Positions 1 through 64,000 of a stretch of DNA of 64,000 bases are shown piece after piece. The notes under the pieces are model-generated. The model was not told where the DNA came from. It did not search any database and worked only from the letters and a program-made list of their open reading frames with translations. The stretch lies in contig CAADGI010000005.1 in assembly GCA_900696495.1 (NCBI GenBank), positions 1 to 64,000 on the forward strand. The letters run 5' to 3'. Origin of the DNA: an uncultured Alphaproteobacteria bacterium (lineage in GTDB: Bacteria; Pseudomonadota; Alphaproteobacteria; Micavibrionales; Micavibrionaceae). The translations under genes and the position numbers were made by a program. The stretch's first letter is position 1. The number at the start of each line of letters is the position of its first letter.

Positions 1-59
1 CGGACTTAAAATCCGTTGCCCGCAAGGGTGTGCCGGTTCAAGTCCGGCCGAGGGCACCA
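1..59 (+). tRNA. tRNA-Leu (TAA anticodon), 3' part
   Basis: The window opens inside a tRNA. The anticodon arm is visible with a 7-base loop CTTAAAA, giving anticodon TAA (bases 7-9) and leucine. It is followed by a long variable arm typical of class II tRNAs, a T arm with loop TTCAAGT closed by GCCGG/CCGGC, the 3' acceptor strand, an A discriminator and an encoded CCA ending at 59. The 5' acceptor strand and D arm lie outside the window. Confidence 0.93.
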
Positions 60-98
60 CGCTTCGCAGTATTAAGGATAGAGTGACAGGATAGCTCG

Positions 99-1106
99 AT
101 GACATTCGATAACGCCAAGATATACTTTTTTACCCAAATCCTCGCGCTCGTCGCGCTGGTGGCGATCCTCAATCTGCATTTGCTCCCCGCCCTGCTCGGT
201 GGCCTCTTGGTCTACCACCTTGTCGAATTCGGCGCGCGGGGCCTCAGCCGTCTCGGCGTCATCCTCTTCGACGGCAAGATCATATTACTCGCCATACTTT
301 CAATTCTGGTCGTCGCGGCCTTCGTGCTCGCTTCGGTCGAATTCGTGTCCTACATCACCAGCGGCCCGGAAAGCCTTACGGTCCTCTTCCAGCGCATGGC
401 CGATGTCATCGACACGGGCCGCGCCTACCTGCCCGCCTGGACGCATCAATACCTCCCCGCCAACATCGAGGAATGGCAGCAGCGCGGCGCCGAGTGGCTG
501 CGCGAAAACGCCTCCCATTTCGGCATCGTCGGCAAGGAAGCCGGCATGGTCATCCTGCATATCGTCATCGGCATGATCATCGGCGGCATGATCGCCCTCA
601 GCCCCGCCTTCCAGGAAATCCACGGCCCCCTCGCCAAGGGCATCAGCGACCGCGTCGATCATCTCTGCAGCGCCTTCCGCCGCATTGTGTTCTCACAAAT
701 CCGCATCTCGGCGCTGAACACCTTCCTGACCGCGATTTACCTCGTCGTCATTTTGCCCCTCACCGGGACCGATCTGCCATTAACCAAAACCATGATCGCC
801 GTAACCTTCTTCGCAGGCCTGCTGCCCATCATCGGCAACCTGATCTCCAACACCGTCATCGTCCTCATCAGCCTCAGCGTCTCGCCGCTGATCGCCGTCG
901 GCTCGCTGACCTTCCTCGTCGTCATTCACAAGCTCGAATATTTCGCCAACGCCCACATCATCGGCACGCAAATCCGCGCGCGCGCGTGGGAACTCCTGAT
1001 CGCCATGCTGGTCATGGAATCCGCGTTCGGCATCGCCGGCCTGATCGCCGCGCCCATTTATTACGCCTACCTCAAGGATGAGCTGACTTCGCAGAAACTC
1101 ATTTAA
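99..1106 (+). CDS. AI-2E family transporter (PerM-like permease)
   Basis: A 335-residue polytopic inner-membrane protein of the AI-2E exporter/PerM family. Hydrophobic segments lie near residues 10-40 and 60-85, then a less hydrophobic region around 90-145, then a membrane block from about 150 to the end, which is the usual family layout. The C-terminal part has the expected GLLPIIGNLISN and glycine/proline-rich helices. The ATG at 99 follows an AGGA-type ribosome site. The substrate cannot be told from sequence, because family members have been linked to autoinducer-2, sodium/proton and other transport. It stands between tRNA-Leu and the M42-like peptidase, 16 bases upstream of the latter. 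Confidence 0.85.
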   Translation: MTFDNAKIYFFTQILALVALVAILNLHLLPALLGGLLVYHLVEFGARGLSRLGVILFDGKIILLAILSILVVAAFVLASVEFVSYITSGPESLTVLFQRMADVIDTGRAYLPAWTHQYLPANIEEWQQRGAEWLRENASHFGIVGKEAGMVILHIVIGMIIGGMIALSPAFQEIHGPLAKGISDRVDHLCSAFRRIVFSQIRISALNTFLTAIYLVVILPLTGTDLPLTKTMIAVTFFAGLLPIIGNLISNTVIVLISLSVSPLIAVGSLTFLVVIHKLEYFANAHIIGTQIRARAWELLIAMLVMESAFGIAGLIAAPIYYAYLKDELTSQKLI

Positions 1107-1122
1107 CGAAGGACGTTCAACT

Positions 1123-2286
1123 GTGTTCGACCCGCACGATACGATGACAGCGACGACAACCGATCCCAAAGACCCGCACGGCGCCAACAAGGCGCTGACC
1201 GCCGATTTCAACGACATCGAAACCGTCATCGCCAAGACCATGGAATATCTCGCCGTCCCGTCCGTCGTCGGGCACGAGCAATTCTTCATCGACTACCTCA
1301 AGAAAGATTTCGAAGCCATCGGCATGCACGGCGTGAAACATCATGGCCTGCTCGAGATCCACGGCGACAAACCACACTCGGCCATCGTCTGCGCCCATAT
1401 CGACCGCCACGGCCTCATCAGTCTCGGCAAGGGCGAATATGCCTACGCCGCGCAGTTCATCCGCGAAATCAAGTACGGCGAAGCCAACCGCGCCTCCCGC
1501 CGTGAACTCGAAGGCCTCGGCAAACGCTTCGCCGGTGAAACCGTTTTCGCCTACGACCCCAAAACCAACGACCGGCTCGGCGAGGGCGTGATCGAAGTCT
1601 GCCACCCGCTCATGATGATGGGCGAGGCGCTCTTCTTCATCCAGGGCATGAAGGCCCAGCGCCAGGGCATCCCCGTCGCCTACGCCCGCACCGCGCGCGA
1701 GCAGGACGGCTATATCAAGGGCCAGATCGACAACGCCCTCTCGCTCGGCATCATCTACGCGCTCTACAAAAACGGCTATCAGGGCACCACGCTGTTCTCG
1801 TGCGAGGAGGAAATCGGCAAAAGCTGGATTCACATCGCCGCATGGCTGAAGAAAACCAGGATCGAAAACAAAACCCTGCTCGTCATCGATACATCGCCGT
1901 TCGTCGACGCCGCCCCCATCGATCAGGGCATGGTCATCCTGCGCAACCGCGACATGTCCGCGAAATTCAATCCCGCGCTCGTCGGCGCGCTCAAAACCCG
2001 CTGCGGCGTCATGGAAATCCCCTTCCAGGTCAAAGACGAAGTCCTGCTCTCGAAAGGCAAGAGCGTCAGCCAGCTCGGCTCCACCGAACTCGGCCGCCTC
2101 GTCCAGCACACGAAAAAGAAATGGAGCGGCGCGACGGTGCAGGTCCCGACCATGATGTACCACACCTCGAACGAAACGACCTCGCGCCTCGCGATCCGCA
2201 ATTATTTCCGCTTCCTCAAAAACATCCTGATCGACGACCCGCTCCCGCTCGGCTCGAAAATAAAAAAGAAAAGACGTCCATGGTGA
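1123..2286 (+). CDS. M42-family-like metallopeptidase
   Basis: A 387-residue predicted cytosolic dinuclear-zinc aminopeptidase related to M42. Candidate metal and catalytic residues appear in order: His in AHIDRHG (about residue 92), Asp in GQIDNALS (about 204), the Glu pair in SCEEEIG (about 228), Asp in VIDTSPF (about 255) and His in MMYHTSNE (about 347). The start is a GTG behind GAAGGA; an ATG seven codons in is an alternative. The next gene starts inside this one (ATG at 2280, stop at 2284-2286), so it probably shares a transcript with the protease and RimK-type genes. That context suggests it trims peptides or oligo-amino-acid products, which is inference. Confidence 0.8.
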   Translation: MFDPHDTMTATTTDPKDPHGANKALTADFNDIETVIAKTMEYLAVPSVVGHEQFFIDYLKKDFEAIGMHGVKHHGLLEIHGDKPHSAIVCAHIDRHGLISLGKGEYAYAAQFIREIKYGEANRASRRELEGLGKRFAGETVFAYDPKTNDRLGEGVIEVCHPLMMMGEALFFIQGMKAQRQGIPVAYARTAREQDGYIKGQIDNALSLGIIYALYKNGYQGTTLFSCEEEIGKSWIHIAAWLKKTRIENKTLLVIDTSPFVDAAPIDQGMVILRNRDMSAKFNPALVGALKTRCGVMEIPFQVKDEVLLSKGKSVSQLGSTELGRLVQHTKKKWSGATVQVPTMMYHTSNETTSRLAIRNYFRFLKNILIDDPLPLGSKIKKKRRPW

Positions 2287-2741
2287 AGAAAGCAAAAACC
2301 ATCATCGGTTGGGAGGAATGGTGCGCCCTCCCCGATCTCGGCCTCCCGGCCGTCAAAGCCAAGATCGACACCGGCGCCAAGACCTCCGCCCTGCATGCAT
2401 ATGATATCGAGATTTATGATAACCACCGCGTCCCCTTCGTCCGCTTCAAGGTCCAGCCCCTGCAGGGCCGCAAAAAACTGGTCCGCATCTGCGAGGCGCC
2501 GCTGGTGGAAAAGCGAGTGATTACAAGCTCTAACGGCGAGCGCGAGGAACGCCCGGTCATTTTAACCACGCTCGCTTTCGACTCTATTCTCTTCGGCGCG
2601 GAACTAACATTGACCTCCAGGCATAAGATGAACTTCAGGATGCTGTTGGGGCGGGAGGCTTTGCGAAAGGCCCGGTTTGTGGTAGAGCCGTCCAGATCGT
2701 TCCTGCTTGGAAAGATTAAAAAACCGGAGAGCCTCTATTGA
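2280..2741 (+). CDS. RimK-associated retropepsin-like zinc protease (DUF785 family)
   Basis: A 153-residue protein of the family annotated as ATP-dependent zinc protease (PF05618). The signature [11 protein letters not shown] near residue 28 resembles the DTG active site of retropepsins, and the C-terminal part keeps the MLLGREAL motif near residue 130. I chose the ATG at 2280, which overlaps the previous stop by 7 bases, because the family begins with an IGWEEW-type segment; an open frame extends further upstream but only as a shadow of the peptidase gene. The stop overlaps the TTG start of the RimK-like gene. In other proteobacteria members sit with rimK and are thought to act in RimK-dependent glutamylation of ribosomal protein S6. 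Confidence 0.85.
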
Positions 2742-3718
2742 AAACCAAAAAGCCGACCAAAGCGCCGAAAGAAAAGGCGAAAGATAAGCCTATGAAAATC
2801 GCCGTCCTGGCGTCGGACCCCGACCTGTATTCGAACAGGCGGCTGATGGAGGCCGGCCGCGACCGCGGCCACGAGATGCATTTCATCTCCATCCGCAACT
2901 GCTACATGGACATCACCGCGCGCAAACCCGAAATCCATTACCGCGGCGGCGAAATCCTCCAGCGCTTCGACGCCGTCATCCCGCGCGTGCGCCCGGCCCT
3001 CACTTTTTACGCCATGGCGGTCCTGCGTCAGTTCGAAATGCAGGGCTCCTACTGCCTGAACGGCCCGATCTCCATCGGCCGCGCGCAGGACAAACTCCGC
3101 ACGCTGCAAATGCTCTGCTCGGAAAATATCAACATCCCGCGCACCGGCTTCGCGAACTCCCAGCTCGACACCAGGGACCTCATTAAAATGGTCGGCGGCG
3201 CGCCGCTGGTGATCAAACTGCTCGAAGGCACGCAGGGCGTCGGCGTCGTGCTCGCCGAAAGCGACAAGGCCGCCGAAAACTTCATCAACGCCTTCAAAAG
3301 CCTCAAGGCCAACATACTCGTCCAGGAATTCATTCGCGAGGCCAAGGGCCGCGACCTCCGCTGCTTCGTCATTGGCGATAAAGTGGTGGCGACAATGGAG
3401 CGTCACGCGGCGAAAGGCGAATTCCGCGCCAACATCCATCTCGGCGGCAAGGGCTTCCCGGTCAAAATCACCGCCGCCGAACGCACCATGGCGGTGAAGG
3501 CCGCCAAGGCCATCGGCCTGAAGGTCGCGGGCGTCGACCTCATCCGCTCCAAGGGCGGCGCCAAGGTTCTCGAGGTCAATTCATCGCCGGGCCTCGAAGG
3601 CGTCGAAGGCGCGACCAGCATCGACATCGCCAGCCTGATGATCGAGCACGTGGAAAAACAGGTCCGCTACCGCCGCACCCACAAGAAAAAAGGCGTTCAG
3701 AAGCTAAGTAGAAATTAA
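2738..3718 (+). CDS. rimK: RimK-type ATP-grasp alpha-L-glutamate ligase
   Basis: An ATP-grasp ligase of the RimK family, which adds glutamate to a protein or small-molecule carboxylate; E. coli RimK modifies the S6 C-terminus. Residues 19-120 form the N-terminal domain ([18 protein letters not shown] closely resembles the RimK start). The ATP-grasp core runs about 120-305, with a glycine-rich loop [11 protein letters not shown] and the metal/ATP motif [12 protein letters not shown]. Two starts are possible: TTG at 2738, overlapping the previous stop and preceded by GGAG, or ATG at 2792, which removes an 18-residue lysine-rich leader and matches the usual RimK N-terminus. A basic C-terminal tail follows the core. 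The substrate is inferred from neighbours only. Confidence 0.85.
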
Positions 3719-3724
3719 ACCACA

Positions 3725-3884
3725 GTCATTGCGAGGCCAAAGACCGAAAAGCAATCCAGTTTTTTAACCGCAGCGGCCACAGACGAAACACAGTGAATTT
3801 CGCGCTTAACGCTCCTGTGATTTCGCTGTGATCGCTGTGGTTCAATTTTTTCTGGATTGCTTCGGCCTTTGGCCTCGCAATGAC
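3725..3884 (+). repeat. Palindromic element, GTCATTGCGAG family, with a second element nested in its loop
   Basis: The outer arms are GTCATTGCGAGGCCAAAG at the left and its near reverse complement CTTTGGCCTCGCAATGAC at the right, each followed inward by an AAGCAATCCAG segment. The same family recurs at 25846, 47192 and 61939 with a short loop of 5-15 bases. Here the loop is replaced by an 80-base palindrome of another family. It lies between the convergent ends of the RimK-like gene and the CinA-like gene and may act as a two-way terminator. Confidence 0.85.
3765..3844 (+). repeat. Nested CACAG-type palindrome
   Basis: An inner inverted repeat whose left arm contains AACCGCAGCGGCCACAG and whose right arm contains CTGTGATCGCTGTGGTT. 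It is built of roughly 10-12 base units each ending in CACAG or its complement. A sister copy with better preserved arms stands alone at 4698-4775. Its position in the loop of the outer palindrome implies insertion into a pre-existing element. Confidence 0.8.
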
Positions 3885-3886
3885 AA

Positions 3887-4639
3887 TCAACCCGGCGTCG
3901 CCTCATCGCCCAGCGATTTAATAATCTCCACCAGCTCCGCCGTCGCTTCTTTAAGCCTCTCCGGCCGCGTCGATTTCAGAACCAGGCTCAAACTGTTCGG
4001 CCCCGATCGGTATTGCGGATAGCTGCCGATATCAATGTCGCTATATTTATCCTGCAGCGCCGAAAGCTTCTCCGCGATCTCGCTCTCGCGTAGCGAACAC
4101 GTCACTGTGTGCGACAAAATCGGCGGCCCTTCCTTCAGCAGCGGCAGAATATTCTCCAGCATCGCCTGCATGATCTTCGGCACGCCCGCCATCACGTGCA
4201 CATTCTCCATGCTGAATCCCGGCGCGCCGGAAACCGGGTTGGGAATGAGTTTCGCCCCCACCGGGATCATCGCCATCTTCAGGCGCGGCTCCGACAAATC
4301 CGTCCGGCCGTAATGCTCCTCCATCACCTTCCGCGCGTGCGGGTCGGCGTGCAATTTCACCCCGAACGCCTTCGCGATACTCGCCGCCGTGATATCGTCA
4401 TGCGTCGGGCCGATGCCGCCGGTCGTGAACACATAATCCACCTCCGCCCGTACTTCGTTCACCGCCTTGACGATCTTGGCCTCGATATCCGGCACCACCC
4501 GCACCTCCGCGAGCGCGATCCCCCGCCCCGAAAGCTTCTGGGCGACGAACTGGGTATTCGCGTCCAGCGTCCGCCCCGACAATATTTCATTGCCGATAAC
4601 GATTAACCCTGCCGTCAGACTGCCTGTTTTTACGCTCAT
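3887..4639 (-). CDS. CinA N-terminal-type (molybdopterin-binding fold) protein
   Basis: A 250-residue protein of the competence/damage-inducible A family (MoCF-binding fold). Visible motifs: GNEILSGR near residue 17, TTGGIGPTHDD near 72 and PVSGAPGF near 138. It matches the stand-alone N-terminal domain; the C-terminal nicotinamide-nucleotide amidase domain of full CinA is absent. The start is set at ATG 4639 (MSVKTGSL); the frame is open 12 codons further upstream but that stretch runs towards a repeat fragment and has no ribosome site. The exact reaction of stand-alone versions is uncertain; pyrophosphatase activity on ADP-ribose-like substrates is known for some relatives. It faces away from map. 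Confidence 0.83.
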   Translation of the reverse strand: MSVKTGSLTAGLIVIGNEILSGRTLDANTQFVAQKLSGRGIALAEVRVVPDIEAKIVKAVNEVRAEVDYVFTTGGIGPTHDDITAASIAKAFGVKLHADPHARKVMEEHYGRTDLSEPRLKMAMIPVGAKLIPNPVSGAPGFSMENVHVMAGVPKIMQAMLENILPLLKEGPPILSHTVTCSLRESEIAEKLSALQDKYSDIDIGSYPQYRSGPNSLSLVLKSTRPERLKEATAELVEIIKSLGDEATPG

Positions 4640-4658
4640 AACCCTATATTTATGCAGG

Positions 4659-4681
4659 GTGTCATTCCGGCGCAAGCCGGA
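4659..4681 (+). repeat. Half-copy of GTCATTCCGGCG palindrome family
   Basis: GTGTCATTCCGGCGCAAGCC followed by GGATT, identical in its core to the left arm of the complete element at 53322-53388. Only one arm is present. It lies about 20 bases upstream of the CinA-like start. Confidence 0.6.
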
Positions 4682-4697
4682 TTAATAAAAATAAATA

Positions 4698-4775
4698 AAA
4701 CCACAGCGGCCACAGCGAAATCACAGCGCGTTATGCGCTTCTGGTCCTGTGTATTCGCTGTGGCCGCTGTGGTTT
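4698..4775 (+). repeat. CACAGCG-type palindromic element (stand-alone)
   Basis: The left arm starts AAACCACAGCGGCCACAGCG and the right arm ends CGCTGTGGCCGCTGTGGTTT; the two 29-base arms are almost perfect reverse complements, with a 20-base centre containing a smaller GCGC palindrome. The element ends 7 bases before the ATG of map. It is related to the inner element at 3765-3844. Confidence 0.88.
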
Positions 4776-4782
4776 AATAAAA

Positions 4783-5640
4783 ATGCCCGAAGATGACAAA
4801 TCGGCAATAAATCTATATAAATGCCTCATGAAACAGGCCAACCGCTACACCGCCGAAGGCATCGAGCTCCACGACCCCGCCGATTTTGACGGCATGCGGG
4901 CCGCAGGGAAACTCTGCGCCGAAACGCTCGACATGATCACCGACCATGTCGTCCCCGGCGTCACCACGGGCGAACTCGACAAAATCTGCCACGATTTCAT
5001 CACCAGGCACGGCGCCATCCCCGCCCCCCTGATGTACAAGGGCTTCCCGAAATCCATCTGCACCTCGGTCAACCATGTCGTCTGCCACGGCATCCCCGGC
5101 GATAAAAAACTCGTCGACGGCGACATCGTCAATATCGACGTCACGACCATCGTCGATGGCTGGCACGGCGATTCCTCGCGCATGTATCTCGTCGGCGACA
5201 AAGTCCCCGTCAAAGCCAGAAAACTCTGCGACGTCACCTATGAATGCCTGATGGCCGCCATCGAAATCGTGAAACCCGGCGCGCGCCTCGGCGATATCGG
5301 CGCCGTCATCCAGAAAATCGCCGAAGAAAACCGCTTCTCCGTCGTCCGCGATTTCTGCGGCCACGGCCTTGGCCGCGTTTTCCACGCACCGCCGAGCGTC
5401 AACCATTTCGGCGAGGCCGGCACCGGCCCGGTCCTGCGCCCCGGCATGTTCTTCACCATCGAGCCCATGATCAACGCAGGCTCATGGGAAACCAAAATTC
5501 TCAACGATGGCTGGACCGCCGTCACGCGCGACCGTTCCCTCTCCGCGCAATTCGAACACACACTGGGCGTAACTGAAAAGGGCGTGGAAATATTTACATT
5601 ATCGCCTAAAAACTATACCAAACCGCCCTATAAAAATTGA
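4783..5640 (+). CDS. map: Type I methionine aminopeptidase
   Basis: Removes the initiator methionine from nascent proteins in the cytosol. The five metal ligands of the pita-bread fold are recognisable: Asp in VNIDVTT and Asp in WHGDSSRM (about residues 118 and 129), His in GHGLGRVFH (about 192), Glu in TIEPMI (about 225) and Glu in QFEHTLGV (about 256). The catalytic His lies in YKGFPKSICTSVNHVVCHG. The ORF begins at ATG 4783, directly after a palindromic element and without a visible ribosome site; ATG 4828 (MKQANRYT) is an equally likely start and gives about 270 residues, nearer the family norm. A CACTGAG-type palindrome begins at its stop codon. Confidence 0.95.
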   Translation: MPEDDKSAINLYKCLMKQANRYTAEGIELHDPADFDGMRAAGKLCAETLDMITDHVVPGVTTGELDKICHDFITRHGAIPAPLMYKGFPKSICTSVNHVVCHGIPGDKKLVDGDIVNIDVTTIVDGWHGDSSRMYLVGDKVPVKARKLCDVTYECLMAAIEIVKPGARLGDIGAVIQKIAEENRFSVVRDFCGHGLGRVFHAPPSVNHFGEAGTGPVLRPGMFFTIEPMINAGSWETKILNDGWTAVTRDRSLSAQFEHTLGVTEKGVEIFTLSPKNYTKPPYKN

Positions 5641-5713
5641 ACCACTGGGATCACTGAGAACACTGAGTATATAAAATTATTTTTTCTCAGTGATCTCAGT
5701 GCACTCAGTGGTT
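5638..5713 (+). repeat. CACTGAG-type palindromic element
   Basis: The left arm reads GAACCACTGGGATCACTGAG and continues AACACTGAG; the right arm reads CTCAGTGATCTCAGTGCACT and ends CAGTGGTT. The arms are near reverse complements built from 9-11 base units ending in CACTGAG, around an AT-rich centre. It starts at the map stop codon and ends 7 bases before the radC ATG, so it fills the entire intergenic space. Confidence 0.87.
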
Positions 5714-5720
5714 AAAAAAT

Positions 5721-6413
5721 ATGACAGCAGAACCAAAAAAAGAAATTCCTCACTACCACGGCCACCGCGACCGCTTGCGCCAGCGCTTCCGCGAAAACCC
5801 CGCCTCGCTCGCCGACTATGAACTGCTCGAACTCGTCCTTTTCCTCGCCATCCCCCAGCGCGACGTCAAGCCGCTCGCCAAAACCCTGATCGCGAAATTC
5901 GGCAATCTCTCCGGCGTCATGAACGCGCCCGAAAGCGAACTCACAAAAATAGAAGGCATCAAAGACAACACCGCCCTCGCGCTCAAATCCATCACCGCCC
6001 TTTCACACCGCGCGCTGAAAAACGAGATCCTCAAAAAACCTGTCCTCAATTCCTGGGACCGCCTGATGGATTACTGCACCGCCACCATGGCGCACGAACA
6101 GAAAGAACATTTCCGCATCCTCTTCCTCAACAAGAAGAACGAGATGATCGCCGACGAAATCCAGGGCAGCGGCACCGTCGACCACACGCCCGCCTACCCG
6201 CGCGAGATCATGAAACGCGCGCTCGAGCTCGGCGCCACCGCACTCATTTTGGTGCACAACCATCCCTCCGGCGACCCCAAGCCCAGCCAGGCCGACATCG
6301 AAATGACGCGTGCCATCCTCCGCGCCGCCGAGCCGTTCAACATTGTTATCCACGACCATGTCATCGTTTCGAAAAATGGTTATTCCAGTTTCAAAAGCCT
6401 CGGTTTAATCTAG
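5721..6413 (+). CDS. radC: RadC/MPN-domain protein
   Basis: A 230-residue RadC-family protein. The N-terminal part has a UPF0758 helical segment and a helix-hairpin-helix-like stretch ([16 protein letters not shown], about residues 73-88). The C-terminal MPN/JAB domain contains the zinc site [15 protein letters not shown] near residue 176, preceded by the expected Glu near [15 protein letters not shown]. RadC was once thought to be a repair protein; its true role is unsettled, and it is often found near mobile DNA. The ATG at 5721 directly follows a palindrome and has no ribosome site. No other in-frame start fits before the conserved [10 protein letters not shown] segment. Confidence 0.92.
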
Positions 6414-6417
6414 GGGA

Positions 6418-7152
6418 ATGAAGAATCTCCTCGTCCTGCTTTCCTGTGTCCCGCTATTGGCCTCCTGCGCCTCGATGCCCGACTACCTGGCCAAGCTCAA
6501 TTTCATCCGCGCCCAGAAACTCCCGCAGCTTGAAACCCAGCTCGCCGCCGCCAATCTTGAATCCGCCGCGCCCATGTATATCCGTGTCTTCAAAGAAGAG
6601 GGCCTGCTCGAAGTCTGGGTCCGCAACAACACCGAGGAACTCTACGTTCCCTTCCGCACCTATAAAATCTGCGCGCAGAACGGGACGCTCGGCCCGAAAC
6701 AGCAGCGCGGCGACCTGCAATCGCCCGAGGGCTTTTACGACATTACTGAAGACCGCCTCTGGCCCGGTTCGCAATATCACCTCGCCATGAATATCGGCTA
6801 TCCGAACGCTTACGATCTCCAGCATAACCGCACCGGCGACAAGCTCATGATCCACGGCGGCTGCAAATCCGAGGGCTGCTTCGCCATGACCGATCCCGGC
6901 ATCGAGGAAATCTATCTCCTCGCCGAGCAGAGCCTGAAATCGAACGACACCGTACCCGTCCACATCTTCCCCTTCCGCATGACCGCCGCCAACATGCAGC
7001 GTTATAAAGACTCCGAATGGCTGCCCTTCTGGTCCGAACTCAAACAGGGCTACGATCTGTTCGAGGAAAACCGCTTCCCGCCCAACGTGGTGGCACAGGG
7101 CGGCCACTACCTCTTCGCCCCGCAGGTGTTCATCTACGCAGGCGAGATTTAA
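6418..7152 (+). CDS. YafK-type L,D-transpeptidase-family lipoprotein
   Basis: A 244-residue lipoprotein: the signal is MKNLLVLLSCVPLLASC with a lipobox LASC near residue 17. The YkuD-fold catalytic motif is MIHGGCKSEGCFAM (about residues 143-156), in which His and the second Cys should be catalytic. In E. coli YafK (DpaA) this fold cleaves Braun lipoprotein from peptidoglycan rather than crosslinking it; whether this member crosslinks or cleaves cannot be told. It starts 4 bases after the radC stop, so the two genes are probably co-transcribed, and it ends at a strong hairpin. Confidence 0.85.
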   Translation: MKNLLVLLSCVPLLASCASMPDYLAKLNFIRAQKLPQLETQLAAANLESAAPMYIRVFKEEGLLEVWVRNNTEELYVPFRTYKICAQNGTLGPKQQRGDLQSPEGFYDITEDRLWPGSQYHLAMNIGYPNAYDLQHNRTGDKLMIHGGCKSEGCFAMTDPGIEEIYLLAEQSLKSNDTVPVHIFPFRMTAANMQRYKDSEWLPFWSELKQGYDLFEENRFPPNVVAQGGHYLFAPQVFIYAGEI

Positions 7153-7165
7153 AACCGGCCAAATA

Positions 7166-7192
7166 AAAAGGCCGCCCGGAGGCGGCCTTTTC
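7166..7192 (+). terminator. Rho-independent terminator, probably two-way
   Basis: The hairpin AAGGCCGCC CGGA GGCGGCCTT is flanked by A-rich sequence on the left and a T run on the right, between the convergent YafK-like and RTX genes. Confidence 0.85.
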
Positions 7193-7209
7193 CGTATCCC
7201 TTCTAGAAA

Positions 7210-8557
<1,348 letters not shown>

Positions 8558-8860
8558 ATGCCGTTAAAACCATTAAGTCACGAAAATGACGTCGAATTTA
8601 TCGTCACGTCCGTCGGCAACGCCGTGCTGCTGCACCGCGGGCCCCTTCAGCGCGATTATTCCTGGGTCCAGCTCGACCGCGACAATCACAGCTTACAACT
8701 CATCACGCCCGAAGGCGACATCCAGGATCTCGGCATGCGCATGCACCCGCCGTTCGAAAAAAACCTGGACGCAACCAGGGAACTCATCCTGATCCATGTC
8801 GACGACAATAATGTCTGCCGCGACATGCGCTTCCTGAAATTCACGACCATGGTTCAGTAG
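8558..8860 (+). CDS. Conserved-looking small protein of unknown function
   Basis: A 100-residue soluble protein with no signal peptide or membrane segment, preceded by a good ribosome site (AGGGGGCGC before ATG). It alternates beta-like stretches (VEFIVTSVGNAVLLH, HSLQLITPEGDIQDL) with a short acidic C-terminal part. No family recognised. Ten bases separate it from the next gene, suggesting a two-gene transcript. Confidence 0.7.
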   Translation: MPLKPLSHENDVEFIVTSVGNAVLLHRGPLQRDYSWVQLDRDNHSLQLITPEGDIQDLGMRMHPPFEKNLDATRELILIHVDDNNVCRDMRFLKFTTMVQ

Positions 8861-8870
8861 CGGGGCGACC

Positions 8871-9647
8871 ATGAGCATCATCGATAAGCTCGTCGACAAA
8901 GCTGTAGATACCGCCGCCGGTTTCATCGGCAAGGCCGTCGACAGCATCCCGGGCCTTGTGGAAGCCGGCGCGGACGCAGCCTTCGGCGCCGCGGAAGGTT
9001 TCGTCAACGAACACGCCGACAAACTGACAGACAAAGCGCTCGACAAAGCGGGCGACTACGCAAACTCCGCCCTCGCATTTGTCGCAGGCAGCCCGGCCGC
9101 AGCAACGACCGCTCCCGCAACGCCTGCCGCTCAGGCATCTTCAGCCACAACACTAAACGGCAACGTCAAGCCGCACAGCGCGCAGCTCGCCGACGGCACC
9201 ATCGTGCTCGAACCCGGCAACACCGCCGCCGCGCTCCCGGCCGAAGCCGCGCTGCGCCAGGGCCACAGGATGCCCGGAGAAAAGCCGCTCACCGCCAAAT
9301 GGTGGGAGGATATCAACAAGGACGGCCCGACCAATCTCCTGAGCCAGTACAATGTCATCGACTCCTCAGGCCATTTTAATATCAAAGGCCTCGGCGATCT
9401 CGTGAAAGCGGTCCTCAATCATATCATGCCGCGCGGCGAACATGGCGCGCGCATGGCCAGCAACGGCTCCTTCAAGGATCTGAAATTCGAGGACGGCTCC
9501 CCCGCCGTCATTCCGAAAGGCATCGAGCCTCTCGATCCCAAAACCGGCAAGACGCCCGAGCCCGAACTCGCCATCAATCCGCTCGACCCCCGCCTGCAGC
9601 CCATGGCGATGAACATGTCCAACACTATGGGCATGAAGCCGGTTTGA
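8871..9647 (+). CDS. Unknown alanine-rich protein
   Basis: A 258-residue protein behind a GGGGCG ribosome site. Residues 1-75 form amphipathic helices with repeated LVDKAVDTA / KLTDKALDKA type segments, suggesting a coiled coil or membrane-surface helix. Residues 75-105 are a low-complexity Ala/Thr/Pro linker. The C-terminal half contains KWWEDINKDGPTNLLSQYN and ends methionine-rich. There is no signal peptide. No family recognised; it is probably co-transcribed with the 100-residue gene upstream. Confidence 0.7.
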   Translation: MSIIDKLVDKAVDTAAGFIGKAVDSIPGLVEAGADAAFGAAEGFVNEHADKLTDKALDKAGDYANSALAFVAGSPAAATTAPATPAAQASSATTLNGNVKPHSAQLADGTIVLEPGNTAAALPAEAALRQGHRMPGEKPLTAKWWEDINKDGPTNLLSQYNVIDSSGHFNIKGLGDLVKAVLNHIMPRGEHGARMASNGSFKDLKFEDGSPAVIPKGIEPLDPKTGKTPEPELAINPLDPRLQPMAMNMSNTMGMKPV

Positions 9648-9716
9648 TTGCCTGTTTTACCCCGCCCGCAATCCAGTGAACTTGATATTGCTTAGCCACA
9701 AAGCTAGTTAAGCTAC

Positions 9717-10292
9717 ATGGATGTTAATCTTCTTTTTAAAGAGAAATGGAGAGAGCTTGAAGCTCTATGCAATACGCAAACTGATCCATATAGCATGATA
9801 AAAGCTTCCGCGATTTTGAGAGGTTTTTATTTTGATGATAATCCGCTGATAAATATTGTTAACAAACAAAAAAAATTAAAAATTAGATATAGAGTAGTTC
9901 CATCGCCTTATTCCCTTTCCGAAATCGCTTGCATCAAAACAACTTATCAGGCAAACAGCATAGTTCCCGCAGATCATCCGCCTGCGATGACACAGATATA
10001 TACTAAAGACCAGTTCTTTTCTCTTCCTGTGCTTGGATACTTAGGAAAAGAATACACGGTTCAACAATTAATAAAGTTCGGCGCAAATGTTTTAGGGGGC
10101 GTTCATTATGACCCGGATCCCAAACGAAATCCTGATTATCAAACGTTGCTTACTCTTAAAGATGATATTCAAACCAAAATGGATTTTATAGAATTTAAAG
10201 GAATAAATTTACCCAAAATCCATATTTTAGTTCCTGTATCCTGGATTGGAAAAGTTACATTGGAAGCCACATCCAGTCTCATTATTCAGTAA
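9717..10292 (+). CDS. Unknown AT-rich gene
   Basis: A 191-residue predicted soluble protein (starts MDVNLLFKEKWRELEALCN). Its codons are strongly A/T-ending, in sharp contrast to the GC-rich genes on both sides, which suggests recent acquisition. No clear ribosome site precedes the ATG. No motif I recognise; the C-terminal half carries DIQTKMDFIEFKGINLPK and a hydrophobic beta-like end (VPVSWIGKVTLEA). Confidence 0.6.
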   Translation: MDVNLLFKEKWRELEALCNTQTDPYSMIKASAILRGFYFDDNPLINIVNKQKKLKIRYRVVPSPYSLSEIACIKTTYQANSIVPADHPPAMTQIYTKDQFFSLPVLGYLGKEYTVQQLIKFGANVLGGVHYDPDPKRNPDYQTLLTLKDDIQTKMDFIEFKGINLPKIHILVPVSWIGKVTLEATSSLIIQ

Positions 10293-10414
10293 CTCGTGAA
10301 AGTCACCTAAGGTTAAACCTTGCCATAACCCGCAATTTATCATACCCTTATCTCACTGGGCGCAACCCCCTGCATACCGCCGCCGGAAAATCTCCGGGAA
10401 GGCCGCTCCCGACG

Positions 10415-10492
10415 CCCCTCCCCGAAAAACGACCAAACGAACTGATAAGGCCGCACCCCCACCCCCTCAAAATGGCCGTAGTGAAACCGGAT
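10415..10492 (+). repeat. Dispersed leader element, copy 1 (upstream of purB)
   Basis: Contains AACGACCAAACGAACTGATA, a C-rich tract of ACCCCC units, and GTGAAACCGGAT. A second copy with the same order of blocks lies at 22129-22212 on the opposite strand, in the same orientation relative to its downstream gene. The rest of the 10293-10556 gap is GC-rich and shows no gene. The element ends about 65 bases before the purB start. Confidence 0.65.
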
Positions 10493-10556
10493 TTGCCTGT
10501 ATTTACAACGCGCCCCCGCTCCTTTACCCTGCACACCACAGGACATAAGGAAAATC

Positions 10557-11855
<1,299 letters not shown>

Positions 11856-11864
11856 GAGTTTCGT

Positions 11865-12368
11865 ATGAGAGAAGTCATGAAGGGCAACCCGAAAGTAATC
11901 GAGCAACTCAATCTCGGGCTCAAGAAAGAGCTGACCGCGATCAACCAGTATTTCCTGCATGCGCGCATGCTCGAGGATTGGGGCGTCACGAAACTCGCCA
12001 GGCATGAATACAAGGAATCCATCGAGGAGATGCATCACGCCGACATCTTCATCAAGCGCATCCTGCTGCTCGGCGGCCTGCCCAACCTCCAGGAACTCGG
12101 CAAGCTCCTGATCGGCGAGAATGTGAAAGAGGTCATCGAATGCGACCTCAAGCTTGAGCTCGACGGCATCGAAACCTACCGCAAGGCAATCAAAATCTGC
12201 GAAGAGGCTAACGATTACGTCTCCCGCGACCTGTTCCTGAACATCCTCAAGGACGAGGAAATGCACGCTGACGGCCTGGAAACCCAGCTCAAGCTCATCG
12301 ACCAGGTCGGCCTGCAGAATTACATCCAGCTCAATTCCGGCCCGGACGAAGAGCCCGAAGGGCATTAA
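11865..12368 (+). CDS. bfr: Bacterioferritin
   Basis: A 167-residue four-helix iron-storage protein forming a 24-mer cage with haem. The ferroxidase ligands are in place: Glu in LTAINQYFLH context (about 22), Glu/His in SIEEMHHADIF (about 55, including the haem-binding Met) and Glu/His in LKDEEMHADGLETQ (about 133). A good ribosome site (AGGAG) precedes the ATG. Its close downstream neighbours are two Bfd-like ferredoxins, which would reduce the stored iron and release it, so the genes form an iron storage and release set. Confidence 0.96.
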   Translation: MREVMKGNPKVIEQLNLGLKKELTAINQYFLHARMLEDWGVTKLARHEYKESIEEMHHADIFIKRILLLGGLPNLQELGKLLIGENVKEVIECDLKLELDGIETYRKAIKICEEANDYVSRDLFLNILKDEEMHADGLETQLKLIDQVGLQNYIQLNSGPDEEPEGH

Positions 12369-12374
12369 TCCTTC

Positions 12375-12400
12375 AAAACGGGCCAAAAGGCCCGTTTTTT
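12375..12400 (+). terminator. Rho-independent terminator after bfr
   Basis: The perfect hairpin AACGGGCC AAAA GGCCCGTT is followed by a T run, 7 bases after the bfr stop. Confidence 0.92.
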
Positions 12401-12417
12401 ATGGCCGGCCGCATAAT

Positions 12418-12488
12418 TGAGAATGACTTGCATTTGCCCCGATTAGGTGATAATGATTCTTAATAGGAACCGGGAATCATTCTCAGGG
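12418..12488 (+). promoter_or_regulatory. Fur-like operator cluster upstream of bfd-like gene
   Basis: Three iron-box-like sequences follow each other: TTGAGAATGACTTGCATTTG, GATAATGATTCTTA and GGGAATCATTCTCAGGG. They resemble the GATAATGAT/ATCATTATC units of Fur boxes. The position, directly in front of a bacterioferritin-associated ferredoxin, supports repression by iron-loaded Fur. Confidence 0.7.
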
Positions 12489-12512
12489 CTTTTGGGATCG
12501 GGGTTATTTATC

Positions 12513-12704
12513 ATGATGGTCTGTCTCTGCCACCCTTTCAGCGACAAGAAAGTGCGCGAGCACCTGTCCGCCAAAGACGGAAAAAAATGCGGCATGTCCG
12601 AGGTCTATTCGACCTGTTCCGGCGGCAACAAGCCCCAGTGCTGCACCTGCCTTGAAACCCTCAAGGACATGGTCAAAACCCACAACAAGACCGTCGCCGC
12701 TTAA
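12513..12704 (+). CDS. Bacterioferritin-associated ferredoxin-like [2Fe-2S] protein
   Basis: About 63 residues. Cysteines follow the Bfd pattern: C-x-C near the start (VCLC, residues 4 and 6) and C-x2-C near residues 43-46 (QCCTC), with two extra cysteines between. Bfd docks on bacterioferritin and passes electrons to the core so that ferric iron is released. The start is ATG 12513 or 12516, behind GGGG at 12500-12503; the longer open frame upstream runs through the Fur-like sites and is unlikely to be translated. Regulation by iron is likely from these sites. Confidence 0.85.
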   Translation: MMVCLCHPFSDKKVREHLSAKDGKKCGMSEVYSTCSGGNKPQCCTCLETLKDMVKTHNKTVAA

Positions 12705-12771
12705 CCTGCCTTTATTTGACAGATTATTTTCATCCAGGCTATAAATCGGGCAAATTCAACCCTTTGGCCCA

Positions 12772-13044
12772 ATGCATAAATCCATGGCGATAATCTGCAT
12801 CTGTAAAAACTTTAATGACGCCCGGTTACGGCAACATTTATCCGAACGAAAAGACATGCCTGCCGAAATAAGCGACCACGAGGACCCATTTATCAATGCA
12901 GTTTTCACAGGCGTTTCAGGCTACGAAGACTTCGAGTGCGGTAAATGTCCTAAAAAAATCCTGGTGGTTGTGCAGGAAGAGATTACCAAAAGAACGGAAC
13001 AAGCATCAGAACCTACGCAGGATTCCCCTGCAATTCGCGTATAA
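12772..13044 (+). CDS. Second Bfd-like [2Fe-2S] protein
   Basis: A 90-residue protein (86 if ATG 12784 is used). It starts with IICICKNFNDARLRQHL, close to the first Bfd-like protein (VCLCHPFSDKKVREHL), and has a later CGKC at about residues 56-59. The four cysteines fit C-x-C ... C-x2-C, but the spacing between the pairs is about 10 residues longer than usual, and a 25-residue polar tail follows. It is probably a diverged duplicate of the adjacent gene. No Fur-like site is obvious in the 67-base gap before it. Confidence 0.75.
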   Translation: MHKSMAIICICKNFNDARLRQHLSERKDMPAEISDHEDPFINAVFTGVSGYEDFECGKCPKKILVVVQEEITKRTEQASEPTQDSPAIRV

Positions 13045-13130
13045 ATATCAAACCCGGTCTTGCTTTAGCCCATGGCCTATGGCACGACTCAAGCTTACAT
13101 ATTTAACGTCTTTTCCAGAGGTCACATCCT

Positions 13131-13781
13131 ATGTTGAACAAAATCCTTCTCACCGCCGGGAGCATCCTGATCATGTCCGCAGCCTTATCTTCGGCCCAAG
13201 CCGCCGATCCTGAAAACACATTGAAAATGGATCTCTCCAGCGGCGGCACGGTCACGATCGAACTGCTGCCCGATATCGCCCCCAATCACGCCGAGCGCAT
13301 CAAGAAACTGACACGCGCCGGTTTTTATGACGGCATCATTTTCCACCGCGTGATCGACGGCTTCATGGCGCAGACCGGCGACCCGACCGGCACCGGCATG
13401 AGCGGTTCCGACGAACCCGACCTGAAGGCCGAGTTCAGCCAGTATCAATACAAGCGCGGCACCGTCGGCATGGCACGTAAAGGCGACCCTGACTCCGCCA
13501 ACTCTCAATTCTTCATCTGCTTCACCGACACCGGCTGCTCGGGTCTCACCGGCCAGTATACCGTGATCGGCCAGGTGACCGAAGGCATGGAGAATGTCGA
13601 CAGGATCGCGAAAGGCGAACCGCCCGCATCTCCTGATAAAATCGTAAAGCTGCAGATCGTAAGCGAGACGGCGCCGAAACGCGACCAGTCGGCTGTTGAA
13701 TCGGCTCCCGGCGTTCCCAACGAACCCGCCGCTGAACCGGCCGCAGGCGAACCCGCACCGGCAACTGGTACGAATAACTAA
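13131..13781 (+). CDS. Periplasmic cyclophilin-type peptidyl-prolyl isomerase
   Basis: A 216-residue protein with a cleavable signal peptide (about residues 1-24, ending SSAQA). The cyclophilin domain spans about 28-180, with FYDGIIFHRVIDGFMAQTGD carrying the catalytic Arg, and NSQFFICFTD. The last 35 residues are Pro/Ala/Glu-rich and look unstructured. It should catalyse cis-trans isomerisation of proline bonds during folding in the periplasm. An AGAGG ribosome site precedes it. Its stop overlaps the next start as TAATG, implying translational coupling with the glucosidase. Confidence 0.9.
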   Translation: MLNKILLTAGSILIMSAALSSAQAADPENTLKMDLSSGGTVTIELLPDIAPNHAERIKKLTRAGFYDGIIFHRVIDGFMAQTGDPTGTGMSGSDEPDLKAEFSQYQYKRGTVGMARKGDPDSANSQFFICFTDTGCSGLTGQYTVIGQVTEGMENVDRIAKGEPPASPDKIVKLQIVSETAPKRDQSAVESAPGVPNEPAAEPAAGEPAPATGTNN

Positions 13782-15313
13782 TGAATTCCGATAAAAAGCG
13801 CTCCGCTGCCCCATGGTGGCGGGGCGCTTTTCTTTATCAGGCCTATCCGCGCAGCTTCCGCGATTCAAACGGCGACGGGATCGGCGACCTTCCCGGCATC
13901 GCGGAAAAGCTGGATTATATTGCCGCGCTCGGCGTCAACGGCGTGTGGATTTCGCCCTTCTTCAAATCGCCGATGAAGGATTTCGGCTACGACGTCTCCG
14001 ATTACCGCGACGTCGATCCCATCTTCGGCACGCTCGCCGATTTCGATGCGCTACTGGAACGCGCGCATGAACTGGATTTAAAAATCATTATCGACCTTGT
14101 TTTGAGTCACACCTCCGATGAACACCCATGGTTCATCGAAAGCCGCAAAGATAAAACCAACCCGAAAGCTGATTGGTATGTGTGGAACGACAAACCCAAC
14201 AACTGGGTTTCCGTCTTCGGCGGCCCGGCATGGACGTTTGATAAAACACGCGGACAATATTACCTGCATAATTTTTTGAGCGAACAGCCCGACCTCAATT
14301 ATCACAACCCGGAAGTTCAGCAAGCGGTTCTCGATACCGCGCGTTTCTGGCTGGACCGCGGCGTCGACGGATTCCGCCTCGATGTCGTGAACTTTTATTT
14401 TCATGATAAACAACTGCGCGACAATCCGCCGCGCACGCATGGAAAATCTTTCGGAACGCAGCTCGAAATCCCCGATCCCTATTCCGACCAGCAACATGTC
14501 TATGATAAATCGCAGCCGGAGAACCTCGAATTCCTCGAACGTTTCCGCACTTTGATGAACGAATACGAAGGCCGCTTCACCGTCGGCGAAATCGGCGACG
14601 ACCACCCCAATGAACGCTCGGCCGAGTATACAAAAGGCGAGACGCGCCTGAACACCTGTTACAACACCGACATGATGTCCGGCGCGCGCAAGGAACTCAC
14701 CGCATCGATCATCCGCGAACCGCTTGAAGAATTTCTGAAATATCCGGAGAGCTGGCCGTCATGGGCCTTCACAAATCACGATGTCGTCCGCGCCGCCAGC
14801 CGCTGGCATCCGGGCGACGGTTTCGGGCATGACCCGCGCCTCTCGAAAATGCTGATCGCGCTGCTCGGCACTCTTTATGGCACGGTTTTCATGTACCAAG
14901 GCGAGGAGCTAGGCCTGCCCGAGGCGAAACTAGGAAAAGAGGATTTGCGCGATCCGTGGGGCATCCGGCTTTATCCCAAATGGCAGGGCCGCGACGGCTG
15001 CCGCACGCCGATGCCATGGGATAATCATCCGGTGAAATCATGGCTGCCCGTACCCGCCTCGCATAACGAACTTACCGTCGCAGCGCAGGAAAATGATAAA
15101 AACTCCACCCTGAATTTCACGCGCGAATTTTTGAAATGGCGCAGGACTAAACCCGAATTGCGCGAGGGTGACATAAAATTCATGGAAACCGGCGATGAAA
15201 AAATTCTCGCTTTTTCGCGCGGAAAATTGAATTGCGTGTTTAATTTAAGTCCGAACGAAAAAACATGGCAGGGCAAAAAGCTCGGCCCTTACAAATTTTC
15301 TTTTTCTGACTGA
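13781..15313 (+). CDS. Alpha-glucosidase-type glycoside hydrolase family 13
   Basis: A 510-residue enzyme lacking a signal peptide, so probably cytosolic. GH13 conserved regions: DLVLSHTSDEHPWF (region I), GVDGFRLDVVN with the nucleophile Asp (region II), FTVGEIGDD with the acid/base Glu (region III) and FTNHDVVR with the transition-state Asp (region IV). The N-terminal WWRGAFLYQAYPRSFRDSNG matches oligo-1,6-glucosidase/alpha-glucosidase types that act on short maltose- or isomaltose-like oligosaccharides. The C-terminal beta domain is short. The exact substrate is not determinable. The last 25 bases overlap the convergent membrane-protein gene. Confidence 0.92.
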   Translation: MNSDKKRSAAPWWRGAFLYQAYPRSFRDSNGDGIGDLPGIAEKLDYIAALGVNGVWISPFFKSPMKDFGYDVSDYRDVDPIFGTLADFDALLERAHELDLKIIIDLVLSHTSDEHPWFIESRKDKTNPKADWYVWNDKPNNWVSVFGGPAWTFDKTRGQYYLHNFLSEQPDLNYHNPEVQQAVLDTARFWLDRGVDGFRLDVVNFYFHDKQLRDNPPRTHGKSFGTQLEIPDPYSDQQHVYDKSQPENLEFLERFRTLMNEYEGRFTVGEIGDDHPNERSAEYTKGETRLNTCYNTDMMSGARKELTASIIREPLEEFLKYPESWPSWAFTNHDVVRAASRWHPGDGFGHDPRLSKMLIALLGTLYGTVFMYQGEELGLPEAKLGKEDLRDPWGIRLYPKWQGRDGCRTPMPWDNHPVKSWLPVPASHNELTVAAQENDKNSTLNFTREFLKWRRTKPELREGDIKFMETGDEKILAFSRGKLNCVFNLSPNEKTWQGKKLGPYKFSFSD

Positions 15314-16053
15314 TCATCCTTGGGCTGATCATCCTCAAGCTGGAAGGCGCCCGACTCTTTGAAATCGCGCTCATCGACCGCCAGGCTTTTTTCCTTCAGC
15401 GGCTTTTTCGTGGTCTCCAGCTTCAGGCGGCCATCCTCTCCGGGCTTGAGTTCAAGAATTTTTGCCATCTCGAGAATTTTATCCGTGATCTTCTCAAGCT
15501 TCTGCTGGCTGTCGAGCGGGTCCGGCGTGTCAAACCGTAGCAGGAAAGTCTCGGCCCGGAAAATCAATATCACCCAGCCGTTCCTGATTTTCATCAGCGA
15601 CATCAGCGCATCGATCCGCTCCGGCGTCAGGTAGGCTTCCATGGCGGCGCCGCTCGACGAACTGGCGATATAATTTTTATCCCATTTCGGATGGTTGGGT
15701 TTGGTTTCCTCCTTCATGCGAAGGGACTGAACGACCGGAACCATGCCGCCGCTTGCAATGCCGCCCTCGAACGGCATTTTGCTCAAAAGCTGCACCTCGA
15801 TGGCGGTAAGCTTGCGCGAGGAGCGCCCGTCCGGCGCGAAATGCTCGCCGATCAGGAAATTGATCGAATACCCGTTCAGGGAACCGCTCATTTCCGGCGA
15901 TGCCATCATGCTGTGCGAGCGGTAGCGCAATTTTTTGCGCACGGAAAAACTTCTCCATGCCTGCTTCTGGCGAAACAGGATGAACAACGTCCAGCCGAGG
16001 AAATAAAGCAGCGCCCCGGAAAGAAAAAGCCACAGAATGATCCAGATAGACAA
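15289..16053 (-). CDS. Unknown membrane-anchored protein
   Basis: A 254-residue protein with one N-terminal membrane helix (about residues 4-27, IILWLFLSGALLYFLGW) and a cytosolic or periplasmic remainder. The start is TTG, because GGGGCG stands 6 bases before it and no ATG fits. The middle (50-200) has mixed alpha/beta character; the C-terminal 30 residues are very acidic and Lys-rich (FQLEDDQPKDDQSEKENL). No family recognised. Its 3' end overlaps that of the glucosidase gene. Confidence 0.72.
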   Translation of the reverse strand: MSIWIILWLFLSGALLYFLGWTLFILFRQKQAWRSFSVRKKLRYRSHSMMASPEMSGSLNGYSINFLIGEHFAPDGRSSRKLTAIEVQLLSKMPFEGGIASGGMVPVVQSLRMKEETKPNHPKWDKNYIASSSSGAAMEAYLTPERIDALMSLMKIRNGWVILIFRAETFLLRFDTPDPLDSQQKLEKITDKILEMAKILELKPGEDGRLKLETTKKPLKEKSLAVDERDFKESGAFQLEDDQPKDDQSEKENL

Positions 16054-16161
16054 GCAAACGCCCCGTGAAAGTGACCGCTTTTATCATTTTAACCCTATTG
16101 CCGGGCTTTGTCACATCCGGGCCCTGCAACTATCCAGAAAAGAAATGGCCAAAAAGATAAT

Positions 16162-16187
16162 GGGCGGAGCCCGTTAAGGCCCCGCCC
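16162..16187 (-). terminator. Probable terminator of the small lipoprotein gene
   Basis: A GC-rich hairpin (GGGCGGGGCC / GGCTCCGCCC on the minus strand, one mismatch) is followed by a moderately T-rich stretch, 20 bases past the stop of the gene at 16208-16498. Confidence 0.55.
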
Positions 16188-16207
16188 GTGTTCTTGCGGT
16201 TAAATCG

Positions 16208-16498
16208 TTACTTTTCCTGCTTCTCGCGGAAGACCTCTTCGGCCTTGGTCGGCGCCGGCGTTACGGGCGGCGGCGCAGGCGGCGGGGTCGTCATCGGCGC
16301 GGGCGCCGGTGCGGGCTCCAGCTTCAATTCCTTCTCGGGCATCATCTTAGCCCGTACATAGGCGACGCCGGTTCCGGCGGTGCGGGTATTGCCGTAAGGC
16401 ACCATATCGTCGGTGCGGACCATTTCCCAGCCATCGCCGCAGGCGGCAAGCATGATCGGGGAAGCCAGAATCATAAATCTTAAGAAACGTGAAGGCAT
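16208..16498 (-). CDS. Small proline-rich lipoprotein
   Basis: A 96-residue predicted lipoprotein: signal MPSRFLRFMILASPIMLAAC with lipobox LAAC near residue 20. The mature N-terminal part (GDGWEMVRTDDMVPYGNTRT) is followed by a Pro/Ala linker of about 30 residues and a charged C-terminus (VFREKQEK). The ATG at 16498 is chosen because GAGG lies 6 bases before it; a longer frame to 16555 lacks this. Unknown function, perhaps an envelope spacer. Confidence 0.72.
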   Translation of the reverse strand: MPSRFLRFMILASPIMLAACGDGWEMVRTDDMVPYGNTRTAGTGVAYVRAKMMPEKELKLEPAPAPAPMTTPPPAPPPVTPAPTKAEEVFREKQEK

Positions 16499-16582
16499 GA
16501 GGCGCCTCATTTGAAAAGGTGTGACCAAAGAATGTGTGCGAACGCACCCACACAAGCTACATGAAAAAGCCGCTCAGTTCAA

Positions 16583-17137
16583 CTACTGGGCGTTAAACTG
16601 CTTTTTGGTGATGCGGTAAAGGACAAACCGGCCGAGCGGATGCCCCTTGGGCAGGGTGGGATAGTCGAAATCCCCGGTTTCATCGCGTTTCATGCCGAGT
16701 TTTTCCATGAGCTTGATGGCACGGCTGTTGTCATGCACGGCATAGGCCACGACCTCGGGCAATTTCAGCTTGCCGAATGCATGCGCGAGCACCGCCCGCG
16801 CCGCCTCGGTGCCGTAACCCTTGCCCCAATATTCATAGTCGAGCCGCCAGGCAATCTCGACGGCAGGCGTGAAAGGAACATCCATTTCCACTTTCTGAAG
16901 ACCGGCAAAACCCATGAATTCGCCCGTCTTTTTCATCTCGACCGCATAAAACCCAAAACCGTCCGTTTCGAAATGTTTCTGGAAGCGGTCCACCAGCCTG
17001 TCGCTGTCCGTTTCCGTCAGGCGGCGCGGAAAAAATTCCATGATCATCGGGTCGTTATTGATGCGCGCGAAGGTGGGTTTATCTTCTTCCTTCCACTCGC
17101 GCAAAATAAGACGCTCGGTTTCGATATGTTTTTTCAT
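16583..17137 (-). CDS. GNAT N-acetyltransferase (RimJ/RimL-like)
   Basis: A 184-residue GNAT-fold enzyme using acetyl-CoA. The N-terminal ETERLILREWKEEDKPTFAR and the acetyl-CoA loop region YWGKGYGTEAARAVLAHAF (about residues 103-121) are typical of the Acetyltransf_3 branch, which includes RimJ/RimL and many enzymes of unknown substrate. The C-terminal strand VAYAVHDNSRAIKLMEKLGM is complete. It may acetylate a protein N-terminus or a small molecule. It is 39 bases downstream of rlmJ on the same strand. Confidence 0.87.
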   Translation of the reverse strand: MKKHIETERLILREWKEEDKPTFARINNDPMIMEFFPRRLTETDSDRLVDRFQKHFETDGFGFYAVEMKKTGEFMGFAGLQKVEMDVPFTPAVEIAWRLDYEYWGKGYGTEAARAVLAHAFGKLKLPEVVAYAVHDNSRAIKLMEKLGMKRDETGDFDYPTLPKGHPLGRFVLYRITKKQFNAQ

Positions 17138-17176
17138 CGTGATTATATTAGCGCGATTGCATGATACGGCAAGCGC

Positions 17177-17914
17177 CTAAACACCGTGCGGCAGGTTTAT
17201 CCCGACCATGATGCTGCCATACATACCCTCGCCCGGCTTCGCCCATTCGGTTTCGAATACACGCGGCGCAGGAAAGGTTTTTTCCAGCGTCCTGACCATT
17301 ATCTCGTGCCGCCCGGCGGGCAGCATCGGAATCCATGTAAGAAGGCAGCCTTCCGGCCATTTCTTGACCAGCTTTTCCATGAAGGCCGGAATGGTTTCAT
17401 ACTCCTCCTTCATCTCATAGCTGGAATCGATCAGCACCAGCCCCTTGCGCGGGCTGGGCGGCGAAATCGCCAGCACGCCCTCAAGCCCGTCGCGCCTGTG
17501 AATATGAACGCGGTCATCCTTTGCAAACGTCTTTTCCAGCGCCGCATGTTCCTGGGGGTGAAGCTCCATCAGATGCAATTGATCCTGCGGTCGCAGAACA
17601 TGCGCCGCGATCAGCGGCGAGCCCGGGTAAAGCGGCGATAATTTCCCGCCATTCAATTTCTTTATGGCATCAACATAGGCTTCCGGCAATTTCGTCCGCG
17701 CCGCATCGTCAAGCGCCAGCCAGCCCTGTTCCGCCTCGCCGGTTTTTTTCGCCTCGTCGGATGTCCGGTCGTACAGCCCGCGGCCCGCATGCGTCTCCAT
17801 ATAAGTCAGCGGACGCTCCTTTCGCGTCAGAACCTGCAGCACAGTGCAAAGCAGCGTATGTTTCTGAAGATCGGCGTTATTGCCCGCGTGATAGGCATGC
17901 TGGTAGGACAGCAT
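17177..17914 (-). CDS. rlmJ: 23S rRNA (adenine(2030)-N(6))-methyltransferase
   Basis: A 245-residue protein matching RlmJ from its first residues (MLSYQHAYHAGNNADLQKH). The SAM-binding region is ETHAGRGLYD near residue 42, and the catalytic motif is VLIDSSYEMKEEYETI near 158, in the position where E. coli RlmJ has a DPPYE motif: here the prolines are replaced by SS. RlmJ methylates A2030 of 23S rRNA. The start lies 6 bases after the stop of the small membrane protein upstream, so they are probably co-transcribed. Confidence 0.88.
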   Translation of the reverse strand: MLSYQHAYHAGNNADLQKHTLLCTVLQVLTRKERPLTYMETHAGRGLYDRTSDEAKKTGEAEQGWLALDDAARTKLPEAYVDAIKKLNGGKLSPLYPGSPLIAAHVLRPQDQLHLMELHPQEHAALEKTFAKDDRVHIHRRDGLEGVLAISPPSPRKGLVLIDSSYEMKEEYETIPAFMEKLVKKWPEGCLLTWIPMLPAGRHEIMVRTLEKTFPAPRVFETEWAKPGEGMYGSIMVGINLPHGV

Positions 17915-17920
17915 GCGCGT

Positions 17921-18283
17921 TTAATCGCCGTATTTGCGGAAGACCAGCATCATCGCCGGGAAACCGACAACCAGCGTCAGCAAAGCCCAGCCGAAGAAAT
18001 AATTCAACTCCATGGCCGTGCCCGTCAGGATAAAGATGATCGATGTCATGTATTGCGCCGCGTACGCAAGCGCCACGACGAGCACAATGGTGATGAAGAG
18101 AATTTTACGCCGCAGATCTTTCCATGCCGTGCCGAGAATGAAGGCGGCGCCGAGACAGACAAGCCCCGGGAACACCGGCTTGATCGAGCCGGTCGCATCC
18201 GCGAGCTGGAGCGTGCCTATACCCGCGATCACGAATGCGACGACGATGTACCATCTGAGCGCGCTTAGAAAAAGATGCTGCAT
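17921..18283 (-). CDS. Unknown four-helix membrane protein
   Basis: A 120-residue protein with about four hydrophobic segments (near residues 10-30, 34-50, 57-80 and 86-112) and short charged loops, one with AWKDLRRK. There is no signal cleavage site and no known family. The gene abuts rlmJ. Confidence 0.68.
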   Translation of the reverse strand: MQHLFLSALRWYIVVAFVIAGIGTLQLADATGSIKPVFPGLVCLGAAFILGTAWKDLRRKILFITIVLVVALAYAAQYMTSIIFILTGTAMELNYFFGWALLTLVVGFPAMMLVFRKYGD

Positions 18284-18406
18284 GCTTCCCCCCGGTTTTG
18301 ACCTATTTTACACATACCTGCTTTATTAATCCATGGGGTGATTTAGGCCTTTACGCACCGCCCCCGCCGCCCTAACTTAAACCTGTCCAAACGACTGGAG
18401 AGCCGA

Positions 18407-19189
18407 ATGAAACCGATATTTTATATCCTTGCCGCTGCGTTCCTGCTGACACCATTCGCCGCGCAGGCGGGCGAGACCGTCGCCTACAAGGACGGCGAGA
18501 TCGAACTTGAAGGCTACTGGGCCGCCAGCACCTGCAAGGAAGGCGCCCCCGCCCCTGTCGTTTTGATCGTGCACCAGTGGCACGGCCTCGGCGCCTATGA
18601 AAAAGGCCGCGCCGATATGCTCGCCGCCGATTGCTACAATGCCTTCGCCGTCGACATGTACGGCAAGGGCATTCGCCCCGCGAATAACGACGAGGCCGGA
18701 AAAGAGGCAACGAAATACAAAAGCGACTCCGCCCTCGCCCGCAAACGCATCACCGCCGCGCTCGATTACGCCAAAGCGCGCCCCGGCATTGACGCCTCGA
18801 AAAGCGCTGTGATGGGCTATTGCTTCGGCGGCACAATGGCGCTGGAACTTGCGCGCTCCGGCGCCGACATCGACGGCGCGGTCAGCTTCCACGGCGCGCT
18901 GGCGACGCCCGCCCCCGTGAAGGAACCGGATATCATCAAAGCATCCGTCCAGGTTCACCACGGCGCCGACGATCCCATGGTTCCACCCGAGGAAGTGCGC
19001 GGCTTTATAGATGAAATGAATGCCGCCGGCGCGGACTGGATGGTGACCAAATATGCGCACGCCGTCCATTCTTTCACAGAAAAAGAAGCGGGCAATGACC
19101 CATCCAAGGGCGTTGCCTATAATGAAAAAGCCGACCATCGCTCATGGTCGGCCACGCTGGATTTCCTGAAGGAAATTTTCGCGAACTGA
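18407..19189 (+). CDS. Exported dienelactone hydrolase-family protein
   Basis: A 260-residue alpha/beta hydrolase with a signal peptide (about residues 1-22, ending AQA). The nucleophile motif is GYCFGG (Cys, about residue 141), where dienelactone hydrolases use Cys. The Asp of the triad is in HHGADDPMVPP (about 190), and the His is in KYAHAVHSFT (about 223). An intact triad implies an active esterase or lactonase in the periplasm. A GGAGAG ribosome site precedes the ATG. The stop at 19189 directly touches the stop of the convergent small gene. Confidence 0.88.
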   Translation: MKPIFYILAAAFLLTPFAAQAGETVAYKDGEIELEGYWAASTCKEGAPAPVVLIVHQWHGLGAYEKGRADMLAADCYNAFAVDMYGKGIRPANNDEAGKEATKYKSDSALARKRITAALDYAKARPGIDASKSAVMGYCFGGTMALELARSGADIDGAVSFHGALATPAPVKEPDIIKASVQVHHGADDPMVPPEEVRGFIDEMNAAGADWMVTKYAHAVHSFTEKEAGNDPSKGVAYNEKADHRSWSATLDFLKEIFAN

Positions 19190-19360
19190 TTATTGAACCA
19201 TACTGCTGTCGGCGACAATCTGCTCTTCCAGGTTTTCAATGAACAGCACCTGGCGGCGAAACACTTCCTTATCCGTGGTCACAAACGGCACGGACAGCCA
19301 CGCGAGTATTACGCAATAAAGAATGAGAATGCCCCATATCTGCATATGAATTGCGTCCAT
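19190..19360 (-). CDS. 56-residue single-pass membrane protein
   Basis: A small ORF starting MDAIHMQIWGILILYCVILA, with one membrane helix (about residues 8-26) and a charged tail ending EEQIVADSSMVQ. It is supported by an AGGAAG ribosome site and by fitting exactly between neighbours. No family recognised. It heads the same direction as the lipoprotein run to its right. Confidence 0.65.
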   Translation of the reverse strand: MDAIHMQIWGILILYCVILAWLSVPFVTTDKEVFRRQVLFIENLEEQIVADSSMVQ

Positions 19361-19385
19361 ATTCTATCTTCCTGTTCAAAGTTTT

Positions 19386-19757
19386 TTAGTCGTTGTCTTC
19401 CAGTAAAATCGCGCCGGTCACGGAATCCGTGTTGCCATCGGCGCGCACGACTTCGCGCGCGTCCAGAACCGGCGTATGCCCGTCGTCATCGAACGAACCC
19501 TTGGCGCTGATTGTCATGCCGGGCGCGAAAAAATCATTGAGGCTGCCGTCTTCGATATCAATGCCGTCCATATCGATTTCAATCTCGCGGCCTGAATAAT
19601 CGACGAAGACGCTATCCCCTTCGATACGTGTGATGGTGCCGGAAATGATGTTGTTATTATTATCATCGAGCACGAGCGTGCTGTCTCTCGCCTGCACCGA
19701 AACCGGCATCAGGCAGACTGCACATACAAAACTGGCCATGAGAACTCTGCAATTCAT
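19386..19757 (-). CDS. Small exported acidic protein
   Basis: A 123-residue protein with a signal peptide (about residues 1-23, ending VQA) and an acidic, beta-rich mature part with repeated hydrophobic-polar strands (IISGTITRIEGDSVFVDYSG). The layout resembles small periplasmic OB-fold proteins, but no diagnostic motif is present. GAGGAAAACC precedes the ATG, a strong ribosome site. Confidence 0.72.
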   Translation of the reverse strand: MNCRVLMASFVCAVCLMPVSVQARDSTLVLDDNNNNIISGTITRIEGDSVFVDYSGREIEIDMDGIDIEDGSLNDFFAPGMTISAKGSFDDDGHTPVLDAREVVRADGNTDSVTGAILLEDND

Positions 19758-19818
19758 GGTTTTCCTCGCTGCTGTTTGGTCAAACGGGCAACCATGGAAA
19801 AAGTTCCTGAAGGGGAAA

Positions 19819-20448
19819 TCAGAACAGTTTATCGACGGCGTCTTCAGCGTCGTTCTTGATCTTGTCGAGCTGCATCCAGATCGTATCCTCCTGGCGGAGG
19901 AACATTTCGTTATAGCCGGAGCCGATCATGCCCTGCCAGCCCGATTCGTAACGGCATTTTTCCTTGCGGGTTTTATGGGGCTGCAGGCGCAACGTATATT
20001 GCAGCTTGAAGCCTTCCAGTTCGGTGCTGCGCATGTTGATGCCGTCGACATCAAGGCCCAGGCGGTTCCTGCCCCACTGATAGGCGATCAGGTCGTCGCG
20101 GTCGATGCGGTCCTTGACGCTGCATTTCTTGCTGCTTTGCTCGGTTTTCAGCGAGGCTTTCGTGCCGGCGTAATAGCTATCCTCGACCGGCGTGACGCCT
20201 TCGCTCAGTTTGATGTGCGAGGGAAACGGAATCGGCTGGCCGGTGAAGGCGCGGAGTTGCTGCGGCTCGAATGTTTCATGGGCCGCGGACACATCGAAGG
20301 TCGGCGGCGGCGGCGCTAATGCGGCCTGGGATTCATCAGAATGAGCGCAGCCTGCCATGGCCAGCGCAATTGCTGCGAGCAAAACGGGATTTATACGTTT
20401 TTGGCCAGGCGCGATGAAACATCCTCTTTTCACCACACACACACTCAT
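19819..20448 (-). CDS. Unknown lipoprotein
   Basis: A 209-residue predicted lipoprotein; the export signal has a positively charged start and a hydrophobic core ending LAMAGC (Cys about residue 34). The mature N-terminus has AALAPPPP, a string shared with the next lipoprotein. The mature domain contains several Cys and Trp residues (KKCSVKDRIDRDD, KCRYESGWQGMIGSGYNEMF) that could form disulphides. No family recognised; the C-terminus is a charged helix. Confidence 0.72.
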   Translation of the reverse strand: MSVCVVKRGCFIAPGQKRINPVLLAAIALAMAGCAHSDESQAALAPPPPTFDVSAAHETFEPQQLRAFTGQPIPFPSHIKLSEGVTPVEDSYYAGTKASLKTEQSSKKCSVKDRIDRDDLIAYQWGRNRLGLDVDGINMRSTELEGFKLQYTLRLQPHKTRKEKCRYESGWQGMIGSGYNEMFLRQEDTIWMQLDKIKNDAEDAVDKLF

Positions 20449-20551
20449 ACTTTCAGGATACCACGAAACCCGCGGCCAGAGCCACTTTCAGCAGTGCGGC
20501 GCAGCAGGTCCGGGCTGAAAATCCAGCTAAATTGGGAATAATTTCAGGGCG

Positions 20552-21007
20552 TTAAAACGAGCGGCAGGAGAAGCTTTTCCGGGCCGGCGACGGCAGGGCA
20601 AAGGTGAATTGCACCGTCATCTGGCCGCCGGAATGAAGATTGGCGAATCCATGGTCGTTGTCATGCGCGAGGGGGCCGCCAAATCCGACACCGACACGTC
20701 CTTCGTTTGACGTGAAGCCAAGACATTTCCTGCCCGGTATTGCAGGCGCTTCTTCGGCATTGGGAAAACCTTCGCCCGCAGCAGGCATGATCGAATTCAT
20801 CATCCGCACCATGGCGATTTCAGCCGGAACAGGAGGACCGTAAGACTGGACGCTGGCCATGAACGGCGGAGGCGGCGCAAGCGCGGCGTTCGGCGTATAA
20901 TTGTCCTTCGAGCTGCAGCCTGTAACCAGCAGCAGAGCAGCAAGAACAAGCGCCGTAAATGTTTCGCGTGCGTAAAAAGCGCACAGATGAAGCCTCGCAA
21001 CCACCAT
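20552..21007 (-). CDS. Unknown lipoprotein with AALAPPPP segment
   Basis: A 151-residue predicted lipoprotein with a signal ending LLLVTGC (Cys about residue 31), then SSKDNYTPNAALAPPPPF. The C-terminal half is glycine-rich and beta-like (GRVGVGFGGPLAHDNDHG) and ends with ARKSFSCRSF. An AGGTGG ribosome site precedes the start. It resembles the previous lipoprotein only around the AALAPPPP segment, so the two may share a domain or an origin. Confidence 0.7.
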   Translation of the reverse strand: MVVARLHLCAFYARETFTALVLAALLLVTGCSSKDNYTPNAALAPPPPFMASVQSYGPPVPAEIAMVRMMNSIMPAAGEGFPNAEEAPAIPGRKCLGFTSNEGRVGVGFGGPLAHDNDHGFANLHSGGQMTVQFTFALPSPARKSFSCRSF

Positions 21008-21178
21008 AATTCCACCTATAAAATTTTCGTTTAATTGTTGCTTTTTTCAGCGAGAAACGCAGCGTATAGCTCAGTTATACGCCCGGCGGCTTAAAATATT
21101 GTTAAAAGCCCGGAAAAAAGCGCTCCCGCGCTCAAAAAAGCGCGAAAACAAGGGGAATTATGAGGAATTATTTAACGG

Positions 21179-21337
21179 CTAACGCTCGATCTCGGCGGTG
21201 ATCTGCTTGCCGCCGATATTGACGTCGAGCACCGTTTCCTTGCGGCTCTGATCGTAGAAATAATAGGCCGCGCCCAGTGCCAGCACGATGATAACCGCGA
21301 TCACGAGGTTCTGGTTCTTTTGAGGTGTGTCAGTCAT
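21179..21337 (-). CDS. 52-residue single-pass membrane protein
   Basis: A small ORF MTDTPQKNQNLVIAVIIVLA with a membrane helix at about residues 11-28 and a C-terminal part QSRKETVLDVNIGGKQITAE. It sits 23 bases downstream of the PepSY-type gene on the same strand. The coding frame is open throughout and codon use resembles that of its neighbours. Function unknown. Confidence 0.7.
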   Translation of the reverse strand: MTDTPQKNQNLVIAVIIVLALGAAYYFYDQSRKETVLDVNIGGKQITAEIER

Positions 21338-21360
21338 GTTCAAGTCTCCCGTTCATATAT

Positions 21361-22032
21361 CTATGGTTTAGGTCCCGGCCTGCCAACAGGCTGCGGGTCG
21401 TATGGTTCCCAGTCGGCGGGCAGGTGCCCCGGCTGGGTAGACTTTTGCTCGTGCGTCTCGACATAGGCGCTGATGACGACTTCGCCGCTCGCCGCGTCGA
21501 CCAATACATCATAAGGCCCCTCGTCAGTCTTGAACGTCACGACATAAACCGGGCGGCCTTTATAGGTCTGCCGCGAACTGGTGAACCCGCTGCTGGCCGG
21601 GGCGGCGTCGAACGCGATCGAGGTCGCCTGGCGCTCGCTTATTTCCTCGCCGGGTGCCAGCGATTGCGTAACCGCTCTCTGAGTCGGCACGCGCGGCGGC
21701 TTCGGATGATTGGCTTTCGGCGCTTTCGCCTCTTTCGGTTCCGGCGCGGGCGCCTTTTCAGCTTCGCGCGGCGGCGTGGCGATCGGGTCGTTGTAAGGAC
21801 GCACCTCGACTTCCGGCACGATCAGAGGCTTTTCAGCCGGAGGAACCGGCACGGCCCGGGCAGGCGGAGCCTCGGGTTCGCCGGGCAGAACGGGATCGAC
21901 GCCTTCAATCGGCACAGTCACTTTAGTGCCGTCATCCTGGATGACGGTGATCGCGCCTTCATCCTGCGCGAAGGCAGGCGCGGCAAAAATCAGCGCGGTG
22001 GCGAGAATGAGGGGGCGGGCTGAACGGCGCAT
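21361..22032 (-). CDS. Exported PepSY-like protein with Pro/Ala linker
   Basis: A 223-residue protein with a signal peptide (about residues 1-22, ending APAFA). Residues 40-130 are Pro/Ala/Glu/Lys-rich and probably extended. The C-terminal 80 residues (ISERQATSIAFDA ... YVVTFKTDEGPYDVLVDAA) have the helix-then-strands pattern of PepSY domains. PepSY domains are linked to peptidase inhibition or envelope regulation. The ATG at 22032 follows a strong AAAGGAG; the frame is open 95 codons further, but that region holds a repeated leader element. Confidence in the PepSY match is moderate. Confidence 0.7.
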   Translation of the reverse strand: MRRSARPLILATALIFAAPAFAQDEGAITVIQDDGTKVTVPIEGVDPVLPGEPEAPPARAVPVPPAEKPLIVPEVEVRPYNDPIATPPREAEKAPAPEPKEAKAPKANHPKPPRVPTQRAVTQSLAPGEEISERQATSIAFDAAPASSGFTSSRQTYKGRPVYVVTFKTDEGPYDVLVDAASGEVVISAYVETHEQKSTQPGHLPADWEPYDPQPVGRPGPKP

Positions 22033-22128
22033 CGAAAACTCCTTTGGCCGCAGTATAGCCGATAGAACGGCGCGCACAACCGGGCCGGCAAAGGGATGAA
22101 AACGGCAAGCGTTTGAAACGCGGGGGTT

Positions 22129-22212
22129 ATCCGGTTTCACTTCGGCGGTTTTGGTGGGGGTGGGGGTGTGGCTCATATCAGTTCGTTCGGTCGTTTTTTG
22201 GAGAGGGGGGCG
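22129..22212 (-). repeat. Dispersed leader element, copy 2
   Basis: On the minus strand it reads AACGACCGAACGAACTGATA, then a tract of ACCCCC units, then GTGAAACCGGAT, matching the order and orientation of the purB leader copy (10415-10492). It lies about 97 bases upstream of the PepSY-type gene. The rest of 22033-22313 holds no gene I can support. Confidence 0.65.
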
Positions 22213-22313
22213 GGCTGAAAGCACGCGGAACGGCACGAACGCGGCAGACAGAAGGCTCGGCGATTTCCGTTGAGGAGAGCATAAGAAAAATATAGGAAAT
22301 AATTCCCAGAAAG

Positions 22314-22496
22314 TCAAGGCCTGGATTTTTGCAAACGGCGCTTCAGTTCTGAAGGCTTAAGCGATTTTATACCCCCGTCACGCCCCTTAACTATTAGAGA
22401 TGTTTTGTAGCGTTCGGCATTCTTAATGGCGACATGTATAGCGCCTTTTAAGACATGCTTGGGCTTTCCTTTGGCGGCAACGGTTTCAATGTTCAT
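22314..22496 (-). CDS. Antitoxin-like small protein (partner of zeta-type toxin)
   Basis: A 60-residue basic protein. The segment AIKNAERYKTSLIVKGRDGG followed by IKSLKPSEL has the pattern (helix, then V..DG..., then P.EL) of the short proteins that accompany COG4185-type zeta-like ATPases. Its start overlaps the last 11 bases of the toxin remnant, as in translationally coupled pairs. That the order is toxin first is unusual. The similarity is from memory of the family and is weak at this length. Confidence 0.5.
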   Translation of the reverse strand: MNIETVAAKGKPKHVLKGAIHVAIKNAERYKTSLIVKGRDGGIKSLKPSELKRRLQKSRP

Positions 22497-22952
22497 TCTG
22501 TGCTTCTATAACTTTCTTATAAAACCTGTCAAACAACGCTTCATTATAAATCATGAACATTCTTCTCGCGACAGTACGGGAAAACTCCTCCATAGAGCCA
22601 TCGGTGGTATCGTATGTAATAATTGTACCACACAGCTTTATATAGGAAAAAAGATTCTCGAGGCTGCGCCAATACCGTCTTTTTACGTCCTCGGCAGGCA
22701 CACGATGGCCGCCTTCCTTTACTCTCTGGACTATACGTTTCAGATTGATGCGAACATCGCTGCAAAAAATATAATGCATCTCAATTTCTAATTTAAGGCA
22801 GATGCTTTTTTAATCAGGCTTTTTATATTGCCGCCTGAAAGAGTGGATTCAACAGCGAAACTTTTCTTCGCTTCAATAAACTGGTCAATTCTTTTCAGAA
22901 CCAATCTTCCCGCTGCCATTCCCTGCTTCGAGGGATTCAACGGGAAAAGCCC
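22486..22952 (-). pseudogene. Broken zeta-type toxin/ATPase (COG4185-like)
   Basis: Two conserved pieces lie in different frames. From 22952 to about 22788 the minus strand reads GLFPLNPSKQGMAAGRLVLK and on to VESTLSGGNIKSLIKKA, then a stop. Shifted by one frame, from about 22800 to 22486, it continues MHYIFCSDVRINLKRIVQRV and GGHRVPAEDVKRRYWRSL, the classic substrate-side region of this family. The N-terminal P-loop region is missing and is replaced by a palindromic repeat. The gene is thus both truncated and frameshifted, and should be inactive as a kinase. A one-base sequencing error could explain the frameshift but not the missing P-loop. Confidence 0.75.
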
Positions 22953-23043
22953 TCAGCGAAAACTGGACTCCATGGATGGAACAGGCAGAGATCAATTGCT
23001 TAAACAACATATGAATGAATCCCGGCTTTCGCCGGGATGACAA
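22950..23043 (+). repeat. GTCATTCC-family palindromic element at the toxin breakpoint
   Basis: CAGCGAAAACTGGACTCCAT at the left aligns with CAGCGAAAGCTGGAATCCAT of the element at 25419, and the right arm is CCCGGCTTTCGCCGGGATGA. The outermost left arm is degraded. It occupies the space between the uvrB stop (23050) and the toxin remnant. Confidence 0.72.
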
Positions 23044-23049
23044 TGTGGA

Positions 23050-25110
23050 TTACCTCAACCCCAGTTCCAGCGTTTCCAGTTTCTGGATTTCGTCGCGTAA
23101 GGAAGCCGCCTCTTCGAACTCCAGGTCCGCCGCCGCGGCGAGCATGTCCTTGCGCAGGCGCTCGATATGTTTCTTCAGCTTCTCGGGCTTGCCGATGAAT
23201 TCCTGCATGCCGCTGTCTTCAAGCGTCAGGATTTCGTCGAGATGGTCGCCCTGCTCGTAAACGGAATCCAGAATGGTCGAAATGTTTTTGCGCACGCTCT
23301 CGGGCGTGATGCCATGCGCCTTGTTGTATTCGAGCTGTTTCTCGCGGCGGCGCGAGGTTTCGTCGATGGCGGCCTGCATGCTGTCGGTGATGTGGTCGGC
23401 GTAGAGGATCGCCTTGCCGTCGATATTGCGGGCCGCGCGGCCGATCGTCTGGATGAGCGAAGTGCGCGAGCGCAGGAAGCCTTCCTTGTCGGCGTCCAAA
23501 ATGCACACGCGCATGCATTCGGGAATGTCGAGGCCTTCGCGCAGCAAATTGATGCCGACCAGCACGTCGAATTCGCCCTTTCGGAGCGACTGCATAATCT
23601 CGATGCGCTCGAGCGTTTCGACGTCGGAATGGAGATAACGCACGCGCACGCCGTTCTCGGTAAGATATTCCGTGAGGTCCTCGGCCATTTTCTTGGTGAG
23701 CGTGGTGACGAGCACGCGGCCCCCCTGCTTCGCCACCTCGCGGCATTCATGCATGAGGTCGTCAACCTGGTGGGCGGTGGGACGGATTTCAACCGGCGGG
23801 TCGATAAGGCCGGTGGGGCGCACGACCTGTTCGGCATAGATGCCGCCCGCCTGCTGCAATTCCCACTCGGCGGGCGTGGCGGAGACATAGGTGGTCTGGC
23901 CGCGCAGGGCGTTCCACTCCTCGAATTTGAGCGGGCGGTTGTCGACCGCGGCGGGCAGCCGGAAGCCGTATTCGACCAGCGTCGATTTGCGCTTGAAGTC
24001 GCCGTTATACATGGCGCGGAGCTGCGGCACCATGACGTGGCTTTCGTCGAGGAAGATGAGCGCGTCGGGCGGGAGGTATTCGATCAGGGTCGGCGGCGGC
24101 TCGCCGGGCGCGCGGCCCGTCATGTAGCGCGAATAATTCTCGATCCCCGCGCAGGTGCCCATCGCCTCCATCATCTCGATATCAAAACGCGTGCGCTGCT
24201 CGAGCCGCTGGGCTTCGAGGAGTTTATTCCGGGATTCAAAATGCGCGACCTGGATTTTAAGATCGCGCTTGATGTTCTGGATCGCCTGCTGCATCGTCGG
24301 CCCGGGCGTGATGTAGTGCGAGTTGGCGTAAATCCGCACGCCGTCCAGGTCGCCGAATTTCTCGCCGGTGAGCGGATCGAATTCCGTGACGCCTTCCAGC
24401 TCATCTCCAAAGAGAGAGAACCGCCACGCGCGGTCCTCCATGTGGGTGGGGAACAGCTCGACCGTGTCTCCACGCACGCGAAATGTGCCGCGCTCGAACG
24501 CGATGTCGTTGCGCTTATATTGCAGGGTGATGAGGCGGCCGATCAGTTCCTGCCGGTCGATCCGCTCGCCCTTGTGCAGGTCGAACCGCATGGCGAGATA
24601 ATCCTCCTTCGAGCCGATGCCGTAGATGCAGGACACGGAAGCGACGATGATGCAGTCCCGCCGCTCAAACACGGCACGCGTCGCGGCATGGCGCATCCGG
24701 TCGATCTGCTCGTTAATCGAGGAATCTTTTTCGATGAACAGGTCCGTCTTCGGGACGTAGGCTTCGGGCTGGTAGTAATCGTAATAGGAGACAAAATACT
24801 CGACCGCGTTGTCGGGGAAGAAGGTCTTCATCTCGCCGTAGAGCTGCGCGGCCAGGGTTTTGTTAGGAGCCAGAACCAGCGCCGGGCGCTGCAGCTCCTG
24901 GATCACGTGCGCCATGGTGAAGGTCTTGCCGGAACCCGTGACGCCGAGCAGGACCTGGTCGGTCAGGCCGTTTTTGATCCCCTCGACCAACTGTTTGATG
25001 GCGGCAGGCTGGTCGCCGGCGGGGGTGAAATCGGAATGGATGCGGAACGGACGGGAAATATCCCCCTGCCCGGTCTGGGTCCTGCCTGCCTCTGCCGTCT
25101 CTGTCGCCAT
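23050..25110 (-). CDS. uvrB: Excinuclease ABC subunit B
   Basis: A 686-residue DNA helicase-like damage verification subunit of nucleotide excision repair. Motifs: P-loop [13 protein letters not shown] (about residue 57), the beta-hairpin region [12 protein letters not shown] (about 110), DESH in [12 protein letters not shown] (about 352), the helicase motif QTIGRAARN (about 558), and the C-terminal UVR domain for UvrC contact ([17 protein letters not shown], about 663). Length and domain order are complete. A 25-residue leader precedes the conserved [14 protein letters not shown]. It is transcribed alone, ending at a palindrome. Confidence 0.98.
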
Positions 25111-25144
25111 GGCATTTATATATAGGCCTTAAGCCCCAAAAACA

Positions 25145-25172
25145 AACGCCGCCCGGGTATCCGCGCGGCGTT
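25145..25172 (-). terminator. Terminator of the mini-lipoprotein gene
   Basis: On the minus strand the hairpin AACGCCGCGCGGATACCCGG / GCGGCGTT is followed by TGTTTTTGGGG, about 38 bases past the stop at 25211. It also lies just before the uvrB start. Confidence 0.75.
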
Positions 25173-25210
25173 GATAAGGGAGGAATGAGGCACCCCCTTG
25201 GGTATGCGTA

Positions 25211-25339
25211 TTACTTGGACTGGCTGCTGCGGAAGGTGCTCTCGCCGCGTGCGCTGTCCGAGGTCTGGGCATTCGCAGCGCAGCCGGCCAAGGCCAGAAC
25301 GGTGCAGGACGCCAGGACCAGGGTTTTAACGTTTTTCAT
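25211..25339 (-). CDS. 42-residue mini-lipoprotein
   Basis: A small ORF MKNVKTLVLASCTVLALAGC with a clear lipobox LAGC (Cys 20) and a 22-residue polar mature part ending TFRSSQSK. An AAAGGAA ribosome site precedes the ATG and a strong terminator follows, so it is a stand-alone expressed gene. The size resembles entericidin-like or other tiny outer-membrane lipoproteins; function is unknown. Confidence 0.78.
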   Translation of the reverse strand: MKNVKTLVLASCTVLALAGCAANAQTSDSARGESTFRSSQSK

Positions 25340-25418
25340 GTATCGGTTCCTTTCCCCATGAATTAGCCCTTAGCTCTAGCAGAAAATTACGCCCCGTCCA
25401 AACCCAAAATTACCCTCC

Positions 25419-25517
25419 GTCATTCCAGCGAAAGCTGGAATCCATGGAAAGAACGAGGCGAATTTTCAAGATTGTCCTGACCGGCAAATGAACCCCGGCT
25501 TTCGCCGGGGGGACGAC
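25419..25517 (+). repeat. GTCATTCC-family palindromic element
   Basis: The left half GTCATTCCAGCGAAAGCTGG is itself a hairpin and is followed by AATCCATGG; the right half CCCCGGCTTTCGCCGGGG is another. The ends GTCAT and GACGAC are roughly inverted. It lies in the 250-base space between the mini-lipoprotein promoter region and the first lysine-rich gene's terminator, with no other gene visible there. Confidence 0.8.
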
Positions 25518-25534
25518 GGGGGATATAAAAACAA

Positions 25535-25561
25535 ACAGCGCGGACCCGAAGCCCGCGCTGT
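25535..25561 (-). terminator. Terminator of first lysine-rich mini-gene
   Basis: On the minus strand ACAGCGCGGGCTTCGGGTCC / GCGCTGT is followed by TTGTTTTTAT, 28 bases past the stop at 25590. Confidence 0.85.
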
Positions 25562-25589
25562 GAAGTTACTCAGAAAGAAAAAGGGTTAA

Positions 25590-25679
25590 TTAGCCTTTTT
25601 TCTTTTTCGTTGTTTTTTTCTTTTTCGTTGCTGTTTTTTTCTTAGCAACTTTCTTCTTCGCTTTTTTCTTGGCTGCCAT
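25590..25679 (-). CDS. Lysine-rich mini-protein 1 (29 residues)
   Basis: A 29-residue protein beginning MAAKKKAKKKVAKKKTATKK, then KKTTKKKKG. About 60% lysine, otherwise Ala, Thr, Val and one Gly; no acidic residue. A GGGAG ribosome site and a strong terminator bracket it. The composition is like histone H1/HU C-terminal tails (KAAKK repeats), so nucleic-acid binding or charge neutralisation is likely. A 44-residue homologue-like gene lies 325 bases upstream. Confidence 0.7.
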   Translation of the reverse strand: MAAKKKAKKKVAKKKTATKKKKTTKKKKG

Positions 25680-25845
25680 TGGAGGTCTCCCAAAAAAGAT
25701 GTGATCTGAAAGCGACCACTGCACGGCACCAGACACCCGATGCCTGAAACTTATGGTACTCGCGATTCGGAGCTTTACACACAGAAATCAACAAAAGTAA
25801 AAAATAATCCCTGATTTTTTGTGGATGAGATTTTTTGTGAGTTTC

Positions 25846-25918
25846 GTCATTGCGAGGAGCGAACGCGACGAAGCAATCCATTTTTTAAACTGGATCGCTT
25901 CGCTGCGCTCGCGATGAC
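25846..25918 (+). repeat. GTCATTGCGAG-family palindromic element
   Basis: GTCATTGCGAGGAGCGAACG at the left and CGCTGCGCTCGCGATGAC at the right, with CGAAGCAATCCA / TGGATCGCTTCG inner arms and a short T/A loop. It lies between the two lysine-rich genes. Confidence 0.87.
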
Positions 25919-25958
25919 GACAGAAATATTCGCAATGACGATGCAACGCACACAATAA

Positions 25959-25985
25959 AAAACGCCGCCCGGAGGCGGCGCTTTC
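25959..25985 (-). terminator. Terminator of second lysine-rich mini-gene
   Basis: The minus-strand hairpin CGCCGCC TCCG GGCGGCG is followed by TTTTTTATTG, 20 bases past the stop at 26005. Confidence 0.88.
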
Positions 25986-26004
25986 GAATTAATGAAGGAC
26001 TAAG

Positions 26005-26139
26005 TTAGGCCTTCTTCTTTTTCTTCGCTTTTTTAGCGGGCGCTTTTTTCGCTTTCGCGGGCTTGCGCTTTTTCGCTTTTTTGGCCGTTTTCTTTGCAGC
26101 CATTTTCACTGTTTTCTTTTTTGCTTTCTTCTTAGCCAT
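26005..26139 (-). CDS. Lysine-rich mini-protein 2 (44 residues)
   Basis: A 44-residue protein starting MAKKKAKKKTVKMAAKKTAK, then a KAKKRKPAKAKKAPAKKAKK repeat and ending KKKA. Over half the residues are lysine, with PAKKA-type units as in histone H1 and bacterial HC1/HC2-like or HU-tail sequences. GGAG stands 10 bases before the ATG; a frame running 55 codons further upstream is AT-rich with no other start support. A terminator follows. Likely a nucleoid-associated or RNA-binding peptide. Confidence 0.75.
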   Translation of the reverse strand: MAKKKAKKKTVKMAAKKTAKKAKKRKPAKAKKAPAKKAKKKKKA

Positions 26140-26317
26140 AGTAGTTTTCTCCAATGTAGAAGTTTCGTTTGAAAGAAATTTGACCGGAATGGTCAGGAAG
26201 GAATAGTTACTCAACTCGGAGTAATATACACCGATTTGACTTAATGACCTAATAAAATTTTGCATTCCCGCCCTTTTGCTCAAGTACCCCCTCGCTGACC
26301 CCAAGAAGTGAAAAGTA

Positions 26318-26418
26318 AAACCACAGAGTACGCGGCACCAAGAAAGAGCACACAGAGCATTTAATTTTTAGAAAAAAGCTCATTTTACTCTGTTTTTCAC
26401 TGTGAACTCTGCGGTTAA
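26318..26418 (+). repeat. CACAGAG-type palindromic element (decayed)
   Basis: The left arm AACCACAGAGTACGCGGCAC continues to GCACACAGAGCAT; the right arm has ACTCTG, CACTGTGAACTCTGCGGTTA. The ends AACC/GGTT and the 9-11 base units are like those of the CACAGCG and CACTGAG elements near map and radC, but arm pairing is imperfect. It ends about 43 bases before lysS. Confidence 0.65.
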
Positions 26419-26460
26419 AACTTGTTTTGAATATTTATAAAAGTTTGTTATTGCTAGCGC

Positions 26461-28059
26461 ATGCTTGATACAGACACACAGACGGCCCTGGCCTGCCGCA
26501 CATGGGCCTTCGAAGAAGCGAAAGCGGTCTTGAAACGCCTGAACGGCAAGACGCCCGCGAAAGGATACGTCCTGTTCGAAACAGGATACGGCCCCTCCGG
26601 CCTGCCGCATATCGGCACGTTCGGCGAGAACTGCCGCACGACGATGGTGATGCGCGCCTTCCGCCGGATCTCGGATATCCCGGCCAAGATCATCTGCTTT
26701 TCGGACGATATGGACGGCCTGCGCAAGGTGCCGGACAATGTGCCTAATAAAGAGCTTTTAGCCGCAAATCTCGGCCAGCCGCTGACGAAAGTGCCCGACC
26801 CGTTCGGCACCCATGACAGCTTCGGACGGCATAATAATGCGCGCCTGAGGGCCTTCCTCGACCAGTTCGGATTTGAATATGAATTCATCTCCTCGACGGA
26901 TTTTTATAAGTCCGGCAAGTTCGACGAGACGCTGCTCAAGATGCTGGCCAAGCACGACGAGATCAAAAAGGCGGTTATTCCAATTTTAGGTGAGGAACGC
27001 GCCGCGACCTATTCCCCCTTCCTGCCGCTCTCGCCGAAAACCGGCAAAGTCCTGCAGGTGGAGATTACGGGCGTCGACGTATCGAAAGGCACCGTCAAGT
27101 TCATCGACGAGGACGGCACGCCGACCGAAGTCCCCGTGACCGGCGGCAATGTCAAAGCCCAGTGGCGCGCCGACTGGGCGCTGCGCTGGTATGCGCTGGA
27201 TGTCGACTATGAAATGTCGGGCGTCGATTTGAGAAGTTCAGCGGAAATATCGGGAAAGATTCTGAAGATTTTGGGCAAGCCGCAACCGGCCGGATTCCAT
27301 TACGAACTTTTCCTCGATGAAAAAGGCGAGAAGATTTCGAAGTCAAAAGGGAATGGTTTGACCATCGAGCAATGGCTGACCTATGCCCCGCATGAGAGCC
27401 TTGCCTATTATATGTTCATCCGCCCGACCAGCGCCAAGAAACTGCACTTCGACGTAATCCCGAAGGCCGTCGACGAATATATTCAGTTCATTGACAAATT
27501 GCCGTCGCAGGACGACAAGCAGAAACTCGAAAACCCGGCATGGTATATCCACAACGGTACGTTGCCGAACGGCCAGCATTCGCCTATTTCCTTCGCGCTG
27601 TTGCTGAATCTCGCCAGCGCTGCGAACGCGCAGGATAAGGAAACGCTGTGGAGCTATATTAAAATGCACAAGCCGGGCCTCACGCCCGAAAGCGCGCCGT
27701 TCCTCGACCGCCTCGCCGGTTACGCCGTGAAATATTACGAGGATTTCGTCCTGCCCAATAAACAATACCGGGTGGCGGATGAACGCGAGAGAAAGGCCAT
27801 GGAGGATCTCGCCGCGCGGCTTGAGAAAGTCGCCGACGGCGCCGATCTCGAAACGCTGCAGACGGAAGTTTTCGCGGCCGGCAAGGAAAACGGCTATCCG
27901 AAGGAAGAACTGCGCAACTGGTTCCAGGCGCTTTACCAGGTGCTGCTCGGCCAGTCCGAGGGACCGCGTTTCGGCTCGTTCATCCAGCTCTATGGCCGGG
28001 ACAAAACGATTGCTCTTATTCGCAAGGGATTGTCGGGCGATCTCGCCAGGGCGGCGTGA
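26461..28059 (+). CDS. lysS: Lysyl-tRNA synthetase, class I
   Basis: A 532-residue class I enzyme that charges tRNA-Lys. This unusual class I form is found in archaea and many alphaproteobacteria. Motifs: the HIGH-like PSGLPHIGTFGE (about residues 44-55), KMSKS-like KISKSKGN (about 291-298), and LDVDYEMSGVDLR near 247. The C-terminal alpha-helix bundle for anticodon recognition spans about 360-530. Length is standard. The ATG at 26461 has no clear ribosome site; upstream stands a decayed palindrome. Its stop touches that of the unknown convergent gene. Confidence 0.96.
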   Translation: MLDTDTQTALACRTWAFEEAKAVLKRLNGKTPAKGYVLFETGYGPSGLPHIGTFGENCRTTMVMRAFRRISDIPAKIICFSDDMDGLRKVPDNVPNKELLAANLGQPLTKVPDPFGTHDSFGRHNNARLRAFLDQFGFEYEFISSTDFYKSGKFDETLLKMLAKHDEIKKAVIPILGEERAATYSPFLPLSPKTGKVLQVEITGVDVSKGTVKFIDEDGTPTEVPVTGGNVKAQWRADWALRWYALDVDYEMSGVDLRSSAEISGKILKILGKPQPAGFHYELFLDEKGEKISKSKGNGLTIEQWLTYAPHESLAYYMFIRPTSAKKLHFDVIPKAVDEYIQFIDKLPSQDDKQKLENPAWYIHNGTLPNGQHSPISFALLLNLASAANAQDKETLWSYIKMHKPGLTPESAPFLDRLAGYAVKYYEDFVLPNKQYRVADERERKAMEDLAARLEKVADGADLETLQTEVFAAGKENGYPKEELRNWFQALYQVLLGQSEGPRFGSFIQLYGRDKTIALIRKGLSGDLARAA

Positions 28060-28608
28060 TCAGCGCTCCGGCTTAAAGCCGTCATCATTCGCGCGGAAAG
28101 TCAGGCGATGGCGCCGAAGGCCGGACTCGCCAACACCCACACGGACATTTTCACGATGAGATGACGGGAGCCTGAAGTCGCGGTCATGGCTGCGGGCGTC
28201 TGGCCGTTGAGACTGAAGTTTGTCTCTGTCATCGAAGTGAGCTTCGACTCTTTCCATGATGTGATCTGCAGCGCCACGGAACTTGCGTGAGAGGAAAGAT
28301 ACGCCGGAGGATGTGCCTTCACAAATCCATAAGAGCGGCGGACAGACGAGACTCTCTAACAGGGAAAATTTCGCGGCTTTCTTTTCGGAATGGTCATAGT
28401 CGATACCGCCTCGCTCATAGTTCGGGATATCAGACTCTGTAATGTTGAGAGACCTTGTCCTTCTTTGATACCCCCCGCTTAAAGTCAGGCTCACTTTTTC
28501 TTCAACGAGGCTAATCTGCCTCTGTTTAGGCGCACCCTTAAACGCGTCGGCAACAGTCGAAGTCAGCTCTCCAAATACGTCGCCTATAGTGAGTTTTTCC
28601 CGGGCCAT
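28060..28608 (-). CDS. Unknown protein
   Basis: A 182-residue protein with no signal or membrane segment. The N-terminal 60 residues contain EEKVSLTLSGGYQRRTRSLN; the C-terminal third is Arg/His/Asp-rich (RSHDRDFRLPSSHRENVRVG) with odd composition, so the reading frame in this part may be non-native. AGAGG precedes the ATG. No family recognised. It is convergent and exactly adjacent to lysS. Confidence 0.55.
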   Translation of the reverse strand: MAREKLTIGDVFGELTSTVADAFKGAPKQRQISLVEEKVSLTLSGGYQRRTRSLNITESDIPNYERGGIDYDHSEKKAAKFSLLESLVCPPLLWICEGTSSGVSFLSRKFRGAADHIMERVEAHFDDRDKLQSQRPDARSHDRDFRLPSSHRENVRVGVGESGLRRHRLTFRANDDGFKPER

Positions 28609-28713
28609 TTTGCCTCTGAAATCCTGCTTTAAACTGATTGATGCCTGAATTTATAAAGTAAATCATTATGACAATCAATAAAAATTGTCTAAACCACTGT
28701 TTTTAAATGTATT

Positions 28714-29184
28714 TCAGAGTTCCAGGATCGGAACCTTGCGGTCGGCATTGGCCCGCGCCGCGAACACGCCGGGGCGCTCGGCGATGACTTTCAGCGAGCC
28801 GTCCTCGAGCATGATCTCGCTCGCCGTCGCCGAGGCGATGCCGCTGCGGGCGAATTCCTCGGGCATCAGTTCGCGCACGAGCACGATGCGGTCGGTCTTG
28901 TTCAGAAGCAGCGGCGCGGGGCGGAGTTTCTTGTCGCCCATGAATGTCTGGCATTCTATTTTGCGCACGCCGATCTTGGCGGATTTCATCAGGAAATCCT
29001 GCGCGTCGCGGCGCGTCCCGTACACCAGCGGGCGGAATTTTTTCGGCATGACGCTGAATTTCAGCAGGCAGACAGGATGGCCGAGCGGTGAATCCCGCTG
29101 GGGCAATACTTCCTCGACATGGGAACTGTTGACCGCGAAAAAAAGTTCCCCGCCCGATGCGTCTTTAAACAGGCAAAAACCCAT
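28714..29184 (-). CDS. Unknown protein
   Basis: A 156-residue soluble protein starting MGFCLFKDASGGELFFAVN. Alternating hydrophobic strands and a C-terminal part (GSLKVIAERPGVFAARANAD) suggest a compact alpha/beta fold. No motif recognised. It is divergent from mscS, with only about 48 bases between starts, so the promoters overlap. Confidence 0.65.
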   Translation of the reverse strand: MGFCLFKDASGGELFFAVNSSHVEEVLPQRDSPLGHPVCLLKFSVMPKKFRPLVYGTRRDAQDFLMKSAKIGVRKIECQTFMGDKKLRPAPLLLNKTDRIVLVRELMPEEFARSGIASATASEIMLEDGSLKVIAERPGVFAARANADRKVPILEL

Positions 29185-29232
29185 TCAATACAACCTGTAC
29201 ATCCGCGCTTTCGCGCACTATGTTTATGAACC

Positions 29233-30381
29233 ATGAAAAACACAGGCAACGCAGACGAATTAAGGCATTTTACCACCTCGCTATGGGAGCAGGTCAAGGA
29301 CGTATGGTTGCACGGCCTGTTCGGCATAGATATCGGCAGTATTATTATAGCATTGTTGATTTTAGGGGCATTCCTCGTCTTGCGGGAGTTCCTGGCGAAA
29401 TTCATCCTCCGCCGCCTCGAGGCCTGGGCTGAAAGCTCCGAAAATAAAATCGACGATCGCATTATCCCCGTCCTCATCCCGCCGGCAAAATTCATTCCGG
29501 TCATTCTCGGTGTTTTCTTCGCGGGCCAGTACCTGGATCTCGACGGCGAAACCGAAAGCGTTTTCATCAAGACAATAAAAACCCTGATCGCCTTCACGAT
29601 CTTCTGGGCGATCTATCTCGCCGCCGAACCGTTCGGCCACAGCATGAAACGCCTCGAGCGCCTTCTCACGCCGATGATGACGCAGTGGATTTTCAAGGTG
29701 CTGAAAATCATCGTTCTTTTTATCGGCGGCGCGGTCATTCTCGAGCTTTGGGGCATCAAGGTCGCGCCCCTGCTCGCCGGTCTCGGCCTGTTCGGCGCCG
29801 CCGTCGCCCTCGGCGCGCAGGATTTCTTCAAGAACCTGATCGCGGGCATGTCGCTGATCTCCGAGAAACGCTTCCTGAACGGCGACTGGATCCTGGTCGA
29901 GGGCGTGGTCGAAGGCACCGTTGAGGAAATCGGTTTCCGCTCGACAAAAGTGCGCCGCTTCGACAAGGCGCCCATTTACGTGCCGAATTCGAAGCTCGCC
30001 GATTCCATCGTCACGAATTTCAGCCGCATGACCTTCCGCCGCATCCGCTGGACCATCGGCCTCAGCTATAAGAGCGACGTCAAACAACTGAGGATGATCT
30101 GCGAACAGATCAAAAAATACCTGACGGACAACAAGGACAAATTCGCGCAGCCGGACGAAGCCGGCCAGACGGTGCGCATCGATTCATTCGGCGATTCCAC
30201 GATCAACCTGTTGATCAACTGCTTCACGCGCACGATCGATTACGAGGAATGGATGACGATCAAGGAAGACCTGGCTTATAAAATCCGGGAGGTCGTCGAG
30301 GAGAAGGCGAAAGCCTCGTTCGCCTTCCCGTCGCAATCCATCTACGTCGAAAATTTCGACGATATGGCTAAGAAGAAATAA
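29233..30381 (+). CDS. Mechanosensitive ion channel, MscS family
   Basis: A 382-residue inner-membrane channel that opens under osmotic downshock. Several N-terminal helices (about residues 30-50, 85-105, 115-130 and 150-200) precede the pore-lining TM3, recognisable by its Gly/Ala pattern APLLAGLGLFGAAVALGAQD (about 177-196). The MscS beta domain (about 200-260; NGDWILVEGVVEGTVEEIGF, VPNSKLADSIVTNFSRM) and C-terminal alpha/beta domain follow. It is longer than E. coli MscS (286), with extra N-terminal helices. Confidence 0.92.
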   Translation: MKNTGNADELRHFTTSLWEQVKDVWLHGLFGIDIGSIIIALLILGAFLVLREFLAKFILRRLEAWAESSENKIDDRIIPVLIPPAKFIPVILGVFFAGQYLDLDGETESVFIKTIKTLIAFTIFWAIYLAAEPFGHSMKRLERLLTPMMTQWIFKVLKIIVLFIGGAVILELWGIKVAPLLAGLGLFGAAVALGAQDFFKNLIAGMSLISEKRFLNGDWILVEGVVEGTVEEIGFRSTKVRRFDKAPIYVPNSKLADSIVTNFSRMTFRRIRWTIGLSYKSDVKQLRMICEQIKKYLTDNKDKFAQPDEAGQTVRIDSFGDSTINLLINCFTRTIDYEEWMTIKEDLAYKIREVVEEKAKASFAFPSQSIYVENFDDMAKKK

Positions 30382-30573
30382 TTATTTTCGTTCCAGGGCC
30401 GGGTGAAGATGAGTGGCTGTGAGAATTTCTTCTCTAATCAATGCAGCGGTTTGCGGACTGATGATGATTTTGGAATCACCGAGATCGATCCAGCTTGAGC
30501 GCGTCATGAACAACGCGTTTAAAAAACTCCTGTCGCCGGTACGGTCCTTGAGAGTGTTTGTTTCCTGAGACAT
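30382..30573 (-). CDS. Unknown 63-residue protein
   Basis: A small soluble protein (MSQETNTLKDRTGDRSFLNA...) with an excellent ribosome site (GGGGGGAAA). The C-terminal half (IIISPQTAALIREEILTATH) looks helical. It is the last gene of a small minus-strand group and is exactly adjacent to the mscS stop. No family recognised. Confidence 0.6.
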   Translation of the reverse strand: MSQETNTLKDRTGDRSFLNALFMTRSSWIDLGDSKIIISPQTAALIREEILTATHLHPALERK

Positions 30574-30584
30574 GATTTCCCCCC

Positions 30585-30872
30585 TTATAAAGCAGCGGCC
30601 GGATGGACAATATTGAATTCCGCCAGAGCCTGCTCTGCGCGCTCGATGATTACACGGCCCTGTTCACTGTTAACATCAAAATTAATTGGAGGCATAACAG
30701 GGGCGGATATTCCCGTCTCAAAAATATTCGGGAACTCGTCGTAAATCATGATGCCCCGCTTAGCCAGGTCCAGCTTGCACTCAAGGTTTTGCCTGACCGA
30801 GTCATAAAAAACCTGACTGGCCTTCGCTTTAAAATTATTCGTTATGCTGCAAACTCTTTCTAATAATGACAT
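30585..30872 (-). CDS. Unknown 95-residue protein
   Basis: A small protein starting MSLLERVCSITNNFKAKASQ, with mixed helix and a central NIFETGISAPVMPPINFDVN. ATG 30872 is preferred to an in-frame ATG 12 codons upstream because GGGAAAA precedes it. It ends 11 bases before the next gene of the group. AT content is higher than in housekeeping genes nearby. Confidence 0.6.
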   Translation of the reverse strand: MSLLERVCSITNNFKAKASQVFYDSVRQNLECKLDLAKRGIMIYDEFPNIFETGISAPVMPPINFDVNSEQGRVIIERAEQALAEFNIVHPAAAL

Positions 30873-30968
30873 TGCTGTTTTTTCCCATGCCCGATAATAA
30901 AATTTCATTCTTTATAATATGGAAAAACATGCCTGTCAACGATTATTCAATGAGACAGGGACAGTTGT

Positions 30969-31364
30969 TCACCGGTCCTGAGCAGGACTGGAATTTGGAT
31001 GCGGCGATCCGGGTTCGGGTTGTCCGGCGATATGCGCATCCAGCCTCGCACGCAGGAGAGCTATATGCTCCATAACTTCGGCAGATTTCGGATCTTTATA
31101 AATATAAAAACTGCTTCCGGGTGTGCGGTCGGGATTTATCAGCCGGCCTGATTCTGCATCGCTTATTTGTTCCAGAAGACTCGAACGCGTGTCATCTTTC
31201 GGTTTGATATGTCCTACCCCGCCGCGGCCATTGAATATATCCCTATGCCCATTCCCGTCATGCCCGGTTCTCTTGTGACGACTCTCATTGAACGCTTCTC
31301 TTTCCTGACTGGTTTTTTTGCCGTCTTTGCGGATAATCCTGCCGCCCTGAAAATTACGCATCAT
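30969..31364 (-). CDS. Unknown polar protein, 131 residues
   Basis: A very polar protein rich in Arg, Gly, Asp and Pro (MMRNFQGGRIIRKDGKKTSQ at the start, PEPGSPHPNSSPAQDR at the end), probably largely disordered, with one helix near residues 90-115 (SAEVMEHIALLRARLDAH). GGAG precedes the ATG by 9 bases. It is the first gene of a three-gene minus-strand group and is divergent from the helicase. Confidence 0.6.
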   Translation of the reverse strand: MMRNFQGGRIIRKDGKKTSQEREAFNESRHKRTGHDGNGHRDIFNGRGGVGHIKPKDDTRSSLLEQISDAESGRLINPDRTPGSSFYIYKDPKSAEVMEHIALLRARLDAHIAGQPEPGSPHPNSSPAQDR

Positions 31365-31465
31365 TTAAATTACTCCAACAGTTACACGAATAAGTTGTAT
31401 AATATGGAAATTTAATCCTGTCAAACCCATAAAATCACCGCTGTTTTTGTCTGCGCGCCATAAAA

Positions 31466-34405
31466 ATGCTATGCAGTCGGATGCGTTCAGCCTCGTTAGA
31501 AACCCCGCAGGATTCGCTTGCTCTGCCCGATATTCCCGCCCTCGCGGTGAATGCCGTTCAGGCCTGTATTTTGACGGCCGACGGCGAGCTGAAAACCATC
31601 AGCCACGACCAGGCGCAACCGCTCATCCATAAACAGCCGGCGCTCGTCTGCCACGCGCCCTATACGCGCGGGCGGCTGGGGCTTGAGGAATTCCTGGCGT
31701 TCGATGTGCTGGAATTATTCGCTTTCGTGCACCCGGTGAAGTTCTGCGTGCCGACGCCGCATGGAATTGCAAGAGCTCTTGGGATTAAAGCGCCGGAAAA
31801 TTTTGAAGATGTTCCTTCAGCGTTATTTGAAATCGTAAAAGCCCTGCTTAACGATTTAAGGAATGAATATAATGTTCCTGTCACCCCGGCCCCCGCTTCC
31901 GCGGGGATAAACTCCGGCGGGGCCCGGCAAGATGACCGGATGCCCGCCTCCGCGGGCATGACAAATTTAAAATCAGATCCATTAAAAATCGCCGCGGTGA
32001 TGGGGCTGAACGGCAAGGGCTGGCCATGGACACCGTTTGTTTTTTCGGCGCTCGGGCAAACATACGACCCGAAGGAAATCACCCATTCCAAAACCGCGCT
32101 GAATGTCTGGCGGCATCTGCCCGAATGGGCGGAGGCCGCGCCGGAGCCGCCGCACGCGCATCATGCCGTGAGCGAAGATGAAAGCCGCGAACGGCTGGAA
32201 CAGTTGCTCGGTCCCGGCGCGGAGCAACGCACGGAGCAATTCGATTACGCATCTCAAGTGACAACAGCCTTCGCCCCGCCGCGCGATGAAAGCGAACCGA
32301 ATGTAGTTCTCGCCGAAGCCGGAACGGGTATTGGGAAGACTTTGGGTTATCTCGCGCCCGCCAGCGTCTGGGCGGAGAAAAACGGTGGCACGGTCTGGAT
32401 ATCGACCTACACGAAAAATTTGCAGCAGCAGATCGACCGGGAACTTGATCGTTTATACCCGACGAAAGAAGTGAAGGACGCGCACGTGGCCATCCGCAAG
32501 GGCCGCGAGAATTATCTGTGCCTGCTGAATTTCGACGAGGCGGCGGCTGGCGCTTCACTGGCGCGGAATACGGCGCAGGCGGTGGCGGCGGGATTGATGA
32601 CGCGCTGGACGGCTGCGACGCGTGACGGAGATTTAACCGGCGCGGATTTCCCCGGCTGGCTGGCGGGATTGATTGGCTACCAGCACACGTTGGGATTGGC
32701 CGACCGGCGCGGCGAATGCATCTATTCAGCCTGCGACCATTACCACAAATGTTTCGTCGAAAAATCGATCCGCAAATCGAAACGCGCGCGCATCGTCGTG
32801 GCAAACCATGCGCTCGTCATGATCCAGTCGGCTCTCTCTGCACCCGGCGAGGACATGCCGGACCGCTATGTATTCGACGAGGGGCACCATTTGTTTGATT
32901 CCGCCGACAGCGCTTATTCCGCGCATCTCTCGGCGATGGAAACGCGGGATTTAAGGCGCTGGATTCTAGGGCCGGAAGGCGGACGGCGTTCGCGCGCCCG
33001 CGGATTGCAGCGCCGCGCCGAAGGGCTGGCCGAGGGCGATATCGACGCCGAGCGCGCTCTGCAGGAAATCATTTACGAGGCGACATGCCTGACCGGCGAA
33101 GGCTGGGCGAAGAGATTGCGCGAGGAAACACCGAGCGGCCCGGCGGAAAATTTCCTCGCGCTGGTTTACAGGCAGGTTTTCGCGCGCGCGGAAGGACGCG
33201 ACGGCCCATATTCATTAGAGACGCAGACATGGCCGCTGGATGAGGGTATTGCAGAGAAAGCCAAGACGCTGAAAAACGCGCTGCGCAAACTGCAAAAACC
33301 GATGCAGGAACTGGTGGCGGCGTTCAGAAAAAAACTGGCGAACGACGAGGGGCTGCTAGATCCCGACACGCGGCGCAGGCTCGATGCCGTGAGTCAATCA
33401 TTGGAAAAACGCGCCGCCCTGACGCTGCAGGCGTGGATCAATATGCTGGACACCCTTTGTCATCCCGGCGAAAGCCGGGACCGGGTAAATAACGGCAACC
33501 CGGTCCCGGCTTTCGCCGGGGCGACAGATTCTGAATTCGTCGACTGGATGGAAGTCGAAAGAGTAAATGGAAAAGCAATTGACGTAGGCATGTACCGCCA
33601 CTGGGTCGACCCGATGAAGCCGTTCGCGGCATCCGTGCGTCCCCACATTCACGGCATGGCGGTGACGTCGGCAACATTACGCGACGACGCGAAAAACTGG
33701 GACAGCGCCAAGCTGCGCACCGGCGCGGATTATCTGACAACGGACCCGCAGCTCGTCGCGCTGGAATCGCCGTTCGATTACGGGACGCAGACGAAAATTT
33801 TCGTCATCAACGACGTGCGCAAGGATGATCTGGACCAGGTCGCAGGCGCCTACCGCGCCTTGTTCGAAGCCAGCGGCGGCGGCGCGCTCGGCCTCTTCAC
33901 CGCCATCCAGAGGCTCCGCGCCGTGCACGAACGCATCGCCCTGCCGCTCGAGAAAAAGGACATCACGCTCTATGCGCAGCATGTCGATGCGATCGATACC
34001 GGGACGCTGGTCGATATTTTCCGCGACGACGTGCATGCGTGTCTGCTGGGCACCGATGCCACGCGCGACGGCGTCGACGTGCCGGGCGAGTCCCTGCGCT
34101 TGATCGTCTTCGACCGCGTGCCGTGGCCGCGCCCGACCATCCTGCACAAGGCCCGCCGCGAACGATTCGGGCGCAAGGAATACGACGAGATGATCACCCG
34201 CCTGAAACTGAAGCAGGCCTTCGGCCGCCTGATCCGCCGGGCCGACGACCGGGGGGTGTTCGTGATGCTCGACCCGATGCTGCCCTCGCGCCTGCAAACG
34301 GCGTTTCCGAAGGATGCGGCGCTGGTCAAATGCGGACTGGCCGAGGCAGTGCAGGAAATCCGGGCCTTTTTGAACGTTGCAAGTATACCACCGGACGTTT
34401 TATAA
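31466..34405 (+). CDS. DinG/XPD-type ATP-dependent DNA helicase with in-frame repeat insertions
   Basis: A 979-residue superfamily 2 helicase with an Fe-S domain. Walker A is AEAGTGIGKTLGYLAP (about residue 285). Four cysteines (YLCLL, GECIYSACDHYHKC, about 350-435) can bind a 4Fe-4S cluster. The DEAH-like box is VFDEGHHLFD (about 471), and motif VI is QAFGRLIRRADDRGVF (about 914). Such helicases unwind DNA with 5'-to-3' polarity in repair and R-loop removal. The N-terminal 130 residues match the alphaproteobacterial form. Two palindromic repeats are read through in frame at about residues 138-166 and 665-687. Start ATG 31466 or 31481. Confidence 0.9.
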   Translation: MLCSRMRSASLETPQDSLALPDIPALAVNAVQACILTADGELKTISHDQAQPLIHKQPALVCHAPYTRGRLGLEEFLAFDVLELFAFVHPVKFCVPTPHGIARALGIKAPENFEDVPSALFEIVKALLNDLRNEYNVPVTPAPASAGINSGGARQDDRMPASAGMTNLKSDPLKIAAVMGLNGKGWPWTPFVFSALGQTYDPKEITHSKTALNVWRHLPEWAEAAPEPPHAHHAVSEDESRERLEQLLGPGAEQRTEQFDYASQVTTAFAPPRDESEPNVVLAEAGTGIGKTLGYLAPASVWAEKNGGTVWISTYTKNLQQQIDRELDRLYPTKEVKDAHVAIRKGRENYLCLLNFDEAAAGASLARNTAQAVAAGLMTRWTAATRDGDLTGADFPGWLAGLIGYQHTLGLADRRGECIYSACDHYHKCFVEKSIRKSKRARIVVANHALVMIQSALSAPGEDMPDRYVFDEGHHLFDSADSAYSAHLSAMETRDLRRWILGPEGGRRSRARGLQRRAEGLAEGDIDAERALQEIIYEATCLTGEGWAKRLREETPSGPAENFLALVYRQVFARAEGRDGPYSLETQTWPLDEGIAEKAKTLKNALRKLQKPMQELVAAFRKKLANDEGLLDPDTRRRLDAVSQSLEKRAALTLQAWINMLDTLCHPGESRDRVNNGNPVPAFAGATDSEFVDWMEVERVNGKAIDVGMYRHWVDPMKPFAASVRPHIHGMAVTSATLRDDAKNWDSAKLRTGADYLTTDPQLVALESPFDYGTQTKIFVINDVRKDDLDQVAGAYRALFEASGGGALGLFTAIQRLRAVHERIALPLEKKDITLYAQHVDAIDTGTLVDIFRDDVHACLLGTDATRDGVDVPGESLRLIVFDRVPWPRPTILHKARRERFGRKEYDEMITRLKLKQAFGRLIRRADDRGVFVMLDPMLPSRLQTAFPKDAALVKCGLAEAVQEIRAFLNVASIPPDVL
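31879..31963 (+). repeat. Palindromic repeat inside helicase gene, copy 1
   Basis: TGTCACCCCGGCCCCCGCTT, CCGCGGGGATAA at the left and GCCCGCCTCCGCGGGCATGA, CA at the right; this belongs to the GTCAT...ATGAC class. It encodes APASAGINSGGARQDDRMPA followed by SAGM, an Ala/Gly-rich loop without obvious domain role, and keeps the helicase frame open. Confidence 0.85.
33459..33525 (+). repeat. Palindromic repeat inside helicase gene, copy 2
   Basis: GTCATCCCGGCGAAAGCCGG at the left and CCCGGCTTTCGCCGGGGCGA, C at the right, very like the stand-alone element at 53322. It is translated as CHPGESRDRVNNGNPVPAFA plus GAT within the helicase. Confidence 0.87.
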
Positions 34406-34414
34406 ACATAAGAC

Positions 34415-35806
34415 ATGAAGCCCTTCGTTTTCGACATTAAAACCACTGCCGAGGAGGCCTTTTCGGCGCTCCAGACCCAGCCCTACAGCCTGTGGCTGGA
34501 CAGCGCCGACACCGGCCACCCGCAGGGGCGTTTTTCCTACATCGTCTCGCACCCGGTCGAGATGATCGAGGCCAAGGACGGCCGCGTCACCGTCACCAAC
34601 AACGCGCAACAGACGGTTTTGCGCTGCGACCCTTTTGAAATTTTGAACGAGCGCCTGGCGGCGTGGAAGAGCGAAGCGGAAACAATCGAAGACCTGCCGC
34701 CATTCCAGGGCGGGCTCGCCGGGTTTTTCGGCTATGACCTCGCGCGCTCCATCGAAAACCTTCCCGCTTCCACGCGCCTCAACCCGCACATGCCGGACAT
34801 GGCGATCGGGATTTACGACCGCGTCATCGCCTTCGACCACCGGAAGAACAAGGCATGGCTGATTATCCACGCCGAGAGCAAGAGCGAGGCCGAGCGCAAA
34901 CGCACCGTGCTGCTCCACATCCTCAAGCACAAGAGAACGGAAGCGAAGGAAAACCCGGTCCTCAACTGGTCGCCCGCCGAACTCGCCGAAAGCTACAAGG
35001 AAAAAATCAAGCGCGTGATCAAATACATCACCGCCGGCGATATCTTCCAGGCGAATTTGTCGCAGCGTTTCGAGGCCGTGCTGCCGCCCTCCTTCGACCG
35101 CTTCTCGCATTATTTGACGATGCGCAAGGTGAACCCGGCGCCCTTCGCGGCCTATATGAATCTCGGCGGCATCGTGATTTCCTCTGCTTCGCCCGAGCAA
35201 TTCCTGAGCGTGCAGGATAACAAGGTGACGACGCGGCCCATCAAGGGCACCCGTCCGCGCGGCCGCGATAAAAAAGAGGACGAAAAAAACCGCGAGGAAC
35301 TGGCCCACAGCCCCAAGGACCGTGCGGAGAACATCATGATCGTCGATTTGCTGCGCAGCGACCTGTCCAAAGTCTGCAAACCCGCCAGCATCCAACTGAC
35401 CGAACTTTGCAAGCTCGAAACATTCGCGGGCGTACATCACCTCGTCTCCACCGTCGAAGGCACGCTGACCAAAACGCCGGTCGATTTAATCCGCGCCTGC
35501 TTCCCGGGCGGCTCGATCACCGGCGCGCCGAAAATCCGCTCCATGGAAATCATCGAGGAACTGGAAACCGCGCGGCGCGGGCCTTATTGCGGCGCGATGG
35601 CATGGATCGGCTTCAACGGCGCGATGGACAGCAATATCCTGATTCGCACGCTCGTCTACCAGGGCAACAAGGTCACATTGCAGACCGGCGGCGGCATCAC
35701 CGCCGGGTCGGATGCCGAAGAGGAATACCGGGAGACGCTGGCCAAGGCGGAAAAAATCTTCCGCAGCTTCGACGCCTCGGTTCAGAAGAAAACCGGATCG
35801 GCATGA
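34415..35806 (+). CDS. pabB: Aminodeoxychorismate synthase component I
   Basis: A 463-residue chorismate-binding enzyme. With the amidotransferase encoded next, it turns chorismate and glutamine-derived ammonia into 4-amino-4-deoxychorismate for folate. The signature regions of the chorismate-binding fold are present: AGDIFQANLSQRFEA (about 208), IKGTRPRGRDKKED (about 277), HLVSTVEGTL (about 343) and PGGSITGAPKIRSMEIIEEL (about 365). The genes pabB, pabA and pabC overlap by 4 bases each (ATGA), so they form one operon. The conserved PIKGTRPRG has the Lys typical of PabB rather than the Ala of TrpE, supporting the folate assignment. Confidence 0.93.
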   Translation: MKPFVFDIKTTAEEAFSALQTQPYSLWLDSADTGHPQGRFSYIVSHPVEMIEAKDGRVTVTNNAQQTVLRCDPFEILNERLAAWKSEAETIEDLPPFQGGLAGFFGYDLARSIENLPASTRLNPHMPDMAIGIYDRVIAFDHRKNKAWLIIHAESKSEAERKRTVLLHILKHKRTEAKENPVLNWSPAELAESYKEKIKRVIKYITAGDIFQANLSQRFEAVLPPSFDRFSHYLTMRKVNPAPFAAYMNLGGIVISSASPEQFLSVQDNKVTTRPIKGTRPRGRDKKEDEKNREELAHSPKDRAENIMIVDLLRSDLSKVCKPASIQLTELCKLETFAGVHHLVSTVEGTLTKTPVDLIRACFPGGSITGAPKIRSMEIIEELETARRGPYCGAMAWIGFNGAMDSNILIRTLVYQGNKVTLQTGGGITAGSDAEEEYRETLAKAEKIFRSFDASVQKKTGSA

Positions 35807-36396
35807 TCCTCGTCATCGATAATTACGATTCATTCGTCTATAACATCGCGCGTTATTTCGAATGCGCGGGGGAATCCTGCACAGTCGTGCGCAACGACGC
35901 AATCACGGCTGAACAGGTGGCAAAGCTGAACCCGCTTGCTATCGTCATTTCCCCCGGCCCCTGCACGCCGAAAGAATCGGGCGTTTCGGTTGAGCTGATT
36001 AAAAAACTCGGCGCGTTCACGCCTATTTTCGGCATCTGCCTCGGCCATCAATGCATCGGCGAGGCTTTCGGCGCGAAAACCGTGCGCACCAGCCCGGTGC
36101 ATGGCATGGCGAGCGCGGTTATCCATGACGGCAGCGGCATTTTCGCCGGGCTGCCCCGCACGCTGAAGGCAGGGCGCTATCACTCGCTGGCGACTGAATT
36201 GCCTGCCGCCTCGCCGCTCCGCGTCACCGCCCGCACGAAAGACGGAATCATCATGGCCCTGCAGCACGCCGCGCAGCCGGTTTACGGCGTGCAGTTCCAC
36301 CCTGAATCGGTCCTGACCGAGCATGGGACCGAGATGATCGAAAACTTCACCGCCATCGCCCGCCGCTGGAGGCAGGGCGGAAAAATCGCCGCATGA
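35803..36396 (+). CDS. pabA: Aminodeoxychorismate synthase glutamine amidotransferase
   Basis: A 197-residue class I glutamine amidotransferase supplying ammonia to PabB. The triad is visible: Cys in FGICLGHQCIGEAFG (about residue 78), and His and Glu in GVQFHPESVLTEHG (about 170-172). The start ATG 35803 overlaps the pabB stop. In some bacteria the same subunit also serves TrpE; no trp genes are here, and the three-gene pab operon argues for folate use. Confidence 0.94.
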   Translation: MILVIDNYDSFVYNIARYFECAGESCTVVRNDAITAEQVAKLNPLAIVISPGPCTPKESGVSVELIKKLGAFTPIFGICLGHQCIGEAFGAKTVRTSPVHGMASAVIHDGSGIFAGLPRTLKAGRYHSLATELPAASPLRVTARTKDGIIMALQHAAQPVYGVQFHPESVLTEHGTEMIENFTAIARRWRQGGKIAA

Positions 36397-37187
36397 GCAT
36401 GATCTGGCACAATGGCCGGTTCACGCAGGACGCGCCGGTTTTCCTGCCGAACGACCGGGTCCGCATTGGCGACGGCGTGTTCGACACGATGCTGGCGGCG
36501 GACGGCGAACTCATCCATGCCAACGAACATTACAAGCGGCTTTTGAGCCACGCGGATGCCTTAAAGATAAAAACGGATTGGAGCGTTTCGGATCTAAAAG
36601 CCGCGGCAGACGGGCTTCTCGAGCAAAATAAGAGACGCGCCGGAAAATCCGCGGTTAATACCGTTATCACGCGCGGACCCGGCGAACGCGGGTTAAAACT
36701 GCCCGAAAATTCCTCCGTTCAGGTGGTGATGTCGCTCAGTCCTGTCGGTGAATTCCCGCCCGTGCACGCGATTATTGCCAGTGTCCGCCGCAACGAAGGC
36801 TCGCCGCTCTCGCGAATCAAATCCTGTAATTACGGCGACAACATCCTCGCTTTCGCCGAAGCGCGGGACAAAAGCGCGAACGAGGCCATTATGCTGAACA
36901 ATCACGGGAACGTTGCCTGCGCCTCAGCCAGCAATATTTTCATCGTTCGGGACGGCAGGCTCCTGACCCCGCCGCTGGAAGACGGCGCGGTGGATGGCAT
37001 CACCCGCAGGAACCTGATCAAAAAACACGGCGCGAAGGAACAGAGCCTGATGGCGGGCGACCTTGCCGCTCATGAAGGCATTTATTTAACCAGCAGCATC
37101 CGCGGCGTCGTGGCGGTGGAAACTCTGGACGGCAAAAAACTGCCCCGCCCTTCTTTAGAAATTGATAAGGAATTCCATTTAATCTGA
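36393..37187 (+). CDS. pabC: Aminodeoxychorismate lyase (class IV PLP enzyme)
   Basis: A 264-residue class IV PLP-dependent enzyme. It releases pyruvate from aminodeoxychorismate to give p-aminobenzoate, the last step before dihydropteroate synthesis. The N-terminal DRVRIGDGVFDTMLA (about 26-40), the Lys of KSCNYGDNILA (about 146, the probable Schiff-base Lys) and the cofactor-binding VACASASNIFIV and LLTPPLEDGAVDGITR fit the fold. Branched-chain or D-amino acid transaminases share the fold, but the operon with pabA and pabB supports this call. It overlaps pabA by 4 bases. Confidence 0.9.
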   Translation: MSMIWHNGRFTQDAPVFLPNDRVRIGDGVFDTMLAADGELIHANEHYKRLLSHADALKIKTDWSVSDLKAAADGLLEQNKRRAGKSAVNTVITRGPGERGLKLPENSSVQVVMSLSPVGEFPPVHAIIASVRRNEGSPLSRIKSCNYGDNILAFAEARDKSANEAIMLNNHGNVACASASNIFIVRDGRLLTPPLEDGAVDGITRRNLIKKHGAKEQSLMAGDLAAHEGIYLTSSIRGVVAVETLDGKKLPRPSLEIDKEFHLI

Positions 37188-37202
37188 AAGTATAATAAAA
37201 GT

Positions 37203-37273
37203 GTCATCCCCCGGCTTGACCGGGGGATCCATTTTTAAAGTATCATGGATTCCCCGCCCTCGCGGGGAATGAC
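37203..37273 (+). repeat. GTCAT...ATGAC palindromic element
   Basis: GTCATCCCCCGGCTTGACCG, GGGGATCCAT at the left and ATGGATTCCCCGCCCTCGCG, GGGAATGAC at the right. It fills the space between pabC and the LOG gene and ends 13 bases before the TTG start of the latter. Confidence 0.88.
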
Positions 37274-37285
37274 AGCGGAGCAAAA

Positions 37286-38194
37286 TTGACAATTCTCAAA
37301 ACATTGACGGTTTATCTCGGCTCTTCGGGCCGCGCGCGGCCTGTATTCCAGGATGCCGCCGCCGCGCTCGGCAAGATAATCGGCGAAAGCGGATACAATC
37401 TCGTTTATGGCGGCATGGACGCGGGCCTGATGGGCCAGATCGCCGCGGGCGCGCTGCAGGCCGGCGGCAAGGTGACGGGGATTATTCCAAAGCGCCTGCA
37501 GGACAGCGAAAGAATCCTGAAAGGCCTGAGCGAAACCGTTCTGGTCGAGGATTTATGGCAGCGCAAAAAGAAAATGTTCGAACTGGCCGACGCGATTGTC
37601 TCGCTGCCCGGCGGGTTCGGCACGCTCGATGAAACGCTGGAAGTTTTGTACTGGGGCAAATTAAAGCTGCACACCATGCCGCTGGTGCTGGTGAATATCG
37701 AGAATTACTGGGCGCCGCTCATTGGATTCCTGCGCACGCAGCGCGATTTCGACCAGAGATTTTTAATTGTCGTGGATTCAATTGATGAGATTATCCCGGC
37801 GTTAAAAGCATGGGACGCGCCCTCGATTCAAAAACAGGAAGGTTCTTTCCCGCACTTTGAAGGCGAAATCCTGCGCAAGACCGGCGAGCCGATCATCATC
37901 GACACGCCCAGCGTCGAGAACGCCTATTACGTCGCCTGTGCATTGGGTTTAAAACAGCTCGGCAAGCATGCGCGTCCCATCGGTTTCCTGAACAAGGGCG
38001 GACAGTTCGACGGGCTGCTGGAATGGTTCAAGGCCGCGCACCGCGAAAATTTCATCACCGACAAATGCGTGCTGCTGTACGACGCCGCGCCGGATGAAAA
38101 AACGCTGAAGGACCTGCTGGAAAACCAGCACGCCGTTGCCATCGACCTGCACAAGGAAAAATGGGGCGAACGGCGGATCAAGGACCGTCCCTAA
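37286..38194 (+). CDS. LOG-family protein with extended C-terminus
   Basis: A 302-residue Rossmann-like LOG (lysine decarboxylase-like fold) protein. Its relatives release nucleobases from nucleoside 5'-monophosphates, for example cytokinin activation. Motifs: YLGSSGRARP (about 10), YGGMDAGLMGQIAAGA (about 37) and LPGGFGTLDE (about 107). Typical members are about 190 residues; the extra 110 residues contain a second copy-like end (GGQFDGLLEWFKAAHRENFI, repeated style of NYWAPLIGFLRTQRDFDQRF). The start is TTG 37286, with GGAG 7 bases before it; no ATG is near. Confidence 0.83.
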   Translation: MTILKTLTVYLGSSGRARPVFQDAAAALGKIIGESGYNLVYGGMDAGLMGQIAAGALQAGGKVTGIIPKRLQDSERILKGLSETVLVEDLWQRKKKMFELADAIVSLPGGFGTLDETLEVLYWGKLKLHTMPLVLVNIENYWAPLIGFLRTQRDFDQRFLIVVDSIDEIIPALKAWDAPSIQKQEGSFPHFEGEILRKTGEPIIIDTPSVENAYYVACALGLKQLGKHARPIGFLNKGGQFDGLLEWFKAAHRENFITDKCVLLYDAAPDEKTLKDLLENQHAVAIDLHKEKWGERRIKDRP

Positions 38195-38199
38195 AAAAA

Positions 38200-38646
38200 T
38201 CAGAATACGATATGGCCGGTAATTGCCTGAATCTTCGCCTTGGTCATGGCGATGCGGCGCGTGGCGCGGGCCTTTTCGACGGCGTCTTCGGCGCGGCCAA
38301 GGTCTTCCTGGTAATTGCGAAGCTCCTGCTCAAGCTCGGCCTGGTTAAAACCGCTGACATTCATCGCGTCTTCGGCCAGAACGGTACAGTTCTTGCCCGT
38401 GATGTCGGCAAATCCGCCGGTGATGAAGATTTTCCACGGCTCGGCGCCTTTCTCGCGGTACAGGCGCACGACGCCAGGCTTCAGCGCGACGACCAGCGCC
38501 GTGTGATCGGGTCCGATACCGAGCTCGCCGTCCTCGCCGGGAATGACCGCGTGCCAGACAGGTTCGGAAACCAGTTTTTCCTCGGGGGAAACCAGCTCGA
38601 ACTTGATGGCTTGCGCCGTCGGTGCTGTTGCCTGAGCCTGCGCCAT
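38200..38646 (-). CDS. atpC: ATP synthase F1 epsilon subunit
   Basis: A 148-residue epsilon subunit, part of the rotating central stalk and able to inhibit ATP hydrolysis. The N-terminal beta-sandwich (IKFELVSPEEKLVSEPVWHA, PGEDGELGIGPDHTALV) and the C-terminal helical hairpin with an Arg/Ala/Lys-rich region are complete, but the N-terminus has a 12-residue Ala/Gln/Thr-rich leader. It is the last gene of the atpHAGDC group and starts 2 bases after the atpD stop. It converges on the LOG gene, with 5 bases between stops and no clear terminator. Confidence 0.94.
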   Translation of the reverse strand: MAQAQATAPTAQAIKFELVSPEEKLVSEPVWHAVIPGEDGELGIGPDHTALVVALKPGVVRLYREKGAEPWKIFITGGFADITGKNCTVLAEDAMNVSGFNQAELEQELRNYQEDLGRAEDAVEKARATRRIAMTKAKIQAITGHIVF

Positions 38647-38648
38647 TA

Positions 38649-40307
<1,659 letters not shown>

Positions 40308-40311
40308 GCTC

Positions 40312-41274
40312 CTATAACGCTTCCGCGCCCGAAATAATTTCGATCAGTTCTTTTGTAATATAGGCCTGACGCGCACGGTTGTATTTCAGCGTCAGTCTGT
40401 TGATCATGTCGCCCGCGTTACGCGTTGCGGAATCCATCGCCGTCATGCGCGCGGCCTGCTCGCCAGCAGCGGAGTCGAGAAGCGCGCGGAAAATCTGCAC
40501 GCCGATATTGCGCGGCAGCAGCGTCGCGAGAATCTGGCCTTCTTCCGGCTCGAAATCATAGGGCGAGATCGGACCTGCCTCTTCCACGACTTCGACCTTC
40601 TTGCGGCGCATGCCCTGTCTAGCCGCTTCGGCTTTCGCCATTTTATCTTTTTCTTTCTGGACGTCTTCCTCGTCGGGCAGCTTGAAGGGGATGAGCTGCT
40701 GGCGCGCGGGCTTCTGCGTCAGGATCGATTTGAATTCGTTGTAGATCAGCGTGCAGACATCGAACTCGCCCGCGTTGAATTTATCGAGCACCAGTTCGGT
40801 GACCTTGTTGACGTCGGCAAAATCGACGCGGGATTTACCCGTGATGCCGGTGAAGCTGTCCCAGATGCGGCCCTTGAACTCGCGGTTCAGCAGGTCGCGC
40901 GCCTTGCGCCCGGCGCAGATGATGTAAACGTCTTTTTTCGCGGCCAGCAGATCGCGGATCATGCGGCGCGCCTCTTTAATCACGTTGGCGTTGAAACCGC
41001 CGCACAGGCCGCGGTCGGCCGAAACGACGACGACAAGGTGGCGCTGATCCGAACCCGTACCCGCCAGCAGTTTCGAACTGCCGGGACTGATGACGACGTT
41101 CTTCGCGACGCGGCCCAGCATTTCGGCCATCGCGATGGCATAAGGCTGGCTGGCTTCAGCCTGCAGCTGCGCCTTCTTGAGCTTCGACGCCGCCACCATT
41201 TTCATGGCGGAGGTGATTTTCTTCGTCGATTTGACCGACTTAATGCGGTCTCTATAGTCTCTTAAACTTGGCAT
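40312..41274 (-). CDS. atpG: ATP synthase F1 gamma subunit
   Basis: A 320-residue central shaft subunit. The N-terminal coiled coil ([20 protein letters not shown]) and C-terminal coiled coil ([20 protein letters not shown]) that enter the alpha3beta3 head are conserved, and so is [14 protein letters not shown] near residue 80. It is about 30 residues longer than E. coli gamma; an insert near residues 195-225 is Lys/Glu/Arg-rich ([20 protein letters not shown]), a kind of insertion seen in some alphaproteobacteria. Upstream stands the GxxExxY element separating it from atpA. Confidence 0.95.
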
Positions 41275-41285
41275 TTAATCCCTTT

Positions 41286-41316
41286 TTGCCACGAAGGCAC
41301 TAAGACACGAAGGATG
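41286..41316 (-). repeat. Left CACGAAG inverted repeat
   Basis: TTGCCACGAAGGCACTAAGA then CACGAAGGATG. It abuts the stop of the GxxExxY gene. Confidence 0.82.
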
Positions 41317-41727
41317 CTATAGCACGACGCGTTTTAGTCCTTCTTTTATCAGTTTTGAATTAAAATTGACGATAAAACCCAACCGCAAACCTGATAATTT
41401 CAGATAAGACAGCAGCTGCGCTTTACACAAATTCTCATCCATGCGTTCGATGGATTTAATTTCGACAATAATTTTATTATCAACAATCAAGTCGGCTTTA
41501 TAAATATTTGAAAGCATTTCACCCTTATAACTAAGAGGGAAAATTTTTTGTAATTCAAAAGGAATATTTCTGTGCTTTAATTCTTTTGCAAGACATTCCT
41601 CATAAACACTTTCCAATAAGCCAGGTCCCATTTCTTGATGAACAGCAAAGCAAGAATCAACAATAATTTTTCCAAGAGATTCAATCTCCGGATTAATTGT
41701 TGTTATAATTCTTAATTCACTATTCAT
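41317..41727 (-). CDS. GxxExxY protein (PD-(D/E)XK nuclease-like)
   Basis: A 136-residue protein with the name-giving motif GPGLLESVYEECLA (about residues 34-47) and a candidate nuclease core KADLIVDNKIIVEIKSIE (about 78-95): Asp, then Glu-x-Lys, as in PD-(D/E)XK enzymes. The C-terminal LSYLKLSGLRLGFIVNFNS completes the usual fold. The family's role is not established. AT-richer than the atp genes on either side, which supports a foreign origin. The ribosome site is supplied by the flanking repeat (CACGAAG before ATG). Confidence 0.88.
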   Translation of the reverse strand: MNSELRIITTINPEIESLGKIIVDSCFAVHQEMGPGLLESVYEECLAKELKHRNIPFELQKIFPLSYKGEMLSNIYKADLIVDNKIIVEIKSIERMDENLCKAQLLSYLKLSGLRLGFIVNFNSKLIKEGLKRVVL

Positions 41728-41766
41728 CTTCGTGTTCTTCGTGTTCTTCGTGTCTTCGTGGCTAAA
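41725..41766 (-). repeat. Right CACGAAG inverted repeat
   Basis: On the minus strand AGCCACGAAGACACGAAGAA then CACGAAGAACACGAAGATG, with four CACGAAG units spaced 9 to 12 bases apart. The last unit runs into the start codon of the GxxExxY gene. Confidence 0.87.
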
Positions 41767-41769
41767 AAC

Positions 41770-43320
41770 TTAAGCCGCCTTCTGGTTGTTGGCCGAATAG
41801 GAACTCGTGAACGCTTCGAGGAATTCCTTCATATGCTTCTGAAGGTCGTCGGCCAAAGCTTTTTCCTCGCGAATACGCTTCAGGATGTCGGCACCGCTGG
41901 CGCGGACATGCTCGAGCAGCAGCGCTTCATACTGGCTGACCTTGTCGGTCGGGATTCCATCGAGGAAACCGCGCGTACCGGCGAAAATCACGAACACCTG
42001 CTCTTCGACAGGCATCGGCGAGTATTGCGGCTGCTTCAGGAGCTGCGTCAGGCGCGCGCCGCGGGCGAGCAGTTTCTGCGTCGCCGCGTCGAGGTCTGAT
42101 GCGAACTGGGCGAAGGCTTCCATTTCGCGGTACTGCGCGAGTTCCAGCTTGATCGTACCGGCAACCTGTTTCATCGCCTTGATCTGCGCGGCGGAACCGA
42201 CGCGGGAGACGGACGCGCCGACGTTAATCGCCGGACGAATGCCTTTGAAGAACAGGCCCGTTTCGAGGAAGATCTGGCCGTCGGTGATGGAAATGACGTT
42301 CGTCGGGATGTAAGCCGAGATGTCGCCCGCCTGCGTTTCAATAATAGGAAGCGCCGTCAGCGAACCCGAACCATGCGAGTCGCCGAGTTTCGCGGCGCGC
42401 TCCAGCAGACGCGAGTGAATGTAGAATACGTCGCCGGGATAAGCTTCGCGGCCCGGCGGGCGGCGCAGCAGCAGCGACATCTGACGGTACGCGACGGCCT
42501 GTTTCGAAAGATCGTCATAGATGCACAGCGCATGCATGCCGTTGTCGCGGAAATATTCGCCCATCGCGCAGCCGGTATAAGGCGCCAGGAACTGCATCGG
42601 GGCCGGGTCGGACGCCGTGGCGGCGACGACGATGGTGTATTCCATCGCGCCCTGCTCTTCGAGTTCTTTCACGAGCTGCGCAACCGTCGAACGCTTCTGA
42701 CCGATACAGACATAAATGCAGTACAGGTGCTCTTTCTCGTTTTTGGAGCTGTTGATGTTTTTCTGGTTGATGACCGTGTCGACGGCGACGGCGGTCTTGC
42801 CGGTCTGGCGGTCGCCGATGATCAGTTCGCGCTGGCCGCGGCCGACGGGAACGAGCGCGTCGATGGCCTTAAGGCCCGACTGCATGGGCTCGTGAACGGA
42901 TTTACGCGGGATAATGCCAGGCGCTTTCAGCTCGACGCGACGGGATTGCTTGGCCTTCAGCGGGCCTTTGCCGTCGATCGGATTGCCAAGGCCGTCAACA
43001 ACGCGGCCGAGCAGTTCCTTGCCGATCGGAACTTCCACGATCTGGCCGGTACGCTTGACGATGTCGCCTTCTTTAATGTCGCGGTCGTCGCCGAAAATAA
43101 CGATACCGACATTGTCGACTTCGAGGTTCAGCGCCATGCCTTTGATGCCGCCGGGAAATTCAACCATCTCGCCGGCCTGGACGTTATCGAGGCCGTACAC
43201 GCGGGCAACGCCGTCGCCGACCGACAGAACCTGTCCGATCTCTGCGACATCGGCTTGCGCGCCGAATTCAGCGATCTGCTTTTTCAGGATTTCAGAAATT
43301 TCTGCTGCACGGATTTCCAT
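41770..43320 (-). CDS. atpA: ATP synthase F1 alpha subunit
   Basis: A 516-residue subunit with intact Walker [17 protein letters not shown] (about residues 168-183), the alpha-type [20 protein letters not shown] region (about 282; reads AYRQMSLL here) and the C-terminal helical domain. Non-catalytic nucleotide sites alternate with the beta subunits in the F1 head. It starts 4 bases downstream of atpH. The GxxExxY element follows its stop. Confidence 0.97.
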
Positions 43321-43324
43321 TTTA

Positions 43325-43912
43325 CTAACCTACCTCTTTCACAGTTTGAACGTTTTGATTGGATTGGCGGCTCATCGCTGCCTTGAGTCTTTCGAGTTTG
43401 CGCGCGACCGAGTCGTCGATCATGCGCGAGCCGATGGTGACGATCATGCCGCCGAGAATGGACGGCTCGACTTTTGCTTTCAGCGCAACGTCGCGGCCCA
43501 GGCCTTTTGCAATCGCGCGCTGCAGCGCCTCGAATTGGGATGCGCTCATGTCCTGCGCGGTCTGCACTTCAACGGCAACCTCGCCGCGGCGGCGTGATAA
43601 TTCAGTGCGGAAGGCCTCTATAATGCCCTGCGCGGCGGCAAGGCGGCGGTTCTTCACGAGAACGCCGAGAAAATTGCGGGTCAGGCCGTCGAATTTCGCC
43701 TTGTCGGCAATGGCGGTCATGGCCTTGCCCTGCTGGTCGCGGCTTAAGGAAGGCGAGGAAATGACGGTGGCGAGATCGCCCGAAGCGGCGATCATGGCGG
43801 CCAGCTCGTTCAGGTCGCGTTCAACCTGCTGAATTTTATTGGATTCCTGGGCCAGCTCGATCAAGGCGAGGGCGTAGCGCGAGGTTACGGCGTGAGAGGC
43901 TTTGGCAGACAC
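43325..43912 (-). CDS. atpH: ATP synthase F1 delta subunit (OSCP)
   Basis: A 195-residue peripheral-stalk subunit that joins F1 to the b subunits of Fo. The N-terminal helical domain ([20 protein letters not shown]) and the C-terminal conserved motif [20 protein letters not shown] are both present. It is the first gene of the atpHAGDC group; the Fo genes are elsewhere, as usual in alphaproteobacteria. The 100 bases upstream, up to the TraX-like stop, contain the likely promoter. Confidence 0.94.
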
Positions 43913-44015
43913 GTCCCTGTGATTCCTTGTTTATATAGCGATTCTCAAGTTTCGCGAGGGATTTAGCACACGGAAAACGCCCTGACAAGTGCTTAAAATA
44001 AGGCTTTCCGCGCTG

Positions 44016-44810
44016 TCAGTGCAGGAAAATTTCCGGCTGCAGAAACGCGTATTTTCCGGGGTACAGGAAAAAGGCCAGAATCCGGAACGCCACGAGGTGG
44101 AAAACATAGATTTCCAGCGTCCAGCGCCCCAGAACCTGCAGCGGCAGGGCAAAAACGGGGGGCGCAGACCAGCGCTCGGGGACAAACCCCAGCAGAACGA
44201 CAAATAAACACGCAAGACCAACCCCAAGTCCAAAATTATGGTTGCCGTCCATAACCGGCAGGGTCAGGGCCTGAAACAGGAAACTGACGGCCACCATCGC
44301 GCCCAGCAACAGAGCCTGCGCCCCTGCCCGTTCATGTCCGGGTTCGCGGCGGCAGTGGGCGCCGTAAAGAGCCCAGAGCGCCCCCATCGTGCCGTATTCC
44401 AGGACATAGGATGTGGGAATCGAAAACGCACAAAGCCCCGCAAACAGGGCGATGAAAGCGGCGCGGCTTGAAAACGCCGCCCGCTCGAGATACGGCATGG
44501 CCACCCTTACCGCCGCCAGCGTGAACAGAATGTTGAACGGCATGACATAGCCGTTGAAGGCGATGGCCGCGGCGCTGGCGATAAAGCCGCCGATGAGCCA
44601 GCTTGGCGGCACGGGCCGCGCGCCCGCATAACCTATCAAGAAAAACCATACCGGCGCGGAAAGGCGCCCGATCACCCGCAGCCATGCCTCTTCGGGAAAG
44701 AAGAAATACCCGACATGATCGGCAATCATTGTCAGAACAGCGAAAGCCTTCAGCACATCATGCGCCGTGAGCGCGTCGCCATAGTTCTTGAGGATTTCCG
44801 GTTTTTTCAT
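44016..44810 (-). CDS. TraX-family membrane protein
   Basis: A 264-residue polytopic membrane protein with about eight hydrophobic segments. The TraX signature is clear near the N-terminus: LTAHDVLKAFAVLTMIADHV (here about residues 13-32), then GRLSAPVWFFLIGY. TraX acetylates F pilin in conjugative plasmids; chromosomal members are thought to be acyltransferases of unknown target. ATG 44810 is preferred over ATG 44828, because GGAAAG lies upstream of the former. It lies between atpH and a divergent membrane methyltransferase-like gene. Confidence 0.86.
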   Translation of the reverse strand: MKKPEILKNYGDALTAHDVLKAFAVLTMIADHVGYFFFPEEAWLRVIGRLSAPVWFFLIGYAGARPVPPSWLIGGFIASAAAIAFNGYVMPFNILFTLAAVRVAMPYLERAAFSSRAAFIALFAGLCAFSIPTSYVLEYGTMGALWALYGAHCRREPGHERAGAQALLLGAMVAVSFLFQALTLPVMDGNHNFGLGVGLACLFVVLLGFVPERWSAPPVFALPLQVLGRWTLEIYVFHLVAFRILAFFLYPGKYAFLQPEIFLH

Positions 44811-44884
44811 GCCTGCTTTCCAAGACATGGTATTATAGTGAGGTAAGAACGTCTTAACTCCAATAATACAGGCTCCGCCCCCGC

Positions 44885-46324
44885 ATGGACAGTCTCAAAC
44901 GCACGTTGCTCCTTTTCACGGTCATCATCATTGAAGGCTATGTCGTCCTCGCGACCGAACTGCTCGCCATCCGCGAAACGGTTCCTTACGTCGGCAGCGG
45001 AACGGACACGGTATCGATCATCATCGCCGCCGTGCTGATGCCGCTCGCGTTCGGCTATTACAAGGGCGGATTGTTCAAACCCTATTACTGGCGCGGACGC
45101 CTGATCGGCATCCGCGAAAAACTGATCCTGAACATCATGATCTCGATGGGCATCCTGATCCTCGGCCTTTCCTATCTATGCATGAATGTATTTTTCTACA
45201 CGCTGCTTGGAATGGGGCTCAATCATCGCCTGTTCCTCACGGCGATCTATTCGGCCGTATTCCTGGTGACGCCGGTCTATCTGCTCGGCCAGACCATTCC
45301 GCTGATCAGCAATTACTTCTCCAAGGAAAAACTCGCGCGCATTACCGGCCGCATGCTGTTTTTCTCGACCATGGGATCGTTCATGGGCGCGGTGTTCTCG
45401 ACGCTGGTGCTGATGAGCACCGTCGGCGTGCATAATACCGTTTCCTTCAACATCATCCTGCTCGCCGTTCTCGTCATCCTGCTGTCGAAGAAAAAACTCT
45501 CGGAGCGGGTCGTTTACGCGTTCGGCATGGCGGTGGTCGGCATCATACTGAATTCCGGTTACGTCATGGCCGCGTTCAAGGTCGTCGACAATAACAAATA
45601 CAACATGGTCATGGTGTTCCCCGACCCCAGCGAGAACGGCGACATTCACATGTCGCTGAACCATATGGGATCGTCGATGTACAACCCGGAAACCGGGGCC
45701 AAGCACATGTATATCGAATTCGTCGAGCAACAGACGATCGAGCCCATCATGGAAACCCTGGAACCCAGGGACATTCTCGTGATCGGCGCGGGCGCGTTCA
45801 CGTTCGGATTGCAGGATACGAAAAACAATTATGATTTCGTCGATATCGACGGCAGCCTGAAAGACATCGCCGAACAGCACGTCCTGAAACAGAAGCTGAC
45901 GGAGAACAAGCATTTCATCCCCATGGAAGCGCGCGCCTATCTGATGAGCACGGACAAAAAATACGATGTCATATTCCTGGATGCCTATCTCGGCGGCATT
46001 ACGCTACCCGAGCATCTCGTGACCACCAATTTCTACAAGCAGGTCAAGGATCACCTGAAGGATGACGGCATCGTCGCGATGAATTTCATCGCCTCGCCGA
46101 GCTTCTCGACACCCTTCAGCCGCAACCTCGACAACAGCGTGCGCAGGATATTCCCTCACGTGTCGCGCCACGTGATCATGGAAAATTACCACCTCTGGAA
46201 AGACAATCCCGAAGACAACCAGAACATTATCTATATGTACAAACGGCACCTGGATGAAAGCACGAAGGAAATCTACACCGACAACAAGAACCGGATTTTC
46301 TACGACAAGCCGCAAAAATATTAG
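44885..46324 (+). CDS. Fused membrane / spermidine synthase-like protein
   Basis: A 479-residue protein. Residues 1-230 hold about six or seven membrane helices (GYVVLATELLAIRETVPYVG at the start is typical of the fused MFS/spermidine synthase group). Residues 230-479 form a Rossmann methyltransferase-like domain with DILVIGAGAFTFGLQ (about 298) and YDVIFLDAYLGGITLPEHL (about 360). The motif ILVIGAGAF differs from the GGGDG of true spermidine synthases, so polyamine synthesis is uncertain. It is followed after 3 bases by a fatty acid hydroxylase-type gene, suggesting one transcript, perhaps for lipid modification (inference). Confidence 0.82.
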   Translation: MDSLKRTLLLFTVIIIEGYVVLATELLAIRETVPYVGSGTDTVSIIIAAVLMPLAFGYYKGGLFKPYYWRGRLIGIREKLILNIMISMGILILGLSYLCMNVFFYTLLGMGLNHRLFLTAIYSAVFLVTPVYLLGQTIPLISNYFSKEKLARITGRMLFFSTMGSFMGAVFSTLVLMSTVGVHNTVSFNIILLAVLVILLSKKKLSERVVYAFGMAVVGIILNSGYVMAAFKVVDNNKYNMVMVFPDPSENGDIHMSLNHMGSSMYNPETGAKHMYIEFVEQQTIEPIMETLEPRDILVIGAGAFTFGLQDTKNNYDFVDIDGSLKDIAEQHVLKQKLTENKHFIPMEARAYLMSTDKKYDVIFLDAYLGGITLPEHLVTTNFYKQVKDHLKDDGIVAMNFIASPSFSTPFSRNLDNSVRRIFPHVSRHVIMENYHLWKDNPEDNQNIIYMYKRHLDESTKEIYTDNKNRIFYDKPQKY

Positions 46325-46327
46325 AAC

Positions 46328-47188
46328 ATGAGTGACGAGCTTTATGTATGGTGGGCTTATTTTCAGGACGCCTTTATGGCGTACCTTGTCGACGCCGAGG
46401 ATTTCGCCCTGGGCCTCGTCGTCGCCGGCATCATATGCCTGTTTGTAGAACGCATCCGTCCCGCCGAAAAAAATACACAATATTTCAAGAAGGATTTCAG
46501 GAAGGAACTCGGCCTGGCGGTATTGAACGCGCTGGCCGTTCTCCCCCTTCTCACATTCCTGATTTCGATTTCGATTATCGAGCTGCTGAAAAATTACGTT
46601 CCGTACCAGATGTTCGACGAAACGCTGAGACACCTGCCGCTTGCGCTGCAGATCCTGCTCGCGCTCCTGATCATGGATATGAGCACATACTGGCGTCACC
46701 GCTTCACGCATAATTATATGTGGCAGTATCACGCCTTCCACCATAGCGCCGAGGAAATCACCTGGCTGACGAGCCTGCGCCTGCACCCGGTGGATTACGC
46801 CGTCGCCCTGCTTTTTGACACGATGGTCCTTTATTTCCTCGGCTTCGGCGGGCAGGGCATCGCCGCGGCGATCGTGATCGCGCAAGTCTATAATTATTTC
46901 ACGCATGCGAATCTGAATGTGAAATTCAGAAAGCCCCTTTGCTACGTGCTCGCTTCGCCGCATTATCACCGCTGGCACCACGCCACTGATAAATCAGCCT
47001 ACGACAAGAATTTCTGCGGAATATTTTCATTTTTGGATGTAATCTTTGGCACGTATCATCATCCCGAGGAATTGCCGCAAGCCTACGGCCTTTCCCCCCG
47101 CGACCAGAAAGAAGTGCCCGCCGGATTATTCGCGCATATTCTGCACCCGATCAAAAAAGATTTGCGGAAAATTTTTCGGAAGAAATAA
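46328..47188 (+). CDS. Fatty acid hydroxylase / sterol desaturase superfamily protein
   Basis: A 286-residue membrane-bound di-iron oxygenase. Histidine clusters: HRFTH (about 122), HAFHH (about 136) and HYHRWHHATDK (about 217), on the cytosolic side between four or five membrane helices. Such enzymes hydroxylate or desaturate fatty acids, hopanoids or carotenoids with molecular oxygen. The substrate is unknown. It forms a likely pair with the upstream gene and converges on priA with a palindrome between them. Confidence 0.9.
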   Translation: MSDELYVWWAYFQDAFMAYLVDAEDFALGLVVAGIICLFVERIRPAEKNTQYFKKDFRKELGLAVLNALAVLPLLTFLISISIIELLKNYVPYQMFDETLRHLPLALQILLALLIMDMSTYWRHRFTHNYMWQYHAFHHSAEEITWLTSLRLHPVDYAVALLFDTMVLYFLGFGGQGIAAAIVIAQVYNYFTHANLNVKFRKPLCYVLASPHYHRWHHATDKSAYDKNFCGIFSFLDVIFGTYHHPEELPQAYGLSPRDQKEVPAGLFAHILHPIKKDLRKIFRKK

Positions 47189-47191
47189 CTC

Positions 47192-47266
47192 GTCATTGCG
47201 AGGAGCGTATGCGACGAAGCAATCCATCTTTTTAGAAATGGATTGCTTCGCTACGCTCACAATGAC
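47192..47266 (+). repeat. GTCATTGCGAG-family palindromic element
   Basis: GTCATTGCGAGGAGCGTATG at the left and CGCTACGCTCACAATGAC at the right, with inner arms AAGCAATCCAT / ATGGATTGCTT and a 9-base loop. It precisely fills the space between the convergent stops of the hydroxylase (47188) and priA (47269). Confidence 0.9.
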
Positions 47267-47268
47267 GG

Positions 47269-49911
47269 TTAGAAAAAGCTCTGCGGGTCGATGTCTACTT
47301 GAACGCGGACATTGCTCGGCAATTTAATTTTATCCAGCCACGCGCCGATCTGTTTCTGGATATTCACATCCTTATCGGCACGAACCAGCAACCTGAACCT
47401 GTATTTGCCGCGCAAACGCGCAAACGGTGCGGGCGCAGGCCCCAGCGTCTGAATCCCCTGATCCTGCGGCGCGGTGCGGCCAAGCTCTTTGGCGATATGC
47501 AGCGCTTCCGCCTCGTCGCGGCCCGAAACAATGATGCCGGCAAGGCGGCTGTAGGGCGGCATGTCGGCCAATTGACGTTCATGCGCCTCGACCTCAAGAA
47601 ATTTATCGCGCGCTTCATACGCCAGCGCCCGCATGATGTTATGCTCCGGCATGAAAGTCTGGAGATAGACCGTGCCTTTTTTCTCCTCACGGCCCGCGCG
47701 GCCCGCGACCTGGTGAAGCAACTGATAAGTGCGCTCGGCGGCGCGGAGTTCGCCGCCATTGAGGCCGAGATCGGCATCGATCACGCCGACGAGAGTGAGG
47801 TTCGGAAAATGGTGGCCCTTGGCGATGATCTGCGTGCCGACGATAATATCGACCTTTTTATCGCGGATATCTTTCAGCATCTCGCGGAGTTGCTCGTTAC
47901 TTTCGGCCGTGTCGCTGGCCAGCAGCATGGTCCGCGCGTCGGGGAAATAGGATTTGACCTCCTCGATGATGCGCTCGACGCCCGGCCCGCAGGCGGCGAA
48001 AGAATTTTCATCGTTGCATTCCGGGCAGTTCCTGGGCGGCTTCATATTGTAGCCGCAATGGTGGCATTGCAGCAGGCTGCCTTTCTTATGCTCGACCAGC
48101 CACGCCGTGCAGCGCGGGCAGTTCAACCGATGACCGCACGTACGGCAAAGCGTCAGCGGCGCGTAACCGCGGCGATTGAGAAACAGCAGAACCTGCTCGC
48201 CGTTCTGCACCGTCTCGGCAATGGCGTTTTTTAAAGTCGGTGAAATGAAATGCTGGCGCTCGGGCTTGTCCTCGCGCAGATCGATCAGGTGAATATCGGG
48301 CAGCCGCGCGCCGCCGAAACGGTCCGGCAGGTGCAAATGATCGTACCGCCCGCTCCAGGCATTGTGCACGGTTTCGAGCGAGGGCGTCGCGGAAACGAGA
48401 ATGACCGGAATTTTTCCAAGATGTGCACGCACCACCGCCATGTCGCGCGCGTTGTAAATAATCCCTTCCTCCTGCTTGAAGGCGGGATCATGCTCCTCGT
48501 CGACAATAATCAACCCGAGATCGTTATACGGCAGGAACAGCGCCGAACGCGCACCAACGATCACGCGCGTCTGCCCTTCCGCCACGCCGCGCCACGTGGC
48601 TTTGCGTTGACCCGGCGGCAGCGCCGAATGCCACAGCGCCGGCGCACAGCCGAAACGCGATTTGAACCGGTCAAGGAACGCGTTCGACAACGCAATCTCG
48701 GGCAAAAGAATAAGAACCTGCTTGTCCCGCCGCAGCGCCTCGGCCACCGCCTCGAAATAAACCTCGGTTTTTCCCGCACCGGTGACGCCGTCCAGCAGCG
48801 ACTCATTATAACCGCCCTGCTCCACAGCGGCTTTCAATCGATCGGCCACAGCCTGCTGATCGTCGGACAGAGAAGGCCCGTGACGGTCCGGATCGGGCGC
48901 GCGGCACGGCGCGGCGGAATAAACTTCCACCGCTTCCAGCAATCCTTTTTTCGCCATCGTCTTGACAACGGAAGAAGAACACCCGGCCATGTCGGCGATC
49001 TCGGCGGCGCGGCGCGGATGGCCGTCTGAAAGCAGTTCCAGGATTTTTCGCTGAACAGGCGGCAAACCACTTAATATTCCCTCTCCCCTCTGGAGAGAGG
49101 GTAAGGGTGAGGGGGCATTCAGATGCTCAAGAATATCTTGTAATACGCCTTGTGTATTATTAAGCACCTCATTATTTGAAAATCGAATAATCCTGTATCC
49201 ACGTTGCTCCAAATATTTTGTCCGCTCCGTGTCGTAGTGCTGATCATTTGCATGAGTTTCTCCATCCACCTCAACAACCAGCTTTTTTTCAAGGCACACA
49301 AAATCCAGAATGTAAGAAGAAACAGGATGCTGGCGCTTGAATTTAAAATTATTTAATTGACGGTCACGTAATTTATACCAAAGACGCTTCTCTCCCTCCG
49401 TCGCTTCATGGCGCATGGTACGGCTGTAATCAATTAATTCGGATGGAGGTTTTGTTTTGTAATCCCTCCCCCTCACCCCAACCCTCTCCCCGTCGGGGAG
49501 AGGGAGCTTTGTTTTATACGCCGTCACCGGTTTCGGTTTCTCAAGCGCGCCGGGAACGCTGAGCGACATTTTCAGAACCGAGCCCTTCGCGTTCATCGTA
49601 TAGGACGCCACCCAGTCGATGAATTTGCGCTGCGCTTCCGGCATCGGCGGCAGACCGTAAGAGGAAATCACGGCCTTGAGTTTTTCCGGCGCGACCGTTC
49701 CTTCCGCCTCGCCCCAGACCACACCCGGGATTTCCCGCTTGCCCAGCGGCACGCATACATAATCGCCATGCTGCGCTTCCAGCCCCGGCGGCAGGCTGTA
49801 GTCATACGCCTTGTCGACCGGGTACGGCACCAGCACGCGCCGGGCCGGGCCCGCCTGCGTCGAAGGCGGCAGCCCAAGGTCCAGCGTCGCGGGGACGGCC
49901 TTGTTTGACAT
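47269..49911 (-). CDS. priA: Primosomal protein N' (PriA helicase) carrying an inserted DUF559 domain
   Basis: An 880-residue DNA helicase for replication restart. The N-terminal DNA-binding domain spans about 1-130, Walker A is GVTGAGKTEVYFE (about 392), the DEEH box is IIVDEEHDPAFK (about 483), and zinc-binding cysteines lie in CRTCGHRLNCPRC and CHHCGYNMKPPRNCPEC (about 608-650). Normal PriA has about 730 residues; the excess is an in-frame segment (about 131-280) between KPVTAYKTK and LSGLPPVQRKILELL that encodes a DUF559 nuclease-like domain. The start is ATG 49911; the frame is open 18 codons further but lacks a ribosome site. Confidence 0.93.
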   Translation of the reverse strand: MSNKAVPATLDLGLPPSTQAGPARRVLVPYPVDKAYDYSLPPGLEAQHGDYVCVPLGKREIPGVVWGEAEGTVAPEKLKAVISSYGLPPMPEAQRKFIDWVASYTMNAKGSVLKMSLSVPGALEKPKPVTAYKTKLPLPDGERVGVRGRDYKTKPPSELIDYSRTMRHEATEGEKRLWYKLRDRQLNNFKFKRQHPVSSYILDFVCLEKKLVVEVDGETHANDQHYDTERTKYLEQRGYRIIRFSNNEVLNNTQGVLQDILEHLNAPSPLPSLQRGEGILSGLPPVQRKILELLSDGHPRRAAEIADMAGCSSSVVKTMAKKGLLEAVEVYSAAPCRAPDPDRHGPSLSDDQQAVADRLKAAVEQGGYNESLLDGVTGAGKTEVYFEAVAEALRRDKQVLILLPEIALSNAFLDRFKSRFGCAPALWHSALPPGQRKATWRGVAEGQTRVIVGARSALFLPYNDLGLIIVDEEHDPAFKQEEGIIYNARDMAVVRAHLGKIPVILVSATPSLETVHNAWSGRYDHLHLPDRFGGARLPDIHLIDLREDKPERQHFISPTLKNAIAETVQNGEQVLLFLNRRGYAPLTLCRTCGHRLNCPRCTAWLVEHKKGSLLQCHHCGYNMKPPRNCPECNDENSFAACGPGVERIIEEVKSYFPDARTMLLASDTAESNEQLREMLKDIRDKKVDIIVGTQIIAKGHHFPNLTLVGVIDADLGLNGGELRAAERTYQLLHQVAGRAGREEKKGTVYLQTFMPEHNIMRALAYEARDKFLEVEAHERQLADMPPYSRLAGIIVSGRDEAEALHIAKELGRTAPQDQGIQTLGPAPAPFARLRGKYRFRLLVRADKDVNIQKQIGAWLDKIKLPSNVRVQVDIDPQSFF
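49079..49505 (-). mobile_element. DUF559 nuclease-like insertion within priA
   Basis: The coding insert is bracketed by palindromic ends: left (plus strand) CCCTCTCCCCTCTGGAGAGA then GGGTAAGGGTGAGGGGG; right CCCCCTCACCCCAACCCTCT then CCCCGTCGGGGAGAGGGA. Each end is a hairpin, and the two ends are inverted copies. Between them lies a DUF559/VSR-like domain: ATEGEKRLWYKLRDRQLNNF, then FKRQHPVSSYILDFVCLE, then KKLVVEVDGETH. The Asp and Glu-x-Asp fit a PD-(D/E)XK site. The frame of priA is kept across both junctions. Boundaries are accurate to about 10 bases. Confidence 0.82.
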
Positions 49912-50014
49912 ATTAAAAACCCGTGTTATAGTGTGTCCCTCAATTATAAAAAGAAGGAAGGCCACCCGTCGAAAAATTCAGGGACTTTATCCCCGAATTA
50001 ATGGCCGAGAAACC

Positions 50015-50596
50015 ATGGGCTGGAAACAAAGAATTTCAGGATTTTTTGGCAAATTCGCCGCAAGCGCCCCGTCGGAACGCCCGGTGACAGGATTCCGCCA
50101 TGAACAGGTCTGTCACGACGTGCCGCTGAGCCAGTTGGCGGAAATTGTCAGGCCGGTAACGGGCCCCTCCAACGAGCGTGATGCGGTCGTTGAGGGATGG
50201 CAAAAACTGACCGATGCCGTAAATTATATGCTTACTCTTTCAAATATGAATCCCGAATATAAACACGTAACGGCCCATTTCTTTATTTTTCAGAGATGTA
50301 TTTCCGATGTGACGGAAAGAATAAAGAATGCTCCCGAAAAATGCGCTTCCGTTGCGTTGCCGGTCAGCCATATGGATTTTCTCTCAGAATATGCAGGCAA
50401 ATACCTGAAACAGGCATGCGACTGGCTTTCCCCTTATAAAATCGGCCCCGACGAATTGGCCGGAAACGTAAAACTTCTTCCCGCTGCCGTTTCTTTGAAC
50501 GGTCACGTTGAAACGCTCGAAAAACTCGTCACCTCATTTGAGAACAATTTGACCCTTGGCGTTGCGGCAGCTTCCCCCACGCCTGCGGCCTCTTGA
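50015..50596 (+). CDS. Unknown protein
   Basis: A 193-residue soluble, mainly helical protein (MGWKQRISGFFGKFAASAPS at the start). The C-terminal half (GHVETLEKLVTSFENNLTLG) looks like a helical bundle or coiled coil. No family recognised. The ATG 50015 is chosen within a longer open frame that runs antisense through priA. It precedes the aldolase gene by 54 bases. Confidence 0.62.
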   Translation: MGWKQRISGFFGKFAASAPSERPVTGFRHEQVCHDVPLSQLAEIVRPVTGPSNERDAVVEGWQKLTDAVNYMLTLSNMNPEYKHVTAHFFIFQRCISDVTERIKNAPEKCASVALPVSHMDFLSEYAGKYLKQACDWLSPYKIGPDELAGNVKLLPAAVSLNGHVETLEKLVTSFENNLTLGVAAASPTPAAS

Positions 50597-50650
50597 ATAC
50601 GCACGCCCTTATCCTGTAAGACTCCTCCATAACAACAACAGGGGCCAGCT

Positions 50651-51307
50651 ATGAAGTTTTTCGTCGATACCGCCGATATTAAAGAGATCCGCGATCTCGC
50701 CTCGACAGGGCTGCTGGACGGCGTCACAACCAACCCCTCGCTCATTGCCAAATCGGGCAAGCAGTTCATTCCCCTCATCGAGGAAATCTGTGAAGTCGTG
50801 AAAGGCCCGGTGAGCGCCGAAGTCGCCGCCACCGATTACCCGACCATGATCAAGGAGGGCAAAAAACTCGCCGCCATCGCCGACAACGTGGCGGTGAAAG
50901 TGCCGCTGACGCCGGACGGCCTCAAGGTCTGCAAGGAACTCACTGACGCCGGAACAATGGTAAACGTTACGTTGTGTTTCTCTCCCGCGCAGGCGATTCT
51001 CGCCGCCAAGGCGGGCGCGACATATATCTCGCCCTTCGTCGGGCGCCTTGACGATATCGGCGAGGACGGCCTTAGCCTCATCCAGGACATTGTCACCATC
51101 TACAGCAATTACGATGACTTCGACACGCAGGTCCTCGTCGCCTCGGTCCGCAATCCGGTTCATATTATCGAATCGGCCAAGATGGGGGCCCATGTCGCCA
51201 CCTGCCCGCCGGATACCATCCGCATGCTCTATAAGCACCCGCTGACCGACAAGGGCCTGGCGGCATTCGTCGAAGACTGGAAGAAAACGGGGCAATCGAT
51301 TCTGTAG
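50651..51307 (+). CDS. Fructose-6-phosphate aldolase / transaldolase-like enzyme
   Basis: A 218-residue TIM-barrel enzyme of the short transaldolase subfamily. Starts [16 protein letters not shown]; the Schiff-base Lys lies in [11 protein letters not shown] (about residue 86), with [14 protein letters not shown] (about 24) and [12 protein letters not shown] (about 125) around the active site. Members are either fructose-6-phosphate aldolases or true transaldolases; the sequence alone does not settle which, though many alphaproteobacterial versions serve as transaldolase in the pentose phosphate pathway. Confidence 0.92.
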
Positions 51308-51388
51308 ATCGCTCCTACAGTTTTGTTGACATAAAGAGATTCCCTGCCTAAAAGGGAAAAAAAGAATTTATAATCGGGGAGAGTTACC

Positions 51389-52120
51389 ATGCGAAAAGTT
51401 GGGATAACCACATCAGACAATACGTACGAAGAGCCCAGACAAGCCTCTGGAAAAGTAGAGAAGCTTCGCGGATGGGGACAGGATACATACGTTCTGGCCA
51501 GCGTTTTCAAGGATCAGAGCGATTCCCCCACAAAACATGTCACGGAACTCAGCCTCTATGATAAATGCGGCCTCGTGGCTCATTTCCAAAACGGCCAATG
51601 GGATGATAATCAGCCGCCGCAAAACGACGCCCATATAGCTGTCATCGCCTCCGTTCTCGGCGACGATCACGATTTGAATATATTTACGGTCGGCTCTTCT
51701 ATGTCGAACTTCCGGGGAAAGGAAGGAAGGTTTGAAAGAGGAACTATTAAGAAGAATGGCGCCGAGTACGCGACTTATGAAGCCAGAACTTATGATAAGG
51801 GACTTTCGGCCGCACGCATTCCCCACGGAGGGCCTCCATCGCCGGGAGGAGCTTCTCCAAAAAAACCAAAAACCGATGATTTGAAATCCACTCTTGATCT
51901 GACGACTGCCCTCAAGAACACATGGATTTTTGATCTCAAGCTCCAGGACGTAAAAGGAAATACCATTCTTGAATTGACAAACGGGCAATGGGTTAAAGGA
52001 AATCCGGAAGCGGATGAATTGAAAGAGATCGTGAAAATGTTCTCTGACAGGTTCGCGGCTCCAAAACCAGTCACGCCGGCTGCGCCTCCCCAACTATTCC
52101 TGATGTCCGAGATTAAATGA
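51389..52120 (+). CDS. Unknown protein with an internal NGQW repeat
   Basis: A 243-residue soluble protein. Two segments resemble each other: TELSLYDKCGLVAHFQNGQW (about 51-70) and WIFDLKLQDVKGNTILELTN with GQW (about 174-196), each followed by an acidic helix. A Pro/Gly/Lys linker separates them (about 146-165). GGGGAGAG precedes the ATG. Its stop overlaps the start of the next gene (ATGA), so they are translationally coupled. No family recognised. Confidence 0.68.
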   Translation: MRKVGITTSDNTYEEPRQASGKVEKLRGWGQDTYVLASVFKDQSDSPTKHVTELSLYDKCGLVAHFQNGQWDDNQPPQNDAHIAVIASVLGDDHDLNIFTVGSSMSNFRGKEGRFERGTIKKNGAEYATYEARTYDKGLSAARIPHGGPPSPGGASPKKPKTDDLKSTLDLTTALKNTWIFDLKLQDVKGNTILELTNGQWVKGNPEADELKEIVKMFSDRFAAPKPVTPAAPPQLFLMSEIK

Positions 52121-52593
52121 CACAGCAAACCGAAACCCCTGCGCAGACAACGCCGCCGCCTGAGCGGGTGACGCCGTCTTTCACTGTCATTGTAGAAAAA
52201 ACGGAAGATATAAGCCGGGAATCAAAATCAAAAAGCATCACCGGGACATTGGGGAATGGCAAGCCGACGCATGCGTTCAGGATCATGGCCAACCAGACTT
52301 TTCCGGGCTCTTTAAAATACGCGAAAGGCCCTTCCCTTTCGGACACAGGAATCGTGATGTTGACGGTTCATCAATTAAAAGACGATGGCGCCCCCGGAAA
52401 AATGGTTCTCGCATGGGAAAAAAGCGCCGCGGCTCCAACGCACGACACCCCTGAGACGGCAGAGCTCAAAACCGCGATGATAGAGGATATATTTGCTAAA
52501 TTCGGCTATAAAAAACCTGTTGAACAGACGCCGCCTCCGGAAGAAAAATCGCAGGTCGCCGAAGAAATAGATCATCCCGCCGCCAAATTGTGA
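52117..52593 (+). CDS. Unknown protein, partner of the NGQW-repeat protein
   Basis: A 158-residue protein with a Thr/Pro/Gln-rich first 25 residues and an acidic C-terminus. The middle (GIVMLTVHQLKDDGAPGKMV, then AELKTAMIEDIFAKFGYKKP) shows the same strand-loop-helix order as the two repeats in the preceding protein, so the pair may be built from one repeated domain. Unknown function. It ends 12 bases before the DUF484 gene. Confidence 0.66.
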   Translation: MTQQTETPAQTTPPPERVTPSFTVIVEKTEDISRESKSKSITGTLGNGKPTHAFRIMANQTFPGSLKYAKGPSLSDTGIVMLTVHQLKDDGAPGKMVLAWEKSAAAPTHDTPETAELKTAMIEDIFAKFGYKKPVEQTPPPEEKSQVAEEIDHPAAKL

Positions 52594-52605
52594 TAAACTC
52601 CGGGG

Positions 52606-53316
52606 ATGAGTGAATCGAACCTGTCCCCTGCCCCGGAAGCCCCCATGAACGCGGACGACGTCATCGAGTATCTCCGCAACAACCCCAAATTCCTCCAGCA
52701 GAACCCGGAGGCGATGGACCTTCTCGTCCCGCCGAAAACCGAGGCCGGCAAGGGTATCGCCGACTTCCAGAATTACATGATCCAGCGCCTGAAGGCCGAC
52801 AAGGAACAGGTGATGACGACCTCGCGCGAGATCGTCGAGACCAGCCGCGCCAACATGAACAACCAGCAGCGCATTCATAAAGCGGTTTTGCGCCTGCTTG
52901 AGGCCAACAGTTTCGAGGATTTCATCCAGAGCATCACGATGGACCTCGCCTCGATTTTGGACGTCGACATCGCGGTGTTCATCGTTGAATCGAACGGCGG
53001 CGAAATTCCGCATATTCACACGTCCGGCATCCGCGTCATCCCGACCGGCACGGTCGATAAATGGATGGCGGGGAAAAATGTCCTGCTGCAGGAAAATATT
53101 TCAGGCATCGAGCCCATCTATGGCGGCGGCGCGGCGCTGGTGAAATCGCAGATCCTCCTGCGCGTCGATATTTCCATGGACACGCCGCCCGCCATCCTCG
53201 CCTTCGGCAGCCGCGACGCGGGCATGTTCCAGGAAGGCCAGGCCACCGACCAGATTCTTTTCCTCGCCCGGGTTATAGAACGTTGTTTCAGGGCTTGGCT
53301 CAATCTTCCAATTTGA
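52606..53316 (+). CDS. DUF484 family protein
   Basis: A 236-residue GAF-like protein of the DUF484 family. The N-terminal NADDVIEYLRNNPKFLQQNP (about residues 15-34) and following coiled coil are diagnostic, and the C-terminal GAF-like region ends with PAILAFGSRDAGMFQEGQATD. The gene classically precedes xerC in proteobacteria, as it does here. Molecular function is unknown; a sensory or structural role near chromosome dimer resolution is only suggested by context. Confidence 0.9.
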   Translation: MSESNLSPAPEAPMNADDVIEYLRNNPKFLQQNPEAMDLLVPPKTEAGKGIADFQNYMIQRLKADKEQVMTTSREIVETSRANMNNQQRIHKAVLRLLEANSFEDFIQSITMDLASILDVDIAVFIVESNGGEIPHIHTSGIRVIPTGTVDKWMAGKNVLLQENISGIEPIYGGGAALVKSQILLRVDISMDTPPAILAFGSRDAGMFQEGQATDQILFLARVIERCFRAWLNLPI

Positions 53317-53321
53317 TTTCT

Positions 53322-53388
53322 GTCATTCCGGCGCAAGCCGGAATCGGGTTGCCATTCATCACCGGAACCCGGCTTTCGCCGGGATGAC
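53322..53388 (+). repeat. GTCATTCC-family palindromic element
   Basis: GTCATTCCGGCGCAAGCCGG then AATCGGG at the left; CCCGGCTTTCGCCGGGATGA, C at the right. It occupies the DUF484-xerC gap and ends 9 bases before the xerC ATG. Confidence 0.9.
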
Positions 53389-53397
53389 AACAAGAAA

Positions 53398-54339
53398 ATG
53401 ACAATAAAACAAGAAACACTCATTCTCTGCGCCCCGGACCTGCAAAAACAATTGCAGGACTGGCAGACTTACCTCAGGGCCGAGAAGAACGTCTCGCGCC
53501 ACACGCTCCGCGCTTATGCGGGCGACGTCACCCATTTCGTGAAATTCCTGAGCGGTCATAACGGGCGCGCGATTTCGGTCAGTGATCTCTCGGACGCCGG
53601 TATCCGCGAATTCCGCGCCTGGATGTCGCGCAAGGCCATGGACGGCACCTCGAACGCCTCGCGCGCGCGTTCGCTCTCGGGCATCAAGAATTTCCTCGGC
53701 TGGATGGACAAACAGGGCGTCATGCACAATGCCGCGATTGAATCGATGCGCAGCCCCAAGCTGCCACATAAAATTCCGAGGCCCCTGCACGAGGTGCAGG
53801 CAAGGAATGTATTGGAATCCGCGCAGGATCTGGCGAAGGAAGACTGGGTGGGCCGCCGCGACCGCGCTTTGTTCACCATTCTCTATGGCTGCGGCCTGCG
53901 GATCGACGAAGCGCTTTCACTCAATATCGGCGACCTGCCGCGCGACGGCTATATCCGCGTCACGGGTAAGGGCCGCAAGGAACGGCAAGTGCCCGTGATC
54001 GATATCGTGGAAAAAAATCTGGGTCTCTATCTCGAATCCTGCCCTTTCCCGGCAGAGGACAGCCGCGCGATTTTCCTCGGCACCAAAGGCGAGCGCCTCA
54101 ACCAGGGCGTCGCCCAAAAAGCCATGCGGAATTTGAGAACGACACTGGGATTACCGGAGAACGCGACGCCGCACGCGCTGCGCCACAGTTTCGCCACGCA
54201 TTTACTGCAAAACGGCGCGAATTTACGGGAAATCCAGGAACTGCTCGGCCACGCGAGCCTTAGCACCACGCAGCGCTACACCGAAATCAACGCGGAAGAG
54301 CTCCTGAAAATCTACCGCGCCGCGCATCCAAGGGCTTAA
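53398..54339 (+). CDS. xerC: Tyrosine recombinase XerC
   Basis: A 313-residue site-specific recombinase that resolves chromosome dimers at dif with XerD. The N-terminal SAM-like domain runs about 12-110. The catalytic residues are all visible: Arg in GCGLRIDEALSL (about 165), Lys in TGKGRKERQVP (about 190), His-x-x-Arg in HALRHSFATHLL (about 260), His in LLGHASLSTTQRYTEIN and its final Tyr (about 292). The DUF484 neighbour supports XerC rather than a phage integrase. No ribosome site is visible, because the palindrome ends just before the start. Confidence 0.93.
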   Translation: MTIKQETLILCAPDLQKQLQDWQTYLRAEKNVSRHTLRAYAGDVTHFVKFLSGHNGRAISVSDLSDAGIREFRAWMSRKAMDGTSNASRARSLSGIKNFLGWMDKQGVMHNAAIESMRSPKLPHKIPRPLHEVQARNVLESAQDLAKEDWVGRRDRALFTILYGCGLRIDEALSLNIGDLPRDGYIRVTGKGRKERQVPVIDIVEKNLGLYLESCPFPAEDSRAIFLGTKGERLNQGVAQKAMRNLRTTLGLPENATPHALRHSFATHLLQNGANLREIQELLGHASLSTTQRYTEINAEELLKIYRAAHPRA

Positions 54340-55727
54340 ATGTGGATCGGCCGCTTGTGCACGGCCAGCGCCGCTTCCTTGACCGCTTCCTCAAGCGTCG
54401 GGTGCGCGTGGCAGGTGCGGGCGATATCTTCCGCGGTTAAATCCGCCTCCATCGCCAGCACAATTTCCGCGATCAACGTACCGGCTTCCGGTCCGATGAT
54501 ATGCGCGCCGAGCACGCGGTCGCTCTTCGCATCGGCCAAAATCTTCACGAAACCGTCGATCGCGCCCATCGCCCGCGCGCGGCCATTGGCCATGAACGGG
54601 AATTTCCCGGCGCGGTACTCGACGCCGTCTTTTTTGAGCTGTTCTTCGGTCTTGCCGACACTTGCGACTTCCGGGTGCGTGTAAACGACGCCCGGGATTT
54701 TATCGTAATCGATGTGACCGCTCTGCCCCGCCAGCATTTCAGCGAGAATGACGCCCTCGTCCTCGGCCTTGTGCGCGAGCATCGGGCCCTTGATGACGTC
54801 GCCGATGGCGTAAATCCCCTCGACGGAAGACTCGAAAAATTCATCGACCTCGACACGCTTGCGCTCGTCCAGTCTTACGCCCACCTTCTCAAGGCCCAGC
54901 CCTTCCGTATACGGCTTGCGGCCGATCGCCATCAGCACGATTTCGGCCGAAAGCTTCTCGGCCTTGCCGCCCGCCGCGGGCTCGACCATCAGCTCGACGC
55001 CCTTTCCCATGGCCTTCGCAGCCGTGACCTTTGACGAGAGCTTGAATTCGATACCCTGCTTCTTGAAAATCTTCGCGGCCTCTTTCCGGATTTCCTCGTC
55101 CATGCCGGGCAGGATATTATCGAGGAACTCGATGACCGCGACTTTTGCCCCTAAACGGCGCCACACGGTTCCCATTTCAAGACCGATTACACCGCCGCCA
55201 ATCACGATCATGCTGTCCGGCACTTTTTCCAGCGTCAACGCGCCGGTGGAAGAAACGATTTTCTTCTCATCGATCTCGATGCCGGGCAGCGAAATCACGT
55301 CCGAACCCGTCGCGATCACGATATTATCGCACTCATAAACCGCCCCGCCGACTTTCACCTTTCCGGCCGCGACAATCTCGCCCGCGCCCTTCAGATGCGT
55401 AACCTTGTTTTTCTTGAACAGGAATTCGATGCCTCTGGTGTTCGAGCTCACCACGTCATCCTTGAACGCCATCATTTTTTTGAGGTTGACCGAAACACGG
55501 CCCACCTCGACGCCCATGTCGGCAAAATAATGTTCGGCGGATTCAAATTTTTCCGACGCCGAGAGCAGCGCCTTCGACGGGATGCAGCCGATATTCAGGC
55601 ATGTGCCCCCGAGCGTCTCGCGCTTTTCGGCCACGGCCACCTTCATCCCGAGCTGGGCGCAACGAATGGCGCACACATAACCGCCGGGACCGGCCCCGAT
55701 CACGATGACATCGAATTTTTCTGACAT
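54336..55727 (-). CDS. lpd: Dihydrolipoyl dehydrogenase (E3)
   Basis: A 463-residue FAD flavoprotein that reoxidises the lipoyl groups of 2-oxoacid dehydrogenase complexes, passing electrons to NAD+. Motifs: FAD site VIGAGPGGYVCAIRCAQLG (about residue 7), the redox-active pair in GGTCLNIGCIPSKALL (about 40-55), NAD site VIGGGVIGLEMG (about 176) and the C-terminal catalytic His-Glu in CHAHPTLEEAVKEAAL (about 438). GGGAAAA precedes the ATG. The E2 gene lies 4 kb upstream on the same strand, separated by a three-gene insert. Its end overlaps the xerC end by 4 bases. Confidence 0.97.
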   Translation of the reverse strand: MSEKFDVIVIGAGPGGYVCAIRCAQLGMKVAVAEKRETLGGTCLNIGCIPSKALLSASEKFESAEHYFADMGVEVGRVSVNLKKMMAFKDDVVSSNTRGIEFLFKKNKVTHLKGAGEIVAAGKVKVGGAVYECDNIVIATGSDVISLPGIEIDEKKIVSSTGALTLEKVPDSMIVIGGGVIGLEMGTVWRRLGAKVAVIEFLDNILPGMDEEIRKEAAKIFKKQGIEFKLSSKVTAAKAMGKGVELMVEPAAGGKAEKLSAEIVLMAIGRKPYTEGLGLEKVGVRLDERKRVEVDEFFESSVEGIYAIGDVIKGPMLAHKAEDEGVILAEMLAGQSGHIDYDKIPGVVYTHPEVASVGKTEEQLKKDGVEYRAGKFPFMANGRARAMGAIDGFVKILADAKSDRVLGAHIIGPEAGTLIAEIVLAMEADLTAEDIARTCHAHPTLEEAVKEAALAVHKRPIHI

Positions 55728-55810
55728 GATTTTCCCGCCACTGAAAAAGGAGTTTTAAAAGCCCTTCTTATTTAGCGTAAACAAGGCCCTCAGGCAATAT
55801 GCCACGCCCT

Positions 55811-57961
55811 TTATATGTATAGCGAAGGCCTGTATTCCGTAGGGGAGTTCATATGACGATCATAAATTTTCAAAGTTTCGGTCTTGGCGCCATAGGTATC
55901 CGGCACGACGTTCAGGTGCCTGTGCAGGGGCTTCGGTAAAATGGCAAGGAAAGGATCCATTAATCGTATTCCCTTACGGCCATCAGGGTGTTCGGGATTA
56001 ATAACGATCATCTGCTTGCCGCGCACGAATGGCTGGTCTTCTTTTTTCCACCTGAGAAATTTTGCAATTTCGCCGTAAGTGCCCATACCCGCCGCCCCGT
56101 GCGCCACAATCGCGTCAGAGAGCACCAGGTTGCGTATCCGCCGGTCAAAGTCCGGCTCAACGCAGAGATACTTGTTAGTCCATCTTCTTTCTTTGATCTC
56201 TTTGTGCAATTCCGTGAGTTTGATAGAGCAGCCTTCAAATTGCATCGTTCGCGGCATGTGGATTGCTGAAAAATGGGCCCGCAAAGACGACGGCCTGGAA
56301 GCCATATAATTAAAAACCCCATCTGCAGTGCCGCCCATGATACCGTAACGCCCGCCGCCCGTGCGCACATCAAACCCTCTCGATGCGCCCCAGAAACCAA
56401 GATCAATAGCATCTTTCATGAATTTCGGAACCCGGGTGGTGGCCGAGCCAAGCACGGTGAACCTAAATCTGTCGTGAACCTGTCTGCCGAATTCTTCAAC
56501 TGCATATGGTTCTATAATTTTTTTCGGGGAATTGCCTGTTATCTCATTGTGCAAAAATGACAGCAGAGCCTGATCGTCAGGCTCGAAATGAGTGTAAAGA
56601 AAACGCGGCTCCTGCTTCACGAAACCGTTTTCGTGGAGATATTGCGTAAAAAGCATGAATTTAAGCCAGGGATCTTTGGCCGGGTCTATGTCTGACAAAA
56701 ATCTGATGAAATCCCTCTGCGCGGCCGGGTCGTTCCAGTTGAGCGCGCCGTTTTGTCTGCCCTGCCAGGTAAAAGGATTTTTTCTATTGAGCACGATAAA
56801 CGGCGTGCCTTCAAATTCTTCGACGCGCACCTGTTTATTCATGATCAGATGGCACCAGAGATCGAAAAGATCGATAAAATTGTTTTCCCAGTCATCCGCT
56901 ATCGATTTATCATGAGGCCCGAGAATGATGGCATCATGTTCGAGCGTAAACTGTTCATACACATCACTCTGCGCCCTGTCCGGCACATCATGCTGCGAGC
57001 CATAAGAAAACGACATTTTTACAGGAGCGCGGCTATTGAACGACTCTCTGCGCTGGAGTGATCTTTGCGGTATTTTCGCATGCTGTATGAATTCCCGGAG
57101 CGCCTTGCTCTCGGGGCCGTAATATTTCAGGTAATCTGCTTCATATTCCGCCCGCGTTTTGCCGTTATACCTGGAGGGAACGAGAGGATCGTTAGCCTCG
57201 GTGAAATGATAAGACGTCAGCACGGCCGCGTCGAAAGGCGCCGGGTTGGTGACGAATTTAATGGGCGTGGCGGCCTCGAAAGAGAAAAACGTAATATCTT
57301 CGCGGCGCGGGGCTAATTTAAAAAATAAATAGGTCTGATGATCGTAACCGGTCAAATCAACCTGCTCCCCGGCCTTTTCCTTTCTGCGCCTCATAACATC
57401 AAGAGCGGCGAAGAAACGGACAAGCCCTCCCTGCGCGTCGGTAACAGGCGCAAATTCAACGCCCGGCCACGGCCCGAAACCGCGTTCGTCAAAACAACGC
57501 TCGAACTCCGGTTCCTTCGAGTAATCGGTGTTGAAATAGGCCCCGCAATCGTTCACAAGGATTCCAACCTTGTCCGGATCGACCCCGTGCTTGACCATGC
57601 TGGCGATTACTTTTTCATAGCCAAGCCCTTCATATATGCGCGTGAGAATTAAATCGGCCTTTTCGTAGGCATTGCCGATGAAAGTTTTGCTTTTCTCATC
57701 CGCGGCCAGGTACCAGTGCAAGATCTCCAGCAGGTCGCGAATTTCGATATCGGCATTTATGACCGTGAGAATGGTTTTCGCATCGTGGTGTTTCTTCGGC
57801 TGGGTTGAGCCGTAATACACTGTTCCGCCATGGGGAAGCACCAGTCCGGAATGCCCGTTCTTCAGTTCCATTCCCAGCAGGTCGACGTCGCGGTAGAGCT
57901 CCTTCGCCCAAAGCAGATGGTCTTGCGGCCAGATACGCGAATTCAAAATTAATCCAGGCAT
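55811..57961 (-). CDS. Large protein with C-terminal LOG/SLOG-like domain
   Basis: A 716-residue cytosolic protein. The C-terminal part (about 480-716) has LOG-type motifs: FTVLGSATTRVPKF (first strand), RTGGGRYGIMGGTADGVFNY (compare GGG..GLMG) and AHGAAGMGTYGEIAKFL (compare PGG.GT..E). Residues 1-450 are not recognised securely; NDCGAYFN and WPGVEFAPVTDA near 155-185 faintly recall nucleotide pyrophosphatase folds. LOG/SLOG domains bind or cleave nucleotides. It starts 138 bases from a divergent deaminase-like gene, and codon use is AT-richer than that of lpd and sucB. GAGGG precedes the ATG. Confidence 0.68.
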   Translation of the reverse strand: MPGLILNSRIWPQDHLLWAKELYRDVDLLGMELKNGHSGLVLPHGGTVYYGSTQPKKHHDAKTILTVINADIEIRDLLEILHWYLAADEKSKTFIGNAYEKADLILTRIYEGLGYEKVIASMVKHGVDPDKVGILVNDCGAYFNTDYSKEPEFERCFDERGFGPWPGVEFAPVTDAQGGLVRFFAALDVMRRRKEKAGEQVDLTGYDHQTYLFFKLAPRREDITFFSFEAATPIKFVTNPAPFDAAVLTSYHFTEANDPLVPSRYNGKTRAEYEADYLKYYGPESKALREFIQHAKIPQRSLQRRESFNSRAPVKMSFSYGSQHDVPDRAQSDVYEQFTLEHDAIILGPHDKSIADDWENNFIDLFDLWCHLIMNKQVRVEEFEGTPFIVLNRKNPFTWQGRQNGALNWNDPAAQRDFIRFLSDIDPAKDPWLKFMLFTQYLHENGFVKQEPRFLYTHFEPDDQALLSFLHNEITGNSPKKIIEPYAVEEFGRQVHDRFRFTVLGSATTRVPKFMKDAIDLGFWGASRGFDVRTGGGRYGIMGGTADGVFNYMASRPSSLRAHFSAIHMPRTMQFEGCSIKLTELHKEIKERRWTNKYLCVEPDFDRRIRNLVLSDAIVAHGAAGMGTYGEIAKFLRWKKEDQPFVRGKQMIVINPEHPDGRKGIRLMDPFLAILPKPLHRHLNVVPDTYGAKTETLKIYDRHMNSPTEYRPSLYI

Positions 57962-58098
57962 GACAACGCCCTCTACCCCATGATTTTTATTATAGGTTTT
58001 GTCTTATAGATATACTTATGAAAATGCAATAATTTTTAACCACTTGGCTTTATATGTTATTGATTAATAGGTTAATTCCCCGCCCGAAAGGCCTCTCA

Positions 58099-59073
58099 AT
58101 GTCCTTAATGCCCGAAATGTCTGAATATGAATTGATGCAGGCCGCCGTCGATTACGTGCCTAAAAGCGAGCATCCGACCAACAAGGTCGCTGCTGCATTG
58201 GGAGGATTGGAATATAACGGAACCCCGTTCTCCCTGGTGGAGACGAATTACTGGCCGAAAGCTATTGCGAAAAAAATCGGCCGCGACATACGAATTGGCA
58301 ATGCAAGTGGTACCGTACATGCGGAAACTGCCTGCCTTCTCGCCACCATAGGAAATGGCCAAGCCAATCGCACATCGATGTATGTAACTGACCTGCCCTG
58401 TCCGAATTGCGTCAAGAACATGGCCGAATCCGGCGTGCGCAAGCTCTATATAGATCACAAAGGTTTCACGAAAGATTTCGCCCTCAGGCGCGGCGGGCAT
58501 TTTGAAAACATGTCGTTGCGCATCTGCGAGAAAGCGAATATCGGCGTTTATAAAATTTTCCGCAAGGAAAAGCGCATCGAAACCATATTGGAAATCCAGA
58601 AGGGATTTAGCCCTGTCAACATAAAGCCATCCTGCGTCAGCGTGGTGCATAAAAAACTCTCGCGGAAAAAATTTCGCGATTTGATCGAGCAGGAAAAAGA
58701 ATTTTACGAAGGCCGCCCATTCGCGATGGCACTCGAAACGTCCCCTGGGAAAATATACAACACAATCTCGGCAGAGGCGCATCCCTGCCCGGGTTACACG
58801 GAACAGACAATCGAACAGGGCGATGAAAAATACAGCACGATTTTGCAACCCCTGAACCGCGTCATGATGAGGGCGGTACGCAACGGCCACATGATCAGTC
58901 CCCATTACATCTATTCCAGCCACGTCCCTACGGCACGGGAGTTAGTGGATATGGTTGGGATGTTGGGAGTGACAAAGCTCACCATAGGGGACGTAACGAA
59001 ATCCCGCGATGCAGGCGGTCTGCAGGCCCTGAAACAGCTCGTGGATGCAAAAATAATAACTATTAAGACATAA
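58099..59073 (+). CDS. Tandem cytidine/deoxycytidylate deaminase-fold protein
   Basis: A 324-residue protein. The first half has a zinc deaminase site: His and Glu in TVHAETACLL (about residue 70) and the Cys pair in TDLPCPNCVKNMAESGV (about 101-117). The second half repeats the downstream helix-strand pattern (SSHVPTARELVDMVGMLGV) but has lost the HAE and Cys residues, so only the N-terminal domain should be catalytic. The ATG 58099 follows AAAGG by 7 bases; an in-frame ATG at 58054 lacks this. It is divergent from the LOG-like gene. Substrates may be nucleotides or nucleic acid. Confidence 0.8.
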   Translation: MSLMPEMSEYELMQAAVDYVPKSEHPTNKVAAALGGLEYNGTPFSLVETNYWPKAIAKKIGRDIRIGNASGTVHAETACLLATIGNGQANRTSMYVTDLPCPNCVKNMAESGVRKLYIDHKGFTKDFALRRGGHFENMSLRICEKANIGVYKIFRKEKRIETILEIQKGFSPVNIKPSCVSVVHKKLSRKKFRDLIEQEKEFYEGRPFAMALETSPGKIYNTISAEAHPCPGYTEQTIEQGDEKYSTILQPLNRVMMRAVRNGHMISPHYIYSSHVPTARELVDMVGMLGVTKLTIGDVTKSRDAGGLQALKQLVDAKIITIKT

Positions 59074-59163
59074 ATTAGTAATTTTTAATTGACGTATTCA
59101 CTATTTCAGCTTTAATATTATCAGCGTAACCTAACAGACGAAATATTATTTCAAGAGGGGCGC

Positions 59164-59730
59164 ATGACAAACATTGATACATCCAATCCTGACGATACTC
59201 TCAAATGGAATATTTTTGGTAATACCTCAAAGGTCTTTATCAGCGCGGAAGCCAACAGGATTTTAAGTCAGCCTAATATGCATTTCATGGCAGAGGACAT
59301 GACAGTCATGGGTCCGAGTGCTTTAAAAACCATGAGACTTCACAAAAGCAGAAACAAGATAATCAAAGGTGAAGATACTTCAGAGATAGAAATAAAAATC
59401 TTTTCAGCCATAAAAGATGTGGGTGATTTTGTCCGAGGCAATGAAAGAACCGAAGATAAAAAGGAGGAATGGGAACAGCATTATCATCTCCTTGATGCAG
59501 CATGCAACCTGGCAATTGCCGCCTACAGCCGTCAGAAGATTACAATTGATCATCTGGAAGTAATGGCACGCACAATCGGAGCGGAAACAAAAAGATTGTG
59601 TGAAGACGATGAATTACGTCAGCGGACAATAAGCTTCGTACGGAAGGTAACAGCAGAAACCTATGCTACACATCCAGGAGAAGACGCTGCGGGTCCTCAA
59701 TCGCATCCTTTACCCGGACTAGAAAGCTGA
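59164..59730 (+). CDS. Unknown protein of the insert between sucB and lpd
   Basis: A 188-residue helical protein ([20 protein letters not shown] at the start) with no motif I know. Charged mid-region ([20 protein letters not shown]). AT-rich codons set it apart from sucB. A strong GAGGGG ribosome site precedes the ATG. The last 65 bases overlap the 3' end of sucB on the other strand, so its natural C-terminus may have been altered when the block was inserted. Confidence 0.68.
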
Positions 59731-60916
59731 CCGCCTCCCGGCCATCGATAATGCGGTGATCGTAGGAGTGCGCCAGGTACATCATCGGGCGCGCCTCGAT
59801 CTTGCCGTCTTTCGTCACCATCGGGCGCTGCTGGATTTTATGCATGCCGAGAATGCCCGATTGCGGCGTGTTGAGGATCGGTGTTGAAAGCAGCGAGCCG
59901 AAAACGCCGCCATTCGTGATCGTGAACGTGCCGCCGGTCATCTCTTCCATCTTCAGCTTGCCGTCGCGGGCGCGCACGCCCAGATCCATGATCGCCTTCT
60001 CGATTTCAGCCATCGACAATTCGTCCGCGTTGCGGAGAACCGGAACGACAAGCCCCTGCGGCGTCGATACGGCCACGCCGATATCATAGTAATTTTTGTA
60101 AATGATGTCCTCGCCGTCGATTTCGGCGTTCACGGACGGAAATTCCTTCAGCGCCTGGATCGCCGCGCGCACGAAGAACGACATGAAACCGAGCTTCACG
60201 CCATGTTTCTTCTCGAACACGTCTTTGTATTCATTGCGGAGCGCCATCACCGGGCCCATATCGGCCTCGTTGAAGGTGGTGAGCATGGCGGCGGTGTTCT
60301 GCGCCTCTTTCAGGCGGCGGGCGATAACCTGGCGGAGCTTCGTCATGCGCACGCGCTCTTCGCGGGCGCCGGTTTCACGCGGCGCGGTTTTCTTCGGCGC
60401 CTGCGTGGCGGGCGATGTCATCGGGTTTGGTGCGCTGCCTTTCGCGGCGACGAATTTCTCGACATCTTCCTTGCTGATGCGCCCGTCGCGGCCCGAGGGC
60501 TGGATCTGCGACGCATCAAGATTATTGTCAGCCAGCATCTTGCGCACGGCAGGTGAAAGCTTCACATCTTCATTCGCGGGTTGTTGCTTCGGCGCTTCCT
60601 GTTTCGGTGCGGGTGCGGGAGCCGGAGCGGGCGCTGCGGCTTTCGGCGCTTCCTGTTTCGGCGCAGGCTTCGCGGTGTCGTTGGCAGCGGAAAGCTCGCC
60701 GAGGATCGCGCCGACGCCGACATTCTGGCCTTCGCCGACGATGATTTTTGAAATCACGCCATCCGACGGCGCGTTGACCTCAAGCGTGACCTTGTCCGTC
60801 TCGAGCTCGACGATCGGCTCATCCCGCTTCACGGTTTCGCCCTCTTTTTTCAGCCATTGCGCGACGGTGGCTTCGGTAACGGATTCTCCAAGGACGGGGA
60901 CGACGATCTGGGTCAT
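59666..60916 (-). CDS. sucB: Dihydrolipoyllysine succinyltransferase (E2 of 2-oxoglutarate dehydrogenase)
   Basis: A 416-residue E2 core enzyme that moves succinyl groups to CoA in the TCA cycle. Lipoyl domain: the lipoylated Lys is in [18 protein letters not shown] (about residue 43). An Ala/Pro/Lys-rich linker (about 84-110) follows, then the E3-binding domain ([19 protein letters not shown], about 120) and the catalytic domain ending with [19 protein letters not shown] (about 388), whose His and Asp are catalytic. DKVTLEV and the catalytic domain type favour succinyl- over acetyltransferase. The E1 gene sucA is not adjacent in this window. Confidence 0.95.
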
Positions 60917-60983
60917 ATTTGGCCTGTTTTTATTGCATTAGTTGCCCCCTTTAAATACCCCCCGCCGGGGCGAAAGGCAAGGG

Positions 60984-61925
60984 CTAGAAATGCCGCCAGC
61001 CGCTCTTTTCAAGGGATAAAGGGACGGATTTTTCATCCAGCACGGTAATAGCAGGGCTTTCCGTAAAGGCGCCGATTTTAACAGGGCTGAGCCCCTCTTT
61101 ACCAAGCTGGGCCAGAAGTGCGGCTGATTCCTCGGGGCGAACCGCGAGCAGCAGCTCGTAATCATCGCCGCCGGTCAGCAGTTCTTCGGCGTTGATTTTT
61201 ACTTTCCGGGCGGGTACGGAAAAAATGCCGGGAACGATTTTGATCTCCGCCCCGCAACCCGACGCCTTGCAGACATGTCCGACATCGGCGACCAGCCCAT
61301 CGGAAATATCGATCGCAGCGGATGCATGCGTGCGCAAAGTTTCGATATGCGCAGTGCGCGGCGTTGGCCGGTAATACGCATTGATGAAATAATTATCGTC
61401 GTCCGTTTTTATTTTCCCCTGCAGGATGCGTAGCCCCATCAGCGCATCACCGACCGGGCCGGTGAGAATGATGTGGTCGCCCGGCTTCGCGCCTGAACGG
61501 CGGAGCGCCTTTCCTTTCGGCGCAAAACCCATGGCGGTGATGGAAATCGAAAGCGGTCCATTGATCGTGGTCGTGTCACCGCCGGAACAGAAAATGCCGA
61601 ACTGTTTTTGATCGGCGAACAAGGCGGCGGTAAATTCCGCAAGCCACGCTTCCTGCGGCTTGTTTGGGAAGGCTATATTGAGCTGGTAGGCATGAGGCTT
61701 CGCGCCCATCGCCGCGAGATCGGATAAATTCACGCGCAGGACTTTATGCGCAATATCGCCGGGCGCGGCATCCGCCATGAAATGCGTGCCCGCATTCGAC
61801 GTATCGCTGGTGACGATCAGTTCCTGCCCGGCGGGAACATCGAGGGCGGCCGCATCATCCTGCAGCGCGTCGCGGCCTTGCGTTAAAGGCCGGAAATATT
61901 TTTCTATGACATCAAATTCATTCAT
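60984..61925 (-). CDS. thiL: Thiamine-monophosphate kinase
   Basis: A 313-residue kinase that turns thiamine phosphate into the cofactor thiamine diphosphate. Starts MNEFDVIEKYFRPLTQGRDA; Mg/ATP motifs: LQDDAAAL (about 22), TSDTSNAGTHF (about 38; the usual second Asp is replaced by Asn), VNLSDLAAMGAKP (about 65) and FCSGGDTT (about 112). The C-terminal part has ISDGLVADVGHV and GGDDYELLLAV. ATG 61925 is chosen; a frame extending upstream is derived from a palindrome 14 bases away. It is the last of the thi genes on this strand. Confidence 0.93.
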   Translation of the reverse strand: MNEFDVIEKYFRPLTQGRDALQDDAAALDVPAGQELIVTSDTSNAGTHFMADAAPGDIAHKVLRVNLSDLAAMGAKPHAYQLNIAFPNKPQEAWLAEFTAALFADQKQFGIFCSGGDTTTINGPLSISITAMGFAPKGKALRRSGAKPGDHIILTGPVGDALMGLRILQGKIKTDDDNYFINAYYRPTPRTAHIETLRTHASAAIDISDGLVADVGHVCKASGCGAEIKIVPGIFSVPARKVKINAEELLTGGDDYELLLAVRPEESAALLAQLGKEGLSPVKIGAFTESPAITVLDEKSVPLSLEKSGWRHF

Positions 61926-61938
61926 ATATACCTTAACC

Positions 61939-62019
61939 GTCATTGCGAGCGCAGCGAAGCAATCCATTTTTTCTTAGAAACTCTGGATTGCTTCGTCGGC
62001 TTTGCCTCCTCGCAATAAC
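61939..62019 (+). repeat. GTCATTGCGAG-family palindromic element
   Basis: GTCATTGCGAGCGCAGCGAA, GCAATCCA at the left and CTGGATTGCTTCGTCGGCTT, TGCCTCCTCGCAATAAC at the right. Arms are less well matched than in the 47192 copy. It lies between thiD and thiL. Confidence 0.82.
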
Positions 62020-62024
62020 AAAGT

Positions 62025-62816
62025 CTATTTCCACAACGCGTAAAAATGATGGAGCGGACCGGTGCCCTTGCCCACTTTCAGTTTTTCGGCCTTCTGTAAC
62101 GCTCCGGTCACATATCGTTTCGCGGCGCGCGCAGCCTCTTCCACCGGCAGACCCTTTGCCATATAAACCGCGAGCGCCGAAGAAAGTGTGCAGCCGGTGC
62201 CATGGTTATGTTTTGTTTTAACGCGCTTTTCCTCGAGCGTGATCATCTGGTCGGCATCGGCGAAAACATCCCGCGCCATGTCATCTTTCAAATGCCCGCC
62301 TTTCAGCAGCACCGCGCGCGCGCCGAGTTTCAAAATCTGCTTCGCGAAATATTCCATGTCGCCGTCGAATTTTTTGCCGAGTAGTATTTCAGCCTCGGGA
62401 ATATTGGGCGTAACCACGCTGGCCAGCGGCAACAGCGCGATTTTCATGCGGCCCACGGCTTCGTCCGAGAGCAATTTATCGCCGCTCTGCGCGACCATCA
62501 CGGGATCGAGAATGAGAATGCGGGGCTTGCGTTTCTGCAGCACGTCACCGAGCTGCGTGATCGTGCTCCCGCTGCCCGCCATGCCGATTTTGACGGCATC
62601 GACGCGGATATCGCCGAACACCGTCTCTACCTGCTTCGCCACGAAATCAGGCGGCAGTTCGTGAACGCCGGCGACGCCTTTTGTATTCTGCGCGGTGAGC
62701 GCCGTCATCGCCGCCATGCCGTAGGCGCCGAGCGCCGCAAAAGTCTTGAGATCGGCCTGTATCCCCGCGCCGCCGGAAGGGTCGGACCCCGCGATGGATA
62801 AAACATTCGGGATCAT
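62025..62816 (-). CDS. thiD: Hydroxymethylpyrimidine / phosphomethylpyrimidine kinase
   Basis: A 263-residue ribokinase-fold enzyme that phosphorylates HMP and then HMP-phosphate for the pyrimidine half of thiamine. Motifs: LSIAGSDPSGGAGIQADLKT (about residues 6-25), VDAVKIGMAG (about 74), ILDPVMVAQSG (about 102), and the anion hole HNHGTGCTLSSALAVYMA (about 203) with catalytic Cys. Its start overlaps the thiE stop by 4 bases. Confidence 0.95.
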   Translation of the reverse strand: MIPNVLSIAGSDPSGGAGIQADLKTFAALGAYGMAAMTALTAQNTKGVAGVHELPPDFVAKQVETVFGDIRVDAVKIGMAGSGSTITQLGDVLQKRKPRILILDPVMVAQSGDKLLSDEAVGRMKIALLPLASVVTPNIPEAEILLGKKFDGDMEYFAKQILKLGARAVLLKGGHLKDDMARDVFADADQMITLEEKRVKTKHNHGTGCTLSSALAVYMAKGLPVEEAARAAKRYVTGALQKAEKLKVGKGTGPLHHFYALWK

Positions 62817-63451
62817 GAAGCCTTCCTCAGCCGCGCCGTCGCCACCGTGCTGGTGAAGGCGTAGGCGGCCTTTTTGGGCTCCGGCGCTTCGGAGATCGAG
62901 CGCATCATCGCCACGCCCGCCGCGCCGTTTTCAATCACCGCCGCTGCATTTGCAGGTGTGATGCCGCCAATGCCGACGACCGGCACCGGGGAAATTTTGA
63001 CCAGCGCGCGGAAACCCTCCGGCCCCAGCACAGGCTTTCCCTTCTCCGTTTTCGTCGCGTAAAAAGGCCCCGTGCCTGCATAATCGACCGCGTCCGGATC
63101 GATCGCCGCGAAATGCTCGCGCGTGAAGGCCGTGACGCCGATGATTTTATCCGGTCCTAAAATTCGCCGCGCCTCGGCGGCATACATATCGCCCTGACCC
63201 AGGTGAACGCCGTCCGCCCCGACGTCCTGCGCGATATCGACGCGGTCGTTGATGAGGAAAGGAATATTCAGCAATTTGCGAAGCATCCGCGCCTGCTCAA
63301 GGAATTCAAGACTGGTGCCGCGCTTGCTCCGGAGCTGCACCATCGTCACGCCGCCCGCAACCGCGCCGCGCACGACGTCGTTCAAATCACGCCCCGAACA
63401 GAGCGACGGATCGGCGACAAAATAAACGGAAAGGTCGAACTTCCGGCGCAT
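62813..63451 (-). CDS. thiE: Thiamine-phosphate synthase
   Basis: A 212-residue TIM-barrel enzyme that joins HMP diphosphate and thiazole phosphate. Motifs: GGVTMVQLRSKRGTSLEFL (about residue 35), FLINDRVDIAQDVGADGVHLGQ (shown by its LINDRVD and GVHLGQGDM parts, about 63-85), GTGPFYATKTEKG (about 125) and VVGIGGITPANA (about 163). The start ATG 63451 shares a base with the upstream stop (TAATG). The frame is open 40 codons further but overlaps the upstream gene. Confidence 0.93.
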   Translation of the reverse strand: MRRKFDLSVYFVADPSLCSGRDLNDVVRGAVAGGVTMVQLRSKRGTSLEFLEQARMLRKLLNIPFLINDRVDIAQDVGADGVHLGQGDMYAAEARRILGPDKIIGVTAFTREHFAAIDPDAVDYAGTGPFYATKTEKGKPVLGPEGFRALVKISPVPVVGIGGITPANAAAVIENGAAGVAMMRSISEAPEPKKAAYAFTSTVATARLRKAS

Positions 63452-63753
63452 TATTTCTTTCCGGGCACCGGGCTGTAGACGATGCAGCGGTTGCCGTCGC
63501 AGGTCGCGGTGGGTTTCGCGCTGGGCTTCAGCACGTTGCACTCGACATAGGGCTTCATCTCGCGGGACCATTGCGCGAAAGACTGCTCCTGTCCTTTGGC
63601 GATGGCGCGCCAGTTATTGGCGCAAAAATCGGCGACGACGATGCAGTCGCTTGCTTTCTTGCACATATACATGCCCTCGGGCGCTTGCGCGGTTGCGGCA
63701 AATGGTACGAACATGACGATAAGAAACAGGATATTTTTCGTGATATTTTTCAT
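63451..63753 (-). CDS. Small periplasmic cysteine-containing protein
   Basis: A 100-residue protein with a signal peptide (MKNITKNILFLIVMFVPFAA, cleavage likely after TAQA). The mature part has six cysteines in pairs (MYMCKKASDCIVVADFC, VECNVLK, ATCDGNRC), suggesting disulphides. No family recognised; the spacing is reminiscent of small secreted disulphide proteins. It overlaps thiE by one base (TAATG) and so leads the thi transcript, although a thiamine role is only a guess. Confidence 0.72.
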   Translation of the reverse strand: MKNITKNILFLIVMFVPFAATAQAPEGMYMCKKASDCIVVADFCANNWRAIAKGQEQSFAQWSREMKPYVECNVLKPSAKPTATCDGNRCIVYSPVPGKK

Positions 63754-63848
63754 GGCAAAACCCTCGGTCATTGAATAAAGGTCCGCAGATAATATATGGT
63801 TTGAAAGGGAAAAACAAAGCCAGTCAATATCCTGAAAGGTCTTGCCGT

Positions 63849-64000
63849 ATGAGTTACGCCATCCGAATCCACGAAACCGGGGGCCCGGATGTGCTGAAAT
63901 ACGAGAAAATAACGGTTCCCGCGCCCGGCCCCGGCGAAATCCTGATCCGTCACACCGCCATCGGCCTCAATTTCATCGATGTCTATCACCGCTCCGGCCT
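63849..64000 (+). CDS. Quinone oxidoreductase / zinc-less alcohol dehydrogenase, 5' part
   Basis: Only the first 50 codons are in the window. MSYAIRIHETGGPDVLKYEK, then VPAPGPGEILIRHTAIGLNF and IDVYHRSG, match the start of NADPH:quinone oxidoreductases (Qor) of the medium-chain dehydrogenase family. The nucleotide-binding domain lies beyond the edge. It is divergent from the small periplasmic gene. Confidence 0.88.
   Translation, partial: MSYAIRIHETGGPDVLKYEKITVPAPGPGEILIRHTAIGLNFIDVYHRSG

Follow-up and report, generated by a model that had tools for sequence, protein, structure and literature searches.

Raised by this locus is the question of how a nuclease domain comes to sit in the middle of the helicase PriA, in frame and bounded by DNA hairpins. 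Our answer is that the insert is probably one member of a widespread class: small mobile elements built as hairpin, inward tail, DUF559, tail, hairpin, and spread by the DUF559 nuclease that they encode.

Anatomy of the insert in priA

The window (the whole 64-kb stretch of DNA that was analysed) contains a priA gene on the minus strand at 47269..49911, defined by its open reading frame and Pfam domains, which starts with an ATG at 49911 and encodes 880 amino acids. It is the only full PriA match in its genome (G000). The protein has the Pfam domains 3'BD, DEAD, Helicase_C, Zn-ribbon and PriA_C, plus a DUF559 domain with an E-value of 5.7e-40, and the frame stays open across all 880 residues, insert included. 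The original prediction, made from the letters of the window, was that a DUF559 nuclease domain had been inserted in frame into PriA, and this is what we find; its estimate of about 150 surplus residues comes near to the net gain of ~423 nt (141 codons) relative to two congeners, G001 and G002.

The whole inserted element occupies 428 bp (49078..49505, minus strand), and has 38-nt inverted repeats at both limits. A repeat search aligns 49078-49115 with 49468-49505 at 84% complementarity, such that the bounding palindromes are inverted copies of each other, as had been proposed. Reading in the sense of priA, the 5' hairpin (CCCTCTCCCCGTCGGGGAGAGGG, 49482..49504) is followed by a tail (49468..49481, CCCCCTCACCCCAA on the plus strand), the PD-(D/E)XK nuclease domain of the Vsr/EDxHD-like type (49120..49434, minus strand; PriA residues ~157-265), a second tail (49102..49115, TAAGGGTGAGGGGG on the plus strand), and the 3' hairpin (CCCTCTCCCCTCTGGAGAGAGGG, 49079..49101). 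At both ends the hairpin is outermost, and a CCCTCACCC tail points toward the inside (GGGTGAGGG-type). The exact stem-loop pattern appears once in the 64-kb window; 100 shuffles give no instance of it. As single-stranded DNA, the 5' hairpin folds stably (z -2.5), and the 3' hairpin less so (z -1.1).

The insert lies in the linker that joins the 3'BD to the winged helix. The suggestion of a permissive loop thus holds with respect to the location, but not as a clean interruption: the native linker, 24 nt long in G001, has been partly replaced in the genome of the window instead of being split. In an AlphaFold2 model DUF559 is well folded, and the two stretches with pLDDT <50, residues 137-152 and 270-277, are the hairpin-encoded peptides. 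We expect this PriA to be a single functional protein of 880 residues, with the 3'BD on one side of a tethered DUF559 and the winged helix on the other.

Is this an intein? The label "intein-like" fits the tolerance of the host for the insert and nothing else, as a splicing domain is absent; an intein is rejected because Pfam finds no Hint domain anywhere in the protein. An intron is rejected as well, because there is no Rfam match to a group I or group II intron in 47000-51500.

Directly 3' of priA, at 47192-47270, lies a palindromic repeat of a second family (GTCATTGCGAGGAGC...GCAATCC...), with another copy at 25846-25879. In another genome of the family (G073), a peptide resembling the translation of this second repeat (SLRAQRSNLEMDCRVADAPRND) is found in the same PriA linker.

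The nuclease domain

The domain matches PF04480 with 141 bits (E = 1.9e-41), where the curated cut-off is 20.6. The catalytic-type residues D44, E55 and D57 (domain numbering) are invariant in the DUF559 alignment. The homing endonuclease I-Bth0305I is related both by sequence (E = 0.003) and by fold (E = 3.6e-5), and the model of the domain also matches the fold of Vsr. The Caulobacter DUF559 protein VsrA is needed for an SOS/DNA-damage response in vivo (PMC12907096). Because of the relationship to I-Bth0305I and the VsrA-dependent DNA-damage response, cutting by DUF559 is plausible. A role as an anti-phage defence gene was rejected, the PADLOC match being weak (E = 0.03).

For both halves of PriA dN/dS is 0.03-0.09. 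For DUF559 it is 0.06-0.14 in four of the five measurable pairs; the fifth gives 0.5, at a very small distance. Judged by these ratios, the DUF559 family and the gene that it interrupts are both under purifying selection.

Empty sites in close relatives

The PriA proteins of the congeners G001 and G002 are 94-95% identical to the one in the window, and they lack the insert. PriA is matched in 101 of 104 sampled genomes of the family, and 10 of these matches contain DUF559; in two of the ten (G029 and G051) a contig end leaves a single side visible. We also read the PriA linkers of 60 other family genomes. Within genera the insert is sporadic (1/3, 1/11, 1/7 and 2/5 genomes). An alignment with related PriA proteins, which had been suggested as a check, therefore finds the insert missing from two congeners and from ~90 of the ~100 PriA proteins in the family. 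DUF559 as an ancestral PriA domain is ruled out by its absence from the congeners and from most of the family; far from being residues common to all PriA proteins, the insert is absent in congeners and has palindromic ends.

The same comparison can be made at other loci. The fliQ-fliR site is empty in G001 and G002 and holds an element in the genome of the window, and rpsP-rimM shows the reverse pattern, with the element in G001 and G002. Alignments at fliQ-fliR and at coaBC (below) are forced across non-homologous stretches, and we use only their end parts. The pnp-GDPD site of G000 is unusable as an empty-site comparison, since its upstream neighbour differs in G001 and G002. At the sites that we compared, where the species have diverged and the linker is replaced, we see no target-site duplication. 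In Azospirillum plasmids the element is at one site in all records that cover the locus, and no empty allele was found among them. The three DUF559 copies in the genome of the window are only distantly alike, and thus give no indication that the element was copied recently within it. The pattern of presence and absence leads us to infer that the element is mobile.

A class of hairpin-bracketed elements

Searching the genome for further copies, as had also been suggested, yields three DUF559 genes in all, each of them flanked by hairpin ends. In the family, most of 46 DUF559 copies have hairpin ends. For the 44 copies that are readable, a stem of at least 8 is found upstream in 40, downstream in 34, and on both sides in 32, compared to 12 of 248 control windows at the same loci. 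Some copies lack one or both hairpins. Across bacteria, stems of at least 8 bracket 58 of 80 DUF559 loci, compared to 13 of 292 single control windows. Because these loci are the query's nearest relatives, DUF559 genes in general could show a different rate. These relatives span Proteobacteria, Gastranaerophilales, Chloroflexi, Nitrospirales, Candidatus Binatia, Daviesbacteria, Dadabacteria and others. XRE genes, used as a control for the flanks, have hairpins on both sides in 0 of 19 copies outside CoaBC.

DUF559 elements are often intergenic. The original proposal of a compact nuclease element living in PriA is thus supported, but it missed the scale: a class that crosses phyla, is often found between genes, and has solo-hairpin relatives. 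In E. coli, the DUF559 gene ycjD (L282, 1307-1500) has a CCCTCACCCCAACCCTCTCCC-type repeat immediately 3' of it. The gene is found in ~3,300 of 5,426 complete E. coli genomes; two genomes that lack it have an unrelated efflux cluster in the region, and are uninformative on the exact boundaries.

Hairpins without the nuclease also occur. In the genome of the window, solo in-frame hairpins lie in MutS (L011), Mfd (L013), PgeF (L008), PdhB (L007) and AnmK (L005), in each case near locus position 1500. The one in Mfd is missing from both G001 and G002, and the one in MutS from G002. The hairpins can also bracket something else: in the linker of CoaBC, two CCCTC-type hairpins with inward tails enclose an in-frame HTH_3/XRE domain (HTH_3, 1.3e-15; L009 ~1480-1820, which is G000:C10:20518-20820) that is absent in G001 and G002. 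That HTH cargo is a recurrent element was rejected, this being the only case in the family.

Ends matched to the enzyme

Do the hairpins belong to the nuclease, or did the nuclease find them already in place? REP-like palindromes could spread by other means, with the DUF559 gene later invading inverted pairs of them. Solo hairpins at many loci, some of them in genes, are what one would expect in that case; the PriA linker of one family member (G016) carries a hairpin-like peptide and no DUF559, and DUF559 itself resembles a homing endonuclease. The two ends of an element, however, match each other far above what shuffles give, which random neighbours would not. In 15 of 72 copies the loops of the two sides are identical once one is inverted, where shuffling gives a mean of 1.0 and at most 5, and the stem type is the same on the left and the right in 64 of 70. 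The tails, moreover, point inward almost always (inward at 122 of 173 hairpin-bearing ends, with the reverse tail at 7). We consider homing into pre-existing hairpins unlikely.

The ends also track the enzyme between copies and between genomes. Stem types cluster on the DUF559 tree, with 22 changes compared to 31.9 when shuffled, and with none of 200 shuffles as low. The exact hairpin is found in 31 of 37 genomes with DUF559 and in 12 of 67 that lack DUF559 (p = 4.6e-11, uncorrected for the kinship of the genomes), and the mean number of hairpin copies is 9.6 in the former and 0.7 in the latter, a ratio of ~14. In one genus (g28) the hairpin is present in all 3 genomes with a strong DUF559 match, and in none of the 7 without one.

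Alternatively, DUF559 could be a mere cargo of hairpin elements whose movement depends on a RAYT or some other transposase. RAYT enzymes commonly drive REPs (PMC3733652, PMC3116915), and the HTH domain in CoaBC is bracketed by the same ends. We regard this as very unlikely, as the hairpin load follows the presence of DUF559, the tail differs from both GTAG and CGTC, and no Y1 transposase was found in the genus of the window, where the elements nevertheless differ between species. RAYT as the mobiliser in that genus is rejected on the absence of PF01797 (Y1_Tnp) from G000, G001 and G002, which makes it an unlikely driver there.

Host genes

PriA is occupied at two different linkers, in at least two phyla. 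Site 1, between the 3'BD and the winged helix, is seen from both sides in G000, G004, G046, G057, G059, G067 and G072, and its 3' hairpin is eroded in G046 and G072. Site 2, just ahead of the Walker A motif, is likewise seen from both sides in G030, in L236 (Gastranaerophilales), and in L204. The PriA copies of G029 (site 1) and G030 (site 2) are a sister pair with support 99/85, and because they group together, the unit has changed place within PriA inside one genus. For the PriA copies overall the tree requires 6 changes, a weakly supported number; the well-supported branches force at least 2.

Other in-frame hosts seen from both sides are TrpF (G018) and ValS (L170). For HsdM (L231) and HsdS (L177), one side is assigned by Pfam and the other by reading, and for Mfd (G108) and IleS (G074) one side only is seen. 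DUF559 is also fused N-terminally to RimM, SufS, SufD and MurA in the family, and to MeaB, a deiminase and CbiC outside of it, although for some of these translation could instead restart at the host gene. In G001 and G002 (L057 and L059, ~1800-1900), the start codon of rimM has been replaced by the element (by its right hairpin in G001), and RimM could there be either a DUF559 fusion or restarted at a GTG, which in G001 follows a GGGAG. Many copies recur at particular loci (rimM, sufS), a pattern that vertical descent would explain as well.

Could the nuclease have been recruited to PriA and Mfd by selection, as a domain fusion for repair or replication restart? PriA has been struck repeatedly, and the catalytic-type residues are invariant. 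But the insert is sporadic within genera, and the same unit is found in TrpF, ValS, RimM and MurA, which have no common function; we find this explanation highly improbable. An assembly or annotation artefact can be dismissed: palindromes and repeats can mislead assembly, and some copies elsewhere are at contig ends, but the priA frame is open throughout and PriA copies exist in many independent genomes, including that of G057, which is a single contig.

How the element could spread and persist

At the level of sequence, the element has inverted-repeat ends, it is present or absent between sister species, and its architecture recurs in different genes and phyla; DUF559 as the driver of its mobility is what we infer. 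In the mechanism that we propose, the DUF559 nuclease would cut DNA at or near its cognate hairpin, its tail, or the target, and repair would then copy the unit into the break, as in homing or in the RAYT-driven dissemination of REPs. The solo hairpins would be non-autonomous derivatives of the unit. Counting against this mechanism are the twelve genomes that have hairpins and no DUF559, the DUF559 copies that lack one or both hairpins, and the hairpin pair in CoaBC with its HTH.

Five of the six frames are open through the repeat unit, whose peptides are flexible and rich in Pro and Gly. Because the hairpins are read through as flexible peptides, units can survive inside genes at interdomain linkers, and the host protein would be made as one unspliced polypeptide with an extra folded nuclease domain.

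The element is best read as REPtron-like, with a Vsr/homing-type nuclease in the place of the RAYT transposase. A more general proposition would be that palindromic mobile elements found across phyla are mobilised by DUF559 enzymes of the Vsr/EDxHD type, are retained in essential genes by translation between linkers that they encode themselves and with no splicing, and have ends that also accommodate different cargo, as with the HTH in CoaBC, thus providing a route to inserted domains. To this we give about equal chances of being right or wrong.

Relation to known systems

In REPtrons and REPINs (PMC2817692, PMC3116915, PMC3733652), as here, short tailed palindromes are inverted around a small nuclease gene, solo units are dispersed, and the type of hairpin follows the clade of the enzyme. 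The enzyme there is an HUH tyrosine transposase, and here it is DUF559, with a PD-(D/E)XK fold; the REPtron tail is GTAG, and here it is CCCTCACCC. Inteins share the in-frame entry into essential genes with a homing-type nuclease, but the DUF559 unit has no Hint domain and no hint of excision, and its limits are DNA hairpins. EDxHD homing endonucleases such as I-Bth0305I share the catalytic fold and a sequence relationship, but the DUF559 unit has neither intron nor intein, and it is found in variable linkers and not at conserved sites.

Vsr-like DUF559 proteins such as Caulobacter VsrA and E. coli YcjD belong to the same domain family, and YcjD has its repeat 3'. VsrA is described as a mismatch-repair-like enzyme, with no mention of hairpins in the accessible part of that report (PMC12907096). 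Our results suggest that DUF559, named as a repair-type nuclease, may instead be a mobility enzyme. It would be a candidate enzyme for the common CCCTC..GAGGG family of bacterial hairpins, for which none is described in the open-licence literature that we searched. Nor did we find there any description of the association between DUF559 and palindromes, which may have been described earlier elsewhere. Whole domains appear to enter essential proteins repeatedly, without splicing, and at interdomain linkers; the evolution of domain insertion could therefore be watched in sister species.

Finally, Rickettsia palindromic elements and CGTC REPs (PMC3733652) are likewise in-frame palindromes in core genes, notably those of replication and repair. 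Those lengthen a protein by ~20-30 residues and are not known to have an enzyme of their own, whereas here a whole nuclease domain is added; the CGTC end tag is absent at the hairpin ends of the priA element.

In the Rickettsiales genome AM-377-L16 (L165), we also observe an open frame of 1,460 amino acids in which repeated hairpin-type peptides surround a DUF559 domain.
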